Assembly (NCBI GenBank): GCA_947176415.1
Contig: CAMWQJ010000001.1
Location: forward strand, 1 to 64,000
Source of the DNA: an uncultured Ruminococcus sp.
Lineage (GTDB): Bacteria; Bacillota; Clostridia; Oscillospirales; Ruminococcaceae
DNA: 64,000 bases
Reading direction: 5' to 3'
Every line of letters starts with the position of its first letter. Positions within the stretch are counted from its first letter, which is position 1. Below the pieces are notes generated by a model that saw only the letters and a list, made by a program, of their open reading frames with translations, was not told where the DNA came from and made no database searches. Made by a program: the position numbers and the translations under genes. Below, one piece after another: positions 1 to 64,000 of the stretch.

Positions 1-180
1 ATATAGACGTTATTACATATATTTGTAAAAATGACTGATTTTTTATTTTATCTGTGCTTTTGTATGTGTAAAAAGCCGAAAAATTAAAACAACAGCGGAC
101 AGGATAATTGTCATGTATGTGAATATTAATAAATAATAATATATCTTTTAGCAATAATTGCACAATCTTGAAAAAATCTA

Positions 181-209
181 TTGAAAAAAATTTCCTGTGA
201 TGTTATAAT
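181..209 (+). promoter_or_regulatory. SigA-type promoter (TTGAAA-N17-TATAAT) for the zinc-ribbon protein gene
   Basis: TTGAAA 181-186, 17-nt spacer, TATAAT 204-209, upstream of the RBS AAAGGAGG and ATG at 239. Confidence 0.7.
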
Positions 210-238
210 TAAAGTATATGTATAAAGGAGGATTTTTT

Positions 239-1435
239 ATGGATTGCCCTGTTTGCAGAACAAATAACGCTTCCGGAATAAAGTACTGCGTGAGATGTGG
301 CAGGGAACTTGAAAATTCACGGGAAGTGAATTATAACAATAATATGATTTCAGCGGATTTTTTTTCAGATGCTGATGAAATTGATTTAAATAAAACTGAA
401 GATACTACCGTTGCGGATATTTTTATGGAAGAATTTTCAGAAGAAAACGGGCTTGATTTTGATATGGGAAGTTTTTCCGCTGGCAACGGTAATAAAAAAG
501 ATACGGCTGATTTTTTGGAAGAGGACAAAACCATAAACAGCACGCTTGAATATGAAAGCGACGACAATAAAGGCAATAATGTCAGCAGAAGCGAACAGAT
601 TGTTTCACAGCCGTATGCAAACGCAAGCCCTTATGTAAGTCAGATATACGGAAGCAGAGTTTACAGCAGTCAGTCAGTAAATTCATTGCCATCGCCACAG
701 ATTATCGGATATTATCCCGACGGTACGGCAATATACGGACTTCCTCCTGTATTTTCACAGCCGATTTCACAACCCGTTTCGCAACCAGTTTCACAGCCTT
801 TGAAATCTGTGCAGACCGTTCAGACAGATATCGGAAGTCGGGAAAATGAAAAATTCAGGCAGTTCATTGATGACGGAAAAGCAAAGGAAAATTTGGAAAA
901 ACAGGCAGATGATTTTTTCAGCACTTCCGCCGACAAGAAAGATGCTTTAACCGCACGGCTTGATGTCATAGATGCAAAAAAACGTGAGGCACAGAAGAAA
1001 AAGAAAGACTATATGTCCGACGCTCCGTCCGTTGAATCAAGAAATATTGTGCCGAATAATGCAAGCAAATTCAATAAGATGTATATGAGAGGAACGGCAA
1101 CCGTAGACGCTTCCAATCTGGAGGAAAAGAAGTATGGCGGAAACAACGATATAATGAGTACGACCAGGAACGTCAACGCCAACAGGCTTAACGCAAAAAT
1201 GAAGTTCAGAAGTCGTATCAGAATGAATGATGCCGAAAATTCGCAGACTGATACTTTCAATACACAGGAAAAGAAAAAGAAAAGAAAATATCTCATGGCA
1301 GAGACTGAACACGCTGTTGAGGCTATGCCGAAAAAGAAAAAATATGTTGACGAGCTTGATAAAATTGAACTACCCGAATATATGAAAATGCGGAAAAAAG
1401 TCAAAAAAGACAAGCCGGAAATCCCTGAACTATAA
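239..1435 (+). CDS. Zinc-ribbon domain protein with long low-complexity, Lys-rich C-terminal region
   Basis: N-terminal MDCPVCRTNNASGIKYCVRCGREL (CxxC...CxxC); RBS AAAGGAGG upstream of ATG 239; rest is disordered with QPxS repeats. Confidence 0.75.
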   Translation: MDCPVCRTNNASGIKYCVRCGRELENSREVNYNNNMISADFFSDADEIDLNKTEDTTVADIFMEEFSEENGLDFDMGSFSAGNGNKKDTADFLEEDKTINSTLEYESDDNKGNNVSRSEQIVSQPYANASPYVSQIYGSRVYSSQSVNSLPSPQIIGYYPDGTAIYGLPPVFSQPISQPVSQPVSQPLKSVQTVQTDIGSRENEKFRQFIDDGKAKENLEKQADDFFSTSADKKDALTARLDVIDAKKREAQKKKKDYMSDAPSVESRNIVPNNASKFNKMYMRGTATVDASNLEEKKYGGNNDIMSTTRNVNANRLNAKMKFRSRIRMNDAENSQTDTFNTQEKKKKRKYLMAETEHAVEAMPKKKKYVDELDKIELPEYMKMRKKVKKDKPEIPEL

Positions 1436-1440
1436 AAACA

Positions 1441-1472
1441 AAAGCGGGCATTTTTCAGATGTCCGCTTTTTT
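1441..1472. terminator. Bidirectional intrinsic terminator between convergent genes
   Basis: AAAGCGGGCA-TTTTTCAGA-TGTCCGCTTT followed by T-tract. Confidence 0.8.
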
Positions 1473-1849
1473 TAAAGTATGCGTGTAATGGTTGGGGACT
1501 CACTGCTTTTCAGCATTTCAAGCATATGCTGAAACTCCATAAGCCGAGAATGTACTTCGTCACTGCCGTTCTCTATGAGGTAGGGGATTCCCGAACTTAT
1601 ACAGTCAATTTCCGTAAGCTCGTTGTTTTTCAGCATGACAGCAGCCTTTTTTCTGAAACTTTTCCAATGACTGTTGAGGTTATCGGAGGCGGAAAGTGCC
1701 TTTTCGGTTTCGGAATTGTTGAGAAGTGTAAAAACTGTTGAAATCTCGTCAAGCATATCATCGCATTTATTGTTAATCCATATTCCGAAAAAAATACTCA
1801 GTCCGATAAGAAGTGCGAGGATTCCAATGCTTATTTTTATTCTTGTCAT
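1472..1849 (-). CDS. DUF4363 family membrane-anchored protein
   Basis: N-terminal TM (ISIGILALLIGLSIFFGIW) then helical domain; directly downstream of a DUF421 gene, a common pairing. Confidence 0.65.
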   Translation of the reverse strand: MTRIKISIGILALLIGLSIFFGIWINNKCDDMLDEISTVFTLLNNSETEKALSASDNLNSHWKSFRKKAAVMLKNNELTEIDCISSGIPYLIENGSDEVHSRLMEFQHMLEMLKSSESPTITRIL

Positions 1850-2556
1850 TTTATGAGTTCTCCTTTTTCGACGATATACGGGGCATTTCCTGACTTGTCC
1901 ACTATAAAGAAATGCCCTTTTGTATCGACAGTTATTATAAAAACATCGTTTAATTTCAAATTTATTTCCCTGAGGATTTTTTCAACCGTGCCGTCCGCAA
2001 CGCCCATTGACCTAAGGGAATTTGGAAGGATTTTTCCGTCCGATACTATAACTTGCGGTGGGTCGGCGTTTTTTACTTTAATCTGAAAATCTTCACGGTC
2101 TGGCATATCGGCTGTCTGTTTTTTCATTACGGAAACGTTTCCTGTCGTTTCGACGATTGCAAACTGTACATCTTCAATATTGAAAACATCTTTTTCACGC
2201 AGTGACATCATGAGGTCGTCCACGGAAAAACGCAGTTCACGGAGTGTATCAGGGTCTGTCTTGCCGTTTTTTATAATTATTTTAGGACTTCCCGAAATCA
2301 TTTTCCTGAATTTCGGAAAAACAAGGTTAAGCCACGAGACAATTACTTCAAAGCAGACGAGTGCGAGGATTGGCGTTATTCCGAGCGAAAGTGGTATGTC
2401 GGTGTCTTCGAGTGGCAGAGTAGCTATGTTTGAGATTAAAATTGTTATAACGAGTTCGGAGGGCTGTAGTTCGCCGAGCTGACGTTTTCCCATAAGCCTT
2501 ACCGAAAAAATCACAAGAATGTAGAGAATCAGCGACCTTAAAAGTACGATACTCAA
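1846..2556 (-). CDS. DUF421 / YetF-like membrane protein
   Basis: N-terminal TMs with RLMGKRQLGELQPSELVITILISNIATLPLEDTDIPL, typical of DUF421/YetF. Confidence 0.9.
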   Translation of the reverse strand: MSIVLLRSLILYILVIFSVRLMGKRQLGELQPSELVITILISNIATLPLEDTDIPLSLGITPILALVCFEVIVSWLNLVFPKFRKMISGSPKIIIKNGKTDPDTLRELRFSVDDLMMSLREKDVFNIEDVQFAIVETTGNVSVMKKQTADMPDREDFQIKVKNADPPQVIVSDGKILPNSLRSMGVADGTVEKILREINLKLNDVFIITVDTKGHFFIVDKSGNAPYIVEKGELIK

Positions 2557-2625
2557 ATTTAAAACATCTCCTTTTCCTGTTGCTTATTGATTTATTATTT
2601 ACGGAAATTAAATAAGTATACAAAA

Positions 2626-2650
2626 AAACCCCGCATAAAATGCAGGGTTT
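2626..2650. terminator. Intrinsic terminator hairpin
   Basis: AAACCCCGCA-TAAAA-TGCAGGGTTT with T/A-rich flanks. Confidence 0.75.
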
Positions 2651-2746
2651 TTCTGAAAAAAGAGAGATATTTTCAGTGAGTATCTGAAAAAACGTCGTCA
2701 AATTGCAGAAACAACGGCTTTTCAGGTACTCGCTGTACCCGATTTA

Positions 2747-3364
2747 TCAGAATTTTTTATTATATTCGTTATATGCTTTTACTATAATTTCCGCACAGAG
2801 TTCATCACCGAGTTCCGAACTGTTAAGACAGAGAGAATACTGGTCTTTGTCGTGCCATAGCTTGCCCGTATTTACATTATAGAAAGTTTCACGTCTTTTG
2901 TCGGCTTTTTTCATTATGGACTCCGCCTTATTCTGCGGAATGCCGTATTCCTTTACAGCCCTTTCGATTCTGTTTTCAACAGGTGCATATATAAACACAC
3001 TGAAACAGCCTCTGTCCTCAAGAACGTAACTTCCACAGCGACCGACAAGCACAAACCTGTCCTCTATATCGGCTATTTCGTTTATTATACGGCTTTCCAT
3101 AAGAAAAACCTTGTCCGACAGCGGAAGATTATCCTCAATTGAGCGTGACGGATTGGCAGACATAAGGAGCGAATACAGAAAACTCGTCGGAACGTTTTCC
3201 TCTGCCGTTTCAAGACTTTCAGGTGCTAATCCGCACTTCTCGGCAGTCATTTCAAGAATCTGCCTGTTATAGCATTTTATTCCGAGTTTTTCAGCAGTAA
3301 GTTTTCCGATAATACTTCCACCGCTTCCATACTGGCGTTCAATTGTAATAATTTTCTTATTCAT
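2747..3364 (-). CDS. Cytidylate kinase-like family protein
   Basis: MNKKIITIERQYGSGGSIIGKLTAEKLGIKCYNRQIL, a P-loop variant of the AAK6/cytidylate kinase-like family; ATG chosen at 3364. Confidence 0.85.
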   Translation of the reverse strand: MNKKIITIERQYGSGGSIIGKLTAEKLGIKCYNRQILEMTAEKCGLAPESLETAEENVPTSFLYSLLMSANPSRSIEDNLPLSDKVFLMESRIINEIADIEDRFVLVGRCGSYVLEDRGCFSVFIYAPVENRIERAVKEYGIPQNKAESIMKKADKRRETFYNVNTGKLWHDKDQYSLCLNSSELGDELCAEIIVKAYNEYNKKF

Positions 3365-3515
3365 CGGAAAAATACCCCCTGAAACAGTTTTTATCATAAT
3401 TATATTATACCATATTCTGCATATAATTCAAGTATAAACTGAAAAAAAATTGTGGAATTTATTATTTTCTATGTTTTAGACAATCAGAATCGCTGTTCAT
3501 TGTGCAATCTGACTA

Positions 3516-4763
3516 TTATTCCTCGTCATGCCTTATAATTTCAAGTATGACTTTTTCAACGGTCTGCTCGTTGACCTTTGATGCGGTGAGACGGAAAATA
3601 CCCGTCTCGGCTGTCTCGTTGCTTTCGGGGATATGCTCCATTACTTCTGTAATCCAACCGCCGACCGTATTATATTCAGTCTGCACAATATCGCCGTCAA
3701 GTCCGAGATATTCGAGCATATCGCCTATGCCCATATCGCCTGCAATTTCAAATTTATCGGCGGAAATTTTAACAATGCGTGTTACAATTTCGTCGTCCTC
3801 GTCATAAATTTCCCCGACGAGTTCTTCAATAATATCCTCAAGAGTAACTATTCCCTTTGTACCGCCGTACTGGTCGACAACAACGGCGAGATGCACTTTT
3901 GAACGTTGCATATCACGCATTGCCTCGCTTATCAGCTTACTGTCGGCTATGTGCGGGACTTCCTGAATAATCGTGGATATATCTTTTCCTCCCTCGGTAA
4001 TCATCTTGAAAAAAGCCTTGTTGGTGATTATTCCGACGATATTGTCAAGACTTTTTTCATAGACGGGCATTCTCGAGTACATCTCCGACGTGAAAATTTT
4101 AATTATTTCGTCGGTTTCCGTTCCTGCCTCAACGCCGACTACTTTAACTCTCGGTATTAAAATTTCATCAACTGTTATCTCGTCAAATTCCAATGCACTC
4201 TTTACAAGTTCGCTCTCCTGTTCCTCAATAACTCCCTGTTCTTCTATTTCGTCAATCATATATTTCAACTCGTCCTCCGTAACGCTCGGTGATTCTTCGC
4301 CCGTTGCGAGAAGTGAAGATATTTTGTTGAGAATCCATACGGCTGGCTTCAGAACAGTTACGAGTGCGGAAAGGGGAGTTGCAAAAAGAAGTGCGAGTTT
4401 TTCGGCATTTCTCTTTGCGTATGATTTTGGCATGACTTCGCAGAAAATCAGTACGAGAACTGTTATAACGGCGGTTGAGATTCCTGCACCGTTTTTCCCG
4501 AAAACGCTTACAAAAAGCAGTGTACTTACTGAAGACGTGGCGATATTTACAATATTGTTTCCGATAAGTACAGCCGTCAGCACTTCGTCAAATCTGTTTG
4601 CAAGACGGAGGGCGGTTGTGGCTTTTTTATTTCCCTGTGCCTCATAGTTTTTCAGACGGAGTTTGTTTACGCTTGAATAGGCTGTTTCGGTACTTGAAAA
4701 AAGGGCAGAAAAAATCATCATGCCTATAATGAGTACGATTTTGAAAATATCAGAATTATCCAT
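3516..4763 (-). CDS. Hemolysin/CNNM family transporter (DUF21 + CBS pair + CorC/HlyC domain)
   Basis: DUF21 TM region, CBS domains (VDEILIPRVKVVGVEA, VVDQYGGTKGIVTLEDIIEELVGEIYDE); RBS GAAAGGAAATTT before ATG 4763. Confidence 0.92.
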   Translation of the reverse strand: MDNSDIFKIVLIIGMMIFSALFSSTETAYSSVNKLRLKNYEAQGNKKATTALRLANRFDEVLTAVLIGNNIVNIATSSVSTLLFVSVFGKNGAGISTAVITVLVLIFCEVMPKSYAKRNAEKLALLFATPLSALVTVLKPAVWILNKISSLLATGEESPSVTEDELKYMIDEIEEQGVIEEQESELVKSALEFDEITVDEILIPRVKVVGVEAGTETDEIIKIFTSEMYSRMPVYEKSLDNIVGIITNKAFFKMITEGGKDISTIIQEVPHIADSKLISEAMRDMQRSKVHLAVVVDQYGGTKGIVTLEDIIEELVGEIYDEDDEIVTRIVKISADKFEIAGDMGIGDMLEYLGLDGDIVQTEYNTVGGWITEVMEHIPESNETAETGIFRLTASKVNEQTVEKVILEIIRHDEE

Positions 4764-4856
4764 AAATTTCCTTTCTGTTGTTGATTTACTAATATATTCT
4801 ATCACATTATCATGGATATTGCAAGCGGATATTTAAAAAATAAAACTCACATAAGA

Positions 4857-4875
4857 GCAATACTCATATAGAAGT
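4857..4875 (+). repeat. Left arm of 19-bp imperfect inverted repeat flanking the alpha/beta hydrolase gene
   Basis: GCAATACTCATATAGAAGT; matches the reverse complement of 6127-6145 at 17/19 positions. Confidence 0.7.
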
Positions 4876-4961
4876 AATGCCCAAAAACAGTTGAAAAACT
4901 CTTTTGGGCTTTTTTATTATTTGTTTATTCGCATAAATTAGAAATTTTCAATTTAAAGCTA

Positions 4962-6029
4962 TCATTTATTTTGAGCTTCTATTTTTGCAATTTCGTGTAA
5001 TATATCTGAGAATTCCTCTGATTTTGATTCTAACAAACCATGCGTAGTATCTTTCATGATATATAATTTTTTACGAGGAGCGTTTAAAGATTCAAAATAA
5101 TCCTGAGCAATCAAATAATTTGTCTGATAATCTTTATCTCCGTTTATATTATAAAATGGCACTTGATAGTCGGTTTTATCAAGCAATGAGAATTTACCAA
5201 ACTCATCTGAATTTAAGAAATTTTCATACATGCTGAAATCTGCATTGATAAACTTATAAAAATCCTCAAGTGAATAGTATGGGTTAAATATTTGTGTGGA
5301 TATCAAATTATAATCTGTTCCATCAGCAAATATATCATATCTGTATTTTTCCATAAGGGCATTTCTCGCTGCATAATATTCTGTTGAAAAATCACCAATA
5401 GTTAATTTTTCAATAAGCTGCTTGCTTTCTTCATCATTTTCTGCCCATTTTACTGCCTCTTCTTTAAAAGCAATTTCGTTCTGATAGAAGTCAACAAGCT
5501 GTCCTGTACCGATATAACATTCGTAATACTCGGGATACTGGAAAGCAAGATTGCTCCCCAGATATGTTCCCCATGAATGACCGAGCAGCGTTATCTTATT
5601 CTTGCCGAAATGGTCTAACAGATATTTTGTCATTTCTATGCTATCACTCATAATCAAGTCATATGTCAGCACAGTATCATTCTGGTCGGGAGAATAACTT
5701 TTTCCGCAATTTCTCTGGTCCCATGTAACAACAGTGTACACATCAGACCACTTTCTTGTAAAAGCATAATCATAGAGACTTGTAGATGAACCCGGTCCAC
5801 CATGCAAATATAATAAAACGGGATTATCCTTATTCTGTCCATAAATACTTATCCATTGTTTTGTACCATTTATATCTACATACATTTGCTCATTTATACC
5901 GCATTCGGGTGTTTTGTTATTGATTTTCTTTCCGATAAATCGAACAAGCAAAAAAATTGCGATGAAAGTAGCAAGTACAATGAGTATCCATTTCATTATT
6001 TTCAATATAATTTTTAATGCTTTTTTCAT
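4962..6029 (-). CDS. Alpha/beta fold hydrolase (proline iminopeptidase-like), membrane anchored
   Basis: N-terminal TM; HGGPGSSTSLYDY, DQRNCGKSY, GHSWGTYLG nucleophile elbow, C-terminal D..H. Confidence 0.88.
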   Translation of the reverse strand: MKKALKIILKIMKWILIVLATFIAIFLLVRFIGKKINNKTPECGINEQMYVDINGTKQWISIYGQNKDNPVLLYLHGGPGSSTSLYDYAFTRKWSDVYTVVTWDQRNCGKSYSPDQNDTVLTYDLIMSDSIEMTKYLLDHFGKNKITLLGHSWGTYLGSNLAFQYPEYYECYIGTGQLVDFYQNEIAFKEEAVKWAENDEESKQLIEKLTIGDFSTEYYAARNALMEKYRYDIFADGTDYNLISTQIFNPYYSLEDFYKFINADFSMYENFLNSDEFGKFSLLDKTDYQVPFYNINGDKDYQTNYLIAQDYFESLNAPRKKLYIMKDTTHGLLESKSEEFSDILHEIAKIEAQNK

Positions 6030-6082
6030 ATCTGCTCCTATAAATTTTGATTTATCTTAGTAACTATTATATCTCAAAGCAA

Positions 6083-6120
6083 CCATAGTATTTCTGACTA
6101 TAAAATCAGAAACACTATGG
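6083..6120. repeat. Long stem-loop (15-bp stem, 8-nt loop)
   Basis: CCATAGTATTTCTGA-CTATAAAA-TCAGAAACACTATGG; one A-C mismatch on +, G-U wobble on - strand RNA. Confidence 0.75.
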
Positions 6121-6126
6121 CGTTAA

Positions 6127-6145
6127 ACTTCCATATGAGTATCGC
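6127..6145 (-). repeat. Right arm of 19-bp imperfect inverted repeat
   Basis: ACTTCCATATGAGTATCGC; reverse complement GCGATACTCATATGGAAGT. Confidence 0.7.
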
Positions 6146-6167
6146 TTTTAACCGTGTCGTTTCTGCT

Positions 6168-6842
6168 TTATGACCTCGGTACTCTTGAAATGATTTTTCC
6201 GGCAAAATCATTGAAATTCTGCGTTTGTAGAATAACACGCCCCGGACCTGTCAGCTTTGTAAGAAAAAGTCCCTCACCGCCGAAAAAGATATTTCCCAGA
6301 CCCTTTACCGTCTCTATCTCATAGCGGACGCTTGAATCAAATGCAACTACATTTCCCGTATCGACTTTGAGGACTTCGCCCTGTGCAAGATTACGCATAA
6401 CCATGTCGCCGTCAACTTCGAGAAAAACTGTACCCTTGCCGAAAATACGTTGCAGAATAAATCCCTCACCGCCGAAAAATCCGGCAGAGAATTTTTTTGT
6501 AAATGCTACCTGCAAGTCAACGGACTGCTCAGCACAGAGAAAAGAACCTTTTTGACAGATTATGTCCGTCATTGATACATCAACAGGCACGACAGTTCCG
6601 GGAACTGTAGAACCGAATGCGACCTTTGCACCGTTCACCTGTGCGGTATAATTAGCCATGAAAATTGATTCGCCTGTAAACATTCTGCCGAGACTTCTTG
6701 CAAGTCCGCCACGGGCATTTGTTGACATGGTTATTCCCTCCGTCTGCCAAATCATTCCGCCGGACTGTGTGAACATTGATTCACCTGCCATGAGTTCGCA
6801 TTCAACTGCGGGGACTGTCTGACCTATAATTTCATATCTCAT
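6168..6842 (-). CDS. TIGR00266/AIM24 family protein
   Basis: MRYEIIGQTVPAVECELMAGESMFTQSGGMIWQTEGITM...GGLARSLGRMFTGES; ATG 6842 preferred over the longer ORF start. Confidence 0.9.
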   Translation of the reverse strand: MRYEIIGQTVPAVECELMAGESMFTQSGGMIWQTEGITMSTNARGGLARSLGRMFTGESIFMANYTAQVNGAKVAFGSTVPGTVVPVDVSMTDIICQKGSFLCAEQSVDLQVAFTKKFSAGFFGGEGFILQRIFGKGTVFLEVDGDMVMRNLAQGEVLKVDTGNVVAFDSSVRYEIETVKGLGNIFFGGEGLFLTKLTGPGRVILQTQNFNDFAGKIISRVPRS

Positions 6843-6905
6843 AAAAAACTCCTTAGTAAAAATTTTATATTTTACAATATAAATATTTATTAAAAAATAT
6901 TTAAT

Positions 6906-6938
6906 AAAAAACTGCACCCGAAAAAGAGTGCAGTCCTG
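6906..6938. terminator. Intrinsic terminator downstream of rplL
   Basis: ACTGCAC-CCGAAAAAGA-GTGCAGT with A/T tracts on both sides. Confidence 0.75.
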
Positions 6939-6963
6939 TTTTTTAAAATAAGTAATAACTAAA

Positions 6964-7332
6964 TTACTTGATTTCGATAGAAGCACCAGCAGCTTCGAAT
7001 TTTTCCTTGATTTCGTTAGCTTCTGCTTCTGAAACGCCTTCCTTGATAGCCTTGGGAGCAGACTCAACAACAGCCTTAGCTTCCTTAAGACCGAGACCGA
7101 GAACTTCCTTAGCAACCTTGATAACTGCCATCTTAGCATCACCAAATGATGTAAGAACAACGTCAAATTCTGTCTTTGCAGCAGCAGCGTTTCCGTTGTC
7201 AGTAGCAGGAACAGCATTAATCATTGCTGTTACGCCGAATTCCTCCTGAATAGCGTCAACGAGTTCTGCGAGTTCGAGAACGGAAAGAGTCTTGATATCT
7301 TCAACAAATTTAGTAATCTTCTCTGAAGCCAT
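6964..7332 (-). CDS. rplL: 50S ribosomal protein L7/L12
   Basis: Conserved C-terminal domain [47 protein letters not shown]. Confidence 0.98.
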
Positions 7333-7415
7333 GATAATAATCTCCTTTATAATAATTTTTTAATCAAGCCGTCATGCGACTTTTAACAAATTTGCAGTGA
7401 ACGAAACAGCAATAA

Positions 7416-7943
7416 TTATGCTGCTTCTTCTTCTGACTTCTTTTCTTTGAGAGCATCGAGAACAGCAGCGAGTTTCTGCATAGGTCCCTGAAGAGAACCG
7501 ACGAGCTGTGCAAGAAGAACGTCCTTTGACGGAATCTTTGAAAGAGCAACAACGCCCTGCTGGTCGTAAATTTCACCCTCAACATAGCCTGCCTTGAGGT
7601 TGAATCTTTCTTCGCCTGCCTTTTCAGCGAACTTTCCGAGAATCCTTGCTGGAGCAGTCTGGTCGTCATTTGAGAGGGCAATAGCTGTTGTGCCATTGAG
7701 TGCCTCTTCAAATCCTTCTATACCGCAGTTCCTGAAAGCACGGAGAAGCAGAGTATTCTTTTCAACAAAGTAGTTTACATTAGCCTCACGGAGTTCTCTT
7801 CTGAGCTTTGTATCTTCCTCAACAGTGATACCCTTGTAATCAACAAGAACGCCCGAAATAGAGTTGTTAATAAGGTCTGTGAGCTTTTCAACCTTTGCTT
7901 TTTTTGCTTCGAGTACAGAATTGCTTGGCATTTTTATATTCAC
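7416..7943 (-). CDS. rplJ: 50S ribosomal protein L10
   Basis: KVEKLTDLINNSISGVLVDYKGITVEEDTKLRRELREANVNYFVEKNTLL; upstream of rplL. Confidence 0.97.
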   Translation of the reverse strand: MNIKMPSNSVLEAKKAKVEKLTDLINNSISGVLVDYKGITVEEDTKLRRELREANVNYFVEKNTLLLRAFRNCGIEGFEEALNGTTAIALSNDDQTAPARILGKFAEKAGEERFNLKAGYVEGEIYDQQGVVALSKIPSKDVLLAQLVGSLQGPMQKLAAVLDALKEKKSEEEAA

Positions 7944-8108
7944 CTCCGAATAAAATATAAATCGTATTCAGCGGATAAAATAAAGTCCCTGACCGACAGC
8001 GGACAAGGACATGAAAAATCTTTATCAGATATAATCATTCCTCGGCGGGACTTATGGCGTATATGCCTGCCTGCTGTCTTAAGAATACGATACTGTATAA
8101 ATTACAGC
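7944..8108 (-). ncRNA. Ribosomal protein L10 leader (autoregulatory leader RNA)
   Basis: Minus-strand AGACAGCAGG...AAGTCCCGCCGAGG core as in Firmicute L10 leaders, then a GTCCTTG...CAGGGAC hairpin with T-rich tail, then RBS and rplJ. Confidence 0.82.
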
Positions 8109-8114
8109 CTACAC

Positions 8115-8143
8115 ATTATATCACAAAAAAACACGCTTGTCAA
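8115..8143 (-). promoter_or_regulatory. Promoter of rplJ-rplL (TTGACA-N17-TATAAT, extended -10)
   Basis: Reverse complement of ATTATA-tcacaaaaaaacacgct-TGTCAA. Confidence 0.8.
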
Positions 8144-8172
8144 GGGTTTTCCGGAATTTTTTTATTTTAATC

Positions 8173-8202
8173 AAAAAAACCTCCGTATAACACCGGAGGT
8201 TT
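8173..8202 (-). terminator. Intrinsic terminator of the LRR/dockerin gene
   Basis: AAACCTCCG-TATAACAC-CGGAGGTTT with poly-T on the minus strand. Confidence 0.85.
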
Positions 8203-8214
8203 ATATTTATAAAT

Positions 8215-9444
8215 TTATTTATTATCTGCCATGCCGTTCATATACTCATCAAGCGTCTTGACAGGGCTGTCTGTTGTTGTTGAAGTATAGGAATAGTAGC
8301 TTAAAATAATTGAAGCGTCAACAACATCTATCAGACCGTCCTCGTTTACGTCGCCTTTTTTGATTGTGGGCTGTACAGGTATGTCGGGAATAGGGTCGCC
8401 GATACGTACAAACACACAGCCGTATTTATCAGAATACTTTTCCGCATAAGCCTGTGCGGTGGAGTTTTCGTAGCCGTTTATTACAAGACCGTTAAGTGTG
8501 TTCGGGTGGTCGAAAATCTCGCAGTCCGGATTCATGATAGTAACAACCTGAATTGAGGAACTGTCATAGAAAGCGTTATTTCCGATATAGTTCACGGATG
8601 CAGGAAGAGTAACCGAAGTTATTCCGTTACACTGATAAAAAGCATACTCGCCGACAGTTTCAACGCTGTCAGGAATAGTAACGGAAGTGATTTTTGTTGT
8701 ATTTGAAAAACTTGAACCGCCTATTTTTTTAACGCCGTCGGGAATAACCACGCTACCTTTGCACTCGAATGCGTCGATAAGCACGTTATTTACAATAACA
8801 ATGGGGTTTTCCGCCCTTTTTTCCGTAAGCCACTGTGTATCATCAAATGCGAGCATTCCGAAGTCCGTGAGATTTTCGGGGAATGTAATATCTGTAAGTT
8901 TTTTACAGCCTGAAAAAGCCGAACTTTCAACAGCAGTCAGACTGTCTGGAAATGTCAGCGAAGTGAGTGAACCGCAGTTCTCAAAAGCCCCCATGCCGAT
9001 AGTTGTAAGATTGTTGCTGAACGTGACAGCCTCAAGGGAAGTACAGCCTGCAAAAGTATATTTTTCCACAGCTGTTACACTGTCGGGAATTATTACAGAC
9101 GAAAGAGAAGTACAGTTTTCAAAAGCCTGACGGCTGATAGTCTTTACGCTGTCGGGAATTGTCACGCTTCTGAGATTTGTACGCTCTCTGAAAGAATATT
9201 CCGCAATCTCCGTAACGGGCAGACTGTCTATTTCTGAGGGGATAACAACGTCTGTAACGTCTCTGTCACACGCTGTTATGCAAATCTCGTTATTCTGCAC
9301 TTTGTAGCTGAAACATTCATATGTATCCGCACTTGCCGTTACGGGCGATGTTACAGAGAAATTACTTCTTCCGACAGCAATACCGCCTGAAAATACAAGA
9401 GTCAGTGCAAGTACACCCGCAACAATTTTTATATGTTTTTTCAT
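8215..9444 (-). CDS. Secreted BspA-like leucine-rich repeat protein with a C-terminal single-repeat (half) dockerin
   Basis: Signal peptide; repeats of IPDSVxxIxxxAFxxCxxLxxVxxP; C-terminal GDVNEDGLIDVVDASIILSYYSY. Confidence 0.88.
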   Translation of the reverse strand: MKKHIKIVAGVLALTLVFSGGIAVGRSNFSVTSPVTASADTYECFSYKVQNNEICITACDRDVTDVVIPSEIDSLPVTEIAEYSFRERTNLRSVTIPDSVKTISRQAFENCTSLSSVIIPDSVTAVEKYTFAGCTSLEAVTFSNNLTTIGMGAFENCGSLTSLTFPDSLTAVESSAFSGCKKLTDITFPENLTDFGMLAFDDTQWLTEKRAENPIVIVNNVLIDAFECKGSVVIPDGVKKIGGSSFSNTTKITSVTIPDSVETVGEYAFYQCNGITSVTLPASVNYIGNNAFYDSSSIQVVTIMNPDCEIFDHPNTLNGLVINGYENSTAQAYAEKYSDKYGCVFVRIGDPIPDIPVQPTIKKGDVNEDGLIDVVDASIILSYYSYTSTTTDSPVKTLDEYMNGMADNK

Positions 9445-9497
9445 AGAAAATCACCTCTTGATTAAATTGGAGAATCAGTTATACAATCCTCACAATT

Positions 9498-9526
9498 ATT
9501 ATATCATAGAAAAACACGCTTGTCAA
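9498..9526 (-). promoter_or_regulatory. Promoter of the LRR/half-dockerin gene (TTGACA-N17-TATAAT)
   Basis: Reverse complement of ATTATA-tcatagaaaaacacgct-TGTCAA. Confidence 0.8.
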
Positions 9527-9541
9527 GTTTTTTTAAACTTT

Positions 9542-11473
9542 TTATTTTTCAATGAGTTTCTGTCTCATCAGGCAGAGGTCAAAAGAATCTAATATGCCGT
9601 CGGCATATAAATCAGCTTGTTTCCAGTCTGGAATTTCCGTATCAAACACACCTAAAAGATATTTCTGAAGCCATATAATATCAGCCACATTAAATTTTCC
9701 GTCGCCGTTTATATCGCCTGTTTTGCCGAGAGATTTAAATTTATAACCGTATTTTTCGGCGTATGCCTGTGCGGTTGAGTTTTCATATCCACATATTGTG
9801 CCATTGAAGTAATGTACCTCATTTTCCTTTATATTACTTGTAATTTTATCATCATCAAATTCACATTTAGAATTTAAAAAAGTTATTTCAGTTAAATTTT
9901 CACAGTTATGAAATGCATAATATCCAATGTTTGTAACACTGTCAGGGATTATTACTGATGTTAACTTCTTACAACCTTCAAATGCACAACTGCCAATGCT
10001 TGTAACACTGTCAGGGATTATTATTTCTGTTAAACTTGAACAGCCCACAAATGCTTCAACACCAATGCTTGTAACACTATCAGGGATTGTTATTGGTGTT
10101 AAATTCATACAGCCTGCAAATATACCTTCGCTAATGGTTGTAATATTGTCAGGGATTGTTATTTCTGTTAAAAGGTTACAACTAGAAAATGCCCTATCGC
10201 CAATGCTTGTAACGCTGTCAGGTATTGTTACTGATGTCAAATTTTTACAATAATAAAATGCATTACCACCAATGCTTGTCACGCTGTCAGGAATTGTTAC
10301 CGATGTTAAATTTTTACACTCAAAAAATGCACTATCTCCAATACTTGTCACGCTGTCAGGAATTGTCACCGATGTTAAAATACTGGATTCAGAAAAAACA
10401 GTATCGCCAAATGCACTGTTTCCAATGGTTTTAACACCGTCAGGAATAACCACATCACCAGTGCATTTCGTACCATCAATTACAATATTACTTACAATAA
10501 CAAGCGGATTTTCTTCCCGTTTTTCTCTGAGCCATTCTGTATCACGAAATGCATCACTACCAATACTTGTAACACTGTCAGGTATTATTATTTCTGTTAA
10601 ACGTGTACAGCTATAAAATGCCCACTTGCCAATGCTTGTCACGCTGTCAGGGATTGTTACCGATGTTAAATGATTACAAAGATTAAATGCACTATCGCCA
10701 ATGCTTGTAACGCTGTCAGGTATTGTTACTGATGTTAAACTAATACAGCTATAAAATGCATGAACACCAATGCTTGTAACACTGTCAGGAATAACCACAT
10801 CACCACTGCATTTTTCACCGTCAATCACAATGTTATTTACAATAACAAGTGGATTTTCTTTCTGTTTTTCTTTAAACCATGGTGTATCAGAAAATGCATG
10901 AACACCAATGCTTGTAACACTGTCGGGGATTGTTATTTCTGTTAAATTACTGCAATCATAAAATGCCAACTTGCCAATACTTGTAACGCTGTCAGGGATT
11001 GTTACTGATGTTAAACTATTACAATTCTCAAATGCCCAATCGCCAATGCTTATCACGCTGTCAGGGATTGTTACCGATGTTAAAGTATAACATTTATAAA
11101 ATGCACTATTGCCAATGCTTGTCACGCTGTCAGGGATTATTACTGATGTTAAGTTAATACAATTATAAAATGCTCTATAGCCAATACTTGTTACTCCTGC
11201 TTCAATAACAATTTTTTTAATTGCCTCTTTTGCAGAAGACCAAGGAACATCATCAGTATCATTAAAAGCTGTCATATCACCTGTACCGCTGATTATAAGT
11301 GTTCCCTCATCATCAAGCACCCATGTCAGATTTTCTCCGCAAGTTCCTGATTTTATTGTTTCTGCACTTGCCGTCATGGATATGGCAGGAGCAATACTTT
11401 CAGGAATAAGTGATACACTTCCCATAAGGCACACTGCCATAATGCCTGCTATTATTCTGTTGTGTTTTTTCAT
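9542..11473 (-). CDS. Secreted BspA-like leucine-rich repeat protein with C-terminal type I dockerin
   Basis: Signal peptide; about 17 IPDSVTSIGxxAFxxCxxLTSVT repeats; C-terminal GDINGDGKFNVADIIWLQKYLLG...ADLYADGILDSFDLCLMRQKLIEK. Confidence 0.93.
   Translation of the reverse strand: MKKHNRIIAGIMAVCLMGSVSLIPESIAPAISMTASAETIKSGTCGENLTWVLDDEGTLIISGTGDMTAFNDTDDVPWSSAKEAIKKIVIEAGVTSIGYRAFYNCINLTSVIIPDSVTSIGNSAFYKCYTLTSVTIPDSVISIGDWAFENCNSLTSVTIPDSVTSIGKLAFYDCSNLTEITIPDSVTSIGVHAFSDTPWFKEKQKENPLVIVNNIVIDGEKCSGDVVIPDSVTSIGVHAFYSCISLTSVTIPDSVTSIGDSAFNLCNHLTSVTIPDSVTSIGKWAFYSCTRLTEIIIPDSVTSIGSDAFRDTEWLREKREENPLVIVSNIVIDGTKCTGDVVIPDGVKTIGNSAFGDTVFSESSILTSVTIPDSVTSIGDSAFFECKNLTSVTIPDSVTSIGGNAFYYCKNLTSVTIPDSVTSIGDRAFSSCNLLTEITIPDNITTISEGIFAGCMNLTPITIPDSVTSIGVEAFVGCSSLTEIIIPDSVTSIGSCAFEGCKKLTSVIIPDSVTNIGYYAFHNCENLTEITFLNSKCEFDDDKITSNIKENEVHYFNGTICGYENSTAQAYAEKYGYKFKSLGKTGDINGDGKFNVADIIWLQKYLLGVFDTEIPDWKQADLYADGILDSFDLCLMRQKLIEK
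9900..11200. repeat. Coding tandem DNA repeats (about 69-72 bp units) encoding LRRs
   Basis: Recurring ccaatgcttgtaacactgtcagggattgttactgatgtt and close variants across the interval. Confidence 0.85.
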
Positions 11474-11506
11474 AAAAAACCCCTCCGATAAAATTATTAT
11501 ATAATC

Positions 11507-11535
11507 ATTATATCACAGACGGAATTATATGTCAA
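11507..11535 (-). promoter_or_regulatory. Promoter of the large LRR/dockerin gene
   Basis: Reverse complement of ATTATA-N17-TGTCAA. Confidence 0.75.
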
Positions 11536-11587
11536 TAACCTGAAAAAAATATATACTGGTATGTTAAAAAAATATCACTTCTGACTA

Positions 11588-11616
11588 TTGACAGCTTGAC
11601 AGAAATTGTATATAAT
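11588..11616 (+). promoter_or_regulatory. Consensus SigA promoter of pckG
   Basis: TTGACA-gcttgacagaaattgta-TATAAT (17-nt spacer). Confidence 0.85.
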
Positions 11617-11719
11617 AGTATTAGAGGGACGATTGATTTTTTCAGACGTTTCACATATACACGGCACGGAAAAGCCTGTGTGTTATTAAAAAATTTGATT
11701 TTTCAGGAGGTATAATGCA

Positions 11720-13522
11720 ATGTCACTGACAAACAATCAGAATGTTCTCAAGTGGGTTGACGAGATGGTTTCTCTCTGTAAGCCTGAAAATGTTGTGTGG
11801 ATTGACGGTTCTAAGGAACAGCTTGACGCACTCAGAAAGGAAGCTATCGAGACGGGAGAAATGATTGAACTCAATCAGGAAAAGCTCCCCGGCTGTCTCT
11901 ATCACAGAACAAATCCCAACGACGTAGCACGTGTTGAGGACAGGACTTTTATCTGTACAAGAAAGAAAGAGGACGCAGGTCCGACAAATAACTGGTGCGA
12001 CCCTCAGGAAATGTATGCAAAGCTCTCAAAGCTCTATGACGGAGTTATGAAGGGCAGAACAATGTATGTTATTCCTTATTCAATGGGTCCTATCGGCTCA
12101 CCGCTCGCAAAGGTAGGCGTTGAGGTTACTGACTCTATCTATGTTGTACTCAATATGCAGATTATGACAAGAATGGGTGCGGACGCATTCAAGAATCTCG
12201 GCGACGTTTCCAATGACTTTGTAAGAGGTCTTCACTCAAAGGCTGACGTTAATCCCGAAGAGAGATATATTGTACAGTTCCCTGAGGACAATACAATCTG
12301 GTCTATCAACTCCGCATACGGCGGAAACGTTCTCCTCGGCAAAAAGTGCTTTGCTCTCCGTATAGCATCATTCCAGGGCAAAAATGAAGGCTGGATGGCT
12401 GAACATATGCTTATTCTCGGCGTTAAAAAACCCGACGGAGAAATCAAGTATATCACAGCGGCATTCCCGTCTGCTTGCGGTAAGACAAATCTTGCTATGC
12501 TTATTCCGCCTGAGGGATATAAAAAGGACGGATACGAAGTATTTACAGTCGGCGACGATATAGCTTGGATGAAACCTGGCGAGGACGGAAGACTTTACGC
12601 TATCAATCCCGAAAATGGTTTCTTCGGCGTTGCTCCGGGAACTAACGAGAAGTCCAATCCGAATGCTCTCCACTGCACAATGAAAGATACTATCTTCACA
12701 AATGTTGCTATCAATAACGACGATATGACTGTATGGTGGGAAAAGCTCGACAAGAATCCGCCTGTAAACGCTACAGAGTGGAAAGGTGCTGTGGTAAACG
12801 GCGTTGAGTACACAGCAGAGGGAAATACTCTTGCACACCCCAACTCACGTTTTACTGCTCCTGCTGTAAACTGCCCGTGCATTTCTTCTGAGTTCAACAA
12901 TCCGGCAGGCGTACCGATTTCTGCAATTATCTTCGGCGGAAGACGTGCTTCCACAACTCCGCTCGTTTATCAGTCATTTGACTGGACACACGGTACTTAT
13001 ATGGGTTCGGCTGTTTCTTCTGAAACAACTGCTGCCGCTACGGGTGCAGTAGGCGTACTCCGTCACGACCCGATGGCTATGAAGCCATTTATCGGCTACA
13101 ATGTCGGCGACTACTGGAATCACTGGCTTGAAATGGGCGAAAAGCTTGGCGACAAAGCTCCTAAGATTTTCAATGTAAACTGGTTTAAGCAGGACGAAAA
13201 CGGTAACTTTATCTGGCCAGGATTCGGCGACAATATGCGTGTTCTCGACTGGATTATCAAGAGATGTGAGGGTACTGTTGACGCTGACGAAACAGCAATA
13301 GGTTATCTTCCAAAGAAGGGCGATATCAATGTTGAGGGTATCGAGGACGAAGTTACACCAGAAATCATGGATAAGCTCCTTGACGTTGACAAGGAACTCT
13401 GGACAAAGGAAATCGCTGAAATGCGTAGATATTACGATGACGATATCAAGGCTAAGGGCGGTAACGTTCCGCAGGCTCTTTATGACGAACTCGACAAGAT
13501 TGAAGCAAGACTCAACAAGTAA
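11720..13522 (+). CDS. pckG: Phosphoenolpyruvate carboxykinase (GTP)
   Basis: FPSACGKTNLAM P-loop, GDDIAWMKPGEDGRLYAINPE, GRRASTTPLVYQSFDW; full-length GTP-PEPCK. Confidence 0.97.
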   Translation: MSLTNNQNVLKWVDEMVSLCKPENVVWIDGSKEQLDALRKEAIETGEMIELNQEKLPGCLYHRTNPNDVARVEDRTFICTRKKEDAGPTNNWCDPQEMYAKLSKLYDGVMKGRTMYVIPYSMGPIGSPLAKVGVEVTDSIYVVLNMQIMTRMGADAFKNLGDVSNDFVRGLHSKADVNPEERYIVQFPEDNTIWSINSAYGGNVLLGKKCFALRIASFQGKNEGWMAEHMLILGVKKPDGEIKYITAAFPSACGKTNLAMLIPPEGYKKDGYEVFTVGDDIAWMKPGEDGRLYAINPENGFFGVAPGTNEKSNPNALHCTMKDTIFTNVAINNDDMTVWWEKLDKNPPVNATEWKGAVVNGVEYTAEGNTLAHPNSRFTAPAVNCPCISSEFNNPAGVPISAIIFGGRRASTTPLVYQSFDWTHGTYMGSAVSSETTAAATGAVGVLRHDPMAMKPFIGYNVGDYWNHWLEMGEKLGDKAPKIFNVNWFKQDENGNFIWPGFGDNMRVLDWIIKRCEGTVDADETAIGYLPKKGDINVEGIEDEVTPEIMDKLLDVDKELWTKEIAEMRRYYDDDIKAKGGNVPQALYDELDKIEARLNK

Positions 13523-13548
13523 TTTAAATACAGCTTAAAATAAAAAAA

Positions 13549-13584
13549 GCCGTATGCAGTTGCAAAGCTGTGTACGGTTTTTTG
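13549..13584 (+). terminator. Intrinsic terminator after pckG
   Basis: GCCGTATGCAG...CTGTGTACGG then TTTTTTG. Confidence 0.75.
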
Positions 13585-13639
13585 TTGAATAAGTCAATAA
13601 TTTACTGCAATTTTTGTGAGATTTTTTTTGATTTTCCTA

Positions 13640-13668
13640 TTGACAAATCCGAAAAAAAAGTATATAAT
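13640..13668 (+). promoter_or_regulatory. Consensus SigA promoter of the T-box-leuA transcript
   Basis: TTGACA-aatccgaaaaaaaagta-TATAAT (17-nt spacer). Confidence 0.85.
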
Positions 13669-13684
13669 ATCTTTATATAATATC

Positions 13685-13965
13685 AAATGCGTTGACGGGA
13701 AAAAAAGCCGTTTGAATTTTCACAGAGAACTGCCACAGCGGTGAAAGGCAGTAATATTTGTGCGGTCATAACTCCTCCCTGAGCAGTCGGCTGAAAGTCC
13801 ATTGCGGTGATTAGGCTTGAACGGATTCTCCCGTTAAAGAGATATGTATTATTATTATGATACAGATGAGTGGGCGTATTTTTTTACGTCAATGAGAGTG
13901 GTAACACGGAAATTTTTTTCGTCTCTCCTGTGGACTTTTTCAGTCCGTGGGGGAGATTTTTATTT
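13685..13965 (+). ncRNA. T-box leader of leuA (candidate Leu CTC specifier at 13772-13774)
   Basis: T-box motif GAGTGGTAACACGG at 13896-13909; CAGAGAACTG motif; GTCATAACTCCTCCCTGAGCAGTCGGCTGAA specifier region; terminator CTCTCCTGTGGACT-TTTTC-AGTCCGTGGGGGAG-TTTTTA. Confidence 0.9.
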
Positions 13966-13982
13966 TAAAAGGAGGAATTTTT

Positions 13983-15644
13983 ATGAAGAATTTTCAGAAG
14001 TACACAAGACAGTTTTTTGATGCACCGAAAACAAGCATGAAATGGACACAGAAGTCCTATATTGACAAAGCACCGATATGGTGCAGTGTCGACCTCAGAG
14101 ACGGAAATCAGGCACTCATAACGCCTATGAATCTTTCCGAAAAGATAGAGTTTTTCAAGGAACTTGTCAGGATAGGTTTCAAGGAAATAGAAGTAGGATT
14201 CCCCGCAGCCTCGGAGACGGAATATGAGTTCTGCCGTACTTTGATTGAGGAAAATTTAATCCCCGACGACGTGACTATTCAGGTACTCACGCAGTCGAGA
14301 GAACACATAATAGAAAAAACTTTCGAGGCTCTCAGGGGCTGTAAAAATGCTGTTGTACACCTCTACAACTCAACTTCGCTGGCTCAGCGTGAACAGGTTT
14401 TCCGCAAAAATAAACAGGAAATTATTGACATAGCTGTCACGGGTGCAAAGCTCTGTAAAGAGTTCCGAGAAAAGTATGAAGGAAATTTTAGGTTTGAGTA
14501 TTCCCCTGAGAGCTTTACGGGAACAGAGCCGGAGTTTGCACTTGAAATATGCAACGCTGTTATTGATGTATGGCAACCGACGGCAGACGACAAGGTTATA
14601 ATAAATCTGCCCGTTACGGTACAGCTCTCTATGCCACACGTCTATGCAAATCAGATTGAGTATATGTGCGAAAATATAAACTGCCGTGAGAATGTAGTAA
14701 TATCTCTCCACCCTCATAACGACCGAGGCTGTGCCGTTGCAGATACGGAAATGGGTCTGCTGGCAGGTGCTGACCGTGTGGAAGGCACGCTTTTCGGAAA
14801 CGGCGAGAGGACGGGAAATGTTGACATTATAACACTCGCTATGAATATGTATTCACAGGGTGTAGACCCTGAACTTGATTTCAGCGATATTCCGAGGATT
14901 ACAGAACTCTACACACGTATTACGAGAATGACGGTTAATGATCGTCAGCCATACAGCGGAAGTCTTGTTTTCGCAGCGTTCAGCGGTTCGCATCAGGACG
15001 CAATAGCAAAGGGCATGAAGTGGCGTGAAGAAAAGAATACAGAACACTGGACAGTGCCTTATCTGCCTATCGACCCGTCGGACGTGGGACGTGAATATTC
15101 CGCAGACGTTATCAGAATCAACAGCCAGTCGGGTAAGGGCGGTATCGGCTATATCCTCGAAACAAGATTCGGTTATAATCTGCCTAAAAAAATGCGTGAG
15201 AGCGTCGGCTATACGGTAAAGGGTGTTTCCGACCACAGCCACAAAGAACTTATGCCCGACGAGGTTTACTCTATTTTCAGGACGAACTATGTCGATATAA
15301 CATCGCCTGTCAATGTGATTGAGGCACACTATATTCAGCGTAACGGCATTGAAGCAACTGTTACTTTTGAGTACGGCGGAGAGAAAGTTACTTCCACGGA
15401 TTCCGGAAACGGACGGCTTGATGCGGTAAGCAATGCGATACGCTCTTATATCGGTGCGGACTATATGATAAACACCTATACCGAACACGCCCTCGAGGTC
15501 GGCTCGGCTTCAAAGGCAGTATCCTATGTTGAGATTACGGACAAAAACGGCAAAAACTACTGGGGTACGGGCATTGACAATGATATTGTAATGTCGTCGG
15601 TAAAGGCTCTTGCGAGTGCCATAAACAATATGCTGAAAGCGTGA
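13983..15644 (+). CDS. leuA: 2-isopropylmalate synthase
   Basis: APIWCSVDLRDGNQALITPMNLSEKIEFFKELVRIGFKEIEVGFPAASETEYEF; C-terminal regulatory domain; T-box upstream. Confidence 0.96.
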   Translation: MKNFQKYTRQFFDAPKTSMKWTQKSYIDKAPIWCSVDLRDGNQALITPMNLSEKIEFFKELVRIGFKEIEVGFPAASETEYEFCRTLIEENLIPDDVTIQVLTQSREHIIEKTFEALRGCKNAVVHLYNSTSLAQREQVFRKNKQEIIDIAVTGAKLCKEFREKYEGNFRFEYSPESFTGTEPEFALEICNAVIDVWQPTADDKVIINLPVTVQLSMPHVYANQIEYMCENINCRENVVISLHPHNDRGCAVADTEMGLLAGADRVEGTLFGNGERTGNVDIITLAMNMYSQGVDPELDFSDIPRITELYTRITRMTVNDRQPYSGSLVFAAFSGSHQDAIAKGMKWREEKNTEHWTVPYLPIDPSDVGREYSADVIRINSQSGKGGIGYILETRFGYNLPKKMRESVGYTVKGVSDHSHKELMPDEVYSIFRTNYVDITSPVNVIEAHYIQRNGIEATVTFEYGGEKVTSTDSGNGRLDAVSNAIRSYIGADYMINTYTEHALEVGSASKAVSYVEITDKNGKNYWGTGIDNDIVMSSVKALASAINNMLKA

Positions 15645-15649
15645 AAAAA

Positions 15650-15979
15650 ATGGCTGTAACCGTTAATATTTACTACACGGGAACAGACGGCGGTGCGGTT
15701 GGATTTGCAAGGGAAATGACAGAAAGCGGAATTGTTTCGGATATACGTGCGGAGAAAGGTAATATAAAATATGATTACTTTGTTTCTTTTGATAACCCCG
15801 AAACCGTTCTGCTTGTTGACAGGTGGGAAAGTCAAAAGGCTATTGACCGTCATCACGCTTCGCCTATGATGAAGAAAATAACAGAACTGAGGGAAAAATA
15901 TAATCTTACGATGAAAGTTGAAAGATATATTGACGATGAAAACGGTATACCAGAAATCGACAGAAAATTTATAAGATAA
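15650..15979 (+). CDS. Antibiotic biosynthesis monooxygenase (ABM)-fold family protein
   Basis: Short protein with YDYFVSFDNPETVLLVDRWESQKAIDRHHASPMMKKITELREKY; follows leuA directly (GTG at 15641 is an alternative start). Confidence 0.8.
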   Translation: MAVTVNIYYTGTDGGAVGFAREMTESGIVSDIRAEKGNIKYDYFVSFDNPETVLLVDRWESQKAIDRHHASPMMKKITELREKYNLTMKVERYIDDENGIPEIDRKFIR

Positions 15980-15987
15980 AACAAAAA

Positions 15988-16020
15988 GGGCGGACTCCTG
16001 AAAAAAGTCCGTCCTTGTTT
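15988..16020. terminator. Bidirectional intrinsic terminator
   Basis: GGGCGGACT-CCTGAAAAA-AGTCCGTCC then TTGTTTT. Confidence 0.85.
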
Positions 16021-16026
16021 TATATA

Positions 16027-16533
16027 TCAGTCCTGCGAGATTCTGGAGTTTTCCGAATATCTCTGAAGAATCATACTTGCATCTACGACAGTTGAATGTC
16101 CGTCGCCGTTAATATCGCCATATACCAAGAAATTCTGTATCTCTGCTTCCGAATATTTATCAGTACCGACAGTCGAGCAGTCAACATAATAAGAAAGAAT
16201 AAGAGAAACGTCTACACAGTCAACCAGTCCGTCGTGGTTTATGTCGCCTTTTATCGTATCTGACGAGATGTCGGCAAGCTGTATGGCAAGCATATATGCG
16301 TCGTCATAGTTTACAATTCCGTCCTCGTTTATATCGCAGTGCGGAAACATTGCTTCGTATTCCTCGTCACTACATTCATCGTATAGGTCAAAAATAAGTT
16401 TAACGTCGAGATTGTCAACAACTCCGTCCTGATTTGCGTCACCTTTGAGAATGTCAGCATTTGTACACACAGGCACAGCCGATACGGCAAGAACGCAAGC
16501 CGAAAGCAGTGTTAAAAGTTTTGTTTTTTTCAT
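16027..16533 (-). CDS. Secreted protein composed of tandem dockerin modules
   Basis: Signal peptide followed by four EF-hand-like loops: DANQDGVVDNLD, DINEDGIVNYDD, DINHDGLVDCVD, DINGDGHSTVVD; no other domain. Confidence 0.9.
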   Translation of the reverse strand: MKKTKLLTLLSACVLAVSAVPVCTNADILKGDANQDGVVDNLDVKLIFDLYDECSDEEYEAMFPHCDINEDGIVNYDDAYMLAIQLADISSDTIKGDINHDGLVDCVDVSLILSYYVDCSTVGTDKYSEAEIQNFLVYGDINGDGHSTVVDASMILQRYSENSRISQD

Positions 16534-16556
16534 AATAAAACCTCCTTAAGTATTAA

Positions 16557-17279
16557 TCAGTCGAAAGCGTGTGAGGCAACCATAGACTGAATCTCAATAG
16601 CGTCACTTATTGTTACTCCGTCGCCGTCGCCGAAAACATCGGCATTTACGATACCCTGAATTGTCATCTGATACTTGTCGGGATTTGCGATAGACTGCAT
16701 TATAAGTACAACGTCGTCTATACTTACCTTGTTGTTGCAGTCTGCGTCGCCTGAAAGCGTTACTTCGGGAAGAGTGTTTACAACGTCCGTTACATTCAAG
16801 CGCACTGGTCCTTCAGGACAAACAAGAGTTCGTCTAAAACCTGTATCTTCCTTTACTTTTATTGAAAGTTCAAGCGCATATTCATATTCTATCACCGGTG
16901 TAATATGAAACTGTCCATTATATTCTATATCATTATATCCTATACCATTTTCTGTGAAGTATTTCTTTAAAATTTCAGCTTCTTCTTCGGTGTCAAAGCG
17001 ATATGAACCCAAGACAAATTCAAAAAATCTGCGACCCTCTAAGCCAAATTTGCTTTTGCCGTCTTCGGATATAAAGAATTTCAAATTAGGATTATCATAG
17101 TAATCGGTCATTTCCTGCCATGCAACATATTTTGTGTCGCCTACGTTAAACGAAGTAGTATATTGATTAATACCGTGAAGACCTGAACTTATTGCCCCCG
17201 ATGTCATTGCAGTCATTGAAACCGCACACACAGCCACAGCCGAAATAGTGGCTAACATTTTCTTTAATGTTTTATTCAT
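16557..17279 (-). CDS. Secreted dockerin-bearing protein with uncharacterised N-terminal domain
   Basis: Signal peptide; C-terminal LSGDADCNNKVSIDDVVLIMQSIA...NADVFGDGDGVTISDAIEIQSMV. Confidence 0.85.
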   Translation of the reverse strand: MNKTLKKMLATISAVAVCAVSMTAMTSGAISSGLHGINQYTTSFNVGDTKYVAWQEMTDYYDNPNLKFFISEDGKSKFGLEGRRFFEFVLGSYRFDTEEEAEILKKYFTENGIGYNDIEYNGQFHITPVIEYEYALELSIKVKEDTGFRRTLVCPEGPVRLNVTDVVNTLPEVTLSGDADCNNKVSIDDVVLIMQSIANPDKYQMTIQGIVNADVFGDGDGVTISDAIEIQSMVASHAFD

Positions 17280-17327
17280 AAAAAACCTCCTTTTAATAAG
17301 TAAAAAACTGTGTTATCATGTAATTAT

Positions 17328-17356
17328 ATTATATCACTTCATGTAGGATTTGTCAA
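17328..17356 (-). promoter_or_regulatory. Promoter of the dockerin gene pair
   Basis: Reverse complement of ATTATA-tcacttcatgtaggatt-TGTCAA. Confidence 0.75.
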
Positions 17357-17574
17357 TAGAATAAATACATTTTTTGAAAATTTTATTATTATATACAAAA
17401 AAGCACTATTAAATTATTTATAATTTTTTTATGGAAAATCTCTCTCCCTTATATAATACAAAAAAACTCACAATTTTCACGTTGCAGGTATGGACATAAT
17501 CAACAAAATATGATATAATATCAGTGAAACTACATACTATAATGCCGTAAACGGCAGGAAAGGAAAACTTTTGT

Positions 17575-17988
17575 ATGCTTCACGAAAAATCATGCGGAGC
17601 TATCGTGTACCGCAAATTTCACGGCAATACGGAAATTCTTCTTATCAAGCATATCAACAGCGGTCACTGGTCTTTTCCGAAAGGTCATGTTGAATGCGGA
17701 GAAACTGAAGTTGAGACGGCAAGGCGTGAGATAAAAGAAGAGACTTCTATTGATGTTATTATAGACCCTACATTCCGTGAAACCGTTACATATTCGCCGA
17801 AAAAGGACACCATGAAAGTTGTTGTATATTTTCTTGCAAGGGCGAAAAATGTTGATTTTATACCTCAGGAAAACGAGATTTCGGAAATACGCTGGGTTGA
17901 TATATCATATGCTTCAAATATTCTTTCCTATGAAAATGACAGGACGATAGTAACGAGGGCAAAAAATGCAATAAAGGATATGCACTGA
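17575..17988 (+). CDS. NUDIX hydrolase (diadenosine polyphosphate hydrolase-like)
   Basis: Nudix box GHVECGETEVETARREIKEETSIDV. Confidence 0.93.
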   Translation: MLHEKSCGAIVYRKFHGNTEILLIKHINSGHWSFPKGHVECGETEVETARREIKEETSIDVIIDPTFRETVTYSPKKDTMKVVVYFLARAKNVDFIPQENEISEIRWVDISYASNILSYENDRTIVTRAKNAIKDMH

Positions 17989-18022
17989 ATAATTATCAGT
18001 TGAAAAAAGCGGGGAGGTAAAA

Positions 18023-18988
18023 ATGTATAATAATAAAAATCTTTGTTTTGCCGATTTTGAATTTACCTGTGGCTATAAAATAAACAAACTCAAAAGTGAG
18101 ATTCTTTCCGTCGGGATTGTCATATGTGACAGCAGATACATAATAAAGGAAAAATTCTACTGCACGTGCAGACCGCATCTTTTTCCGACGCTTACAAGAC
18201 AGTGCATGAAACTGACACACCTCAGACAGCGTGAAATTGACAATTCACCCGACAGCAACGACGTTATGAGAAGTGTAAACAGCCTCCTGAAAAAATATGA
18301 TATTGATTTTGTCTTTGTGTGGGGAAATTTCGACAGGCATGGCTTTATATCCGATATCCAGCAACATACAAGATTTAAAAAAGAGTGCGGAAACATCAGG
18401 AAAGTAAGCAAAATGATAGTTGATATACAGGCGGATATGACTGAAAAAATGAATCTTCCCGAAGCCGTCAATATAAAGGAGCTTGCCTCGGCATTTGATT
18501 TTCAGCCTGTTTCTGGGACTTTTCACAACGCCATCAACGACGCACTCGCACTTTACGTAATACATAAGGCTGTAAATACGGAAAACGTCATGGAAAACGA
18601 AAAACTCTCAGCCATAAGAAGAGAACGTATTGAAAAGAGGGAACAGAATCAACTTAAATCCGAAAAGAAACGCACGGAAATTGCTTTTTCCGTACCGCTT
18701 TCCGAGTCAGAAAAAATTTATTATGAGGAAATAAAAGGAAATGCGAGAAAGGAGATTGACTTTATAATATTAAGAAGCAAGATTATTTCAGTCATGCAGA
18801 ACAATCCCTCCGACAGTGAATTTATAATTGTTCATTTCAGGGAAAACGGTGCAGTAAAGGCAATTCCGAAAAGAAAATATAATTATACTTTACAGCGACT
18901 TTCTGAAAAGTCTGTTGAATTTAACCGTGAGAATTTTTCAGTAATAATACTTGAGGAGTGCAAGGAAAAAGAAACCGTAAAACTATAA
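18023..18988 (+). CDS. DEDD 3'-5' exonuclease-domain protein
   Basis: DFEFTCG (motif I), WGNFDRHGF (motif II), FHNAINDALALYVI (motif III); extra C-terminal region. Confidence 0.82.
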   Translation: MYNNKNLCFADFEFTCGYKINKLKSEILSVGIVICDSRYIIKEKFYCTCRPHLFPTLTRQCMKLTHLRQREIDNSPDSNDVMRSVNSLLKKYDIDFVFVWGNFDRHGFISDIQQHTRFKKECGNIRKVSKMIVDIQADMTEKMNLPEAVNIKELASAFDFQPVSGTFHNAINDALALYVIHKAVNTENVMENEKLSAIRRERIEKREQNQLKSEKKRTEIAFSVPLSESEKIYYEEIKGNARKEIDFIILRSKIISVMQNNPSDSEFIIVHFRENGAVKAIPKRKYNYTLQRLSEKSVEFNRENFSVIILEECKEKETVKL

Positions 18989-18993
18989 AAAAA

Positions 18994-19029
18994 GGGCGGA
19001 TATTTTTTTTATTTATCCGCCCTGTTTTT
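18994..19029. terminator. Bidirectional intrinsic terminator
   Basis: GGGCGGATA...TATCCGCCC then TTTTTT. Confidence 0.85.
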
Positions 19030-21540
19030 TTATTTTTTTGCATATGAAAGAGTCTGTGCTATTTTTTCAAAATCCCTTGGGGTGATGTTCAGGTCGTTGC
19101 GGACGGTTTCTATTAATTTTTCCGTAACCGGTGATATTGTCTTTTCGGAATTTATAAAATTGCGGTATTGTATTCCGACCGATTTTATATCAAGAACATT
19201 TTCTGCAAAACTTCTTGCACTGTTGCCTGTTTTTATACGTATATCGGAATTTTCGGAAAGTTTTTTCAGCGTGCTGTATATCTGATTTACTTCCTCGGTT
19301 TCGCCCGTTTTGTCGGCGGACGGTATTTTTATACAAGCCCCGTCGGGTATTTCCGAAAAACTTCCTATATCGTTCACAACGGAACATTTTCCCTTTGCGA
19401 GAATACGCATAAGACTTCCGCTTGTCTCTCCGTTGTATGGATAGCGGAGGTTAAGGCATATATCGGTCATATCGATATATTCATTGAATTTCTCCATATC
19501 CGTATAGCCTGTGAGAGTTATTTTTTCAGAGATATTTTCTGAATTTATAATTTCGTCGAGCTTTTTTTTCATATCGTCATGGAATTTTCCGACAAGAACA
19601 AGATGCACATTATCATTATTTTTTGCAAGCCTTGCAAAAGCCTTTACAATCGGAATAATTCTCTTTGTCTCGTGTATTCCTCCGAGTGCGGAAATAATAA
19701 TTTTATTATCGTCAAAACCGTTTTTCCGCTTTGCCTCAGAAGTATTTTTCAGCGGTTCAATTTTTGCGTAAAGCGGTATTACTTCAACATTTCTTGCTAT
19801 GTTTTTCATGAGAAGATTTTTCTTTGCGTACTCGCTGTGAACGATAATTCTGTCAGCCGAATCAGCCAGATAGCTGTTAAGGACGATATTATAAATATCG
19901 GGGTTTGCTGTACCGCTTTTAAGGGAATTTATATACATATCGGGGGTGTCAATGTCGCTGTCAATAAAGGTTTTATACATGGCATAATTGCCCTTGTTTA
20001 CCGTCATGGAATAATGGCAGAAAGCCCCGTGCAGATTCAGGTCGTGCAGAACCATAGTTCCGTGGTATTGCTTTATATAAGGGTACATATAAACGTGATA
20101 TTCGGAATTTCCAACCTGAAAAATAGTGTCATGATATTGATTTATTCTTTTCGGATAGGCTCTGTATGAATAAATATTCACATTCTGCGGAAAAACCAGA
20201 ACAGGATTATAATTTTCCTCAATAAAAATATCTATATCAAAATACTGCGACAGTTCGTTTATTATATCCTGACTGTAGTCTGCAATTCCCGACTGTAAAG
20301 GCGGAAGAGGAGTAAAGACGGCTATTTTTTTTCTGATGTCTCCGTTGATTTTTTCACATACTGAAATATTATCGAGGAGAGAGATTATATTGTCATTTAT
20401 CTTGTCCCAGCGGTATAAATCAAGCCTTTTCATACCTCTTTGTGCATAGTCGTCAAGAATTTTTTCGTCGCTGAGAATTTTTGCCATGCCGTCCGCAATA
20501 CTCCTGTCATCATAGGCATTTACAAGTATAACAGCCTCTCCGCCTATTTCCACAAGGCTCGAATTATTGGCAGTTAAAACAGGCGTACCGCAAGCCCATG
20601 CCTCGACGATGGGAAGTCCGAAACCCTCGTATTTTGAGGGAAAAGCCATAAGCACAGCGAGGTTGTAAAGTTTTAAAAGCTCGTCGTCGGTGACAAAATT
20701 TGTGAAAATAATATCGTCTTCTATATGCCTTGCTCTCGCAACCGTTTTAAAGCCGTTTATACTGTTTTCGGAGAGTTTGCAGACAACCGCAAGCTGATAT
20801 TTTTTTCTTATATTTTCAGGCATCAGGGCATACGCACGTATCAGACCATCAATATTTTTTCGGCTGTCCTCTCCGCCCGTACACATAATAAAAGGCTTTG
20901 TTATGCCGAATTTTTCTAGAAGCAAAATTTTTTCGCATTCGGGTATGTCAATGATTTTATACCTGTCGTCAACAGCTCCCCAGATGATTTTTATTTTTTC
21001 TGGACTGAAATTAAGATATTTTATAAGGTCGGTTTTTACGCTTCCAGATATAACGAAAAGTTCGTCAGACCAGCGGAGATTTTCAATGCACTTCATATAA
21101 TCTTCACGGACGTTTCTGTCTTTCAAATATCTGTCCTGCATGACATAGGGAATTATATCATAGACCGTCGAGACGACTTTTACACCGTAAAACCATTCTT
21201 TTCGGTACTTCATGATACTGTCAAAAGGCGACGTTATATAGAAAATATCAATATTATTTTCACGGATATATCTTTTTATTATATTTCCGATAACGTCGCT
21301 GTATTTTTCAGAAATAAGCGAATTATTTTCGCCCGTGTAAATAAAATCCTCTGTAAGATTTGATTTATTTTCAACCAAATCAGCAAGGGAAAAATCGCCG
21401 TCAATAAGGTTAAGGAAAAAATAATGATTGTTTTTATCCCTTTCAATCATGCCTGTAAACTGGCTGAGGGCGTAATTTCCTATGCCTCTGTTACGACTCA
21501 TATTTCCGAGGATTGCCACAGCGTCAAAAGCTATATTCAT
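19030..21540 (-). CDS. Tandem GT4-type glycosyltransferase (two GT-B modules fused)
   Basis: First GT4: FPSKYEGFGLPIVEAWACGTPVLTANNSSLVEIGGEA; second: GGIHETKRIIPIVKAFARL...NGETSGSLMRILAKGKCSVVNDIGSFSEIP. Confidence 0.9.
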   Translation of the reverse strand: MNIAFDAVAILGNMSRNRGIGNYALSQFTGMIERDKNNHYFFLNLIDGDFSLADLVENKSNLTEDFIYTGENNSLISEKYSDVIGNIIKRYIRENNIDIFYITSPFDSIMKYRKEWFYGVKVVSTVYDIIPYVMQDRYLKDRNVREDYMKCIENLRWSDELFVISGSVKTDLIKYLNFSPEKIKIIWGAVDDRYKIIDIPECEKILLLEKFGITKPFIMCTGGEDSRKNIDGLIRAYALMPENIRKKYQLAVVCKLSENSINGFKTVARARHIEDDIIFTNFVTDDELLKLYNLAVLMAFPSKYEGFGLPIVEAWACGTPVLTANNSSLVEIGGEAVILVNAYDDRSIADGMAKILSDEKILDDYAQRGMKRLDLYRWDKINDNIISLLDNISVCEKINGDIRKKIAVFTPLPPLQSGIADYSQDIINELSQYFDIDIFIEENYNPVLVFPQNVNIYSYRAYPKRINQYHDTIFQVGNSEYHVYMYPYIKQYHGTMVLHDLNLHGAFCHYSMTVNKGNYAMYKTFIDSDIDTPDMYINSLKSGTANPDIYNIVLNSYLADSADRIIVHSEYAKKNLLMKNIARNVEVIPLYAKIEPLKNTSEAKRKNGFDDNKIIISALGGIHETKRIIPIVKAFARLAKNNDNVHLVLVGKFHDDMKKKLDEIINSENISEKITLTGYTDMEKFNEYIDMTDICLNLRYPYNGETSGSLMRILAKGKCSVVNDIGSFSEIPDGACIKIPSADKTGETEEVNQIYSTLKKLSENSDIRIKTGNSARSFAENVLDIKSVGIQYRNFINSEKTISPVTEKLIETVRNDLNITPRDFEKIAQTLSYAKK

Positions 21541-22667
21541 GCTTTTCCTCCTCCTGTGATTCTGCTGTCCGTGAATATTGAATTTATACCTGTAAACGCA
21601 AATTCCGTATATCCGTTTTTTTCCATAATGTCAATTATTTCCTGATTTTTTTCACCGACTGTCAGACCGTTTTTATAGCCTATCATTTCGCATATTATTA
21701 TAAGCGGACGGAATTTTTCAAAGTCGGTCATTTTCATTATGGCAAGTTCCATTCCCTCTATGTCAATATTCATTATGTCGGGTGCTTTTTCGGGAAAATA
21801 TTTTTCCGTTATTTCGTTTATTGTTACTGATTCTACAGATACAGTCTTTTCTATTTTAAGTTCGGGATTTTCCTTTATAAAGCCCATTACAGCATTTAAA
21901 TCGGAGCTTGAAAGACCGTCTCCGTTAAGTATATAGAAATCTGTATTTCCGCAAGGTTTTTCCGTAAGGCACTTATTTATCACAATATCTTCAGGTCGCT
22001 GTTCGGCAAGTTCACGTGCAAGTTCAGGATTTGCCTCAAGAAGAATCCCCCTCGCACCCTCCGAATAAAAACCGTAAGTATTGCTTAAATGTACGGCATG
22101 ATTTGCCCCTAAATCAAGATATGTTATATCCCTGATATTCCTGCGGAGCGTGCTTAAAATATACCTGATAATATTATCCTCGCCAGACTGTGAATAAGAA
22201 ATTTTTATTTCTTTTATTTCATTTTCTTTTGCGGTTACTGTATTTTTTTTCATTTCGTCAAGCTGTTTTTTCAGACCGTCAATTTCCCTTGTGAGTTCTT
22301 TAATACTTTTGCTGAGATTTTCAACATTTTCCAGTTTATTTTTAATATCTGAAATTTCATTGTTTGTCTCGGACGAAAAAATATTGTTTGCGGAATTATA
22401 TTCCGTCTGCTGTATCATACAAGGCTCGACAAACCAGAAAGTAAGACGGCGTATAAGCCTTTTAAAAAGCCTTGTTATTTTTTCCGCAGTGGTTTCCGCC
22501 GTGATTTCCCTGTAGGAACGATTTACGGCTGTAATATTCATTTTGTAGAGTGCATCAGCCATAATCCTGTTTGTTCCGTCTGATATATGCGAAGATTTTT
22601 CGGGAATATCTCCGCATAGTTTTTTCATTATAACTTCCGTTTCTGTTTTATCAAAATCAATACTCAA
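21537..22667 (-). CDS. FkbM family methyltransferase with N-terminal coiled coil
   Basis: SQSGEDNIIRYIL...YLDLGANHAVHLSNTYGFYSEGARGILLEANPELARELAEQRPEDIVINKCL...DIMNIDIEGMELAIMK. Confidence 0.9.
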   Translation of the reverse strand: MSIDFDKTETEVIMKKLCGDIPEKSSHISDGTNRIMADALYKMNITAVNRSYREITAETTAEKITRLFKRLIRRLTFWFVEPCMIQQTEYNSANNIFSSETNNEISDIKNKLENVENLSKSIKELTREIDGLKKQLDEMKKNTVTAKENEIKEIKISYSQSGEDNIIRYILSTLRRNIRDITYLDLGANHAVHLSNTYGFYSEGARGILLEANPELARELAEQRPEDIVINKCLTEKPCGNTDFYILNGDGLSSSDLNAVMGFIKENPELKIEKTVSVESVTINEITEKYFPEKAPDIMNIDIEGMELAIMKMTDFEKFRPLIIICEMIGYKNGLTVGEKNQEIIDIMEKNGYTEFAFTGINSIFTDSRITGGGKA

Positions 22668-22670
22668 AAT

Positions 22671-23939
22671 TTATAACCTCCAATTGTGCCGAATGCTGAA
22701 ATAGCCCATGTTTCTTTCGTCGGAGACAACTTCAAAACCGCAGTAATTCCTGTAAAAATCCATCGGCGTACCGTCAGAATCCACAACAGCCACATTCAGA
22801 ATATATTGTCCCGAAAGCAAAGGCAGTTTTTCTATATCAACCGAAATAGTTCCGTCCGTATTTATATTGTCTATTTTCAGCCTGTCTATCTGCGTGTTGT
22901 TTCCGTAAAGACAATCGCCGTTTAAATTGTAAAAACCAAATCCGAATACATATTCATCAAGGGGCTTGTTTATATGATAATTTATCTTTATTGTGAGACT
23001 TTCACCCGTGCGGAAAATTCTTTTGTCTTTTCCGCTGTTGTCCAGCATTTCGGCTTTCGTTATCTCAATATATTTAAGACCGAAACGGTTGGCGGAATAA
23101 TCTATAATATCATCATCAGATTTATTTTTTTCGTCGGCGTCAGTTTCTTTTTCGGAATTTTTTTCCTCTGTCTGCAATATTTCAGTTTCGGGATTTCTGT
23201 CAATTTTTTTCTGATTCATAAAATTCATATATGCGTCAATTACCTTGTCTGAGCGACCCTCTTTTACAATAAGACCGTCATTAAGCCATATGGCACGGTC
23301 GCAGAATTTTTCAATCGTCCCCGAGTCGTGAGTGACTATAATAATTGTAACGCCGTTGGACTTCAATTCACGCAGACGATTAAAGCATTTGGTCTGAAAA
23401 TTGGTATCGCCGACCGCCAGTATTTCGTCAATAAGCAGAATATCGGCATTCACATTTATTGCGACGGAAAAAGCAAGTCTCATATACATACCCGAAGAAT
23501 ACGTGCGCACAGGATTATCTATAAAGTCGTTGAGTTCGGAAAAATTAATTATATCATCAAGTCGGCTGTCGATTTCCTTTTTTTTGAGACCGAATATGGA
23601 GGCGTTTGTGTAAATATTTTCCCGTCCGCTCATGTCGGGGTGAAATCCCGCACCGAGTTCGATAAGGCTTGAAACTCTGCCGTGCATGATAATTTCACCG
23701 CTGTCGGCATACATGATTTTTGTCAGAAGTTTCAGCGTTGTGCTTTTTCCGCAACCGTTGTGACCGATAAGCCCGAGAGCCTCGCCTTTTTTTACTTCAA
23801 AGCTAATTCCCCTGAGAACTTCACGGACTTCATATCTGTTGCGTTTATGAAATAAAAGCCTTTCTTTCAACTGAGACCCTTTGTCAAAATATATTTTAAA
23901 TGACTTTTTTATATTTTTAACTTCTATTGCATTTTCCAT
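22671..23939 (-). CDS. Polysaccharide ABC exporter ATP-binding protein (Wzt/TagH-type) with C-terminal Wzt-like domain
   Basis: GHNGCGKSTTLKLLTKI Walker A, YSSGMYMRLAFSVAINVNADILLIDEILAVGD; about 150-aa C-terminal beta domain; ATG 23939 preferred. Confidence 0.93.
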   Translation of the reverse strand: MENAIEVKNIKKSFKIYFDKGSQLKERLLFHKRNRYEVREVLRGISFEVKKGEALGLIGHNGCGKSTTLKLLTKIMYADSGEIIMHGRVSSLIELGAGFHPDMSGRENIYTNASIFGLKKKEIDSRLDDIINFSELNDFIDNPVRTYSSGMYMRLAFSVAINVNADILLIDEILAVGDTNFQTKCFNRLRELKSNGVTIIIVTHDSGTIEKFCDRAIWLNDGLIVKEGRSDKVIDAYMNFMNQKKIDRNPETEILQTEEKNSEKETDADEKNKSDDDIIDYSANRFGLKYIEITKAEMLDNSGKDKRIFRTGESLTIKINYHINKPLDEYVFGFGFYNLNGDCLYGNNTQIDRLKIDNINTDGTISVDIEKLPLLSGQYILNVAVVDSDGTPMDFYRNYCGFEVVSDERNMGYFSIRHNWRL

Positions 23940-24715
23940 TATAATTCCTCCGCAAAATGCCTTTGTAACCTGATAAAAAGAAAATGCCCTGCAACAAGGA
24001 ATACAGAGCCGAGAACAAACGAGGATAAAAGTCCCGAGAGTTCGGGAACAGTCCTGTAATAAAGCACAGCCCTGTAGCATTCTATGATGTGCGTCATGGG
24101 ATTAAGATTGAATATTGGCAGAAGATTTTCGGGAACTATGGCTTTATCATACATTATGGGAGTCATGTACATAAGAGCCATTGAGATAATGCCGAGAATG
24201 TGTTCCAAGTCCCTGAAATATACCGTAACGGAAGAAGCGATTAAGGCAGTACCGAGGGCAAGTATATACTCCGCAAACATGATTACGGGCAGGCATAGAA
24301 GTGCAAGGGGATTTATTCCGTTGCCTGAAAAAATCACCACCGCAAACACTACAATAAAGCTCAGAAGCATATTTACAAAACAGCTTGTAACGTATGAAAT
24401 CGGTATAACCTGACGTGGAAAGTATATTTTCTTTATCAAATCTTTCTGTGCGACTACCGACGAAGCACCGCCGGTCAGCGATGAGGAAAAGAATATCCAC
24501 GGAATAAGTGCGACAAAAAGATATAAATAATATCTTTCCGTGTCTGTTTTTAATATAAGACTGAAAACAACAGTATAGACAATAAGCTGTAAAAGGGGAT
24601 TTATGAAAGTCCACATAAACCCGAGGAACGAGCCTTTATAACGCCCTCTGAGGTCTTTTCTCACAAGACTGAAAATCATCTGCCTGTAGTCAAATATTTC
24701 TTTCAGTGTTTTCAT
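23939..24715 (-). CDS. Polysaccharide ABC exporter permease (Wzm/TagG-type)
   Basis: RKDLRGRYKGSFLGFMWTFINPLLQLIVYTVVFSLIL...YFRDLEHILGIISMALMYMTPIMY. Confidence 0.93.
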   Translation of the reverse strand: MKTLKEIFDYRQMIFSLVRKDLRGRYKGSFLGFMWTFINPLLQLIVYTVVFSLILKTDTERYYLYLFVALIPWIFFSSSLTGGASSVVAQKDLIKKIYFPRQVIPISYVTSCFVNMLLSFIVVFAVVIFSGNGINPLALLCLPVIMFAEYILALGTALIASSVTVYFRDLEHILGIISMALMYMTPIMYDKAIVPENLLPIFNLNPMTHIIECYRAVLYYRTVPELSGLLSSFVLGSVFLVAGHFLFIRLQRHFAEEL

Positions 24716-24744
24716 TTGATTCTCCTTGACTGTTATTGTCAGTT

Positions 24745-24774
24745 ATTATACCACGATAAAGGCAGAAAAGTCAA
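24745..24774 (-). promoter_or_regulatory. Promoter of the glycan export locus (TTGACT-N18-TATAAT)
   Basis: Reverse complement of ATTATA-N18-AGTCAA. Confidence 0.65.
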
Positions 24775-24790
24775 TATAAATTACGTCATG

Positions 24791-24819
24791 TTGACTTCAC
24801 GGGCAGTATATGGTATAAT
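24791..24819 (+). promoter_or_regulatory. Divergent promoter of the YitT-family gene
   Basis: TTGACT-tcacgggcagtatatgg-TATAAT (17-nt spacer). Confidence 0.8.
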
Positions 24820-24858
24820 ATTTACTGTATTAAATTAAATATATAAAAGGAGTATTAT

Positions 24859-25740
24859 ATGAATAAAATAACTTCGCTTTTCAGAAAAATAAAGCCGTTC
24901 AATCTTATTATGCTTACTGTTGCAGGAATTATAAACGCATTTGGAATAACGATTTTCCTTATGCCTGTAAATCTCTATGACAGTGGTATTTCGGGGACAT
25001 CAATGCTTTTGTCTCAGCTTACTTCCGAAAGTTTTTCCCTGTCTATATTCCTGATTCTGCTCAACGTGCCATTGTTTCTTTACGGTCTGAAAAAACAGGG
25101 CGGTATGTTTACTTTCTTATCGATATATGCGGTTGCGGTTTATTCGCTGACATCATGGCTTATAACCGATGTGCTTCCCGTTGACGTAAGCACAGCTTCA
25201 CCGCTTGCCGAAAAAGACTTGCTGTTGTGTGCATTGTTCGGAGGGGTTATTTCGGGAATCGGTAGCGGTCTTGCCATACGTTTCGGAGGTGCTATGGACG
25301 GAATAGAAGTTATGGCGGTTATTTTTGCCAGACGTCTCGGACTTTCCGTCGGCAGTTTTGTAATGTTCTATAATGTAATTCTCTACATAATATGCGGTTT
25401 TGCCATAAACAGCTGGATTCTTCCGCTTTATTCAATCGTGACTTATACCGCCTCGCTGAAAACTGTTGACTATATAGTTGACGGTCTGCAACGTTCAAAA
25501 TCAGCTATGATAGTAACTTCAAAGTCTGACATGATACGTCAGGAATTATTGAAGGAGTTCGGCTGTGGTATAACTCTCATAGACGCAAAGGGCGGTTTTT
25601 CGGGTGCAGATGTAAAAGTCCTGTATTTTGTGGTAAACCGTTTTCAAGTGATAAAACTGAAAAATATAGTCCACGAAATAGACCCCCTCGCCTATATAAC
25701 ACTAAGTGAAGTTGCGGATATATTCCGTTCAAATTCATGA
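24859..25740 (+). CDS. YitT family membrane protein (DUF161 + DUF2179)
   Basis: GIINAFGITIFLMPVNLYDSGISGTSMLLSQL; SGIGSGLAIRFGGAMDGIEVMAVI; C-terminal DUF2179-like domain. Confidence 0.92.
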   Translation: MNKITSLFRKIKPFNLIMLTVAGIINAFGITIFLMPVNLYDSGISGTSMLLSQLTSESFSLSIFLILLNVPLFLYGLKKQGGMFTFLSIYAVAVYSLTSWLITDVLPVDVSTASPLAEKDLLLCALFGGVISGIGSGLAIRFGGAMDGIEVMAVIFARRLGLSVGSFVMFYNVILYIICGFAINSWILPLYSIVTYTASLKTVDYIVDGLQRSKSAMIVTSKSDMIRQELLKEFGCGITLIDAKGGFSGADVKVLYFVVNRFQVIKLKNIVHEIDPLAYITLSEVADIFRSNS

Positions 25741-25744
25741 AAAT

Positions 25745-27145
25745 TTATGCCTGTGTTCTGTTGGATATAAATTTTTTGATAAGACCGAATATAATGCCGA
25801 CAATAAGTTCAAAACCGCCTGTTGCGAGTGCGAACATACCGAAGTCCGTAAATAATTCAGAACCGATATAGCAGATAAAATTTCCCGTCTGACTGTATGC
25901 AAGCGGAGTAACGACTACAGTACCAAGACCCGAAACCAGACATATTACGCCTGAAAATATAAATATAAATTTATAGAATCCCATGAAATACCGCCCACGC
26001 CTGTCCGTTATAACGGCAGTCCAAATCATAAGCACTATAATAAGTGCAAGAATAACGCTGAGGGTTATAAAGGAAAAAATATATCCGCAGACTGCAAAGT
26101 CAAAGCCTGTTTCTTTTTTCCATTCGTCAACCGAAAGAACAGTATCAGCCCAGCCGTGAGTTGAATTATTAATCATAACACGGAAATCATTTTCATTCAG
26201 GTGACTGAAATCAGAATGGCTGAACATATATTCCGCCATATAGTCAACCGTGAGACTCGGTTTGTCACCGCCGTTAAGAAGATAGTCCGCATAGACCGCC
26301 AGATTATCGGATGTAAAATCACTGAGACCAAGACCGAGAATAAAGCTCCTGAAATCTTTTTTGTCGGCAAGACCCATTGTTATATTGTTGAAGTCCGTTT
26401 CTCTGTAGAGATAGTCATTGACAGTCTCGCCGTTTCTGAAAGACGTATCACATTCAAGAAGAGTTTCTACATCAACTTTTTCAAAGCTCTTTTTTATAAC
26501 ATCTCCCGAAAAGCCTGTTTTTATGCAAAACATGAGACTTAATGTCGTCAGGAGCAAAGCAGTGAAAAGTGTTACTATGCCTGCTCCCGAAAGTCTCAGA
26601 AAACCCACCTTTACAGGCTTTTCATATTCAGGCTCTGGGGGTGGAGGCGGATAATAGCCGTTATCATATTCGGGATAATAGTCCTGCGGAGCGTTGTTGT
26701 TATAATATTCCTCTTCGTCGTTTTCATAGTCGTTATCATAATCATTGTCATAATTATAATCATCATATTCTTCATAAAGCGGAGGAATATTCTGTATTTC
26801 CTCTTCGTTTTCATATCCGTAAATGTCGTTATTTTCTTCTGTTTCTTCAGGAATGTTCTTGTAATTTCCCGTAAGTTCTTTTATCTTGTCAATATCTTCC
26901 GAATGATTTTCGGGAAGAGCCTTTATGTGCTTTAAAGTCTCAGGAATAGTTATTGTCTCGTCCATTGTTTCAGGTGTATCTGTAATTTTTTCCATTTCGG
27001 ATTCTTCAGGCTTTATATCCGAGGGCTTTTCAAGTGATATTTTCGGCTTTTTATTTTCAGCCGTGGCACTGTATATTTTAGCACCACATTTTTTGCAGAA
27101 AAAAGAATTATCGTCAATCTGTTCACCGCAAGTGCCACAAAACAT
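25745..27145 (-). CDS. Zinc-ribbon membrane protein with acidic, Tyr/Asn-rich linker
   Basis: MFCGTCGEQIDDNSFFCKKCGAKI; low-complexity YEEYDDYNYDNDYDNDYENDEEEYYNNN...; several C-terminal TMs. Confidence 0.85.
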   Translation of the reverse strand: MFCGTCGEQIDDNSFFCKKCGAKIYSATAENKKPKISLEKPSDIKPEESEMEKITDTPETMDETITIPETLKHIKALPENHSEDIDKIKELTGNYKNIPEETEENNDIYGYENEEEIQNIPPLYEEYDDYNYDNDYDNDYENDEEEYYNNNAPQDYYPEYDNGYYPPPPPEPEYEKPVKVGFLRLSGAGIVTLFTALLLTTLSLMFCIKTGFSGDVIKKSFEKVDVETLLECDTSFRNGETVNDYLYRETDFNNITMGLADKKDFRSFILGLGLSDFTSDNLAVYADYLLNGGDKPSLTVDYMAEYMFSHSDFSHLNENDFRVMINNSTHGWADTVLSVDEWKKETGFDFAVCGYIFSFITLSVILALIIVLMIWTAVITDRRGRYFMGFYKFIFIFSGVICLVSGLGTVVVTPLAYSQTGNFICYIGSELFTDFGMFALATGGFELIVGIIFGLIKKFISNRTQA

Positions 27146-27186
27146 AATAATTTCACTCCTTAATTATTTTATAATATTACATTAAT

Positions 27187-27215
27187 ATTATATAACATTA
27201 ATCGTGATATGTCAA
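27187..27215 (-). promoter_or_regulatory. Promoter of the zinc-ribbon membrane protein gene
   Basis: Reverse complement of ATTATA-taacattaatcgtgata-TGTCAA. Confidence 0.75.
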
Positions 27216-27347
27216 TAATTATTTCCAATAGAGCGATAATTCTGCTCTGAGTATATGCTGTTTCATGATATATAAGTGAAAAATGCACAATTTGATGTTC
27301 GTATAAAGTGCTGAAATATAAAAAAATCACAAAAATTTATGTTTATA

Positions 27348-27376
27348 TTGATTTTGCGGAAATAAAGTGCTATTAT
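27348..27376 (+). promoter_or_regulatory. Promoter of the ilvB leader transcript
   Basis: TTGATT-ttgcggaaataaagtgc-TATTAT (17-nt spacer). Confidence 0.65.
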
Positions 27377-27409
27377 ATTAGATAAAGAGTATTCAGGAGG
27401 TATGGCATA

Positions 27410-27520
27410 ATGAAATATGTATTTATTCTTTCGGATATAGTCATTATAGTCGGCACAGTCCTTTGTGGTTTGTGTCGTGATTCGTTCTGCCCGATAACCT
27501 CTGATAATTCTCTTGCCTGA
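27410..27520 (+). CDS. Candidate BCAA leader peptide MKYVFILSDIVIIVGTVLCGLCRDSFCPITSDNSLA
   Basis: CAGGAGG RBS 11 nt upstream of ATG; 11 of the first 21 residues are I/L/V; followed by a terminator, then ilvB. Confidence 0.72.
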   Translation: MKYVFILSDIVIIVGTVLCGLCRDSFCPITSDNSLA

Positions 27521-27558
27521 TTTGTCCGTATCATAAATCAGTGCGAGGACGTTATAAA

Positions 27559-27593
27559 GAGCCTCCGGCAGAATGTCGGAGGCTTGTTTGTTG
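27559..27593 (+). terminator. Attenuator-type intrinsic terminator upstream of ilvB
   Basis: GCCTCCGGCA-GAA-TGTCGGAGGC followed by TTGTTTGTT; ends about 45 nt before the ilvB ATG. Confidence 0.8.
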
Positions 27594-27637
27594 ATATGGC
27601 AAATCAAAAAAATCTATTCAAAAAGGACTTTTTAATT

Positions 27638-29314
27638 ATGAAAATATCAGGTGCAAAAATTGTTGTTGAAACTTTGATTGAACAGGGGTGCGATACTGTT
27701 TTCGGCTATCCTGGCGGACAGGTTATAAACCTTTTTGACGAACTCTATCTTTGCCGAGACCGTATAAAGCACGTACTAACGGCACACGAACAGGGTGCAT
27801 CGCATTCGGCGGACGGCTATGCAAGAGCCACAGGCAAGACGGGAGTTGTTATTGCAACGTCAGGTCCGGGAGCAACAAACCTCGTTACAGGTATTGCAAC
27901 CGCCTATCTTGATTCCGTGCCTATGGTTGCCATAACGGGCAATGTTCCGTGCAGTCTTATCGGACGTGACAGCTTTCAGGAAGTCGATATTGTAGGAGTT
28001 ACAATGCCCGTGACAAAACATAATTTTATTGTAAAGGACGTTACCGAACTCGCCGAGACTCTCCGCATGGCTTTTAAGATTGCAAAATCAGGTCGTCCGG
28101 GTCCTGTACTCGTTGATATTCCGAAAGATGTACAGATTGCAAAGTGCGAGTATACACCCGAGAGCCAGCCTGTTGTGCCGTATCCTCTTAACTTCGCAAA
28201 GGAGGAAAAACTCGCAGAAGCTGTTGAATTAATCAAAAAAAGTGAAAGACCGTATATATATTTTGGCGGTGGCATAATTTCGGGAAAGGCTTCGGAAGAG
28301 CTTGTTGAATTTGCTGATAAAATTGACGCTCCGCTCGGCTGTTCTCTTATGGGACTTTCTGCCGTTCCCTCGGATAATCCGCACTTCCTCGGTATGCAGG
28401 GAATGCACGGACATTTTGCATCTTCCGTCGCAGAAGATGAGGCGGATTTGGTTATTGCACTCGGTGCGAGGTTTTCGGACAGAGCAACAGGCGACAAAAA
28501 CCGTTTTGCCAAGAATTTCAGCATAATACATATTGATATAGACAGTGCCGAACTTGATAAGAATATTCCTTCAAATCTTTCTATATGCGGTGATATAAAA
28601 GACGCTCTTTCACGTCTCAACGCCATGATTGAACAGCAGAGCCACGACTCGTGGTCAGCACGCATTCAGGAACTCAGAGAGGAAGAGGCAAAGCGTGTTG
28701 AGTCCGCGAGGTCGGGCAGAGAGCTTGACCCGTTCGCAATTGTTGACATTGTAAGCGAATATGAAAAAGACTGCAACATCGTTACAGACGTAGGACAGCA
28801 CCAGATGTGGACTGCACAGAGATATCCGCTTAAAAATCCACGTACTTTCCTTACAAGCGGAGGTCTCGGAACTATGGGATTCGGCATGGGTGCTTCTATT
28901 GGTGCTTCATGCGGAACTGGCAAGAGAAGTATTCTTTTCACTGGTGACGGAAGTTTCGGAATGAATCTCAACGAACTGGCAACTTCTGTATCGCAAAATA
29001 TTCCGCTTATTGTTGTAATCATGAATAACGGTGTTCTCGGAATGGTTCGCCAGTGGCAGACTCTTTTCTTTGACAGGCACTATTCAAATACAACGCTTGA
29101 TGAGAGAAAAACGGACTTTGTAAAACTTGCCGAGGCATTTGGTGCAAGGGGTGCAAGGGTATTCACACAGCAGGAACTCCGTGATGTAATGCAGGAGGCT
29201 ATGGCTTATGATGGTACTTTCGTTATTGACTGTGCTGTTGACTGTGACGAATTTGTACTTCCTATGTTGCCTCCCGGTGGCTCTATAGATGACATAATTA
29301 CGGAAATAAAGTGA
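27638..29314 (+). CDS. ilvB: Acetolactate synthase large subunit
   Basis: MKISGAKIVVETLIEQGCDTVFGYPGGQVINLFDEL; TPP-binding GDGSFGMNLNELATSV. Confidence 0.97.
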   Translation: MKISGAKIVVETLIEQGCDTVFGYPGGQVINLFDELYLCRDRIKHVLTAHEQGASHSADGYARATGKTGVVIATSGPGATNLVTGIATAYLDSVPMVAITGNVPCSLIGRDSFQEVDIVGVTMPVTKHNFIVKDVTELAETLRMAFKIAKSGRPGPVLVDIPKDVQIAKCEYTPESQPVVPYPLNFAKEEKLAEAVELIKKSERPYIYFGGGIISGKASEELVEFADKIDAPLGCSLMGLSAVPSDNPHFLGMQGMHGHFASSVAEDEADLVIALGARFSDRATGDKNRFAKNFSIIHIDIDSAELDKNIPSNLSICGDIKDALSRLNAMIEQQSHDSWSARIQELREEEAKRVESARSGRELDPFAIVDIVSEYEKDCNIVTDVGQHQMWTAQRYPLKNPRTFLTSGGLGTMGFGMGASIGASCGTGKRSILFTGDGSFGMNLNELATSVSQNIPLIVVIMNNGVLGMVRQWQTLFFDRHYSNTTLDERKTDFVKLAEAFGARGARVFTQQELRDVMQEAMAYDGTFVIDCAVDCDEFVLPMLPPGGSIDDIITEIK

Positions 29315-29325
29315 GGTGAAATTAA

Positions 29326-29832
29326 ATGGCTAAACAGTATATAATCGGTGTTATTGTTTCCAATATTTCGGGTGTTCTTTCGAGAGTGTCGGGAATGTTC
29401 ACAAGACGAGGTTTCAATATTGACAGTCTGACAGTAGGCGAAACGGAATCGGGCGAGTTTTCGAGGATTACCATTGCTTTTCACGGCGACCACGAAATAA
29501 GGGACAGAATTATCAGACAGCTTGACAAACTTCACGATGTAAAGGAAGTTGAGATACTCGACAGGCACGAGACGGTTACACGTGAACTTCTTCTCATCAA
29601 GGTGAGGAATCAGCCTGATACAAGGCAGGATATTATGACAGCCGTTGAGATTTTCCGCTCGAAAATCGTTGACTATTCGCCTTCCTCACTTACTGTTGAA
29701 CTCACGGGCGAGACGACAAAGATTGACGCTTTTATCGAGCTTGTAAAGCCTTATGGCATTATGGAAATGTGCCGTACAGGTATTGTTGCACTCGAAAGAG
29801 GCGACAAGTGTCTCAAGACAATAAAGAATTAA
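29326..29832 (+). CDS. ilvN: Acetolactate synthase small subunit
   Basis: ACT domain IIGVIVSNISGVLSRVSGMFTRRGFNIDSLTVGETES. Confidence 0.96.
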   Translation: MAKQYIIGVIVSNISGVLSRVSGMFTRRGFNIDSLTVGETESGEFSRITIAFHGDHEIRDRIIRQLDKLHDVKEVEILDRHETVTRELLLIKVRNQPDTRQDIMTAVEIFRSKIVDYSPSSLTVELTGETTKIDAFIELVKPYGIMEMCRTGIVALERGDKCLKTIKN

Positions 29833-29881
29833 AATGATTATAAGCCGTAAGGCTGTAATATAAATATTTATAAAGGAGTAG

Positions 29882-30922
<1,041 letters not shown>

Positions 30923-30940
30923 TTCAGGGAACTTTATTCG

Positions 30941-30977
30941 GGTGGCGGTTCATAAAAGTTCCGTCACCTGTTCTTTT
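30941..30977 (+). terminator. Terminator-like hairpin between ilvC and the chorismate mutase-like gene
   Basis: GGTGGCGG-TTCATAAAAGTT-CCGTCACC then TGTTCTTTT. Confidence 0.6.
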
Positions 30978-31009
30978 AAAATATATAACAGATTTCGGAG
31001 GATAAATTT

Positions 31010-31297
31010 ATGATATGTAACAGTCTGGAAGAAGTAAGAGAAAATATTGACAGGATTGATAGTGAAATTATCAGATTAATTGCCGAAAGAGGAACATATG
31101 TTATTCAGGCATCACAATTCAAAAAAGATGAGAACAGTGTTAAAGATACCGGTCGGGTTGAAAAAGTAATTGCAAAAGTAAGGGAAAAAGCTGAAGAATA
31201 TGGTGCTGATTCAGATATGATTGAAGCACTTTACAGAGAAATGATTTCAAGATTTGTCAATATGGAAATGTCAGAGTTTCATAAAAAACTTGACTAA
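31010..31297 (+). CDS. Chorismate mutase type II (AroQ)-fold protein
   Basis: LEEVRENIDRIDSEIIRLIAERGTYVIQASQFKKDENSVKDTGRVEKVIAKVREKAEEYGADSDMIEALYREMISRFV. Confidence 0.85.
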   Translation: MICNSLEEVRENIDRIDSEIIRLIAERGTYVIQASQFKKDENSVKDTGRVEKVIAKVREKAEEYGADSDMIEALYREMISRFVNMEMSEFHKKLD

Positions 31298-31339
31298 AGA
31301 TTCTGATTTAAAATTGATTTTAGAGTGAGGTAAAAAATT

Positions 31340-33004
31340 ATGAGTGAAAATTTTTTCTGTTCGGGAGTTGAAAAAGCGTCACAGCGTTCACTTTTCAACG
31401 CACTGGGAATGACTAAAGAGGAAATGAAACGTCCGCTTGTTGGTATTGTATCGTCGTATAATGAGATAGTCCCCGGACATATGAATATAGATAAAATAGT
31501 TGAAGCTGTAAAACTTGGTGTAGCAATGAACGGCGGTACACCTGTAGTATTCCCTGCAATAGCGGTATGCGACGGCATAGCAATGGGACATACGGGAATG
31601 AAATATTCTCTTGTTACACGTGATTTGATTGCAGATTCTACAGAATGTATGGCTCTTGCACATCATTTTGACGCACTTGTTATGATTCCAAACTGTGACA
31701 AAAATGTTCCTGGTTTGCTTATGGCATCAGCAAGAATAAACGTTCCGACTATTTTCGTAAGCGGTGGACCTATGCTTGCAGGACACGTAAAGGGCAAAAA
31801 AACAAGCCTGTCAAGTATGTTTGAGGCTGTCGGAGCTTATACGGCAGGCAAGATGTCACTTGAGGACGTGGAAGAATATGAAAACAACACCTGTCCGACG
31901 TGTGGCTCGTGTTCAGGAATGTATACAGCAAATTCCATGAACTGTCTTACCGAAGTTCTCGGAATGGGTCTCAGAGGCAACGGCACTATTCCCGCAGTTT
32001 ACTCCGAAAGAATAAAGCTCGCAAAGATGGCAGGTATGCAGGTAATGGAACTTTACAGAAAGAATATCCGTCCGCTTGACATCATGACGGAAAAGGCTTT
32101 TTATAATGCTCTTACTGCTGATATGGCTCTGGGCTGTTCAACAAACAGTATGTTACATCTTCCTGCAATTGCAAACGAGTGCGGAATAGACATAAACCTT
32201 GATATTGCCAATGAAATAAGTGCAAAGACTCCTAACCTCTGTCATCTCGCACCCGCAGGTCATACGTATATGGAGGATTTGAATGAAGCTGGCGGAGTTT
32301 ATGCTGTACTTAACGAACTTTCCAAAAAAGATTTAATCAATCTCGACTGCATGACGTGTACGGGAAAGACAGTCGGCGAAAATATATCAGGTTGTATCAA
32401 TAAAGACCCCGAAACGATAAGACCTGTTGACAACCCGTACAGCGAAACAGGCGGTATAGCCGTACTCCGTGGAAATCTCGCTCCCGACCGTTGCGTTGTA
32501 AAGAGAAGTGCTGTTGCTCCCGAAATGCTCGTACACAAAGGACCGGCACGTGTATTTGACAGCGAGGAAGAAGCTATAAAGGTAATCTATGAGGGCGGTA
32601 TAAAAGCAGGAGACGTTGTTGTTATCCGTTATGAAGGTCCTGCCGGTGGTCCTGGTATGAGAGAAATGCTCTCGCCGACTTCTGCCATTCAGGGAGCAGG
32701 TCTCGGCTCAACCGTTGCACTCATTACAGATGGAAGATTCAGCGGTGCAACAAGAGGAGCAGCAATAGGACACGTTTCTCCTGAGGCTGTAAACGGCGGT
32801 ACTATTGCATACGTCAGGGACGGCGATATTATTTCAATCGATATTCTGAACTACAGCATTAGTCTTGAAGTTTCCGACGAGGAACTTGAAGAACGTAAGA
32901 AGACTATGCCCATAAAGAAAAAGGATAATATAACGGGTTATCTTAAACGCTATTCTGAAATGGTATCAAGTGCGGATAAGGGTGCTATAATCAACAGGAA
33001 ATAA
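31340..33004 (+). CDS. ilvD: Dihydroxy-acid dehydratase
   Basis: [71 protein letters not shown]. Confidence 0.97.
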
Positions 33005-33028
33005 GTAAATTTTTAAGGAGAATTTTTT

Positions 33029-33616
33029 ATGTTAGATGTATATAAAAAATGTCCTGTTTTTGAAAACAAAAATTATCTGTTGAGGTTTGTTGAGGAAACG
33101 GACGTGTCAGACCTGCTGGAAGTATACAGTGATAAGAATGCACTGCCGTTTTTCAACAGCGACAACTGCAACGGTGATAATTTCTATTATCCTACAGAAG
33201 AAAAAATGCTTGAAGCTGTTAAGTTCTGGTTGTTTTCCTATCGTGAGCGGTATTTTGTAAGATTTACTGTAATAGATAAATCTTTAAATAAATCTGTCGG
33301 TACAGTTGAACTGTTCCGCCGTGATTCCAACGATAAATTTGACGGCAACGGTGTTTTGCGTCTTGACGTAAAAAGTAATTATGAAAAGGAAAATGTTCTT
33401 TTTGATATTCTTTCAGTTATTGTTCCTCCAGCTTTTGAAATGTTTGGCTGTACTGAAATAATGACAAAAGTTCCTGTATATGCTGTTGAAAGAATAAAGG
33501 CAGTACAGAAATTCGGCTTTGTCAAATCAGAACATTTTATGGTTGGCACACATGACGGATATGCCTACAAAGATTACTGGACTGTACATGTCAAGAGGGT
33601 TAATGGAGAAATATAA
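33029..33616 (+). CDS. GNAT family N-acetyltransferase
   Basis: RimJ/RimL-like layout (LRFVEETDVSDLLEVYSD..., VGTVELFRR...AVQKFGFVKSEHF). Confidence 0.7.
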   Translation: MLDVYKKCPVFENKNYLLRFVEETDVSDLLEVYSDKNALPFFNSDNCNGDNFYYPTEEKMLEAVKFWLFSYRERYFVRFTVIDKSLNKSVGTVELFRRDSNDKFDGNGVLRLDVKSNYEKENVLFDILSVIVPPAFEMFGCTEIMTKVPVYAVERIKAVQKFGFVKSEHFMVGTHDGYAYKDYWTVHVKRVNGEI

Positions 33617-33996
33617 TGATAATTGAACACATTGCTATGTATGTCGTTGATTTGGAAAGGACAAAGGACTTTTTTGTCAAGTATTTTAATGCTGTTCCTG
33701 ATAATATGTATCATAACAAAAAAACAGATTTCAGGTCATATTTTCTGTCTTTTGATGAGGGAACAAGACTTGAAATAATGAACAAGCCACAAGTCAACAA
33801 CATAAAAGACACCAAAAGAACAGGTTATGCACATATTGCATTCAGTTTGGGAAGTGCTGAAAACGTTGATCGTCTGACAGCAGAATTAAAGGCGGACGGT
33901 TACAATGTTGTAAGTGAACCACGAACAACAGGCGACGGATATTATGAAAGCTGTATAGTTGATTTTGAAGGAAATCAGATTGAACTTAATATATAA
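33616..33996 (+). CDS. VOC (glyoxalase/bleomycin resistance) family protein
   Basis: IIEHIAMYVVDLERTKDFFVKYF...GYAHIAFSLGS...YESCIVDFEGNQIELNI. Confidence 0.88.
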   Translation: MIIEHIAMYVVDLERTKDFFVKYFNAVPDNMYHNKKTDFRSYFLSFDEGTRLEIMNKPQVNNIKDTKRTGYAHIAFSLGSAENVDRLTAELKADGYNVVSEPRTTGDGYYESCIVDFEGNQIELNI

Positions 33997-34067
33997 GCAT
34001 ATGAATGATTATGGAAAATAAATCTGTTTAAGAATAACACAGAAAAACAATTGAAAGGAAACTGACT

Positions 34068-34148
34068 ATGCAATATAATGAGGAAACTGGAATAGGCGTT
34101 ATATTAATGCAGATTTTTTTGACTGTATTTGCGGTGATATTCGGCTGA
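34068..34148 (+). CDS. Candidate 26-aa hydrophobic small protein MQYNEETGIGVILMQIFLTVFAVIFG
   Basis: ORF with RBS TTGAAAGGAA upstream of ATG, single predicted TM; below the ORF-track cutoff. Confidence 0.45.
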   Translation: MQYNEETGIGVILMQIFLTVFAVIFG

Positions 34149-34172
34149 AATACAAAGGGAGATGATTTTATT

Positions 34173-34715
34173 ATGGATAACATTAAAGAGTATATTAACA
34201 GTTTGAATATAGAGGATATTCCGTGGCACAGAATGGTTACAGCTTATGAAACAGCTGAAAAATATCCCGAATATCTCAGTATTCTTGACGAAATGAAAGA
34301 CCTTGACGAAGTTAAACAGGCATGGAACAGTATTTCAGACTTTGAGCATCAGTCAACATTGTTTACACCTGCTCCGTTTGCGGTTGTTTTTCTTGTAAGA
34401 ATCTATGAAAAGGCAAAACAGGCAGACAATCCTGTTGCGGTATGGATTGCGGATAAACTGTCGGACGAGTTTGGATATTATCTGGAAATATGCAATGATG
34501 CTGAAAAAATGGAACACGCTGAACCTCTGGAAAATATGTCGGATATTCTGAACGATAAATATCTGATTCCGGAGGGGTTCGACCTTGACCCCGAATATGA
34601 CGACGATGACGAAGATGATTTTGATGTTGACGAGTTTATAGTCAGTCTTTTTCCGGAAGATTTGTTTTACAGCCTTTATTATTACACAAGGAAAATACTT
34701 TCCGAAATAAAATGA
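34173..34715 (+). CDS. Uncharacterised acidic protein
   Basis: 180-aa ORF with RBS AAAGGGAG; Asp/Glu-rich C-terminus; no recognised family. Confidence 0.75.
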   Translation: MDNIKEYINSLNIEDIPWHRMVTAYETAEKYPEYLSILDEMKDLDEVKQAWNSISDFEHQSTLFTPAPFAVVFLVRIYEKAKQADNPVAVWIADKLSDEFGYYLEICNDAEKMEHAEPLENMSDILNDKYLIPEGFDLDPEYDDDDEDDFDVDEFIVSLFPEDLFYSLYYYTRKILSEIK

Positions 34716-35062
34716 ATTTCAATATCAGGTCATTATATATATGCGTCAGGGACATGGACAGGGCAGTGAAATTTTATGAGAATTTTTTTGAAAGGCAGGT
34801 TACGGAAAAAGACAACATATACAGTGTTTTTGATGTAAACGGCTTTCGGTTCGGGTTGTTTGCCTATAAAAAAACAGGTGAAAAACATGATTTCGGAAGT
34901 AACTGTCTGCCAAGTATCAGTGTTGATAGTTTGGAAATTCTAAATAAAAAAATCAAAAATATTGAATTATGTTTTCCGCTTACGAAAATCGGAAGAAACT
35001 GGGTTGTTGAATTTATTGACTCGGAAGGAAATCACATTGAACTGACTGCACCGGTTACATAA
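34712..35062 (+). CDS. VOC family protein
   Basis: LYICVRDMDRAVKFYENFFERQV...VVEFIDSEGNHIELTAPV; overlaps preceding gene by 4 nt. Confidence 0.82.
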   Translation: MNFNIRSLYICVRDMDRAVKFYENFFERQVTEKDNIYSVFDVNGFRFGLFAYKKTGEKHDFGSNCLPSISVDSLEILNKKIKNIELCFPLTKIGRNWVVEFIDSEGNHIELTAPVT

Positions 35063-35123
35063 AAACAAAAAATAACTTCATAAAGAAGTTTATTATAAAA
35101 AAATCTGAAAGGAATGATTAAAA

Positions 35124-36398
35124 ATGGGTATGACAATGACTCAGAAAATCCTTGCATCTCATGCAGGACTTGAAAAAGTTCAGGCGGGACAGCTTATTCT
35201 TGCTAATCTGGACTTGGTTCTCGGAAACGATATAACGTCTCCTGTTGCTATAAAGGAGTTTTCAAAACTCAACAAAGAGGGAGTTTTTGACAAGGACAAG
35301 GTTACAATGGTTATGGACCATTTCGCACCCAACAAGGATATTAAAGCCGCTGAACAGTGTAAGATGTGCCGTGACTTCTGCGGTGAAAAGAAAGTAACAC
35401 ACTTCTATGATGTCGGCAAAATGGGCATTGAACACGCACTCCTGCCAGAGCAGGGACTTGTTACCTGTGGTAATGTCGTAATCGGTGCAGACTCTCATAC
35501 GTGTACTTACGGTGCATTAGGTGCGTTTTCAACCGGTGTCGGCTCTACTGATATGGCTTGCGGAATGGCAATCGGTAAGGCATGGTTTAAAGTTCCGTCA
35601 GCTATAAAGTTCAATCTTACGGGCAAACTCCGCAAATACGTTTCAGGCAAGGACGTTATACTTCATATTATCGGAAAAATAGGCGTTGACGGTGCGTTGT
35701 ACCGTTCAATGGAGTTCACGGGCGAGGGACTTTCTTCACTCTCTATGGCGGACCGTCTCTGCATTGCAAATATGGCTATTGAAGCAGGTGCGAAAAACGG
35801 TATATTTGAGGTTGACGAAATAACCCTTGACTATATAAAGGCACACGGCGGTGCAGAGCCTGTTGTATTCAGTGCAGACGAGGACGCTGTATATGATGAG
35901 GTTATAAATATAAATCTCTCCGAAATAGAGCCTACTGTTGCATTTCCACATCTTCCCGAAAATGCAAAGACTTTTGACCAGATAGATGATATAGAAATAA
36001 ATCAGGTTGTAATCGGTTCATGCACAAACGGCAGACTTGAGGACTTACAGGAATCCGCTGAAATCATGAAAGGCAAGCAGTGTGCAAAAGGCGTGCGTGT
36101 TATAGTAATCCCCGCAACACAGCAGATTTATCTTGACGCTATGGAACAAGGACTTTTGAAGATATTCATTGAGGCAGGAGCAGTTGTTTCCACGCCGACT
36201 TGCGGTCCATGTCTTGGCGGACATATGGGTATTCTTGCAAAAGGTGAGCGTGCCGTTGCAACTACAAACAGAAATTTCGTAGGACGTATGGGAGACGTTG
36301 AGTCTGAGGTTTACCTTGCAAGTCCGGCAGTTGCGGCAGCAAGTGCAATAACAGGAAAAATTTCAAGTCCTTGGGAGGTTATGAATTATGAAGTATGA
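35124..36398 (+). CDS. leuC: 3-isopropylmalate dehydratase large subunit
   Basis: [51 protein letters not shown]. Confidence 0.97.
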
Positions 36399-36882
36399 GG
36401 GAAATGTTATAAAGTACAAAGACAACGTGGACACGGACGTTATTATTCCTGCACGTTATCTTAATACAAGCGACCATGCCGAGCTTGCTTCTCACTGCAT
36501 GGAGGATTTAGACAAGACTTTTGTCACAAGAGTTCAGAAAGGCGATATTATCATGGCAGGTTTTAACTTCGGCTGTGGCTCGTCGAGAGAACACGCACCC
36601 ATTGCTATAAAGGCAAGCGGAATTTCACTTGTTATCGCAAAGAGTTTTGCAAGGATTTTTTACAGAAATTCAATAAATATCGGACTTGCTATTGTTGAAT
36701 GCCCCGAGGCAGTCGACGGCATAAGCGAAGGCGACCGTGTGGAAGCAGATATGGATAACGGCATTATCCGCAATCTCACGACAGGCAAGGAATATAAAAC
36801 AGAGCCTTTTCCTGAGTTTGTGCAGAAAATCATTGAAAACGGCGGTCTGATTAATTCTATTGCAGAGGGCATTATAAAGTAA
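36388..36882 (+). CDS. leuD: 3-isopropylmalate dehydratase small subunit
   Basis: [62 protein letters not shown]. Confidence 0.97.
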
Positions 36883-36936
36883 TTGCTTTGCGGAGTGGGA
36901 AAAAATATTCCTGCTCCGTGCATATGGGAGTTTTCT

Positions 36937-37413
36937 ATGAGTGAAATAATAAAAAATATTGTTGTCGTTGACGATGACGGAACTTTGGAGGGAATTTTCA
37001 CAAGTGAAATTTTTCCAAACGAAGACACACAGGAAATGACTGTATATATACGCAATAAATCTCTGATGGACTATGCGGAAAAATGTATAAGTCATTTCAA
37101 TTCACTTTCTGATGATATTACTGACGAAATATGTCACGGACTTATTGAAAGTTGTCAGGAAGATTATGGTGTAAACGAGGATTTTGAACTTCCTGAATTT
37201 GAAAACGTCAGGGATATTTTAAATTACTGCTGGTTTAATACAATGACAGTTGATATTCCTGAAAATGATGGCATTAACTATGCTGTCGGTGGCGAGAGTG
37301 ACTGGGGCGAAGTTGTCGGATTTACCATAAAAAACGGCGTTCTTGTCTATGTTGGTTTTGACTATGAGGAATACTTATATAATGATTATGAGAATTATGA
37401 AAAATATTTATAA
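36937..37413 (+). CDS. Uncharacterised acidic protein between leuD and leuB
   Basis: ORF MSEIIKNIVVVDDDGTLEGIF...; GEVVGFTIKNGVLVYVGFDYEEYLYNDYENYEKYL; ATG 36937 preferred. Confidence 0.72.
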   Translation: MSEIIKNIVVVDDDGTLEGIFTSEIFPNEDTQEMTVYIRNKSLMDYAEKCISHFNSLSDDITDEICHGLIESCQEDYGVNEDFELPEFENVRDILNYCWFNTMTVDIPENDGINYAVGGESDWGEVVGFTIKNGVLVYVGFDYEEYLYNDYENYEKYL

Positions 37414-37431
37414 TAAAGGAGAATGATAGAA

Positions 37432-38505
37432 ATGGAATTTAATATTGCACTTCTAAAAGGTGACGGCATAGGTCCTGAAATAGTGGACAGTGCCGTTGCT
37501 GTACTCGAAAAAGTGGCTGAAAAATTCGGACACAAATTCAATTTCACGCCGTATCTGATAGGCGGTTGTGCATATGATGCAACAGGCGAACCGCTTCCGC
37601 AGGAAACTGTTGACGGCTGTCTTGCAAGTGACAGCGTACTTTTAGGAGCGGTAGGCGGTTACAAGTGGGACAATCTTTCAGGCGACAAGAGACCTGAAAA
37701 GGCTTTACTTGGAATCCGTTCCGCACTCGGACTTTTTACAAATCTCCGTCCCGCACGTCTTTATAATGCACTCCGTTCAGCCTCTCCGCTGAAAGATGAG
37801 ATAGTCGGCGACGGATTTGATTTGATGATTGTACGTGAACTTACAGGCGGTATTTATTTCGGAGACCGTGGCTATCGTCAGGGAAAATACGGCGAGGAGG
37901 CTTTTGATACAGAGGCTTACAGCGTTACGGAAATAGAGCGAATCGGACGAGTTGCTTTTGAAACGGCTATGAAGAGAAACAAAAAACTTTGCAGTATTGA
38001 CAAGGCGAATGTTCTTGAAAGCTCACGTCTCTGGAGAAAGACAATGCACGAACTTGCCGAGGAATACCCCGAAGTTGAATATACGGATATGTTTGTTGAT
38101 AACGGTGCTATGCAGTTGGTGAGAAATCCACAGCAGTTTGATGTAATCGTAACTTCAAATATGTTCGGTGATATTCTTTCGGACGAGGCTTCACAGATAA
38201 CGGGGTCTATCGGTATGCTTGCATCTGCATCGCTCGGAGCAGGTACAAGAGGTATGTACGAACCTATTCACGGTTCAGCTCCCGACATTGCAGGACAGAA
38301 CAAGGCAAATCCGATTGCCACAATACTTTCGGGTGCAATGATGTTGAGATATTCTTTCGGACTTTCGAACGAGGCCGACGCTATTGAAAAAGCCGTTGAC
38401 AAAGTTCTTAACGACGGTTACCGCACTGCCGACCTCATGGGAAGTATGGAGGGTACACCGCTTACCTGTACAGAAATGACCGAAAAGGTATTAGAGGCGT
38501 TATAA
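37432..38505 (+). CDS. leuB: 3-isopropylmalate dehydrogenase
   Basis: [77 protein letters not shown]. Confidence 0.97.
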
Positions 38506-38509
38506 TTGT

Positions 38510-39721
38510 ATGAATGATAAAATTACTCAACTTTGCAGAAGGTGTAATACAACCACTGTTTTTTGCAATCTCGGGGCAGACAGGGTTATTGTCAATCTCA
38601 TGTGCCTTCTTTCAGACCATGATGAAATATGTGATTTTATCAGGGACTATTCAGACGTAGCGTCGGCACTTTATAAGACAAATATAAATCTGAGTGAATA
38701 TATTCTTAAAGCTGTACTTGAGGACGATAATTTTTATATACGTGGAATAGCACAGGGGAAAGTTTTTGACAGTTACATTGTTGAAGCTGTTGAAAACGAA
38801 CTGAAAATATTTCAGGAACTTTCAAGATTTACTCCCGAAGATGTAACTGCTGATATTGATTATGACGGTTTTCTGCCGAAGTGGAGAACTTCCGAGATAG
38901 ATTTTGTTGCAGAGTATAATAAACGTCTTGAAAATATCGGAAAATTCGGCTATGGAAAATATTCACAGAACAGAATGTTTATTCTCAGAAACGGCGAAAC
39001 AGTTCCCGTGAAATATCCCGATACACAGCGACTTGAACACTTATACGGCTATAACAGGGAACGTCAGGCGGTTATTGACAATACGCTTGCACTTCTTGAC
39101 GGAAAGTCTGCACAGAATGCTCTTCTTTACGGAGACGCAGGCACGGGAAAATCTTCCACCATAAAGGCAATTGTAAACGAGTACGCCGACAGGGGACTGC
39201 GACTTATTGAAATAACCAAGGAGCAGTTAAGGGACATTCCGCAGATTATAGACGAAATAAGCCATAATCCGCTTAAATTCATAATTTTCATAGACGATTT
39301 GACATTTACGTCAGGCGAGGACGGTTTCGGTTCTCTCAAAGCCATGTTGGAGGGGTCATCTTCGGCACGGTCGGACAATACGGTTATATATGCGACAAGC
39401 AACCGCCGTCATCTTGTAAAGGAAACTTTCTCCGAGCGTGACGGCGACGACGTTCACCGCAACGACACAATGCAGGAGCTTATCTCACTTTCGGCACGTT
39501 TCGGTCTGAGGGTTAATTTCAGCAGACCTGACAAGAAGGAGTTTGTCCGCATAGCAGGGGAAATTGCAGTACAGAACGGAATTGAAATAACCGACGGAAA
39601 AGATTTTGAACTGAGGGCAGAACGTTTTGTAATGTCGTCTGGGAACGGTCGTTCACCGAGGACGGCAAGGCAGTTTGTAAATCAGCTTATAAATGAAATG
39701 ACTATGGAGGTAAAAATTTAA
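38510..39721 (+). CDS. DUF815 family AAA ATPase
   Basis: ALLYGDAGTGKSSTIKAIVNEYADRGLRLIEITKEQLRDIPQIIDEI...FIIFIDDLTFTSGEDGFGSLKAMLEG...VIYATSNRRHLVKE. Confidence 0.9.
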   Translation: MNDKITQLCRRCNTTTVFCNLGADRVIVNLMCLLSDHDEICDFIRDYSDVASALYKTNINLSEYILKAVLEDDNFYIRGIAQGKVFDSYIVEAVENELKIFQELSRFTPEDVTADIDYDGFLPKWRTSEIDFVAEYNKRLENIGKFGYGKYSQNRMFILRNGETVPVKYPDTQRLEHLYGYNRERQAVIDNTLALLDGKSAQNALLYGDAGTGKSSTIKAIVNEYADRGLRLIEITKEQLRDIPQIIDEISHNPLKFIIFIDDLTFTSGEDGFGSLKAMLEGSSSARSDNTVIYATSNRRHLVKETFSERDGDDVHRNDTMQELISLSARFGLRVNFSRPDKKEFVRIAGEIAVQNGIEITDGKDFELRAERFVMSSGNGRSPRTARQFVNQLINEMTMEVKI

Positions 39722-39722
39722 A

Positions 39723-40922
39723 ATGCTTACACTTGACAAAATATATCATGCAAGATATGTGCTGAAAAAAGTTATCAGAGAAACGGACGTTATTCACGCT
39801 CCGAAGATAAATCCTGAATCAGACATATATTTAAAGACGGAAAATCTACAGATAACGGGGTCTTTCAAGGTAAGAGGGGCATATTACAAGATGTCACAGC
39901 TTTCCGAGGAGGAAAAGGCGAGGGGAGTTATTGCCTGTTCAGCCGGAAATCATGCACAGGGAGTTGCACTTTCCGCACAGAAGAACGGAATAAAAGCCGT
40001 AATCTGTCTGCCTGACGGAGCACCGATTTCCAAAGTTGAGGCAACAAAAAGCTACGGGGCGGAAGTATGCCTTGTAAAAGGCGTGTACGACGACGCATAT
40101 GCCGAGGCTCTCAGACAGCGTGACGAACAGGGCTATACATTCATTCACCCGTTTGACGACGAAAACGTTATAGCAGGACAGGGAACTATAGGGCTTGAAC
40201 TTCTCGAACAGGTTGCAGACATGGACGCCGTAATAGTCCCCGTCGGCGGTGGCGGACTTATTTCAGGACTTGCATTTGCTGTTAAAAGTCTTAATCCGAA
40301 TATAAAAGTTTATGGCGTACAGGCTTCGGGAGCTCCGAGTATGTTTAATTCAATTCACGACCACAAAATAGAATGCCTTGACAGTGTTTCGACCATTGCT
40401 GACGGTATAGCCGTAAAAGAACCGGGGGAGAATACTTTTAAATATGTTTCGGAATATGTAGACGATATTGTCACCGTGACAGACGACGAAATTTCCGCTG
40501 CCATACTCGCACTCATGGAACAGCACAAACTTGTAACCGAGGGTGCGGGGGCTGTATCTGTTGCGTGTGCGATGTTCAATAAAGTTCCGATAAAAAACAA
40601 AAAGACTGTTTGTCTGCTTTCTGGCGGAAACATTGATGTTACTATACTTTCAAGAGTTATCAAGAGGGGACTTCTCATGACGGGTCGCACGTGTTCACTC
40701 AATATAGAACTCATAGACAAGCCCGGACAGCTTTTAGGCGTTTCGGAAATAATAGCAAGGCACGGCGGAAATGTAATATCTATACACCATGAGAGAGCAA
40801 ACGAGGGTTCTGCCGTAAACGGCTGTTATCTGCGAATAGTTCTTGAAACACGCAACTACAATCACATAGAGGAAATTAAAAACGCTCTCAGGGAAAACGG
40901 TTTCAAAATCGTAAACGACTGA
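39723..40922 (+). CDS. ilvA: Threonine ammonia-lyase with C-terminal ACT domain
   Basis: LKTENLQITGSFKVRGAYYKMSQL (PLP Lys); IACSAGNHAQGVALSAQ; VPVGGGGLISGLAFAVK. Confidence 0.95.
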   Translation: MLTLDKIYHARYVLKKVIRETDVIHAPKINPESDIYLKTENLQITGSFKVRGAYYKMSQLSEEEKARGVIACSAGNHAQGVALSAQKNGIKAVICLPDGAPISKVEATKSYGAEVCLVKGVYDDAYAEALRQRDEQGYTFIHPFDDENVIAGQGTIGLELLEQVADMDAVIVPVGGGGLISGLAFAVKSLNPNIKVYGVQASGAPSMFNSIHDHKIECLDSVSTIADGIAVKEPGENTFKYVSEYVDDIVTVTDDEISAAILALMEQHKLVTEGAGAVSVACAMFNKVPIKNKKTVCLLSGGNIDVTILSRVIKRGLLMTGRTCSLNIELIDKPGQLLGVSEIIARHGGNVISIHHERANEGSAVNGCYLRIVLETRNYNHIEEIKNALRENGFKIVND

Positions 40923-40943
40923 AATAACGGAGGTAATTTTAAA

Positions 40944-41315
40944 ATGGAAAAAATCCACACAGACAAAGCACCGAAAGCAGTAGGACCTTATTCACAGGCG
41001 GTTATATCAGGGGGAATGGTTTACACTTCGGGACAGATTGCAATTAATCCCGAAACGGACACTATAGAGGCAAAGACAGTTGAGGAGCAGACGGAGCAGG
41101 TTATGCAGAACTTAAAAGCCGTACTTGAGGCTTCGGGGTCTTCATTTGAAAATGCTGTAAAAACAACGTGCTTTCTTGCCGATATGGGAGATTTTGCGGT
41201 ATTCAACGGCATCTACGCAAAATATTTCACGTCTCTTCCTGCGAGAAGCTGTGTTGCCGTAAAGACACTGCCGAAAAATGTTCTTGTTGAAGTTGAAGTT
41301 ATAGCAGAGGTATAA
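40944..41315 (+). CDS. ridA: RidA family enamine/imine deaminase
   Basis: KAPKAVGPYSQAVISGGMVYTSGQIAINPETDTI; RSCVAVKTLPKNVLVEVEVIAEV. Confidence 0.95.
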   Translation: MEKIHTDKAPKAVGPYSQAVISGGMVYTSGQIAINPETDTIEAKTVEEQTEQVMQNLKAVLEASGSSFENAVKTTCFLADMGDFAVFNGIYAKYFTSLPARSCVAVKTLPKNVLVEVEVIAEV

Positions 41316-41325
41316 ATAAAAATAC

Positions 41326-41354
41326 GGGCGGTTGATTGTCTGACCGCCCTTTTT
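41326..41354 (+). terminator. Intrinsic terminator after ridA
   Basis: GGGCGGT-TGATTGTCTG-ACCGCCC-TTTTT. Confidence 0.85.
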
Positions 41355-41372
41355 AAAAAAGGAGTTTTTCAT

Positions 41373-42299
41373 ATGAAACTACATGAATTGCAGGAGGAAA
41401 TCCTCAGGCTTAAAAAAGAGACGAATACGGTTATTCTCGCACACAGCTATCAGGCGAGGGAGATTGTCGAGATAGCGGACTTCACAGGAGACAGTTATAA
41501 ATTAAGCGTTGATGCAAAAGGCGTTAAGGCGGACAATATACTTTTTTGCGGTGTACATTTCATGGCAGAGACTGCAAAAATGCTTGCACCGCAGAAGAGA
41601 GTTTTTCTTGCGAATAAAAATGCAGGCTGTCCGATGGCGGAGCAGATGGACGCTGAACTGATTTCAGCCGTCAAGGAGCAAGACCCAGAAAGAACTGTTG
41701 TAGCATATATAAACACGACTGCAAAGTTAAAGACGGTGTGCGATGTATGCGTTACATCGTCAAGTGCAGTAAAAATAGTCAGGGCGATTGACAACGACAA
41801 AATTCTGTTTATTCCTGACTGTAATCTTGGCGACTACGTGAAAAGGAGCATTCCCGACAAAGATATAAAACTTATGAACGGCGGTTGTCCGACACACGCA
41901 AAGATAACCGCAAAGGAAGTTAAAACGGCAAAGGCAGAACATCCGAACGCACTTTTTCTTGTTCACCCCGAATGCCAGCCGTCAGTTGTCGCGCTTGCTG
42001 ACTACGTTGGTTCTACCTCGGGAATAATGGACTATGCCATGAAGTCTGACAAAAAGGAATTTATAATAGGCACGGAGACTTCAATTGCCGAGCATTTGCA
42101 ATATGAATGCCCTGAAAAGAAATTCTACCCCGTGACGAAAGATATAGTTTGCCATAACATGAAAATAACTACACTGCCTGATGTATATAACTCACTCGTC
42201 GGCATAACAGACGGCTCGGCTTTTGAGATTATTATGGACAGCGAACTTATTTCAAAAGCTCGCAGATGTATAGACGAAATGATAAGACTCGGTGGCTGA
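41373..42299 (+). CDS. nadA: Quinolinate synthase
   Basis: ILAHSYQAREIVEIADFTGDSYKLS; VVAYINTTAKLKTVCDVCVTSSSAVKIV; HPECQPSVVALADYVGSTSGIM. Confidence 0.96.
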   Translation: MKLHELQEEILRLKKETNTVILAHSYQAREIVEIADFTGDSYKLSVDAKGVKADNILFCGVHFMAETAKMLAPQKRVFLANKNAGCPMAEQMDAELISAVKEQDPERTVVAYINTTAKLKTVCDVCVTSSSAVKIVRAIDNDKILFIPDCNLGDYVKRSIPDKDIKLMNGGCPTHAKITAKEVKTAKAEHPNALFLVHPECQPSVVALADYVGSTSGIMDYAMKSDKKEFIIGTETSIAEHLQYECPEKKFYPVTKDIVCHNMKITTLPDVYNSLVGITDGSAFEIIMDSELISKARRCIDEMIRLGG

Positions 42300-43335
42300 T
42301 GTGAAAGAAATTCTTGAAAAACTTTACAGCACGGGGGATATTTCCGACTATGAACTTAAACTTTTAATAGAAAACACCGACGGAAATATTTCCGCACTCC
42401 TGACATATTATGCCGATACGGTAAGAAAGAAATATTACGGTAAAAAAGTCTTTCTCCGTGGACTTATTGAAATTTCCAATTACTGTAAAAATGACTGTCT
42501 TTACTGCGGAATAAGGCGGAGCAATAAAAATGCCGTCCGCTATCGTCTGACACGTGAAGATATACTTTCGTGCTGTGAGGAGGGCTATTCGCTCGGATTC
42601 CGTACTTTTGTAATGCAGGGCGGTGAGGACTCTTTTTTTACTGACGACTTCCTGTGCGGTCTGATTTCAGATATAAAAATCAAATATCCCGACTGTGCGG
42701 TTACTCTCTCGCTCGGTGAACGCCCGTATAAAAGCTATAAAGTTCTCAAACAGGCAGGGGCGGACAGGTATCTTCTCCGTCACGAAACGGCGGACAGCGG
42801 ACTTTACGGAAGACTTCACCCCTCTGAAATGAGTCTTGAAAACAGAAAACAGTGCCTTTACAATCTGCATGAAATCGGCTATCAGGTGGGGGCGGGATTT
42901 ATGGTCGGCGTGCCTTTTCAGACGACGGAGAATCTTATTCAGGATATAAGATTTTTACAGGACTTAAAACCTCAGATGATTGGAATAGGGGCTTTTATTC
43001 CGCATCATGATACGCCTTTTGCCCGTGAAAAAAGCGGTACTCTGCAACTCACTTTAAAAATGCTCGGAATCTTAAGGCTTATGTTTCCGAAAGCACTTAT
43101 TCCTGCCACAACCGCACTCGGCACTATATCGCCCACGGGTCGTGAAGAGGGTTTAAAAAACGGCTGTAATGTCGTCATGCCTAATCTTTCGCCAGTTGCA
43201 GTGCGGAAAAAATATGAACTCTACGACAATAAAATCTGCACCGGTGAGGAGTCGGCGGAGTGTGTTTCCGACCTGACAAGGCGTATTGAATCAATCGGCT
43301 ATGAAGTCTTTTCGGGGCGTGGAGATGCAATATAG
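42292..43335 (+). CDS. hydE: [FeFe]-hydrogenase H-cluster radical SAM maturase HydE
   Basis: LRGLIEISNYCKNDCLYCGIRRSNKNAVRYRLTREDILSCC...; GTG start overlapping nadA by 8 nt. Confidence 0.9.
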   Translation: MADVKEILEKLYSTGDISDYELKLLIENTDGNISALLTYYADTVRKKYYGKKVFLRGLIEISNYCKNDCLYCGIRRSNKNAVRYRLTREDILSCCEEGYSLGFRTFVMQGGEDSFFTDDFLCGLISDIKIKYPDCAVTLSLGERPYKSYKVLKQAGADRYLLRHETADSGLYGRLHPSEMSLENRKQCLYNLHEIGYQVGAGFMVGVPFQTTENLIQDIRFLQDLKPQMIGIGAFIPHHDTPFAREKSGTLQLTLKMLGILRLMFPKALIPATTALGTISPTGREEGLKNGCNVVMPNLSPVAVRKKYELYDNKICTGEESAECVSDLTRRIESIGYEVFSGRGDAI

Positions 43336-43340
43336 ACAAA

Positions 43341-43371
43341 AAAAGGACGGCATTTTTCAGCCGTCTTTTTT
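43341..43371. terminator. Bidirectional intrinsic terminator
   Basis: AAAAGGACGGC-ATTTTTCA-GCCGTCTTTTTT. Confidence 0.85.
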
Positions 43372-43379
43372 GTATTTAC

Positions 43380-44129
43380 TTATTGTTGCGGTTGTGTCGG
43401 ATTTACATTCTCGACTTCGGGAAATCCCTGCGGAGAAGTTGCCCCCTGATTTTCCTGATAATTCTGAACGTCCTGAATCCCCTGAAGTTCCTGCGAGCCT
43501 GCCGACTGATTATTTTCACCCTGATTCTGCTGTACATCGGGAATGCTTGCAACGGGATTTTCAGGAACAGAAACAGGCTCTGTAACTGCCGGTGTCGTCT
43601 CACCGCTTGTTACGTCAACTTTAATCTGCACTTCTATTTCGGGTCTGTTGTTGAATTTAAGAATAATATAGCACGAACCCGCATTTACAGCCGTAACTCT
43701 TCCGAGATTGTCAACCGTTGCAACATTCGGGTCTGAGGTGTTCCAGACTTCATTTGCCTCGCTTACGCCCTCAGGATAGCCGTTTATATACGCCATATCA
43801 GTTTCACCGACGGCAAGCGACATTTCCCTTTTGTCGAGCTGAACCTGTGCAGATAATTCAAGATTTATCTGCGGTAAAGTTGTAATCGGCTCGGTAGGGA
43901 CTTCCGTTGTCGTCTCTGTAACGGTTTCGGTCGTGGTTGTTTCGGTTGTGGCGGTTGTGGCTGTAGTTGTTTTCTTTTTGCTGTCAGGATTTGCAGACTT
44001 GTCCGTACAGGCGTTTGCGATAAGAATAATCAGAATAAGCACGATAAGCGCGATTACTGCGAGCGCACAGAGCTGTCTGCGTCGTAAGATTTCTTTAGTA
44101 ACCTTTTTGTTTGATTTGTTATTATCCAT
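43380..44129 (-). CDS. Membrane-anchored BIG2-like (Ig-fold) domain protein with Thr-rich linker and Gln/Pro/Asn-rich tail
   Basis: TM LCALAVIALIVLILIILIA; TTTATTATTETTTTETVTETTTEVPTEP; LDKREMSLAVGETDMAYINGYPEGVSEANEVWNTSDPNVATVDNLGRVTAVNAGSCYIILKF. Confidence 0.85.
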   Translation of the reverse strand: MDNNKSNKKVTKEILRRRQLCALAVIALIVLILIILIANACTDKSANPDSKKKTTTATTATTETTTTETVTETTTEVPTEPITTLPQINLELSAQVQLDKREMSLAVGETDMAYINGYPEGVSEANEVWNTSDPNVATVDNLGRVTAVNAGSCYIILKFNNRPEIEVQIKVDVTSGETTPAVTEPVSVPENPVASIPDVQQNQGENNQSAGSQELQGIQDVQNYQENQGATSPQGFPEVENVNPTQPQQ

Positions 44130-44373
44130 ATTGTTAGTCCCCTTCTTGAATTTGTGATATTGCCATTATACAATGGTAAAAAGTTTTTCAGTACACTGAC
44201 TGAGTTTCCGTTTCAGAAAAAATTACCTCACTTACATTATATCACAGTATTAAAGAAATGTCACGTACTTTTATAAAATTTTCGCACATTGACTGATTAT
44301 GAATATAATTTTTGTTGTTTTTTGCCAAAATAAATCAGAACATATATTCAATTGCGGAGTGTGTAGAGCCTTA

Positions 44374-46839
44374 TCAGTTCCAGAATTCAATCATCTGTCT
44401 AAAGTTTACTATTACATTCGGATAATATTCATGTGAGTTAAACATAAAGTTAAACGCCTGCGGAATGTTTGTCACAAGAGCCCATACCATTGAAAAAGCC
44501 ATGAATCCTCTGAAAAGTTTTCTGATAAATTCATTTTCCGAATTGATATAGAGGAAGAACGCAACAGCTAATGCACCGATTATAATCTGCCATGAGAAGT
44601 CAGATGTATATCTTACGGCATATCCGCTTTCCCATATCGAAAACATTATAACAAGAGGCATTATAACACAGGGGAGTCCGACTATTGTTGTATATTTTAA
44701 CTTTTCTTTGCGGTTCGGTAATTTTTTGAGTGCCTTTCCTGTGAATATATAGGAAAATACAGGGAGTGCAAGAAAAAGTATTCCCGAAGTAGTTCCGACA
44801 TCTTTGAAAAAGTAACCGTTAGCGTCGAAATAATCGAAATTTGTCGAAACGTACGGGTAAGATGCTTTGAACTGAGGTGTGGAGAATATATATGCGAACA
44901 TAGTTATAAGAACGAAAAGAGTGTGGTACTGTGCATGAACGAAGTCATTTATTGTAAGCGAGTATTTTATTCCGAAATCAAACGGAGATTCAAAACGTAC
45001 ATAGTTATACCACATCTGCACAGAGCCGAGAACTACAAACGGCAACAATGCACATACAGTGTATATTATTCTTCTTGCCTTTACTGCCTTTATACCGTCT
45101 GTTGCCGTAGAGTCGAGAACTTCTGCGGACTTTTTGAATCCGATTAAATAATATACACAAGCACATACTGAGTATACCGCGAGGGTAGGACGGCATAGCA
45201 CAGCTGTTGCAAAGAAAAGCGACGCAAAGAAAGTTTTTATTAAAGAGGTTTTGCCGTTGCTTATGACATTCGAGGATATAAGGAAATAAGAGCCAAGAGT
45301 TATGAATGCAAATCCCGACGACATGGCAATTTCATAAAAAAGCGTTCTTCCGATAGAGTACCATATACCGCAGGTTGATATAACTATTATGAGACCGGCA
45401 AGATAACAGCCTGATGTTATACGGCTGAACCAGCGTTTGATTATAGCGGAGTAAGTCATTGCAAGGAAAGCAATTCCGATTATTGAAAAAATCATTACAG
45501 CTATGTCAGTAGGGAAGAAATAGCCTGTTATTTTGTGATACGGGAGGAAAAGAAGTATTACAGGAGCTATGCCATAATATGAATACAGCTTTTCATTATA
45601 CAGGACATGGTCCCATATATCCTTGAAAGAGTCATTTATATCCGTACTTTCACGCAGTCCTCTGTCGTAGGGGTTTTCGATGTTGTAAAGTTCAGGCGTA
45701 GGCTCGTGGAGAAGTGAAACCTGTCCTTCTTCAAACGCAAGTACGACTTCTTCGGAAAGCTGATTTCCTGTTTCCTGCTTGAAATAGTCTTTTTTATCTT
45801 TTTCGGGGATTTTCACAACAATAGCTGATATTGTAATAACCACAGCTATCACAGCAATAAAAGCTGTTGAAAGATTACAGAATAATTTGTTTCCAGCGTA
45901 TGATTTTTTAAGAAACGCCGAAAAGACGATTGCATATGCAAGAGTCGGTATAACGGAAAGAAGAATCATTCTCAGTACGGAAACATCAAACGGAATGGGA
46001 ATATTCAGTTCTATTTTTGAAATCTTGAAAAATCTGTCGCCGTACGTCTGACTGAAATTGAATTTCATTTTGCCTGTGTTTCCCGAAAGAAGAACGGTTG
46101 TATATTGTGAATTAGCGTTATCAATGTAAGATTCCATTCTTATAATAGAGTCTCTGTAATAGTGGCTGTACGTATCGTCAGTTGCATCTATATTTGTAAA
46201 AAGCTTGTTTCTTATCTCTTCGGAAGCGTCTGTTATATCGATTTTTACTGTTCCGACTTTCATATTTATATCTTCAAAGACAAGCGACAAAGTGTCTTTG
46301 CCCTCCACCGTAATTTCGTCTTGTCCGTATACTTCTGAAATTTCGGACGAATCTTCTGTTGATTTGGTAACTTTCGTTGCGTTTGGTATGTCAAGTTCTT
46401 TCTGCACATAGTTGCCAAAAAACATTCTGTAGGAAGAAAACTGAAATATAGTAAGTTCTGCAATGAAAACAACTAAAAGGGCTTTGGCAAAAAATTTAAG
46501 CGTTCTGGACTTTTTTCTGCACCTGATAAAATTAATCGCTTTTTCGACAGCAAGAAACACGCCCATTGTGATAAATACGCCCTGAAACTGTCCAAAATCG
46601 GCAAGGTGCGTTATATCGAATATGCCAATTACAATCATGAGTATTGTAAAGAAGTCGGCGAAAAACTCCACTCTTGATGGAGGGGGTTTTACAGTTTTTT
46701 TCTGCTGTTTGTCAGTTTCTTCCTGTTGTGTGTCACTTTCTTCCGTTTCTGCAACTTTTATAACAGGCTTTACCTCTTTTATAAAAATCAAAGAGGCAAT
46801 TATTGTTATTATAAGTTCTGCAATAAATATAATGTTCAT
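44374..46839 (-). CDS. Large polytopic membrane protein (possible PMT/GT-C-like)
   Basis: 821 aa with many TM segments and a luminal-type domain; family not certain. Confidence 0.65.
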   Translation of the reverse strand: MNIIFIAELIITIIASLIFIKEVKPVIKVAETEESDTQQEETDKQQKKTVKPPPSRVEFFADFFTILMIVIGIFDITHLADFGQFQGVFITMGVFLAVEKAINFIRCRKKSRTLKFFAKALLVVFIAELTIFQFSSYRMFFGNYVQKELDIPNATKVTKSTEDSSEISEVYGQDEITVEGKDTLSLVFEDINMKVGTVKIDITDASEEIRNKLFTNIDATDDTYSHYYRDSIIRMESYIDNANSQYTTVLLSGNTGKMKFNFSQTYGDRFFKISKIELNIPIPFDVSVLRMILLSVIPTLAYAIVFSAFLKKSYAGNKLFCNLSTAFIAVIAVVITISAIVVKIPEKDKKDYFKQETGNQLSEEVVLAFEEGQVSLLHEPTPELYNIENPYDRGLRESTDINDSFKDIWDHVLYNEKLYSYYGIAPVILLFLPYHKITGYFFPTDIAVMIFSIIGIAFLAMTYSAIIKRWFSRITSGCYLAGLIIVISTCGIWYSIGRTLFYEIAMSSGFAFITLGSYFLISSNVISNGKTSLIKTFFASLFFATAVLCRPTLAVYSVCACVYYLIGFKKSAEVLDSTATDGIKAVKARRIIYTVCALLPFVVLGSVQMWYNYVRFESPFDFGIKYSLTINDFVHAQYHTLFVLITMFAYIFSTPQFKASYPYVSTNFDYFDANGYFFKDVGTTSGILFLALPVFSYIFTGKALKKLPNRKEKLKYTTIVGLPCVIMPLVIMFSIWESGYAVRYTSDFSWQIIIGALAVAFFLYINSENEFIRKLFRGFMAFSMVWALVTNIPQAFNFMFNSHEYYPNVIVNFRQMIEFWN

Positions 46840-46865
46840 AAATAAAACAAATTCCTTTCTGTTTT

Positions 46866-48407
46866 TTATTCCGATGTAGTATCTTCAATTTCTGTCGTTG
46901 ACTGTTCTGCAACAGATGTCTCTGATGTTTCCTGACTGTCGCTTGATGTTGTCGGCTCTTCGGTCGGCGGTTGCTTTACAACACCGTTAAACCTGTCCAC
47001 CTCGTCGTTTATCATTGCAAGATACGTATTCCGCAAATCTATCCAGTTTTTTTCCGTCCCTCCTGTCACAAGCATATCTCTTTCAAGCCTGTCAACTATG
47101 CCATAAGAATCTTCCGTCGTATACATACTTGCTCCCATTCCGTAAGCAAAGTCAACAACGGGCGTAAATTTAGTAAGGTCTTTGAAGTCCTGAAGTGCGT
47201 CATACTGTTCTGCGGTAAGCTGGCTTGTCGTAACTCCGAAGCCGTTGACTTTCGGGGCTGTGGCGTACGCTTTTGCAGGTTCTTTATAATCCTCCTGTAC
47301 GATTACGGCACGCTCGCATTTTATATACGTTGCCACGGCATCGCCTTTTGTGGAATTTTTTACAAGCATTTTTGCAGAGTAGTCATATGTGTTGAAATAC
47401 TCTTCCGTGTCGGGACATTTTGGAAAAGGCACAACCATGAAGTCCATGCCGGTGCTTTTTACATTAGATGCACCTACTGTCCATTCAGGCGAGGCATAGA
47501 AAAGCGTATTAGCACCCGTCGGAAAACTCGTGTTCCTGTAGGAAGAGTAAAGGTTTTTATTTGAAATTTCCTGCATAAACATTTCCGCTTCCTTTATAGG
47601 CTGGCTTATTATGTTGTTGTAGAACTTTCCGTTGCGGTAGTTGACAATTGTATGTCCCGAAGAGTGAAGTATAGCTCCGCCACACAGACCGTTTATCCCT
47701 ATGCCGTTTGTTTTCTGGTGGAATGATTCCATAATTGACATGAAAGAATCCCAGTCCCATTTGCCCTGCTTGTAAAGTTCGTAAGGGTCTTTGAGATTGT
47801 TATTTTTAATCATAGTCCGACTGTACGTCAGCACGGTTGAATTTGTCACGTCATATGGGATTACATAGTGTTTTCCATTATATTTAAAACTCTCGATAAC
47901 GCCAAGCATATCGTCCCATATTTCATTCTGTATTTCAAGCGACGGAAAATAAGGGTCTAACGCTTCAAACTGATTTCTGAATGCTCCGTCGGGAAATGCG
48001 GAGCGGTCGTATTCAAACATATCTACCTCGTCGCCTGCGAGAATCATGGCAGACAGCGTTGTGAATCTGTCTTCAACGCTTGTATGGACATATTTTACCT
48101 TACCGCCGTATACATCTTCAAAAAGCGACAATGCAACAGACCTTTGTCCGTCTGCTGTCGGATTAAGGTCGTAATCCGACAGCCATACAATCTCCGTACC
48201 CGTTATATCTGCCGGAGGGTCTATATGTGGTTTGTTTGCTGTCGGCTCTCGTGACAACCAGTCGTAACTGCCTTTATTATCTTCTTCTTCCTGTGATTCC
48301 TCAAAGTCAAGTTTACCTGTTTTTTTATTCTTGCTACAGGAGGATACAGGCACGGCAACAAAAGTCATCGCCAGTATCACGGCAAGAATTTTTTTTATAT
48401 CTCTCAT
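46866..48407 (-). CDS. Extracellular solute-binding lipoprotein (family 1-like)
   Basis: Lipobox VSSC after a signal sequence; DGQRSVALSLFEDVYGGKVKYVHTSVEDRFTTLSAMILAGDEVDMFEYD; ATG 48407 preferred. Confidence 0.82.
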   Translation of the reverse strand: MRDIKKILAVILAMTFVAVPVSSCSKNKKTGKLDFEESQEEEDNKGSYDWLSREPTANKPHIDPPADITGTEIVWLSDYDLNPTADGQRSVALSLFEDVYGGKVKYVHTSVEDRFTTLSAMILAGDEVDMFEYDRSAFPDGAFRNQFEALDPYFPSLEIQNEIWDDMLGVIESFKYNGKHYVIPYDVTNSTVLTYSRTMIKNNNLKDPYELYKQGKWDWDSFMSIMESFHQKTNGIGINGLCGGAILHSSGHTIVNYRNGKFYNNIISQPIKEAEMFMQEISNKNLYSSYRNTSFPTGANTLFYASPEWTVGASNVKSTGMDFMVVPFPKCPDTEEYFNTYDYSAKMLVKNSTKGDAVATYIKCERAVIVQEDYKEPAKAYATAPKVNGFGVTTSQLTAEQYDALQDFKDLTKFTPVVDFAYGMGASMYTTEDSYGIVDRLERDMLVTGGTEKNWIDLRNTYLAMINDEVDRFNGVVKQPPTEEPTTSSDSQETSETSVAEQSTTEIEDTTSE

Positions 48408-48464
48408 CAAGCAGACTCCTTTCATGGTGTATGAAAATATATTCATACATAACTATCCATTCTA

Positions 48465-48494
48465 ATTATATATTAACAAGTGTCTGTATGTCAA
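48465..48494 (-). promoter_or_regulatory. Promoter of the solute-binding lipoprotein gene (TTGACA-N18-TATAAT)
   Basis: Reverse complement of ATTATA-N18-TGTCAA. Confidence 0.65.
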
Positions 48495-48556
48495 GCGGAA
48501 AGATATAATTAAAGATTTTATTTTTAAAACAGGCAAAATAAATTTTCATAAAAGAC

Positions 48557-48585
48557 TTGATTTTTATGGAAAAACGTGTTATAAT
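48557..48585 (+). promoter_or_regulatory. Promoter of the rimP-nusA-infB operon
   Basis: TTGATT-tttatggaaaaacgtgt-TATAAT (17-nt spacer). Confidence 0.75.
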
Positions 48586-48611
48586 AAATAAGCAACAATA
48601 GCAAGCTCCAG

Positions 48612-48640
48612 AAGACCGGAAATCTCCGGTCTTTCGTTTA
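48612..48640 (+). promoter_or_regulatory. Terminator-like hairpin in the rimP-nusA operon leader
   Basis: Perfect 9-bp stem AAGACCGGA-AATC-TCCGGTCTT followed by TCGTTTA, about 20-30 nt after the predicted start of transcription. Confidence 0.65.
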
Positions 48641-48775
48641 TATTCGACGGCTGAGGGGGGATTTTCTCTTGTTTTTCAAAGTTTTTTTGTCTGCTCTGAC
48701 AGAAAAGTCCTCGACAGCCCGTGATTTTATATGGAGTATCACAAAATGCTTCCATGCGAAAGGAGATGATTAAAA

Positions 48776-49249
48776 ATGAAGTTCAAAAAATTTGGTGCTA
48801 CCGAGCAGAGAGTTTACGACCTTGTGAGACCGATAACCGACGACCTCGGCTATTATTTATGGGACGTTTCCTATATAAAAGAGGGTGCGGTGTGGCATCT
48901 GTGCGTATTTATCGACAGCGACGACGGCATAACTATTGATGATTGCGAGAGAGCGACAGAGCCGATAAACGCTGTAATGGATTCGGCAGACCCTATTAAA
49001 GAAAGTTATGTGCTTGAAGTAGGCTCGGCAGGTCTTGAAAGGGACTTGCTCAAGGAGGAACATTTTGAAATATGCGTCGGCGATACTGTAAGAATACGTT
49101 TTATCAGGAACATTGACGGCGAAAAGGAAGTTATCGCCGTTCTGACAGGTGCAGACAAAGAGGGCGTTTCAGTTGTTACAGAGGACGGCACGGAAAAAAA
49201 ATATCCGCTTGCTGACATCGCTTTTGTAAAGCTCTATTTCGAGATGTGA
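48776..49249 (+). CDS. rimP: Ribosome maturation factor RimP
   Basis: LGYYLWDVSYIKEGAVWHLCVFIDSDDGITIDDCERATEPINAVMDSADPIKESYVLEVGSAGLERDL. Confidence 0.96.
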   Translation: MKFKKFGATEQRVYDLVRPITDDLGYYLWDVSYIKEGAVWHLCVFIDSDDGITIDDCERATEPINAVMDSADPIKESYVLEVGSAGLERDLLKEEHFEICVGDTVRIRFIRNIDGEKEVIAVLTGADKEGVSVVTEDGTEKKYPLADIAFVKLYFEM

Positions 49250-49289
49250 CAAAAATAAAAAATTAATTATATCGGAGGAATATACAGAC

Positions 49290-50456
49290 ATGAACACTAA
49301 CAAGGGCTTTTTCGATGCACTCCAGTCACTCGGAGAGGAAAACAGCGTTGCGACTGACCTTCTCATTGAAAAAGTAAAGACTGCAATGCTGAAAGCGGCA
49401 AGAAAGGCTTATCCGCACAGCGAAGAGAGAATAAAAGTGGAGATAGACCCGCTTACGAAGAAATTCGCAATGTATATCGAGCAGGAAATAATCGACGATT
49501 ATCCGATTGATGAAAACGAGATAAATATTGACGTGGCAAGGACTATAGACCCGTATGCAGTTGTGGGCGGAAAAATCATGAAAGAAATTGATATTTCAAA
49601 ATTCGGAAGAATGGCGGCGTTATCTGCCAAGCAGTCCATAAAAGGCGACCTCAGGGAGATAAACAGGGAACAGATGCTTAACCGTTTTGAATCAAAGGAA
49701 CATGAGTGCATAACCGTAAAGGTTACGCAGATAGACCCCGGCAGAGGAACAGTTACAGTCGAATACGAGGGTACGGAACTTTATCTTTTCAGAAATGAAC
49801 AGATTCCGGGGGAGGTACTCAAGGAAGGACAGATGGTTAAAGTCTACGTTACCAATATAGTCGGCAAGACGAAAAAGCCTATTGTAAAGATTTCACGTAC
49901 TCACAAAGACCTTGTTAAAAGACTTTTTGAAATTGAAGTGCCTGAAATATATGACGGCACTGTTGAGGTAAAGTCCGTTTCACGAGAGGCAGGCTCAAGA
50001 ACTAAAATAGCCGTATGGTCGAAGGACAGCAATGTTGACGCAGTGGGTGCTTGTATCGGCACGGAGATGTCAAGAATACGTGCCGTTGTGGGCGAACTTA
50101 ACGGCGAGAAGATAGACATAATACCGTGGAATGAAAGTCCCGATAAATTCATAGCAAAGGCACTTGCTCCTGCCACAGTCCTGAAAACTGTCATACTTTC
50201 CGAGGAAGAAAAGACGTGTACGGTAGTAGTACCGAATAATCAGTTATCACTTGCTATCGGCAACAAAGGACAGAACGCAAAACTCGCCGCAAAACTCACT
50301 GGCTATAAAATTGACATAAAGCCACAGTTTGATACCCTTACAAATGCGGAAGCACCTGAAATGAGTGCTGATTTCAAAGCACCTGAAAAGACCGAAACAA
50401 AAGAAGTATTGGAAGAGACGGCAACGGCAGTTGAGGAAAAAGCAGATGAAGCCTAA
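49290..50456 (+). CDS. nusA: Transcription termination/antitermination factor NusA
   Basis: VKSVSREAGSRTKIAVWSKDSNVDAVGACIGTEMSRIRAVVGELNGEKIDIIPW; KH domains, LAIGNKGQNAKLAAKLTGYKIDIK. Confidence 0.97.
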   Translation: MNTNKGFFDALQSLGEENSVATDLLIEKVKTAMLKAARKAYPHSEERIKVEIDPLTKKFAMYIEQEIIDDYPIDENEINIDVARTIDPYAVVGGKIMKEIDISKFGRMAALSAKQSIKGDLREINREQMLNRFESKEHECITVKVTQIDPGRGTVTVEYEGTELYLFRNEQIPGEVLKEGQMVKVYVTNIVGKTKKPIVKISRTHKDLVKRLFEIEVPEIYDGTVEVKSVSREAGSRTKIAVWSKDSNVDAVGACIGTEMSRIRAVVGELNGEKIDIIPWNESPDKFIAKALAPATVLKTVILSEEEKTCTVVVPNNQLSLAIGNKGQNAKLAAKLTGYKIDIKPQFDTLTNAEAPEMSADFKAPEKTETKEVLEETATAVEEKADEA

Positions 50457-50718
50457 AAAGATTCCTATGAGAATGTGCCTCGGCTGTGGTGAGATGAAAC
50501 CGAAAAAAGAATTAATAAGAGTGGTTAAATCGCCTGACGGAGAGATAAGCCTTGATTTTACGGGGAAAAAGTCGGGACGGGGTGCATATATATGCCACAG
50601 CGGAGAATGTCTTGAAAAGGCGAGGAAGTCGAGACGGCTGGAAAAAAGTTTCTCATGCAGGATAGACGAGAGTATTTACGGGGTGATGGCTTGTGAACTC
50701 AAAGAAGAAAACAGCTGA
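50446..50718 (+). CDS. rnpM: YlxR family RNA-binding protein (RnpM)
   Basis: PMRMCLGCGEMKPKKELIRVVKSPDGEISLDFTGKKSGRGAYICHSGECLEKARKSRRLEKSF. Confidence 0.93.
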   Translation: MKPKKIPMRMCLGCGEMKPKKELIRVVKSPDGEISLDFTGKKSGRGAYICHSGECLEKARKSRRLEKSFSCRIDESIYGVMACELKEENS

Positions 50719-51001
50719 TTTGCTTACAATCTGCATAAAGGCGGGAAAGACAGTAAAAGGCTTTGACAGCGTATGCGATGCAGTGAAAAACGGCAATGTT
50801 TCATGTGTGCTTACTGCATCTGATATTTCGCAGAAGACTTTAAAGGAAATTAATTTTCTCTGCAACAGATATTCCGTGCCTGTTCTTGATACGGAACTTT
50901 CAAAGGAAGAAACGGCTTTTTTATGCGGAAAATCAACGGCAGTAATTGCTGTATGCGACAAGGGATTTTCGGAAGGATTCATGAAAATCATAAACGCCTG
51001 A
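50693..51001 (+). CDS. L7Ae/YlxQ family ribosomal-like protein
   Basis: GTG start; ADLLTICIKAGKTVKGFDSVCDAVKNGNVSCVLTASDISQKTLKEINFLC; between ylxR and infB. Confidence 0.9.
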   Translation: MNSKKKTADLLTICIKAGKTVKGFDSVCDAVKNGNVSCVLTASDISQKTLKEINFLCNRYSVPVLDTELSKEETAFLCGKSTAVIAVCDKGFSEGFMKIINA

Positions 51002-51096
51002 TTACAGCTGAAACGCTGTACTGACATAGATTGAAATGAAAACACGACTCAGCCGTATTATGAATACGGTACTATTAACGGGAGGTATTTTAGCCT

Positions 51097-53523
51097 ATGA
51101 CCAGAAAAATAAAATTAAGTGACTTTGCAAAGGATTTGAATGTTTCCACACAGGAAGTAATTGACTTTTTCGCTTCAAAGGGTGATAAAAAGAAAAAGGC
51201 TGTTACAGGTCTTACGGAAACGGAAATGAATCTCTTGCTTGAACACTACACAAAGAAAAACGAAGTTAAGTCTTTTGATGAGTATTACAAGTCAGGAAAC
51301 AGCAGTAAGAAAGACGATACATCGAAACAGGAGAAAAACGGCAGTAATGGCAGAAAGTCCGAAAAACAGCCGAAACAGAATAAACCTATGAAAAAACAGA
51401 ATGACAGAAAACCTGAAGAAGTCAAAATTCAGGATACACAGAAGAAAAACAGAAAGACGGAAAAAACACAGGCAAAGGCTCAGGACAGGGGCGAGCGTTC
51501 AAAGCTGAATGTTTCAGTAAGCTCCGAGACGGCACAGACTTCAACCAAGAGAAGAACCGTTGACACGAGAGGAAGTTATGTAGACCTCGACAAATACAAC
51601 GAGCGTTACGAGCAGATAGCAACTTCCAACAAGCACAAGAATGACAATTATTCGACAAAGAAACAGAAGATAAATCAGAAGTCCGCACAGCGTAACAGAC
51701 AGCAGTATTCACGCAAGGAGACAGAGGCAGAAAAGCTGAAACGTCTTGAACTCGAAAGAGCCAGAAAACAGCAGTTAAAGGTGCTTATCCCTGACATCAT
51801 AACGGTAAGTGAATTATCCGCACGTCTTAAAGTTACGGCAACGGAAGTTATAAAGAAGCTCATGGGACTCGGAGTAATGGCAACGATAAATCAGGAGATT
51901 GATTTTGATACTGCATCTCTTGTTGCGGAAGAACTCGGGGCAAAGGTTGAAAAGGAAGTTATTGTCACTATCGAGGAAAGACTTATTGACGATAGTGACG
52001 ACGACGATACAAACCTTGAGCCACGCTGTCCTGTTGTGGTTGTAATGGGACATGTAGACCACGGAAAGACTTCTATTCTTGACAGAATCAGGGACGCACA
52101 CGTTGCAGACGGTGAGGCAGGCGGTATTACTCAGCATATCGGTGCTTATCAGGTAAGAGTAAACGGACAGAAGATTACTTTTCTTGATACCCCCGGACAT
52201 GAAGCTTTCACGTCAATGAGGGCAAGGGGTGCAAATATAACGGATATTGCAATACTTGTCGTGGCTGCGGACGACGGCATAATGCCACAGACTGTTGAGT
52301 CTATAAATCATGCCAAGGCTGCGGGAGTATCGATAATAGTTGCCATAAATAAAATGGACAAAGAGGGGGCAAATCCCGACCGCATAAAAGAAGAACTCAC
52401 AAAGTATGATATAGTATGCGAAGAATGGGGCGGAGACGTTATATGTGTACCCGTTTCTGCAAAGACAGGCGAGGGAATTGACGAACTTCTCGAAAACGTA
52501 TTGCTTGTTGCTGAGGTAAAGGAACTTAAGGCAAATCCCGACCGTCTCGCAAAGGGTACTGTAATTGAAGCACGTCTCGACAAGGGAAGAGGACCTATTG
52601 CAACACTACTCGTACAGAACGGCACGTTACATCAGGGCGATGTGCTTATTGCAGGTACAGCAGTCGGACGTGTAAGGGTTATGACAAACCATAAGGGCAA
52701 GCCTGTAAAGAACGCAGGACCGTCTGTGCCTGTTGAGATTACAGGTCTTGCGGAAGTGCCGAGTGCAGGCGATATATTCAATGCTGTTGAGGACGAGAGA
52801 CTTGCAAGAGAACTTGTTGAGAAGAGAAAGCACGAGGCAAAACAGGAGCAGTTTAATTCATACAGGAAAGTAACTCTTGATAATCTATTCAGTCAGATTG
52901 CGGAGGGCGAAATAAAGGAACTTCCGATTATCGTAAAGGCAGATGTACAGGGTTCTGTTGAAGCGGTAAAGCAGTCGCTTGAAAAACTCTCCAACAATGA
53001 AGTAAGAGTGCGTGTAATACACGGTGCTGTCGGAGCTGTAAAGGAAAGCGATGTTATGCTTGCCAATGCCTCAAACGCTATAATAGTAGGATTCAATGTA
53101 AGACCAGACCCCGTTGCATCTGAAAATGCTGTCCGTGACGGCGTTGATATACGTCTTTACAGGATTATATATGATGCTATCGAAGAGATAACAACGGCTA
53201 TGAAGGGAATGCTCGCTCCTAAATTCAGGGAGGTGGAACTCGGACGTGTTGAAGTGCGTCAGGTTTATAAAATCTCAAATGTTGGAATGGTTGCAGGAAG
53301 CTATGTTCTCAGCGGTAAGGCAACAAGAGGCTGTCAGGTGCGTGTTGTGCGTGACGGAATAATAATAGCAGATGACAAAATAGCAGGGCTGAAACGTTTC
53401 AAGGACGATGTAAAGGAAGTTGCAGACGGCTATGAATGCGGTATAAGCCTTGAGAAATTCAGCGACGTAAAAGAGGGCGACATTTTCGAGACATTTATTG
53501 TTGAAGAATATCGTGAAGAATGA
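51097..53523 (+). CDS. infB: Translation initiation factor IF-2
   Basis: [58 protein letters not shown]. Confidence 0.98.
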
Positions 53524-53615
53524 TTTTTTTGAAATGAAATGCAGAGGGGTTATTTAATCTTTTTATCTGACCCCTCGCTGTTTTCACTTAATATATTATA
53601 CAGAAAGGAATAATC

Positions 53616-53954
53616 ATGCCGAATTTTAAAAACAGCCGTATGGCAGAGGATATAAAAAGAGAGATGACAGCTATTCTCCGTGAACTCAAAGACCCACGCA
53701 TAGACAAAATGCTTACTGTTGTGAGGGCTGACCTTTCGGGTGATATGTCATCATGTAAGGTATATGTTTCGAGTTTTTCGGGTATAGAAAAAGCGAAAGA
53801 GTCTGTAAAAGGTCTTGAGAGTGCTGGCGGATTCATAAGACGGGAATTATTCCACAGGCTTAAAATGCGTAAATCTCCCGAACTTGTGTTCATAGCGGAT
53901 AACTCAATAGAAAGAAGTGTGGAGATAAGCAGAAAACTCAATGACTTGATATAA
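53616..53954 (+). CDS. rbfA: Ribosome-binding factor A
   Basis: SRMAEDIKREMTAILRELKDPRIDKMLTVVRADLSGDMSSCKVYVS. Confidence 0.95.
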   Translation: MPNFKNSRMAEDIKREMTAILRELKDPRIDKMLTVVRADLSGDMSSCKVYVSSFSGIEKAKESVKGLESAGGFIRRELFHRLKMRKSPELVFIADNSIERSVEISRKLNDLI

Positions 53955-53966
53955 GGGGGATTTGAT

Positions 53967-54914
53967 ATGTATATAAGTTTCGGCGAAGCGGAAACCTTTC
54001 TCCGCAACTGTAAAGACGCTGTTATAATAACGCACAGGAATCCCGACGGCGACTGTATTGGTGCAGGTTTCGGACTGAAAGACATTCTTCAACAGCTCGG
54101 CATACGGAGCAGGGTTGTATGCCACGATGATTTTCCTGAAAGATTTGATTTTCTCACCAATGTCGGAGCAGGCGAGGACTTTGAGCCACAGACTGTAATA
54201 GCGGTTGACGTTGCTGACCCCTCACTTATGGGAAAGTATCAGGAGATTTACGGCAAAAGGGTTCAGCTGTGTATCGACCACCATGTGTCCAATAAAAACT
54301 ATGCGGAAAAAACTTTGCTTCGTGCCGACGCTTCCGCTACGTGTGAAGTAATCTATCAGCTGGCAGAGTCTATGGGTCTCGATATATCGAGGCACTGTGC
54401 CATGTGTCTCTACACGGGAATAGCCACGGATACGGGCTGTTTCCGTTTTGACTGCACTACCTACAGAACGCATGAAGCGGTCGCCGACATTATGAAAAAG
54501 TTTGATATAAATTTTGCAAGGATAAACCGCTATATGTTTGACGTCAAGTCCGAGGGGCGTATTAAGCTTGAAAGTATGCTTAACGGCATGATGGAACTTT
54601 ATCTCGGCGGAAAACTCTGTATAATAGCGGTTACCAATGAAATCATGGAGAAGGTCGGAATAGATTCCAGTGAACTCGAGGGATTCGCCAACCTCACTTT
54701 ACAGCTTGAAAAAACCGAAATAGGAATTTTTATACGTGAACGTGAAAACGATTTCAAATGTTCATTCCGTTCGTCAGGCGATATAAACGTCTCCGAAATC
54801 TGTCAGCAACTCGGCGGCGGCGGTCATGCCAAGGCTTCGGGCTGTAATATGGCAGGAACTCTTGACGAGGTTAAAACAAAAATGATAGAGACCGTAAGGG
54901 AGGCATTATGCTGA
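53967..54914 (+). CDS. nrnA: DHH/DHHA1 family phosphoesterase (NrnA-like)
   Basis: ITHRNPDGDCIGAGFGL; CIDHHVSN; TDTGCFRFDCTTYRTHEAVADIM; GGGGHAKASGCNM. Confidence 0.93.
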   Translation: MYISFGEAETFLRNCKDAVIITHRNPDGDCIGAGFGLKDILQQLGIRSRVVCHDDFPERFDFLTNVGAGEDFEPQTVIAVDVADPSLMGKYQEIYGKRVQLCIDHHVSNKNYAEKTLLRADASATCEVIYQLAESMGLDISRHCAMCLYTGIATDTGCFRFDCTTYRTHEAVADIMKKFDINFARINRYMFDVKSEGRIKLESMLNGMMELYLGGKLCIIAVTNEIMEKVGIDSSELEGFANLTLQLEKTEIGIFIRERENDFKCSFRSSGDINVSEICQQLGGGGHAKASGCNMAGTLDEVKTKMIETVREALC

Positions 54915-55801
54915 ACGGTATGATAGGCGTAAACAAGCCACAGGGTTTTACTTCGTTTGACGTTATCGCAAAAATGCGTGGCATACTCGGCATTAAGAGA
55001 ATCGGACACAGCGGTACTCTCGACCCTATGGCAACGGGTGTACTGCCTGTTTTTGTCGGAAATGCGACAAAAGCCTGCGATATGGTTAAGGGCTATAAAA
55101 CCTATGTGGCGGAATTTAAATTCGGAAAGACTACAGATACACAGGATATAACGGGAAAAGTTTTAACGGAGTCCGACAAGACTGTAACACTGAAAGACCT
55201 GAAAGAAGTTATCCCTGAATTTACAGGGAAAATTATGCAGTTACCGCCGATGTATTCCGCCGTGCAGGTAAACGGAAAACGTCTTTACGACCTCGCAAGA
55301 CAGGGAATTGAGGTCGAGAGAAAACCACGTGAAATTGAAATAAAAAATATTGAATTATTGCAATATGATGAAAAGTCACGCACGGGAAGAATGGAAATAA
55401 TATGCGGAAAAGGCACTTATATACGCACGATAATTAACGACATCGGCGAAAAACTCGGCTGCGGCGGAGTTATGACGGCACTTGAAAGAACAGCGGACGG
55501 CGGATTTTTTATCGCTGACTGCCATACTCTCGAACAGATACAGACGGCAAAGGACGAAAACTGTCTTGAAAAGCTGATAATTCCAATAGAATACGCATTT
55601 AAAAGTTTTAATAAAATACGTCTAAACGAAGTACAGACGAGAATGTATAAAAACGGCGTAAAGCTGGATTTGTCGAGGATTAATAACATAAAAGCGGACA
55701 TAACGAAATATGCGGTATACGGATATGACGGTAATTTTATAGGTACAGCCGTTGCAGAACATGAAAACGGAATACTCAGGGTCGGAAAAAATCTTGCGTG
55801 A
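54908..55801 (+). CDS. truB: tRNA pseudouridine(55) synthase
   Basis: GMIGVNKPQGFTSFDVIAKMRGILGIKRIGHSGTLDPMATGVLPVFVGNATK. Confidence 0.97.
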   Translation: MLNGMIGVNKPQGFTSFDVIAKMRGILGIKRIGHSGTLDPMATGVLPVFVGNATKACDMVKGYKTYVAEFKFGKTTDTQDITGKVLTESDKTVTLKDLKEVIPEFTGKIMQLPPMYSAVQVNGKRLYDLARQGIEVERKPREIEIKNIELLQYDEKSRTGRMEIICGKGTYIRTIINDIGEKLGCGGVMTALERTADGGFFIADCHTLEQIQTAKDENCLEKLIIPIEYAFKSFNKIRLNEVQTRMYKNGVKLDLSRINNIKADITKYAVYGYDGNFIGTAVAEHENGILRVGKNLA

Positions 55802-55810
55802 GGTGATAGA

Positions 55811-56695
55811 ATGGAAGTGAAAACATCAGCGGTTGCACTCGGACTTTTTGACGGCGTACATCTCGGACACCGTGCTGTACTTGACCTTGCACTTGCACAG
55901 GAAAAAAACGGTTTTGTTCCGACTGTGTTCACGTTCATGCCGAAGACCGTATTAAGAAAAGCCAGCGGTTACGAGGGATATATATACAATCGCACAGAGA
56001 AAAATTATATTCTCGGCGAACTTGGTTTTTTGATTGAAAATATTCATTCCGTGAAGTTTGAGGAAATATGCGGACTCACGGGCGAGGAGTTTGCAGAAAA
56101 TATCCTTGCAAAAAAATTGAATGCGGAAGTAGTCTGTTGCGGAAATGATTTCAGATTCGGACAATATGCGTCATGCGGAATTGAAGATTTGCGGAAATTC
56201 GGTGAAAAATACGGCTTTGAGGTGCAGACTGCGGACGATATGAAAATTGATGACATAACAGTATCATCGGGGGAGATACGGCGACTTCTTCTTGACGGCG
56301 AAACGGAAAAGGCAAATATACTTCTCGGCTCTCCCTATATGATTCACGCTGTTGTCGGTTTCGGAAACAGAATAGGCAGAACTATAGATTTTCCGACGAT
56401 AAATCAGAATTATTCAGACGGACAGCTTGTACTTAAATACGGCGTATATAAGACCGTGACATATATTGACGGCGTGAAATACAAGTCTGTAACGAATATC
56501 GGAGTAAAGCCAACTATTGCAGGAAAACGTCTGCCACTTGCGGAAACGCATATACTTGACTTCAGCGGAGACTTATATAACAGGCATATAAAGGTTGAGT
56601 TTTATAAATTTATCCGTCCCGAAATGAAATTTTCGTCTGTTGACGAACTCAGAGAACAAATCAGAAAAGACACGGCAAAAGTCCGTGAAATTTAA
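55811..56695 (+). CDS. ribF: Bifunctional riboflavin kinase/FAD synthetase
   Basis: VALGLFDGVHLGHRAVLDLAL; GNDFRFGQYASC; GFGNRIGRTIDFPTINQ; KSVTNIGVKPTI. Confidence 0.95.
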   Translation: MEVKTSAVALGLFDGVHLGHRAVLDLALAQEKNGFVPTVFTFMPKTVLRKASGYEGYIYNRTEKNYILGELGFLIENIHSVKFEEICGLTGEEFAENILAKKLNAEVVCCGNDFRFGQYASCGIEDLRKFGEKYGFEVQTADDMKIDDITVSSGEIRRLLLDGETEKANILLGSPYMIHAVVGFGNRIGRTIDFPTINQNYSDGQLVLKYGVYKTVTYIDGVKYKSVTNIGVKPTIAGKRLPLAETHILDFSGDLYNRHIKVEFYKFIRPEMKFSSVDELREQIRKDTAKVREI

Positions 56696-56800
56696 TAAAT
56701 ATTCGCAGTGTTTTCACTGCACTATCACAAAAAAAGTATATCATTTATATTGTCTGAAAAAACAGCAGACCGCAAGGAATGTTTTCATGGAGGGAAATTA

Positions 56801-57862
56801 ATGATTGAGGTCAGGAATGTAAGCAAGAAATACGGCGACAAACAAGCCGTAAAGAACATAAGTTTTAAAGCCGAACAGGGCGAAATACTGGGATTTCTCG
56901 GTCCTAATGGTGCGGGAAAGTCTACAACCATGAATATGCTGACGGGATATATTTCGTCAACATCGGGACAGATTTTAATAAATGGCGTTGACATACTCGA
57001 AGAACCTAAAAAAGCAAAGTCATTTATCGGATATCTGCCTGAAATTCCGCCTTTGTATATTGATATGACAATCGAGTCTTATCTCAATTTCGTGTATGAT
57101 TTGAAAAAGTGTAAACTTCCGAGAAAGGCACATTTAAAGGACGTGTGCGATTTGTGCAAAATAACGGACGTAAAGGGAAGAATAATTAAAAATCTTTCAA
57201 AAGGCTACAGACAGCGAGTAGGTCTCGCACAGGCACTTGTGAATAATCCGCCTGTGCTTATTCTGGACGAGCCTACTGTCGGTCTCGACCCTAATCAAAT
57301 TATCGAGATAAGAAGTCTCATAAAAAGACTCGGCAAGAAACATACCGTTATATTGTCGTCTCATATTCTGCCGGAAATACAGGCGGTCTGTGACAGGATA
57401 ATCATAATAAACAAGGGCGAGGTTTCGGCTGACGGCACTGCCGACGAGATAGCACAGCAGTTGACAAACGAGCATAAAATGACTCTCAGAATTGAGGGAA
57501 CTACAGGCACAAAGTCGGACAAAAACGAAATTGTAAAGGCTATAAAGAATTTAAAAGGCATAAAATATGTGCGTGCCGATATGGAACGTGAAAAGGGTAT
57601 ATATGACTATGACGTTGAGGCGGACGAAAATATTGATATAAGGCGTTCACTTAACGACCTTTGCCGTGAAAAAGGCTGGAATATCCTTATGATGCAGTTA
57701 TCGGATATGACGCTTGAAGATATATTCCTTAAAATCACAATGGGCGAACAGGATATTAAATCTTCGGAGAAAAAGCCTGAAATACGCCTGAAACTTGTCA
57801 CGGAGAGTGAACAGGAAACAGAAAATGATAATGATAACGACGAAAACGGAGGTAACAACTAA
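56801..57862 (+). CDS. ABC transporter ATP-binding protein (GldA-like)
   Basis: IEVRNVSKKYGDKQAVKNISFKAEQGEILGFLGPNGAGKSTTMNMLTGYI; ATG 56801 preferred. Confidence 0.93.
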   Translation: MIEVRNVSKKYGDKQAVKNISFKAEQGEILGFLGPNGAGKSTTMNMLTGYISSTSGQILINGVDILEEPKKAKSFIGYLPEIPPLYIDMTIESYLNFVYDLKKCKLPRKAHLKDVCDLCKITDVKGRIIKNLSKGYRQRVGLAQALVNNPPVLILDEPTVGLDPNQIIEIRSLIKRLGKKHTVILSSHILPEIQAVCDRIIIINKGEVSADGTADEIAQQLTNEHKMTLRIEGTTGTKSDKNEIVKAIKNLKGIKYVRADMEREKGIYDYDVEADENIDIRRSLNDLCREKGWNILMMQLSDMTLEDIFLKITMGEQDIKSSEKKPEIRLKLVTESEQETENDNDNDENGGNN

Positions 57863-58566
57863 TGGGTGCAATTTACAGACGTGAAATGAACGCATTTTTT
57901 ATATCGGGTGTGGCATATGTGTTTCTGACTGTTTTCTTTATCCTGTCAGGATATTTCTTCTACGTCGGCGTTATCGGCTCGGGTCGCACCGATACTTCAC
58001 CGCTTTTCAGCAGTATGTTTCTTATAATACTTTTTCTTATTCCCATTCTGACAATGCGTCTCATGAGTGAGGAAAAGAAAAACAGGACAGACCAAGGGCT
58101 GTTGACTGCTCCCGTCGGTCTGTGGGATATAGTTCTTGGAAAATATTTCTCCGCACTTACTCTTTTTATCATAGCCGAAAGTATAGTGTTTATCTATGCA
58201 GGAATACTTGCCTATCTCGGCGACGTTGTGTGGCAGACCCTTATCGGAAATTATTTCGCCATGCTGTTTTTAGGCTCGGCATTTATAGCGGTCGGACTTT
58301 TTATTTCTTCACTTACGGAAAATCAGATGGCATCGGCAGTTGCAAGTATGCTTGCACTCTTTGTGCTTTATCTTTTTGATTCCTTCGCAGGCAACGTCTC
58401 AAACGAGACACTGAAAAATCTTATATTGTCGCTTTCATTCTATTCAAGATATATTGAGTTCACACAGGGTATTTTCAGTCTGCCGAGCGTTGTATTTTTC
58501 CTCAGTGCTGCGTTTATCTTCAATTTCTTCACTGTAAGAGTTCTTGACAAGAAACGCTGGGGATAA
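57862..58566 (+). CDS. ABC-2 type permease (GldF-like)
   Basis: AIYRREMNAFFISGVAYVFLTVFFILSGYFFY...PILTMRLMSEEKKNRTDQGLLTAPVGLWDIVLGKYFSAL. Confidence 0.92.
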   Translation: MGAIYRREMNAFFISGVAYVFLTVFFILSGYFFYVGVIGSGRTDTSPLFSSMFLIILFLIPILTMRLMSEEKKNRTDQGLLTAPVGLWDIVLGKYFSALTLFIIAESIVFIYAGILAYLGDVVWQTLIGNYFAMLFLGSAFIAVGLFISSLTENQMASAVASMLALFVLYLFDSFAGNVSNETLKNLILSLSFYSRYIEFTQGIFSLPSVVFFLSAAFIFNFFTVRVLDKKRWG

Positions 58567-58593
58567 TCTACAAAGAAAGGAAGGTATTTTCAG

Positions 58594-60174
58594 ATGAGTG
58601 ATAAAACAGTTTCAAATATGGAAGAAAAACCGAAAAAGCCGAAAAAGAACATGAAAAAATTCAAATACGGCTCTATGTCATTAGCCGTGATTGTCCTTGT
58701 AATCGTTCTTGTCATAATTGTTAATCTTATGTGCAGTATGCTTGCGAAACGTTCTCCGCTAAAAATAGACCTTACCCCCGACAAGCGTTACGAACTCAGC
58801 GACGAATCGATAGAGGCGGTTAAGAATCTTGACAGGGACGTTGAAATAACAGTTACTTTCCAGAAAAGCGACTTTGATTCTATGGGTGCATACTATCAGC
58901 AGATGTATCTTGCTTATTATGGCATAAATGTTGAAACGCCCTACGAAATGATTCCGTCAATACTTGAAAAGTACGAGCTTTATTCAAAACAGGGAAAAGG
59001 CAATATAAAAGTACAGTATGTTGACATGAACAAAGACCCCGACATTATAGCGAGGTACAGGAAGTTTTACAACAACGACATTCCCGAGGGAAGTATAGTT
59101 GTATTTTCAGGCGACGACAAAAACGGACGTGTAAAGGTTATCAGCGAGCAGGAAGTATTGAGCATGATTAAGCCAGCTAATACAAGCACGCAGACGGCAG
59201 TTACAATGAGTTTTGTTGGCGAGAGTACACTTACTTCCGCTATCCTGAATGTAACGGACTCAAATCCCATACGGACGGCTTTTGTAACGGCAATAAACGG
59301 TGCTTCCGTTGCAGGTTCGGACACAGCTACAGTCTCTGGTATAATGGAATTCCTCAGCAAGAACGGCTATGACTGCACAGAGGTTGACATTGCAACGGAC
59401 GATATAAGCCCCGTTGACTATGATATGATAGTTGTGCCTATGCCGACAGTTGACTTCACGGCAGATATTATTGACAAACTCGGCGACTTCCTCTACAATG
59501 GCGGAAACTATGAAAGAGATATGCTTTATATTCCTAATATGACGGTAAATGATTTGCCGAATATCTCCGAATTTCTCGCCGACTGGAGCATAGAGGTCGA
59601 TAAAAATTTTGTAATGGACGATAAAAACTGGGTATATATATCAGACCTGAGAAATCTTAATATAATGGCAGAAGTAAATGACGCTGATTCCGTCGGAACG
59701 TTGCCGAATGATACTCTTCCGATTGTCGCACCCGCCTCGAAGAAACTTTCCATACTGACAAAGAACAACGACAGCGTGGCAACGTCTGTACTCAGGTCTA
59801 TGGATACATCTTATGATACGGAAGACCAGACAACAGGGGCAAGAGATATTGCGGTAATCTCCAGAAAAGAAACGAGCGTAGGCGTTGACACCTATACAAG
59901 CCATCTTCTCGTGCTTGGCAGTTCGGTAATGACGGACAGTGCAATCCTCGAGCAGACAAATACATTTAACAATGCAAACGTTTTAATCGGAATGATTAAC
60001 ACAATGACGGGCAAGGAAGCAAATGCTGTTATTCCCGAAAAGGCTTTACAGCAGGCAAAAATAGCTCCCGATGCTTCACAGCTGAATATTATAAAAATAT
60101 TAGTCATCTATGTTATTCCTGCAATTGTTGCCGTGTGCGGTGTGATTGTGTTTGTAAGGAGAAGAAACCGATGA
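58594..60174 (+). CDS. GldG family ABC-associated protein
   Basis: N-terminal and C-terminal TMs; IDLTPDKRYELSDESIEAVKNLDRDVEITVTFQ; adjacent to GldF-like permease. Confidence 0.9.
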   Translation: MSDKTVSNMEEKPKKPKKNMKKFKYGSMSLAVIVLVIVLVIIVNLMCSMLAKRSPLKIDLTPDKRYELSDESIEAVKNLDRDVEITVTFQKSDFDSMGAYYQQMYLAYYGINVETPYEMIPSILEKYELYSKQGKGNIKVQYVDMNKDPDIIARYRKFYNNDIPEGSIVVFSGDDKNGRVKVISEQEVLSMIKPANTSTQTAVTMSFVGESTLTSAILNVTDSNPIRTAFVTAINGASVAGSDTATVSGIMEFLSKNGYDCTEVDIATDDISPVDYDMIVVPMPTVDFTADIIDKLGDFLYNGGNYERDMLYIPNMTVNDLPNISEFLADWSIEVDKNFVMDDKNWVYISDLRNLNIMAEVNDADSVGTLPNDTLPIVAPASKKLSILTKNNDSVATSVLRSMDTSYDTEDQTTGARDIAVISRKETSVGVDTYTSHLLVLGSSVMTDSAILEQTNTFNNANVLIGMINTMTGKEANAVIPEKALQQAKIAPDASQLNIIKILVIYVIPAIVAVCGVIVFVRRRNR

Positions 60175-61703
60175 ATAAATCTGCAAAAAATATTATTATA
60201 CTTTGCGGTGCGGTTGTCGTACTCGGTGGCGGACTCATTGCCCTGAAGATGACCGAGCCGAAAGATAATCCGACGGAAGAAAGTCCCGTTTCTGAAACCT
60301 CGAAGGACTCCGAGGCGGAGGGCAGTGGGATAACGGTTGTTGCGGACGAAAAGGCGGACGAGCATGGCGGAGTAATCAGCGAAGTCAGTGTGAAAAATGC
60401 AGACGGAATACTTCACGTTGTTGTCGACAAGGAAGCAACGGAAGATTCCGCACAGACATATACCCTCGCCGATTATAAAGATATACCGCTTAATACGGCT
60501 CTTGTCGGTACTCTCGCAAACAATGCCGTCAATATGGTTTCAGAGTCTGTGGTTGAGGAAAACGGCGAAAATCTCGCAAAGTTTGGACTTGACAATCCGC
60601 AGGCAGAGGTTGAAATAAAATTCAAATCAGGAACGACAAAAAAGTTAATCATCGGTGACAAAGCCCCCGCAAATTCTGAAACATACGTAATGATTGACGA
60701 CGAAAAGACAGTTTACACGGTTTCAACCTCCTACGTTGCAAATTACAGCAAGGCATTGAACGATTTTATAGAGACGACTATTCTTGAAAAGCCTGACGAC
60801 GATAATATGCCGATTGTTGAAAGTGTAAAAATAGAACGTGAGGATATAGATTACGATATTGTGCTTGAATACGACAAGAAAAGCGATGACGGAAAATATT
60901 CGGGCGGTACTTCTGCAAAGCACGTAATGACCGAGCCGACAGAAGCATATCTTACTGTAGAGCGTTCAGAGCCTGTTACAAACGGTATGTTTGGACTTAT
61001 AGCGGATTCAATTTATTCTGTAAAGTGCAGTGCTTCGGATATTGCACAGGCAGGATTAAAAGAGCCGTTCTGTAAAGTTACGATGAAGTGCGACGACGGA
61101 AAAAGTTATACTCTGCTTATGAGCGAGCCGTTTACTGACGAGAATAATAAAAAGTGCTGTTATGCGATGTTTGAGGACGGAAAAGTAATCTATACAGTCA
61201 ATACGGAAAATGCAAAATGGGCAATTGTCATGCCGATTGATATAACTTCCCGTATTATGATTGGCTCTTATGTTTGGAATATAACTGATTTGTCCGTAAA
61301 GTGCAGTGACGGCACGGAAGAGAATTTCACAATAAAACTGAAAGACGAGAAAATGGACTTATCCGATGCAAAAACAGCTGATTTTGAAGTCAGACGAAAC
61401 GGCGGAATTTTTGACAGTGAGAGGTACAGACAGTTTTATGGATTCCTAATAAGCTCATCTGCGGAGGAGTTCGCACTCGGCGAGAAAGTACCGACAGGCA
61501 AGCCGACGGTTACAATAACATACAGTGACTCATATACCAAGACGACAACAACTATTGACTTCTATGATTATTCAAATCTCACATCGCTTATTGTCATAAA
61601 CGGCGAGAGTAAATATTTCTGTTCAAAGTCCTATGTTGACACACTGATTGACAATATCGGACGTATAGAAACAGGCGAGGAGTATGTTACGACATGGAAA
61701 TAA
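60171..61703 (+). CDS. DUF4340 domain-containing membrane-anchored protein
   Basis: GLDNPQAEVEIKFKSGTTKKLIIGDKAPANSETYVMIDDEKTVYTVSTSYV; overlaps the GldG stop by 4 nt. Confidence 0.88.
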   Translation: MNKSAKNIIILCGAVVVLGGGLIALKMTEPKDNPTEESPVSETSKDSEAEGSGITVVADEKADEHGGVISEVSVKNADGILHVVVDKEATEDSAQTYTLADYKDIPLNTALVGTLANNAVNMVSESVVEENGENLAKFGLDNPQAEVEIKFKSGTTKKLIIGDKAPANSETYVMIDDEKTVYTVSTSYVANYSKALNDFIETTILEKPDDDNMPIVESVKIEREDIDYDIVLEYDKKSDDGKYSGGTSAKHVMTEPTEAYLTVERSEPVTNGMFGLIADSIYSVKCSASDIAQAGLKEPFCKVTMKCDDGKSYTLLMSEPFTDENNKKCCYAMFEDGKVIYTVNTENAKWAIVMPIDITSRIMIGSYVWNITDLSVKCSDGTEENFTIKLKDEKMDLSDAKTADFEVRRNGGIFDSERYRQFYGFLISSSAEEFALGEKVPTGKPTVTITYSDSYTKTTTTIDFYDYSNLTSLIVINGESKYFCSKSYVDTLIDNIGRIETGEEYVTTWK

Positions 61704-61725
61704 AAATTTAAAAGGAGGATATTAT

Positions 61726-62010
61726 ATGAATGAGAAATTTTTTATTTATAAGGGTTATCCGCTTGTGCGTAGCGGAAACACAATTTATTACGGCAATATG
61801 TCAGACCCTTATGTGACGATGATTCAGATACTTGCTAAAAATAAATCGGGCGATATGGAGGTGACAAGTAAAGTCAGGGTGGTACAGATGTCAACAGACC
61901 TTACACTGTCGCCGATAGATGCCTGTATAAAAAATACAGAATGCGAATGCGGTCTTTATGAAGCTCTTGACATTGCAAGAGTATGGCTTGAAAAGGCACT
62001 TAAAAAATAA
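61726..62010 (+). CDS. Small conserved-looking uncharacterised protein
   Basis: RBS AAAGGAGG and ATG 61726; MNEKFFIYKGYPLVRSGNTIYYGNMSDPYVTMIQILAKNKSGDMEVTSKVRVVQMSTDLTLSPIDACIKNTECECGLYEALDIARVWLEKALKK. Confidence 0.8.
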   Translation: MNEKFFIYKGYPLVRSGNTIYYGNMSDPYVTMIQILAKNKSGDMEVTSKVRVVQMSTDLTLSPIDACIKNTECECGLYEALDIARVWLEKALKK

Positions 62011-62018
62011 AAAAAATC

Positions 62019-62058
62019 AACTGCTGTACGGAATATTTCGCCATACAGCAGTTTTTTT
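62019..62058. terminator. Bidirectional intrinsic terminator
   Basis: AACTGCTGTACGG...CCATACAGCAGTT then TTTTTT. Confidence 0.85.
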
Positions 62059-62062
62059 CATA

Positions 62063-64000
62063 TCAGCCGAGAATTATTTTAATTTCATTGACTTCTTTCA
62101 GCATATCGGCAGGAATATAATTTCCGTCGAGTTTTTCGCCGTTTAGGATTAATTCCTTTACACCGCTTTCAACGTGTGCGGAATTGTCAACCGTCATATT
62201 CAGCTTTTTGCCACGGAAATTTTTTCCCATTTTAAAGCCCTCCCACTCGGACGGAACGGACGGAGAAATGCGGAGACCGTTTATATCTGGTCGCATACCG
62301 CATATGCCTTCAACACAGCCTACCATTACAGTTGAGGCAGTACCCGTAAGCCAGTGTACGTGTGAGCGTCCCTCATACTTTGAAGCTCTTGATTCGGTAA
62401 ATTGTCCGTGTACGTAAGGCTCCATTACACGTATTTCCGCCTTGTCATTCATGCTTGCTGGTGAGCTTTCCTTGAAATACTCAAAAGCCCTGTTGCCGTG
62501 ACCGAGGAGCGATTCCGCAAGAATAAGCCAGCCCTGTGACTGCGAGAAAATACCGCCGTTTTCCTTTGTATCGTCGTTGAAGATGTGCATTAATGCGCCG
62601 TCAAAATATTGCTTTTTATAAGGCGGGTCAAGAAGTTTTGCACCGTATGGCGTATTAAGCAAGCCGTGTACGCTTTCCATAGCCTTTTCGGACTGTTCTT
62701 GTGTAGCGAATCCAGAAATAACGCTCCATGACTGCGGATTCAGCCACATATTAGCTTCAGGGTCTTTCTTTGCACCGACAAGCACACCGTCTTCACGAAT
62801 GCCACGAATAAACCTATCCTCGTCCCAGCACTTTTCAAGAGCCTTTGCGAGTTCCGACTGTTTTTCGCCGATATATAAGATATATTCGTTATCTCCTCTT
62901 GACTCCGCCATGTCCTTTATAACGTTCATTGCGTAGTATAACTGGAATGCCACAAAAGTAGACTCGCCTTTTGCACCGAGACGGAGACAATCATTCCAGT
63001 CAGCGTGGAGACCTGCCGGCATATTGTGACTGCCAAGGTGATTCATTGAGAAGTCAACAGCCTTTTTCAGATGATTGTAAACTGTATCTTCACCGCCGTT
63101 TGCGTAGACAATAACCTCGTCAAGAAAAGCACTGTTACCGCTTTCGCCGAGATATTTAACTATAGTCGGGAAAAGCCATAATGCGTCGTCGGCACGATAG
63201 GATGGGTGTCCTGTTTCCTTTACATATTCAGGGTCATCAGGTGTATTCTCATGTCCTGCATTATGCGTGAACTTTACAAGCGGAAGTCCTCCGCCGTTGT
63301 CAACCTGTGCGGAAAGCATAAAACGGATTTTTTCGAGTGCCATTTCGGGATTAAGGTGAATAATTCCCTGAATATCCTGCACTGTATCACGGTAGCCATA
63401 GCCGTTTCGCAGTCCGCAGTAAACAAATGACGCAGCACGAGACCATATAAACGTAATAAAACACTGGTAGGCGTTCCATACGTTTATCATGTTGTTGAAC
63501 TCTTCCGAAGGCGTTTCAACCCTGAAATTTTCAAGTTGAGTGTGCCAGTAATTTTTCAGCGTGTTTATTTCCCTGTCAACTTTTCCTGCCTGTCTGTATC
63601 CGCTGAGGATTTCGTCAGCCTGTTCAGCAGTTCTCTGTCCGAGAATATATATAAGCTCGATTGTTTCGCCTGATTTTACTATAACGTCAGACTGCAAAGC
63701 ACCGCATGAATTTGAATTGTAATTCATTGTGTTACTGCATTTGCCTTTTTCAACCGCAACAGGATTTGCATAAGTTCTGTATGCACCTATGAAGTCCGAG
63801 AGATTACCGCAAGAGTTTGTTACATCTTCACCCACCATGCCGAAAAATCTGTCTCTTCTGTCCTTTTCACTGTTTCCGCTGATAGTCTGCACAATTTTAT
63901 TTCCGTCAAATTTTGTCTGCGAAATGAAGAGCGAGTATTGCAGATTAACTTGGTCCTGCTCATAATTATCCTCATTTGTGAACTCAACAAATCCGAAAAC
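62063..64000 (-). CDS. GH94 family phosphorylase (cellobiose/cellodextrin phosphorylase-like), truncated at the window edge
   Basis: RNGYGYRDTVQDIQGIIHLNPEMALEKIRFMLSAQVDNGGGLPLV; HADWNDCLRLGAKGES; MEPYVHGQF; frame stays open to 64000 (VFGFVEFTNEDNYEQDQVNLQYSLFISQTKFDGNKIVQTI). Confidence 0.92.
   Translation of the reverse strand, partial: VFGFVEFTNEDNYEQDQVNLQYSLFISQTKFDGNKIVQTISGNSEKDRRDRFFGMVGEDVTNSCGNLSDFIGAYRTYANPVAVEKGKCSNTMNYNSNSCGALQSDVIVKSGETIELIYILGQRTAEQADEILSGYRQAGKVDREINTLKNYWHTQLENFRVETPSEEFNNMINVWNAYQCFITFIWSRAASFVYCGLRNGYGYRDTVQDIQGIIHLNPEMALEKIRFMLSAQVDNGGGLPLVKFTHNAGHENTPDDPEYVKETGHPSYRADDALWLFPTIVKYLGESGNSAFLDEVIVYANGGEDTVYNHLKKAVDFSMNHLGSHNMPAGLHADWNDCLRLGAKGESTFVAFQLYYAMNVIKDMAESRGDNEYILYIGEKQSELAKALEKCWDEDRFIRGIREDGVLVGAKKDPEANMWLNPQSWSVISGFATQEQSEKAMESVHGLLNTPYGAKLLDPPYKKQYFDGALMHIFNDDTKENGGIFSQSQGWLILAESLLGHGNRAFEYFKESSPASMNDKAEIRVMEPYVHGQFTESRASKYEGRSHVHWLTGTASTVMVGCVEGICGMRPDINGLRISPSVPSEWEGFKMGKNFRGKKLNMTVDNSAHVESGVKELILNGEKLDGNYIPADMLKEVNEIKIILG

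Follow-up and report, generated by a model that had tools for sequence, protein, structure and literature searches.

The gene at positions 16027..16533 on the minus strand of the window, i.e., of the whole 64,000-nucleotide stretch of Ruminococcus DNA analyzed here, encodes a real secreted double dockerin: a payload-free protein with a signal peptide, two dockerins, and nothing else, whose dockerin identity is confirmed by both profile and fold. A sequence-only reading of this DNA had not seen that the two modules differ in class, that relatives of the gene go together with a gene for a divergent ScaE-type cohesin-dockerin protein, and that this partner is missing here. It also needs one correction, i.e., the gene does not stand alone but comes second in a transcription unit predicted to hold two genes.

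Identity of the double dockerin

The gene is a 168-aa ORF with an ATG start and a ribosome-binding site (RBS), AAGGAGG, immediately 5' of it. Residues 1-26 (16456..16533, minus strand; ...VCTNA) read as a signal peptide with an approximate cleavage site, and the orthologue N-termini are alike. Four Ca-binding loops, the number given by the sequence-only reading, lie at residues 32, 67, 97, and 140 and form two pairs, DANQDGVVDNLD and DINEDGIVNYDD in the first module (Doc1, residues 30-90; 16264..16446, minus strand) and DINHDGLVDCVD and DINGDGHSTVVD in the second (Doc2, residues 95-163; 16045..16251, minus strand), so that each module has two Ca-binding loop-helix repeats. Loops 1 to 3 are canonical and loop 4 (DINGDGHSTVVD) has T at position 9. 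The window has 144 open segments that are 100 codons or longer, and at least two strict loop motifs occur in this one only.

Pfam PF00404 (Dockerin_1) matches the protein in four stretches with an E value of 4.3e-12 and a score of 46.5 bits, the cut-off being 22.9, and no further family in Pfam and NCBIfam rises above its cut-off. The AlphaFold model, of moderate confidence (pLDDT 75, pTM 0.51), folds into two three-helix modules; a fold search of the PDB with this model returned 8x39, a double dockerin of Clostridium thermocellum, in first place and single dockerins after it, and 8x39 is a strong match by sequence too. ORF, Pfam, and fold together bear out the earlier claim of a signal peptide followed by two dockerins without a catalytic or binding domain. 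We rejected the reading of a truncated enzyme because orthologues at the same locus share the signal peptide, the RBS, the stop, and the length. The mature protein has four cysteines (residues 54, 66, 106, and 119), of which only Cys 106 recurs in several orthologues; disulfides particular to its own lineage are therefore possible.

Class of the two modules

The dockerins of this genome were sorted into three classes, for which the labels A, B, and C are our own. Class A ('FDLVLLRQ') is nearest to clostridial type I dockerins, class B is recognized by 'VDSVDAS..YY..S', and class C ('INDxVLIMQSxANPDKY') is found on a ScaC-like protein and on the proteins of contig C54. Doc2 scores 63 bits with class B, 28 with A, and 9 with C, and Doc1 22, 23, and 10, respectively, to be read against training members that reach 73 to 139 bits in their classes but were scored on their own models. 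By these scores Doc2 is assigned to class B, and Doc1, scoring far below those members, fits none of the three classes and is treated as an orphan. Orthologues show the same split between Doc1 and Doc2, with an exception of L061, in which Doc1 is B-like as well. Both modules are under purifying selection among close relatives (dN/dS about 0.12-0.38), and conservation is higher in Doc2, with a mean identity of 0.60 versus 0.45 for Doc1.

Against the PDB, the class B profile finds best 8ajy (1e-19), a ScaH dockerin solved with the ScaE cohesin, and its other top matches are 9gvb, a group-2 dockerin, and 4iu2 and 4wkz, X-dockerins with ScaE/ScaG cohesins. By sequence class, Doc2 thus groups with dockerins whose structures were determined with ScaE, and we infer that its target would be ScaE-type cohesins because the dockerins of known structure closest to its class were solved together with ScaE/ScaG cohesins. 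A Gly-Arg recognition dyad characterizes the group-4 dockerins of Ruminococcus flavefaciens (PMC5301203); it is absent from Doc2, which has VDCVDVS and STVVDAS where 8ajy has IDGRDAT in one repeat, and Doc2 is therefore filed as a similar class and not as a group-4 dockerin.

Cellulosome of this genome

The sequence-only reading had proposed a search for cohesin or scaffoldin genes, whose absence would have counted against it, and they are present. The genome (G000; 1.94 Mb, 91.6% complete), Ruminococcus-like in its gene content, encodes a Ruminococcus-type cellulosome with a sca cluster in the order scaC-scaA-scaB-like on contig C25, two adaptor scaffoldins carrying three ScaE-type cohesins on contig C54, and dozens of dockerins (57 Dockerin_1 matches, of which about 35 exceed the cut-off). 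In one C54 adaptor scaffoldin (L184 5745-7556) two ScaE-type cohesins flank a class B dockerin within a single chain, and a class C dockerin comes after the second cohesin. In the window itself, two more dockerin proteins are encoded close to the double dockerin (9542-11473 and 8215-9444, both minus strand); the product of the former is a BspA-type leucine-rich-repeat protein with a class A dockerin at its C-terminus, and a leucine-rich-repeat dockerin gene adjoining the leuA locus is also found in G051, G039, and G002.

A coupled cohesin-dockerin gene in relatives

Full-length orthologues of the double dockerin occur in congeners, most of them between leuA-like and NUDIX genes as here, and this protein shares 40-47% identity with those at the leuA locus; a scan of genome contigs gave one additional weak locus. 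Immediately upstream of most orthologues, in the same direction, lies a gene for a secreted protein of 270-290 aa with an unrecognized domain and a dockerin. With a model of this partner (pLDDT 77, pTM 0.72), Foldseek placed cohesins at ranks 1-11 and in nearly all of the top 28, at E values of 2e-3 and weaker. Pfam Cohesin gave no match in 11 partner sequences, and such misses of Ruminococcus cohesins are a documented undercount (PMC11557425). A direct comparison of the partner's cohesin with PDB sequences gave no match either. A profile of the partner's domain alone, in turn, finds ScaE orthologues that match the solved ScaE cohesin 2zf9 at 5.6e-46, and hhalign relates the domain to the ScaE type at 91%; kinship to the C25 cohesins of this genome was undetectable. 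From the Foldseek matches, the ScaE orthologue hits, and the hhalign result, we conclude that the partner's domain is a divergent ScaE-type cohesin, a cohesin by fold and by homology to a proven one rather than by Pfam and with a putative dockerin-binding ability, and that the paired protein is probably a cohesin-dockerin adaptor.

We found the partner's cohesin domain in 23 of 125 congeneric genomes, two of these hits being ScaE orthologues themselves. In all 20 readable copies the gene downstream of the cohesin-dockerin gene is a free-dockerin gene (G062, G003, G056, G026, G077, G079, G052, G002, G151, G166, G089, G086, G031 twice, G171, G084, G021, G070, G024, and G172; G074 was left out, its contig ending there), a count that comes without a background rate of free-dockerin genes. 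About half of these copies are at the leuA locus and thus not independent of one another, but the whole represents about eight distinct neighborhoods. The free partner has two dockerins in most copies and one in three (G031:C6, G171, and G172); a few copies have three to four units or are split over two genes. The partner gene looks damaged in G003 (split frame) and G084 (in-frame TGA), possibly through assembly errors. In G051 the double dockerin directly adjoins the NUDIX gene, the partner being absent from the interval, and a partner gene was not found in G039 either; the double-dockerin gene is intact in both, so it can persist without the partner. Other congeners (L066 383-1758, L067 382-1758) carry free double-dockerin genes as a tandem pair, each product about 200 aa long, with no cohesin gene visible within the stretch examined.

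Variation in the partner's cohesin is moderately correlated with that in Doc1 (0.53) and Doc2 (0.50), but we rejected this as a co-variation signal, since shared descent would give the same correlation. A clear exception is the pair G062 and G056, in which the partner cohesins share an identity of 0.48 and the double dockerins 0.85/0.90; diverged cohesins beside near-constant double dockerins argue against a strict lock-and-key relation or strict co-evolution.

Probable replacement of the first gene of the unit

In this genome the first gene of the unit (16557..17279, minus strand) encodes instead a 240-aa secreted protein with an N-terminal domain of unknown type and a ScaC-type dockerin, and it fills the slot of the relatives' cohesin-dockerin gene. 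It is spaced 23 bp from the double-dockerin gene. Upstream is a promoter-like site (17328..17356, minus strand; TTGACA-17-TATAAT, its second hexamer preceded by TG, 12/12 matches), to which sites upstream of the partner gene are similar in 6 of 7 relatives, and 3' of the double dockerin the sequence forms a terminator-like hairpin (15991..16011, minus strand). The two genes are thus probably co-transcribed.

The 240-aa neighbor is not a diverged partner, given that hhalign aligned little past the signal peptide. Nor does the partner seem to have been relocated within this genome: a search with the profile of the cohesin domain only gave no match in the assembly (91.6% complete, with the locus contiguous). 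With the promoter, the double dockerin, and the terminator kept and the first gene different, it is most simply supposed that the cohesin gene was replaced. The 240-aa gene has a paralogue on contig C39 of this genome (G000:C39), with which it shares 80% DNA identity across 750 bp, a stretch that coincides almost exactly with the gene. Secreted dockerin proteins of about 240 aa form a family, with an N-terminal domain lacking a Pfam match and relatives in 17 of 100 congeneric genomes; the C39 copy (L120 2910-3632) adjoins a gene for a trypsin-like protease.

Proposed function of the double dockerin

We tentatively favor, at somewhat less than an even chance, that the double dockerin is a bivalent, two-faced adaptor. 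Once exported it would serve as a connector in the cellulosome: Doc2 would plug into ScaE-type (type III) cohesins, for which the three on the C54 adaptor scaffoldins are the candidates here and the cohesin-dockerin protein of the same transcription unit is a further one in relatives, and Doc1, of a different class, would bind another cohesin, so that two cohesin-bearing proteins are bridged. We favor this reading because two different conserved classes are combined in a payload-free secreted protein and the matching cohesin type is present. The class split kept in orthologues, the ScaE-type cohesins in the genome, the coupling in 20 of 20 copies, and the purifying selection all count for it; the single free dockerins, the lack of strict co-evolution, the missing Gly-Arg dyad, the absence of the partner here, and the failure to name a cohesin for Doc1 count against it. 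The three pairs with a single free dockerin indicate that the pair can do without bivalency. Of the roles that the sequence-only reading had offered, i.e., cross-linking of scaffoldins, capping of cohesins, or an adaptor, any may still apply, with cross-linking weakened as a general function by the single free dockerins.

These single-dockerin versions (G031:C6, G171, G172) put capping or competition close behind. Doc2 alone might occupy ScaE-type cohesins and limit or tune docking, with Doc1 adding little; it is the C-terminal dockerin that is of class B, and Doc2 is the more conserved module. However, most copies hold two or more modules, and Doc1 retains its Ca loops and is under purifying selection, which counts against a cap, a reading that we still rate not far below the adaptor. 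By analogy with the protease double dockerin dDoc_0689 of C. thermocellum, whose structure 8x39 is both the top fold match and a strong sequence match, the modules could instead be packed together with one working dockerin; we regard this as improbable, seeing that dDoc_0689 carries a protease whereas there is no cargo to anchor here, and a model with a moderate pTM of 0.51 cannot judge packing. A decaying remnant, drifting and without a present role after loss of its cohesin partner, might fit the absence of the partner from the genome, the T at position 9 of loop 4, and the 40-47% identity to leuA-locus orthologues, but is very improbable with the ORF, signal peptide, RBS, promoter, and terminator all intact and with G051 and G039 still holding an intact gene without the partner.

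One locus outside these pairs deserves mention as a lead only, being from one genome and one short contig. On G157:C42 (L148 658-2853) a gene for an ECF sigma factor (184 aa) is directly followed by one for a predicted 342-aa membrane protein and that by one for a free double dockerin (192 aa). The 342-aa protein combines a short N-terminal part, a single predicted membrane helix, and a linker rich in Thr and Pro with the same divergent cohesin domain as in the partner (E 4.7e-19), which would form its outer part, and it could be a regulator sensing dockerins. That free dockerins in general act as soluble ligands for cohesins dedicated to them, and report or set the occupancy of cell-surface sockets, is a speculation to which we attach the least probability of all; if true, the G157 trio would serve to sense how the cellulosome is assembled, the dockerin being the signal that it receives.

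The architecture of cellulosomes is usually taken to consist of enzymes mounted on scaffolds. The conserved pairing of a divergent cohesin-dockerin protein with a payload-free dockerin points to proteins that may serve solely to connect the scaffold, to cap it, or to tune it. Because Pfam does not recognize the divergent cohesin family, it can go unnoticed when Ruminococcus scaffoldins are surveyed. The gene pair also offers small parts that can be tested directly in binding assays and put to use in designer cellulosomes.

Comparison with known systems

The sequence-only reading had set out from dockerins normally attaching an enzyme or a binding module to cohesins; free double dockerins are already precedented (PMC12484212, PMC4217186). 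C. thermocellum has dDoc_0689 (PDB 8x39/8x3a) with an S8 protease, in which the first module binds a surface scaffoldin, the second is without a clear role, and the modules are packed, as well as partnerless double dockerins (PMC12484212). The likeness is in the two tandem dockerins, some of them without a further domain, and in 8x39 as the best fold match; the differences are the S8 protease of dDoc_0689 and the assignment of Doc2 here to a ruminococcal, ScaE-type class. Relatives here have a linked cohesin-dockerin gene, of which the portion of PMC12484212 at hand gives no description for C. thermocellum. The DocDoc protein ZP_09465996 of A. cellulolyticus, a double dockerin from a different genus, was entered into a screen of cohesin-dockerin binding because it looked highly unusual (PMC4217186). 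In the literature searched, with R. champanellensis papers outside its coverage, we found no conserved coupling of a free dockerin to a divergent cohesin-dockerin gene; free double dockerins as such are known from both C. thermocellum and A. cellulolyticus.

The closest parallels to the partner are in R. flavefaciens, for which the monovalent Coh-Doc adaptors ScaC, ScaF, ScaH, ScaM, and ScaO are reported and divergent ScaK-ScaP cohesins are mentioned (PMC5301203). The relatives' partner has the same Coh-Doc layout, and its dockerin matches the ScaH dockerin best in the PDB (8.3e-10). Unlike in those adaptors, its cohesin is missed by Pfam and is without a direct sequence match in the PDB, and the available part of PMC5301203 describes no linked free double dockerin for them. 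With respect to the cell-wall cohesin ScaE of R. flavefaciens (2zf9, 4iu2), the partner's cohesin is a divergent relative, but the partner is without the sortase signal of ScaE and has a C-terminal dockerin in its place.
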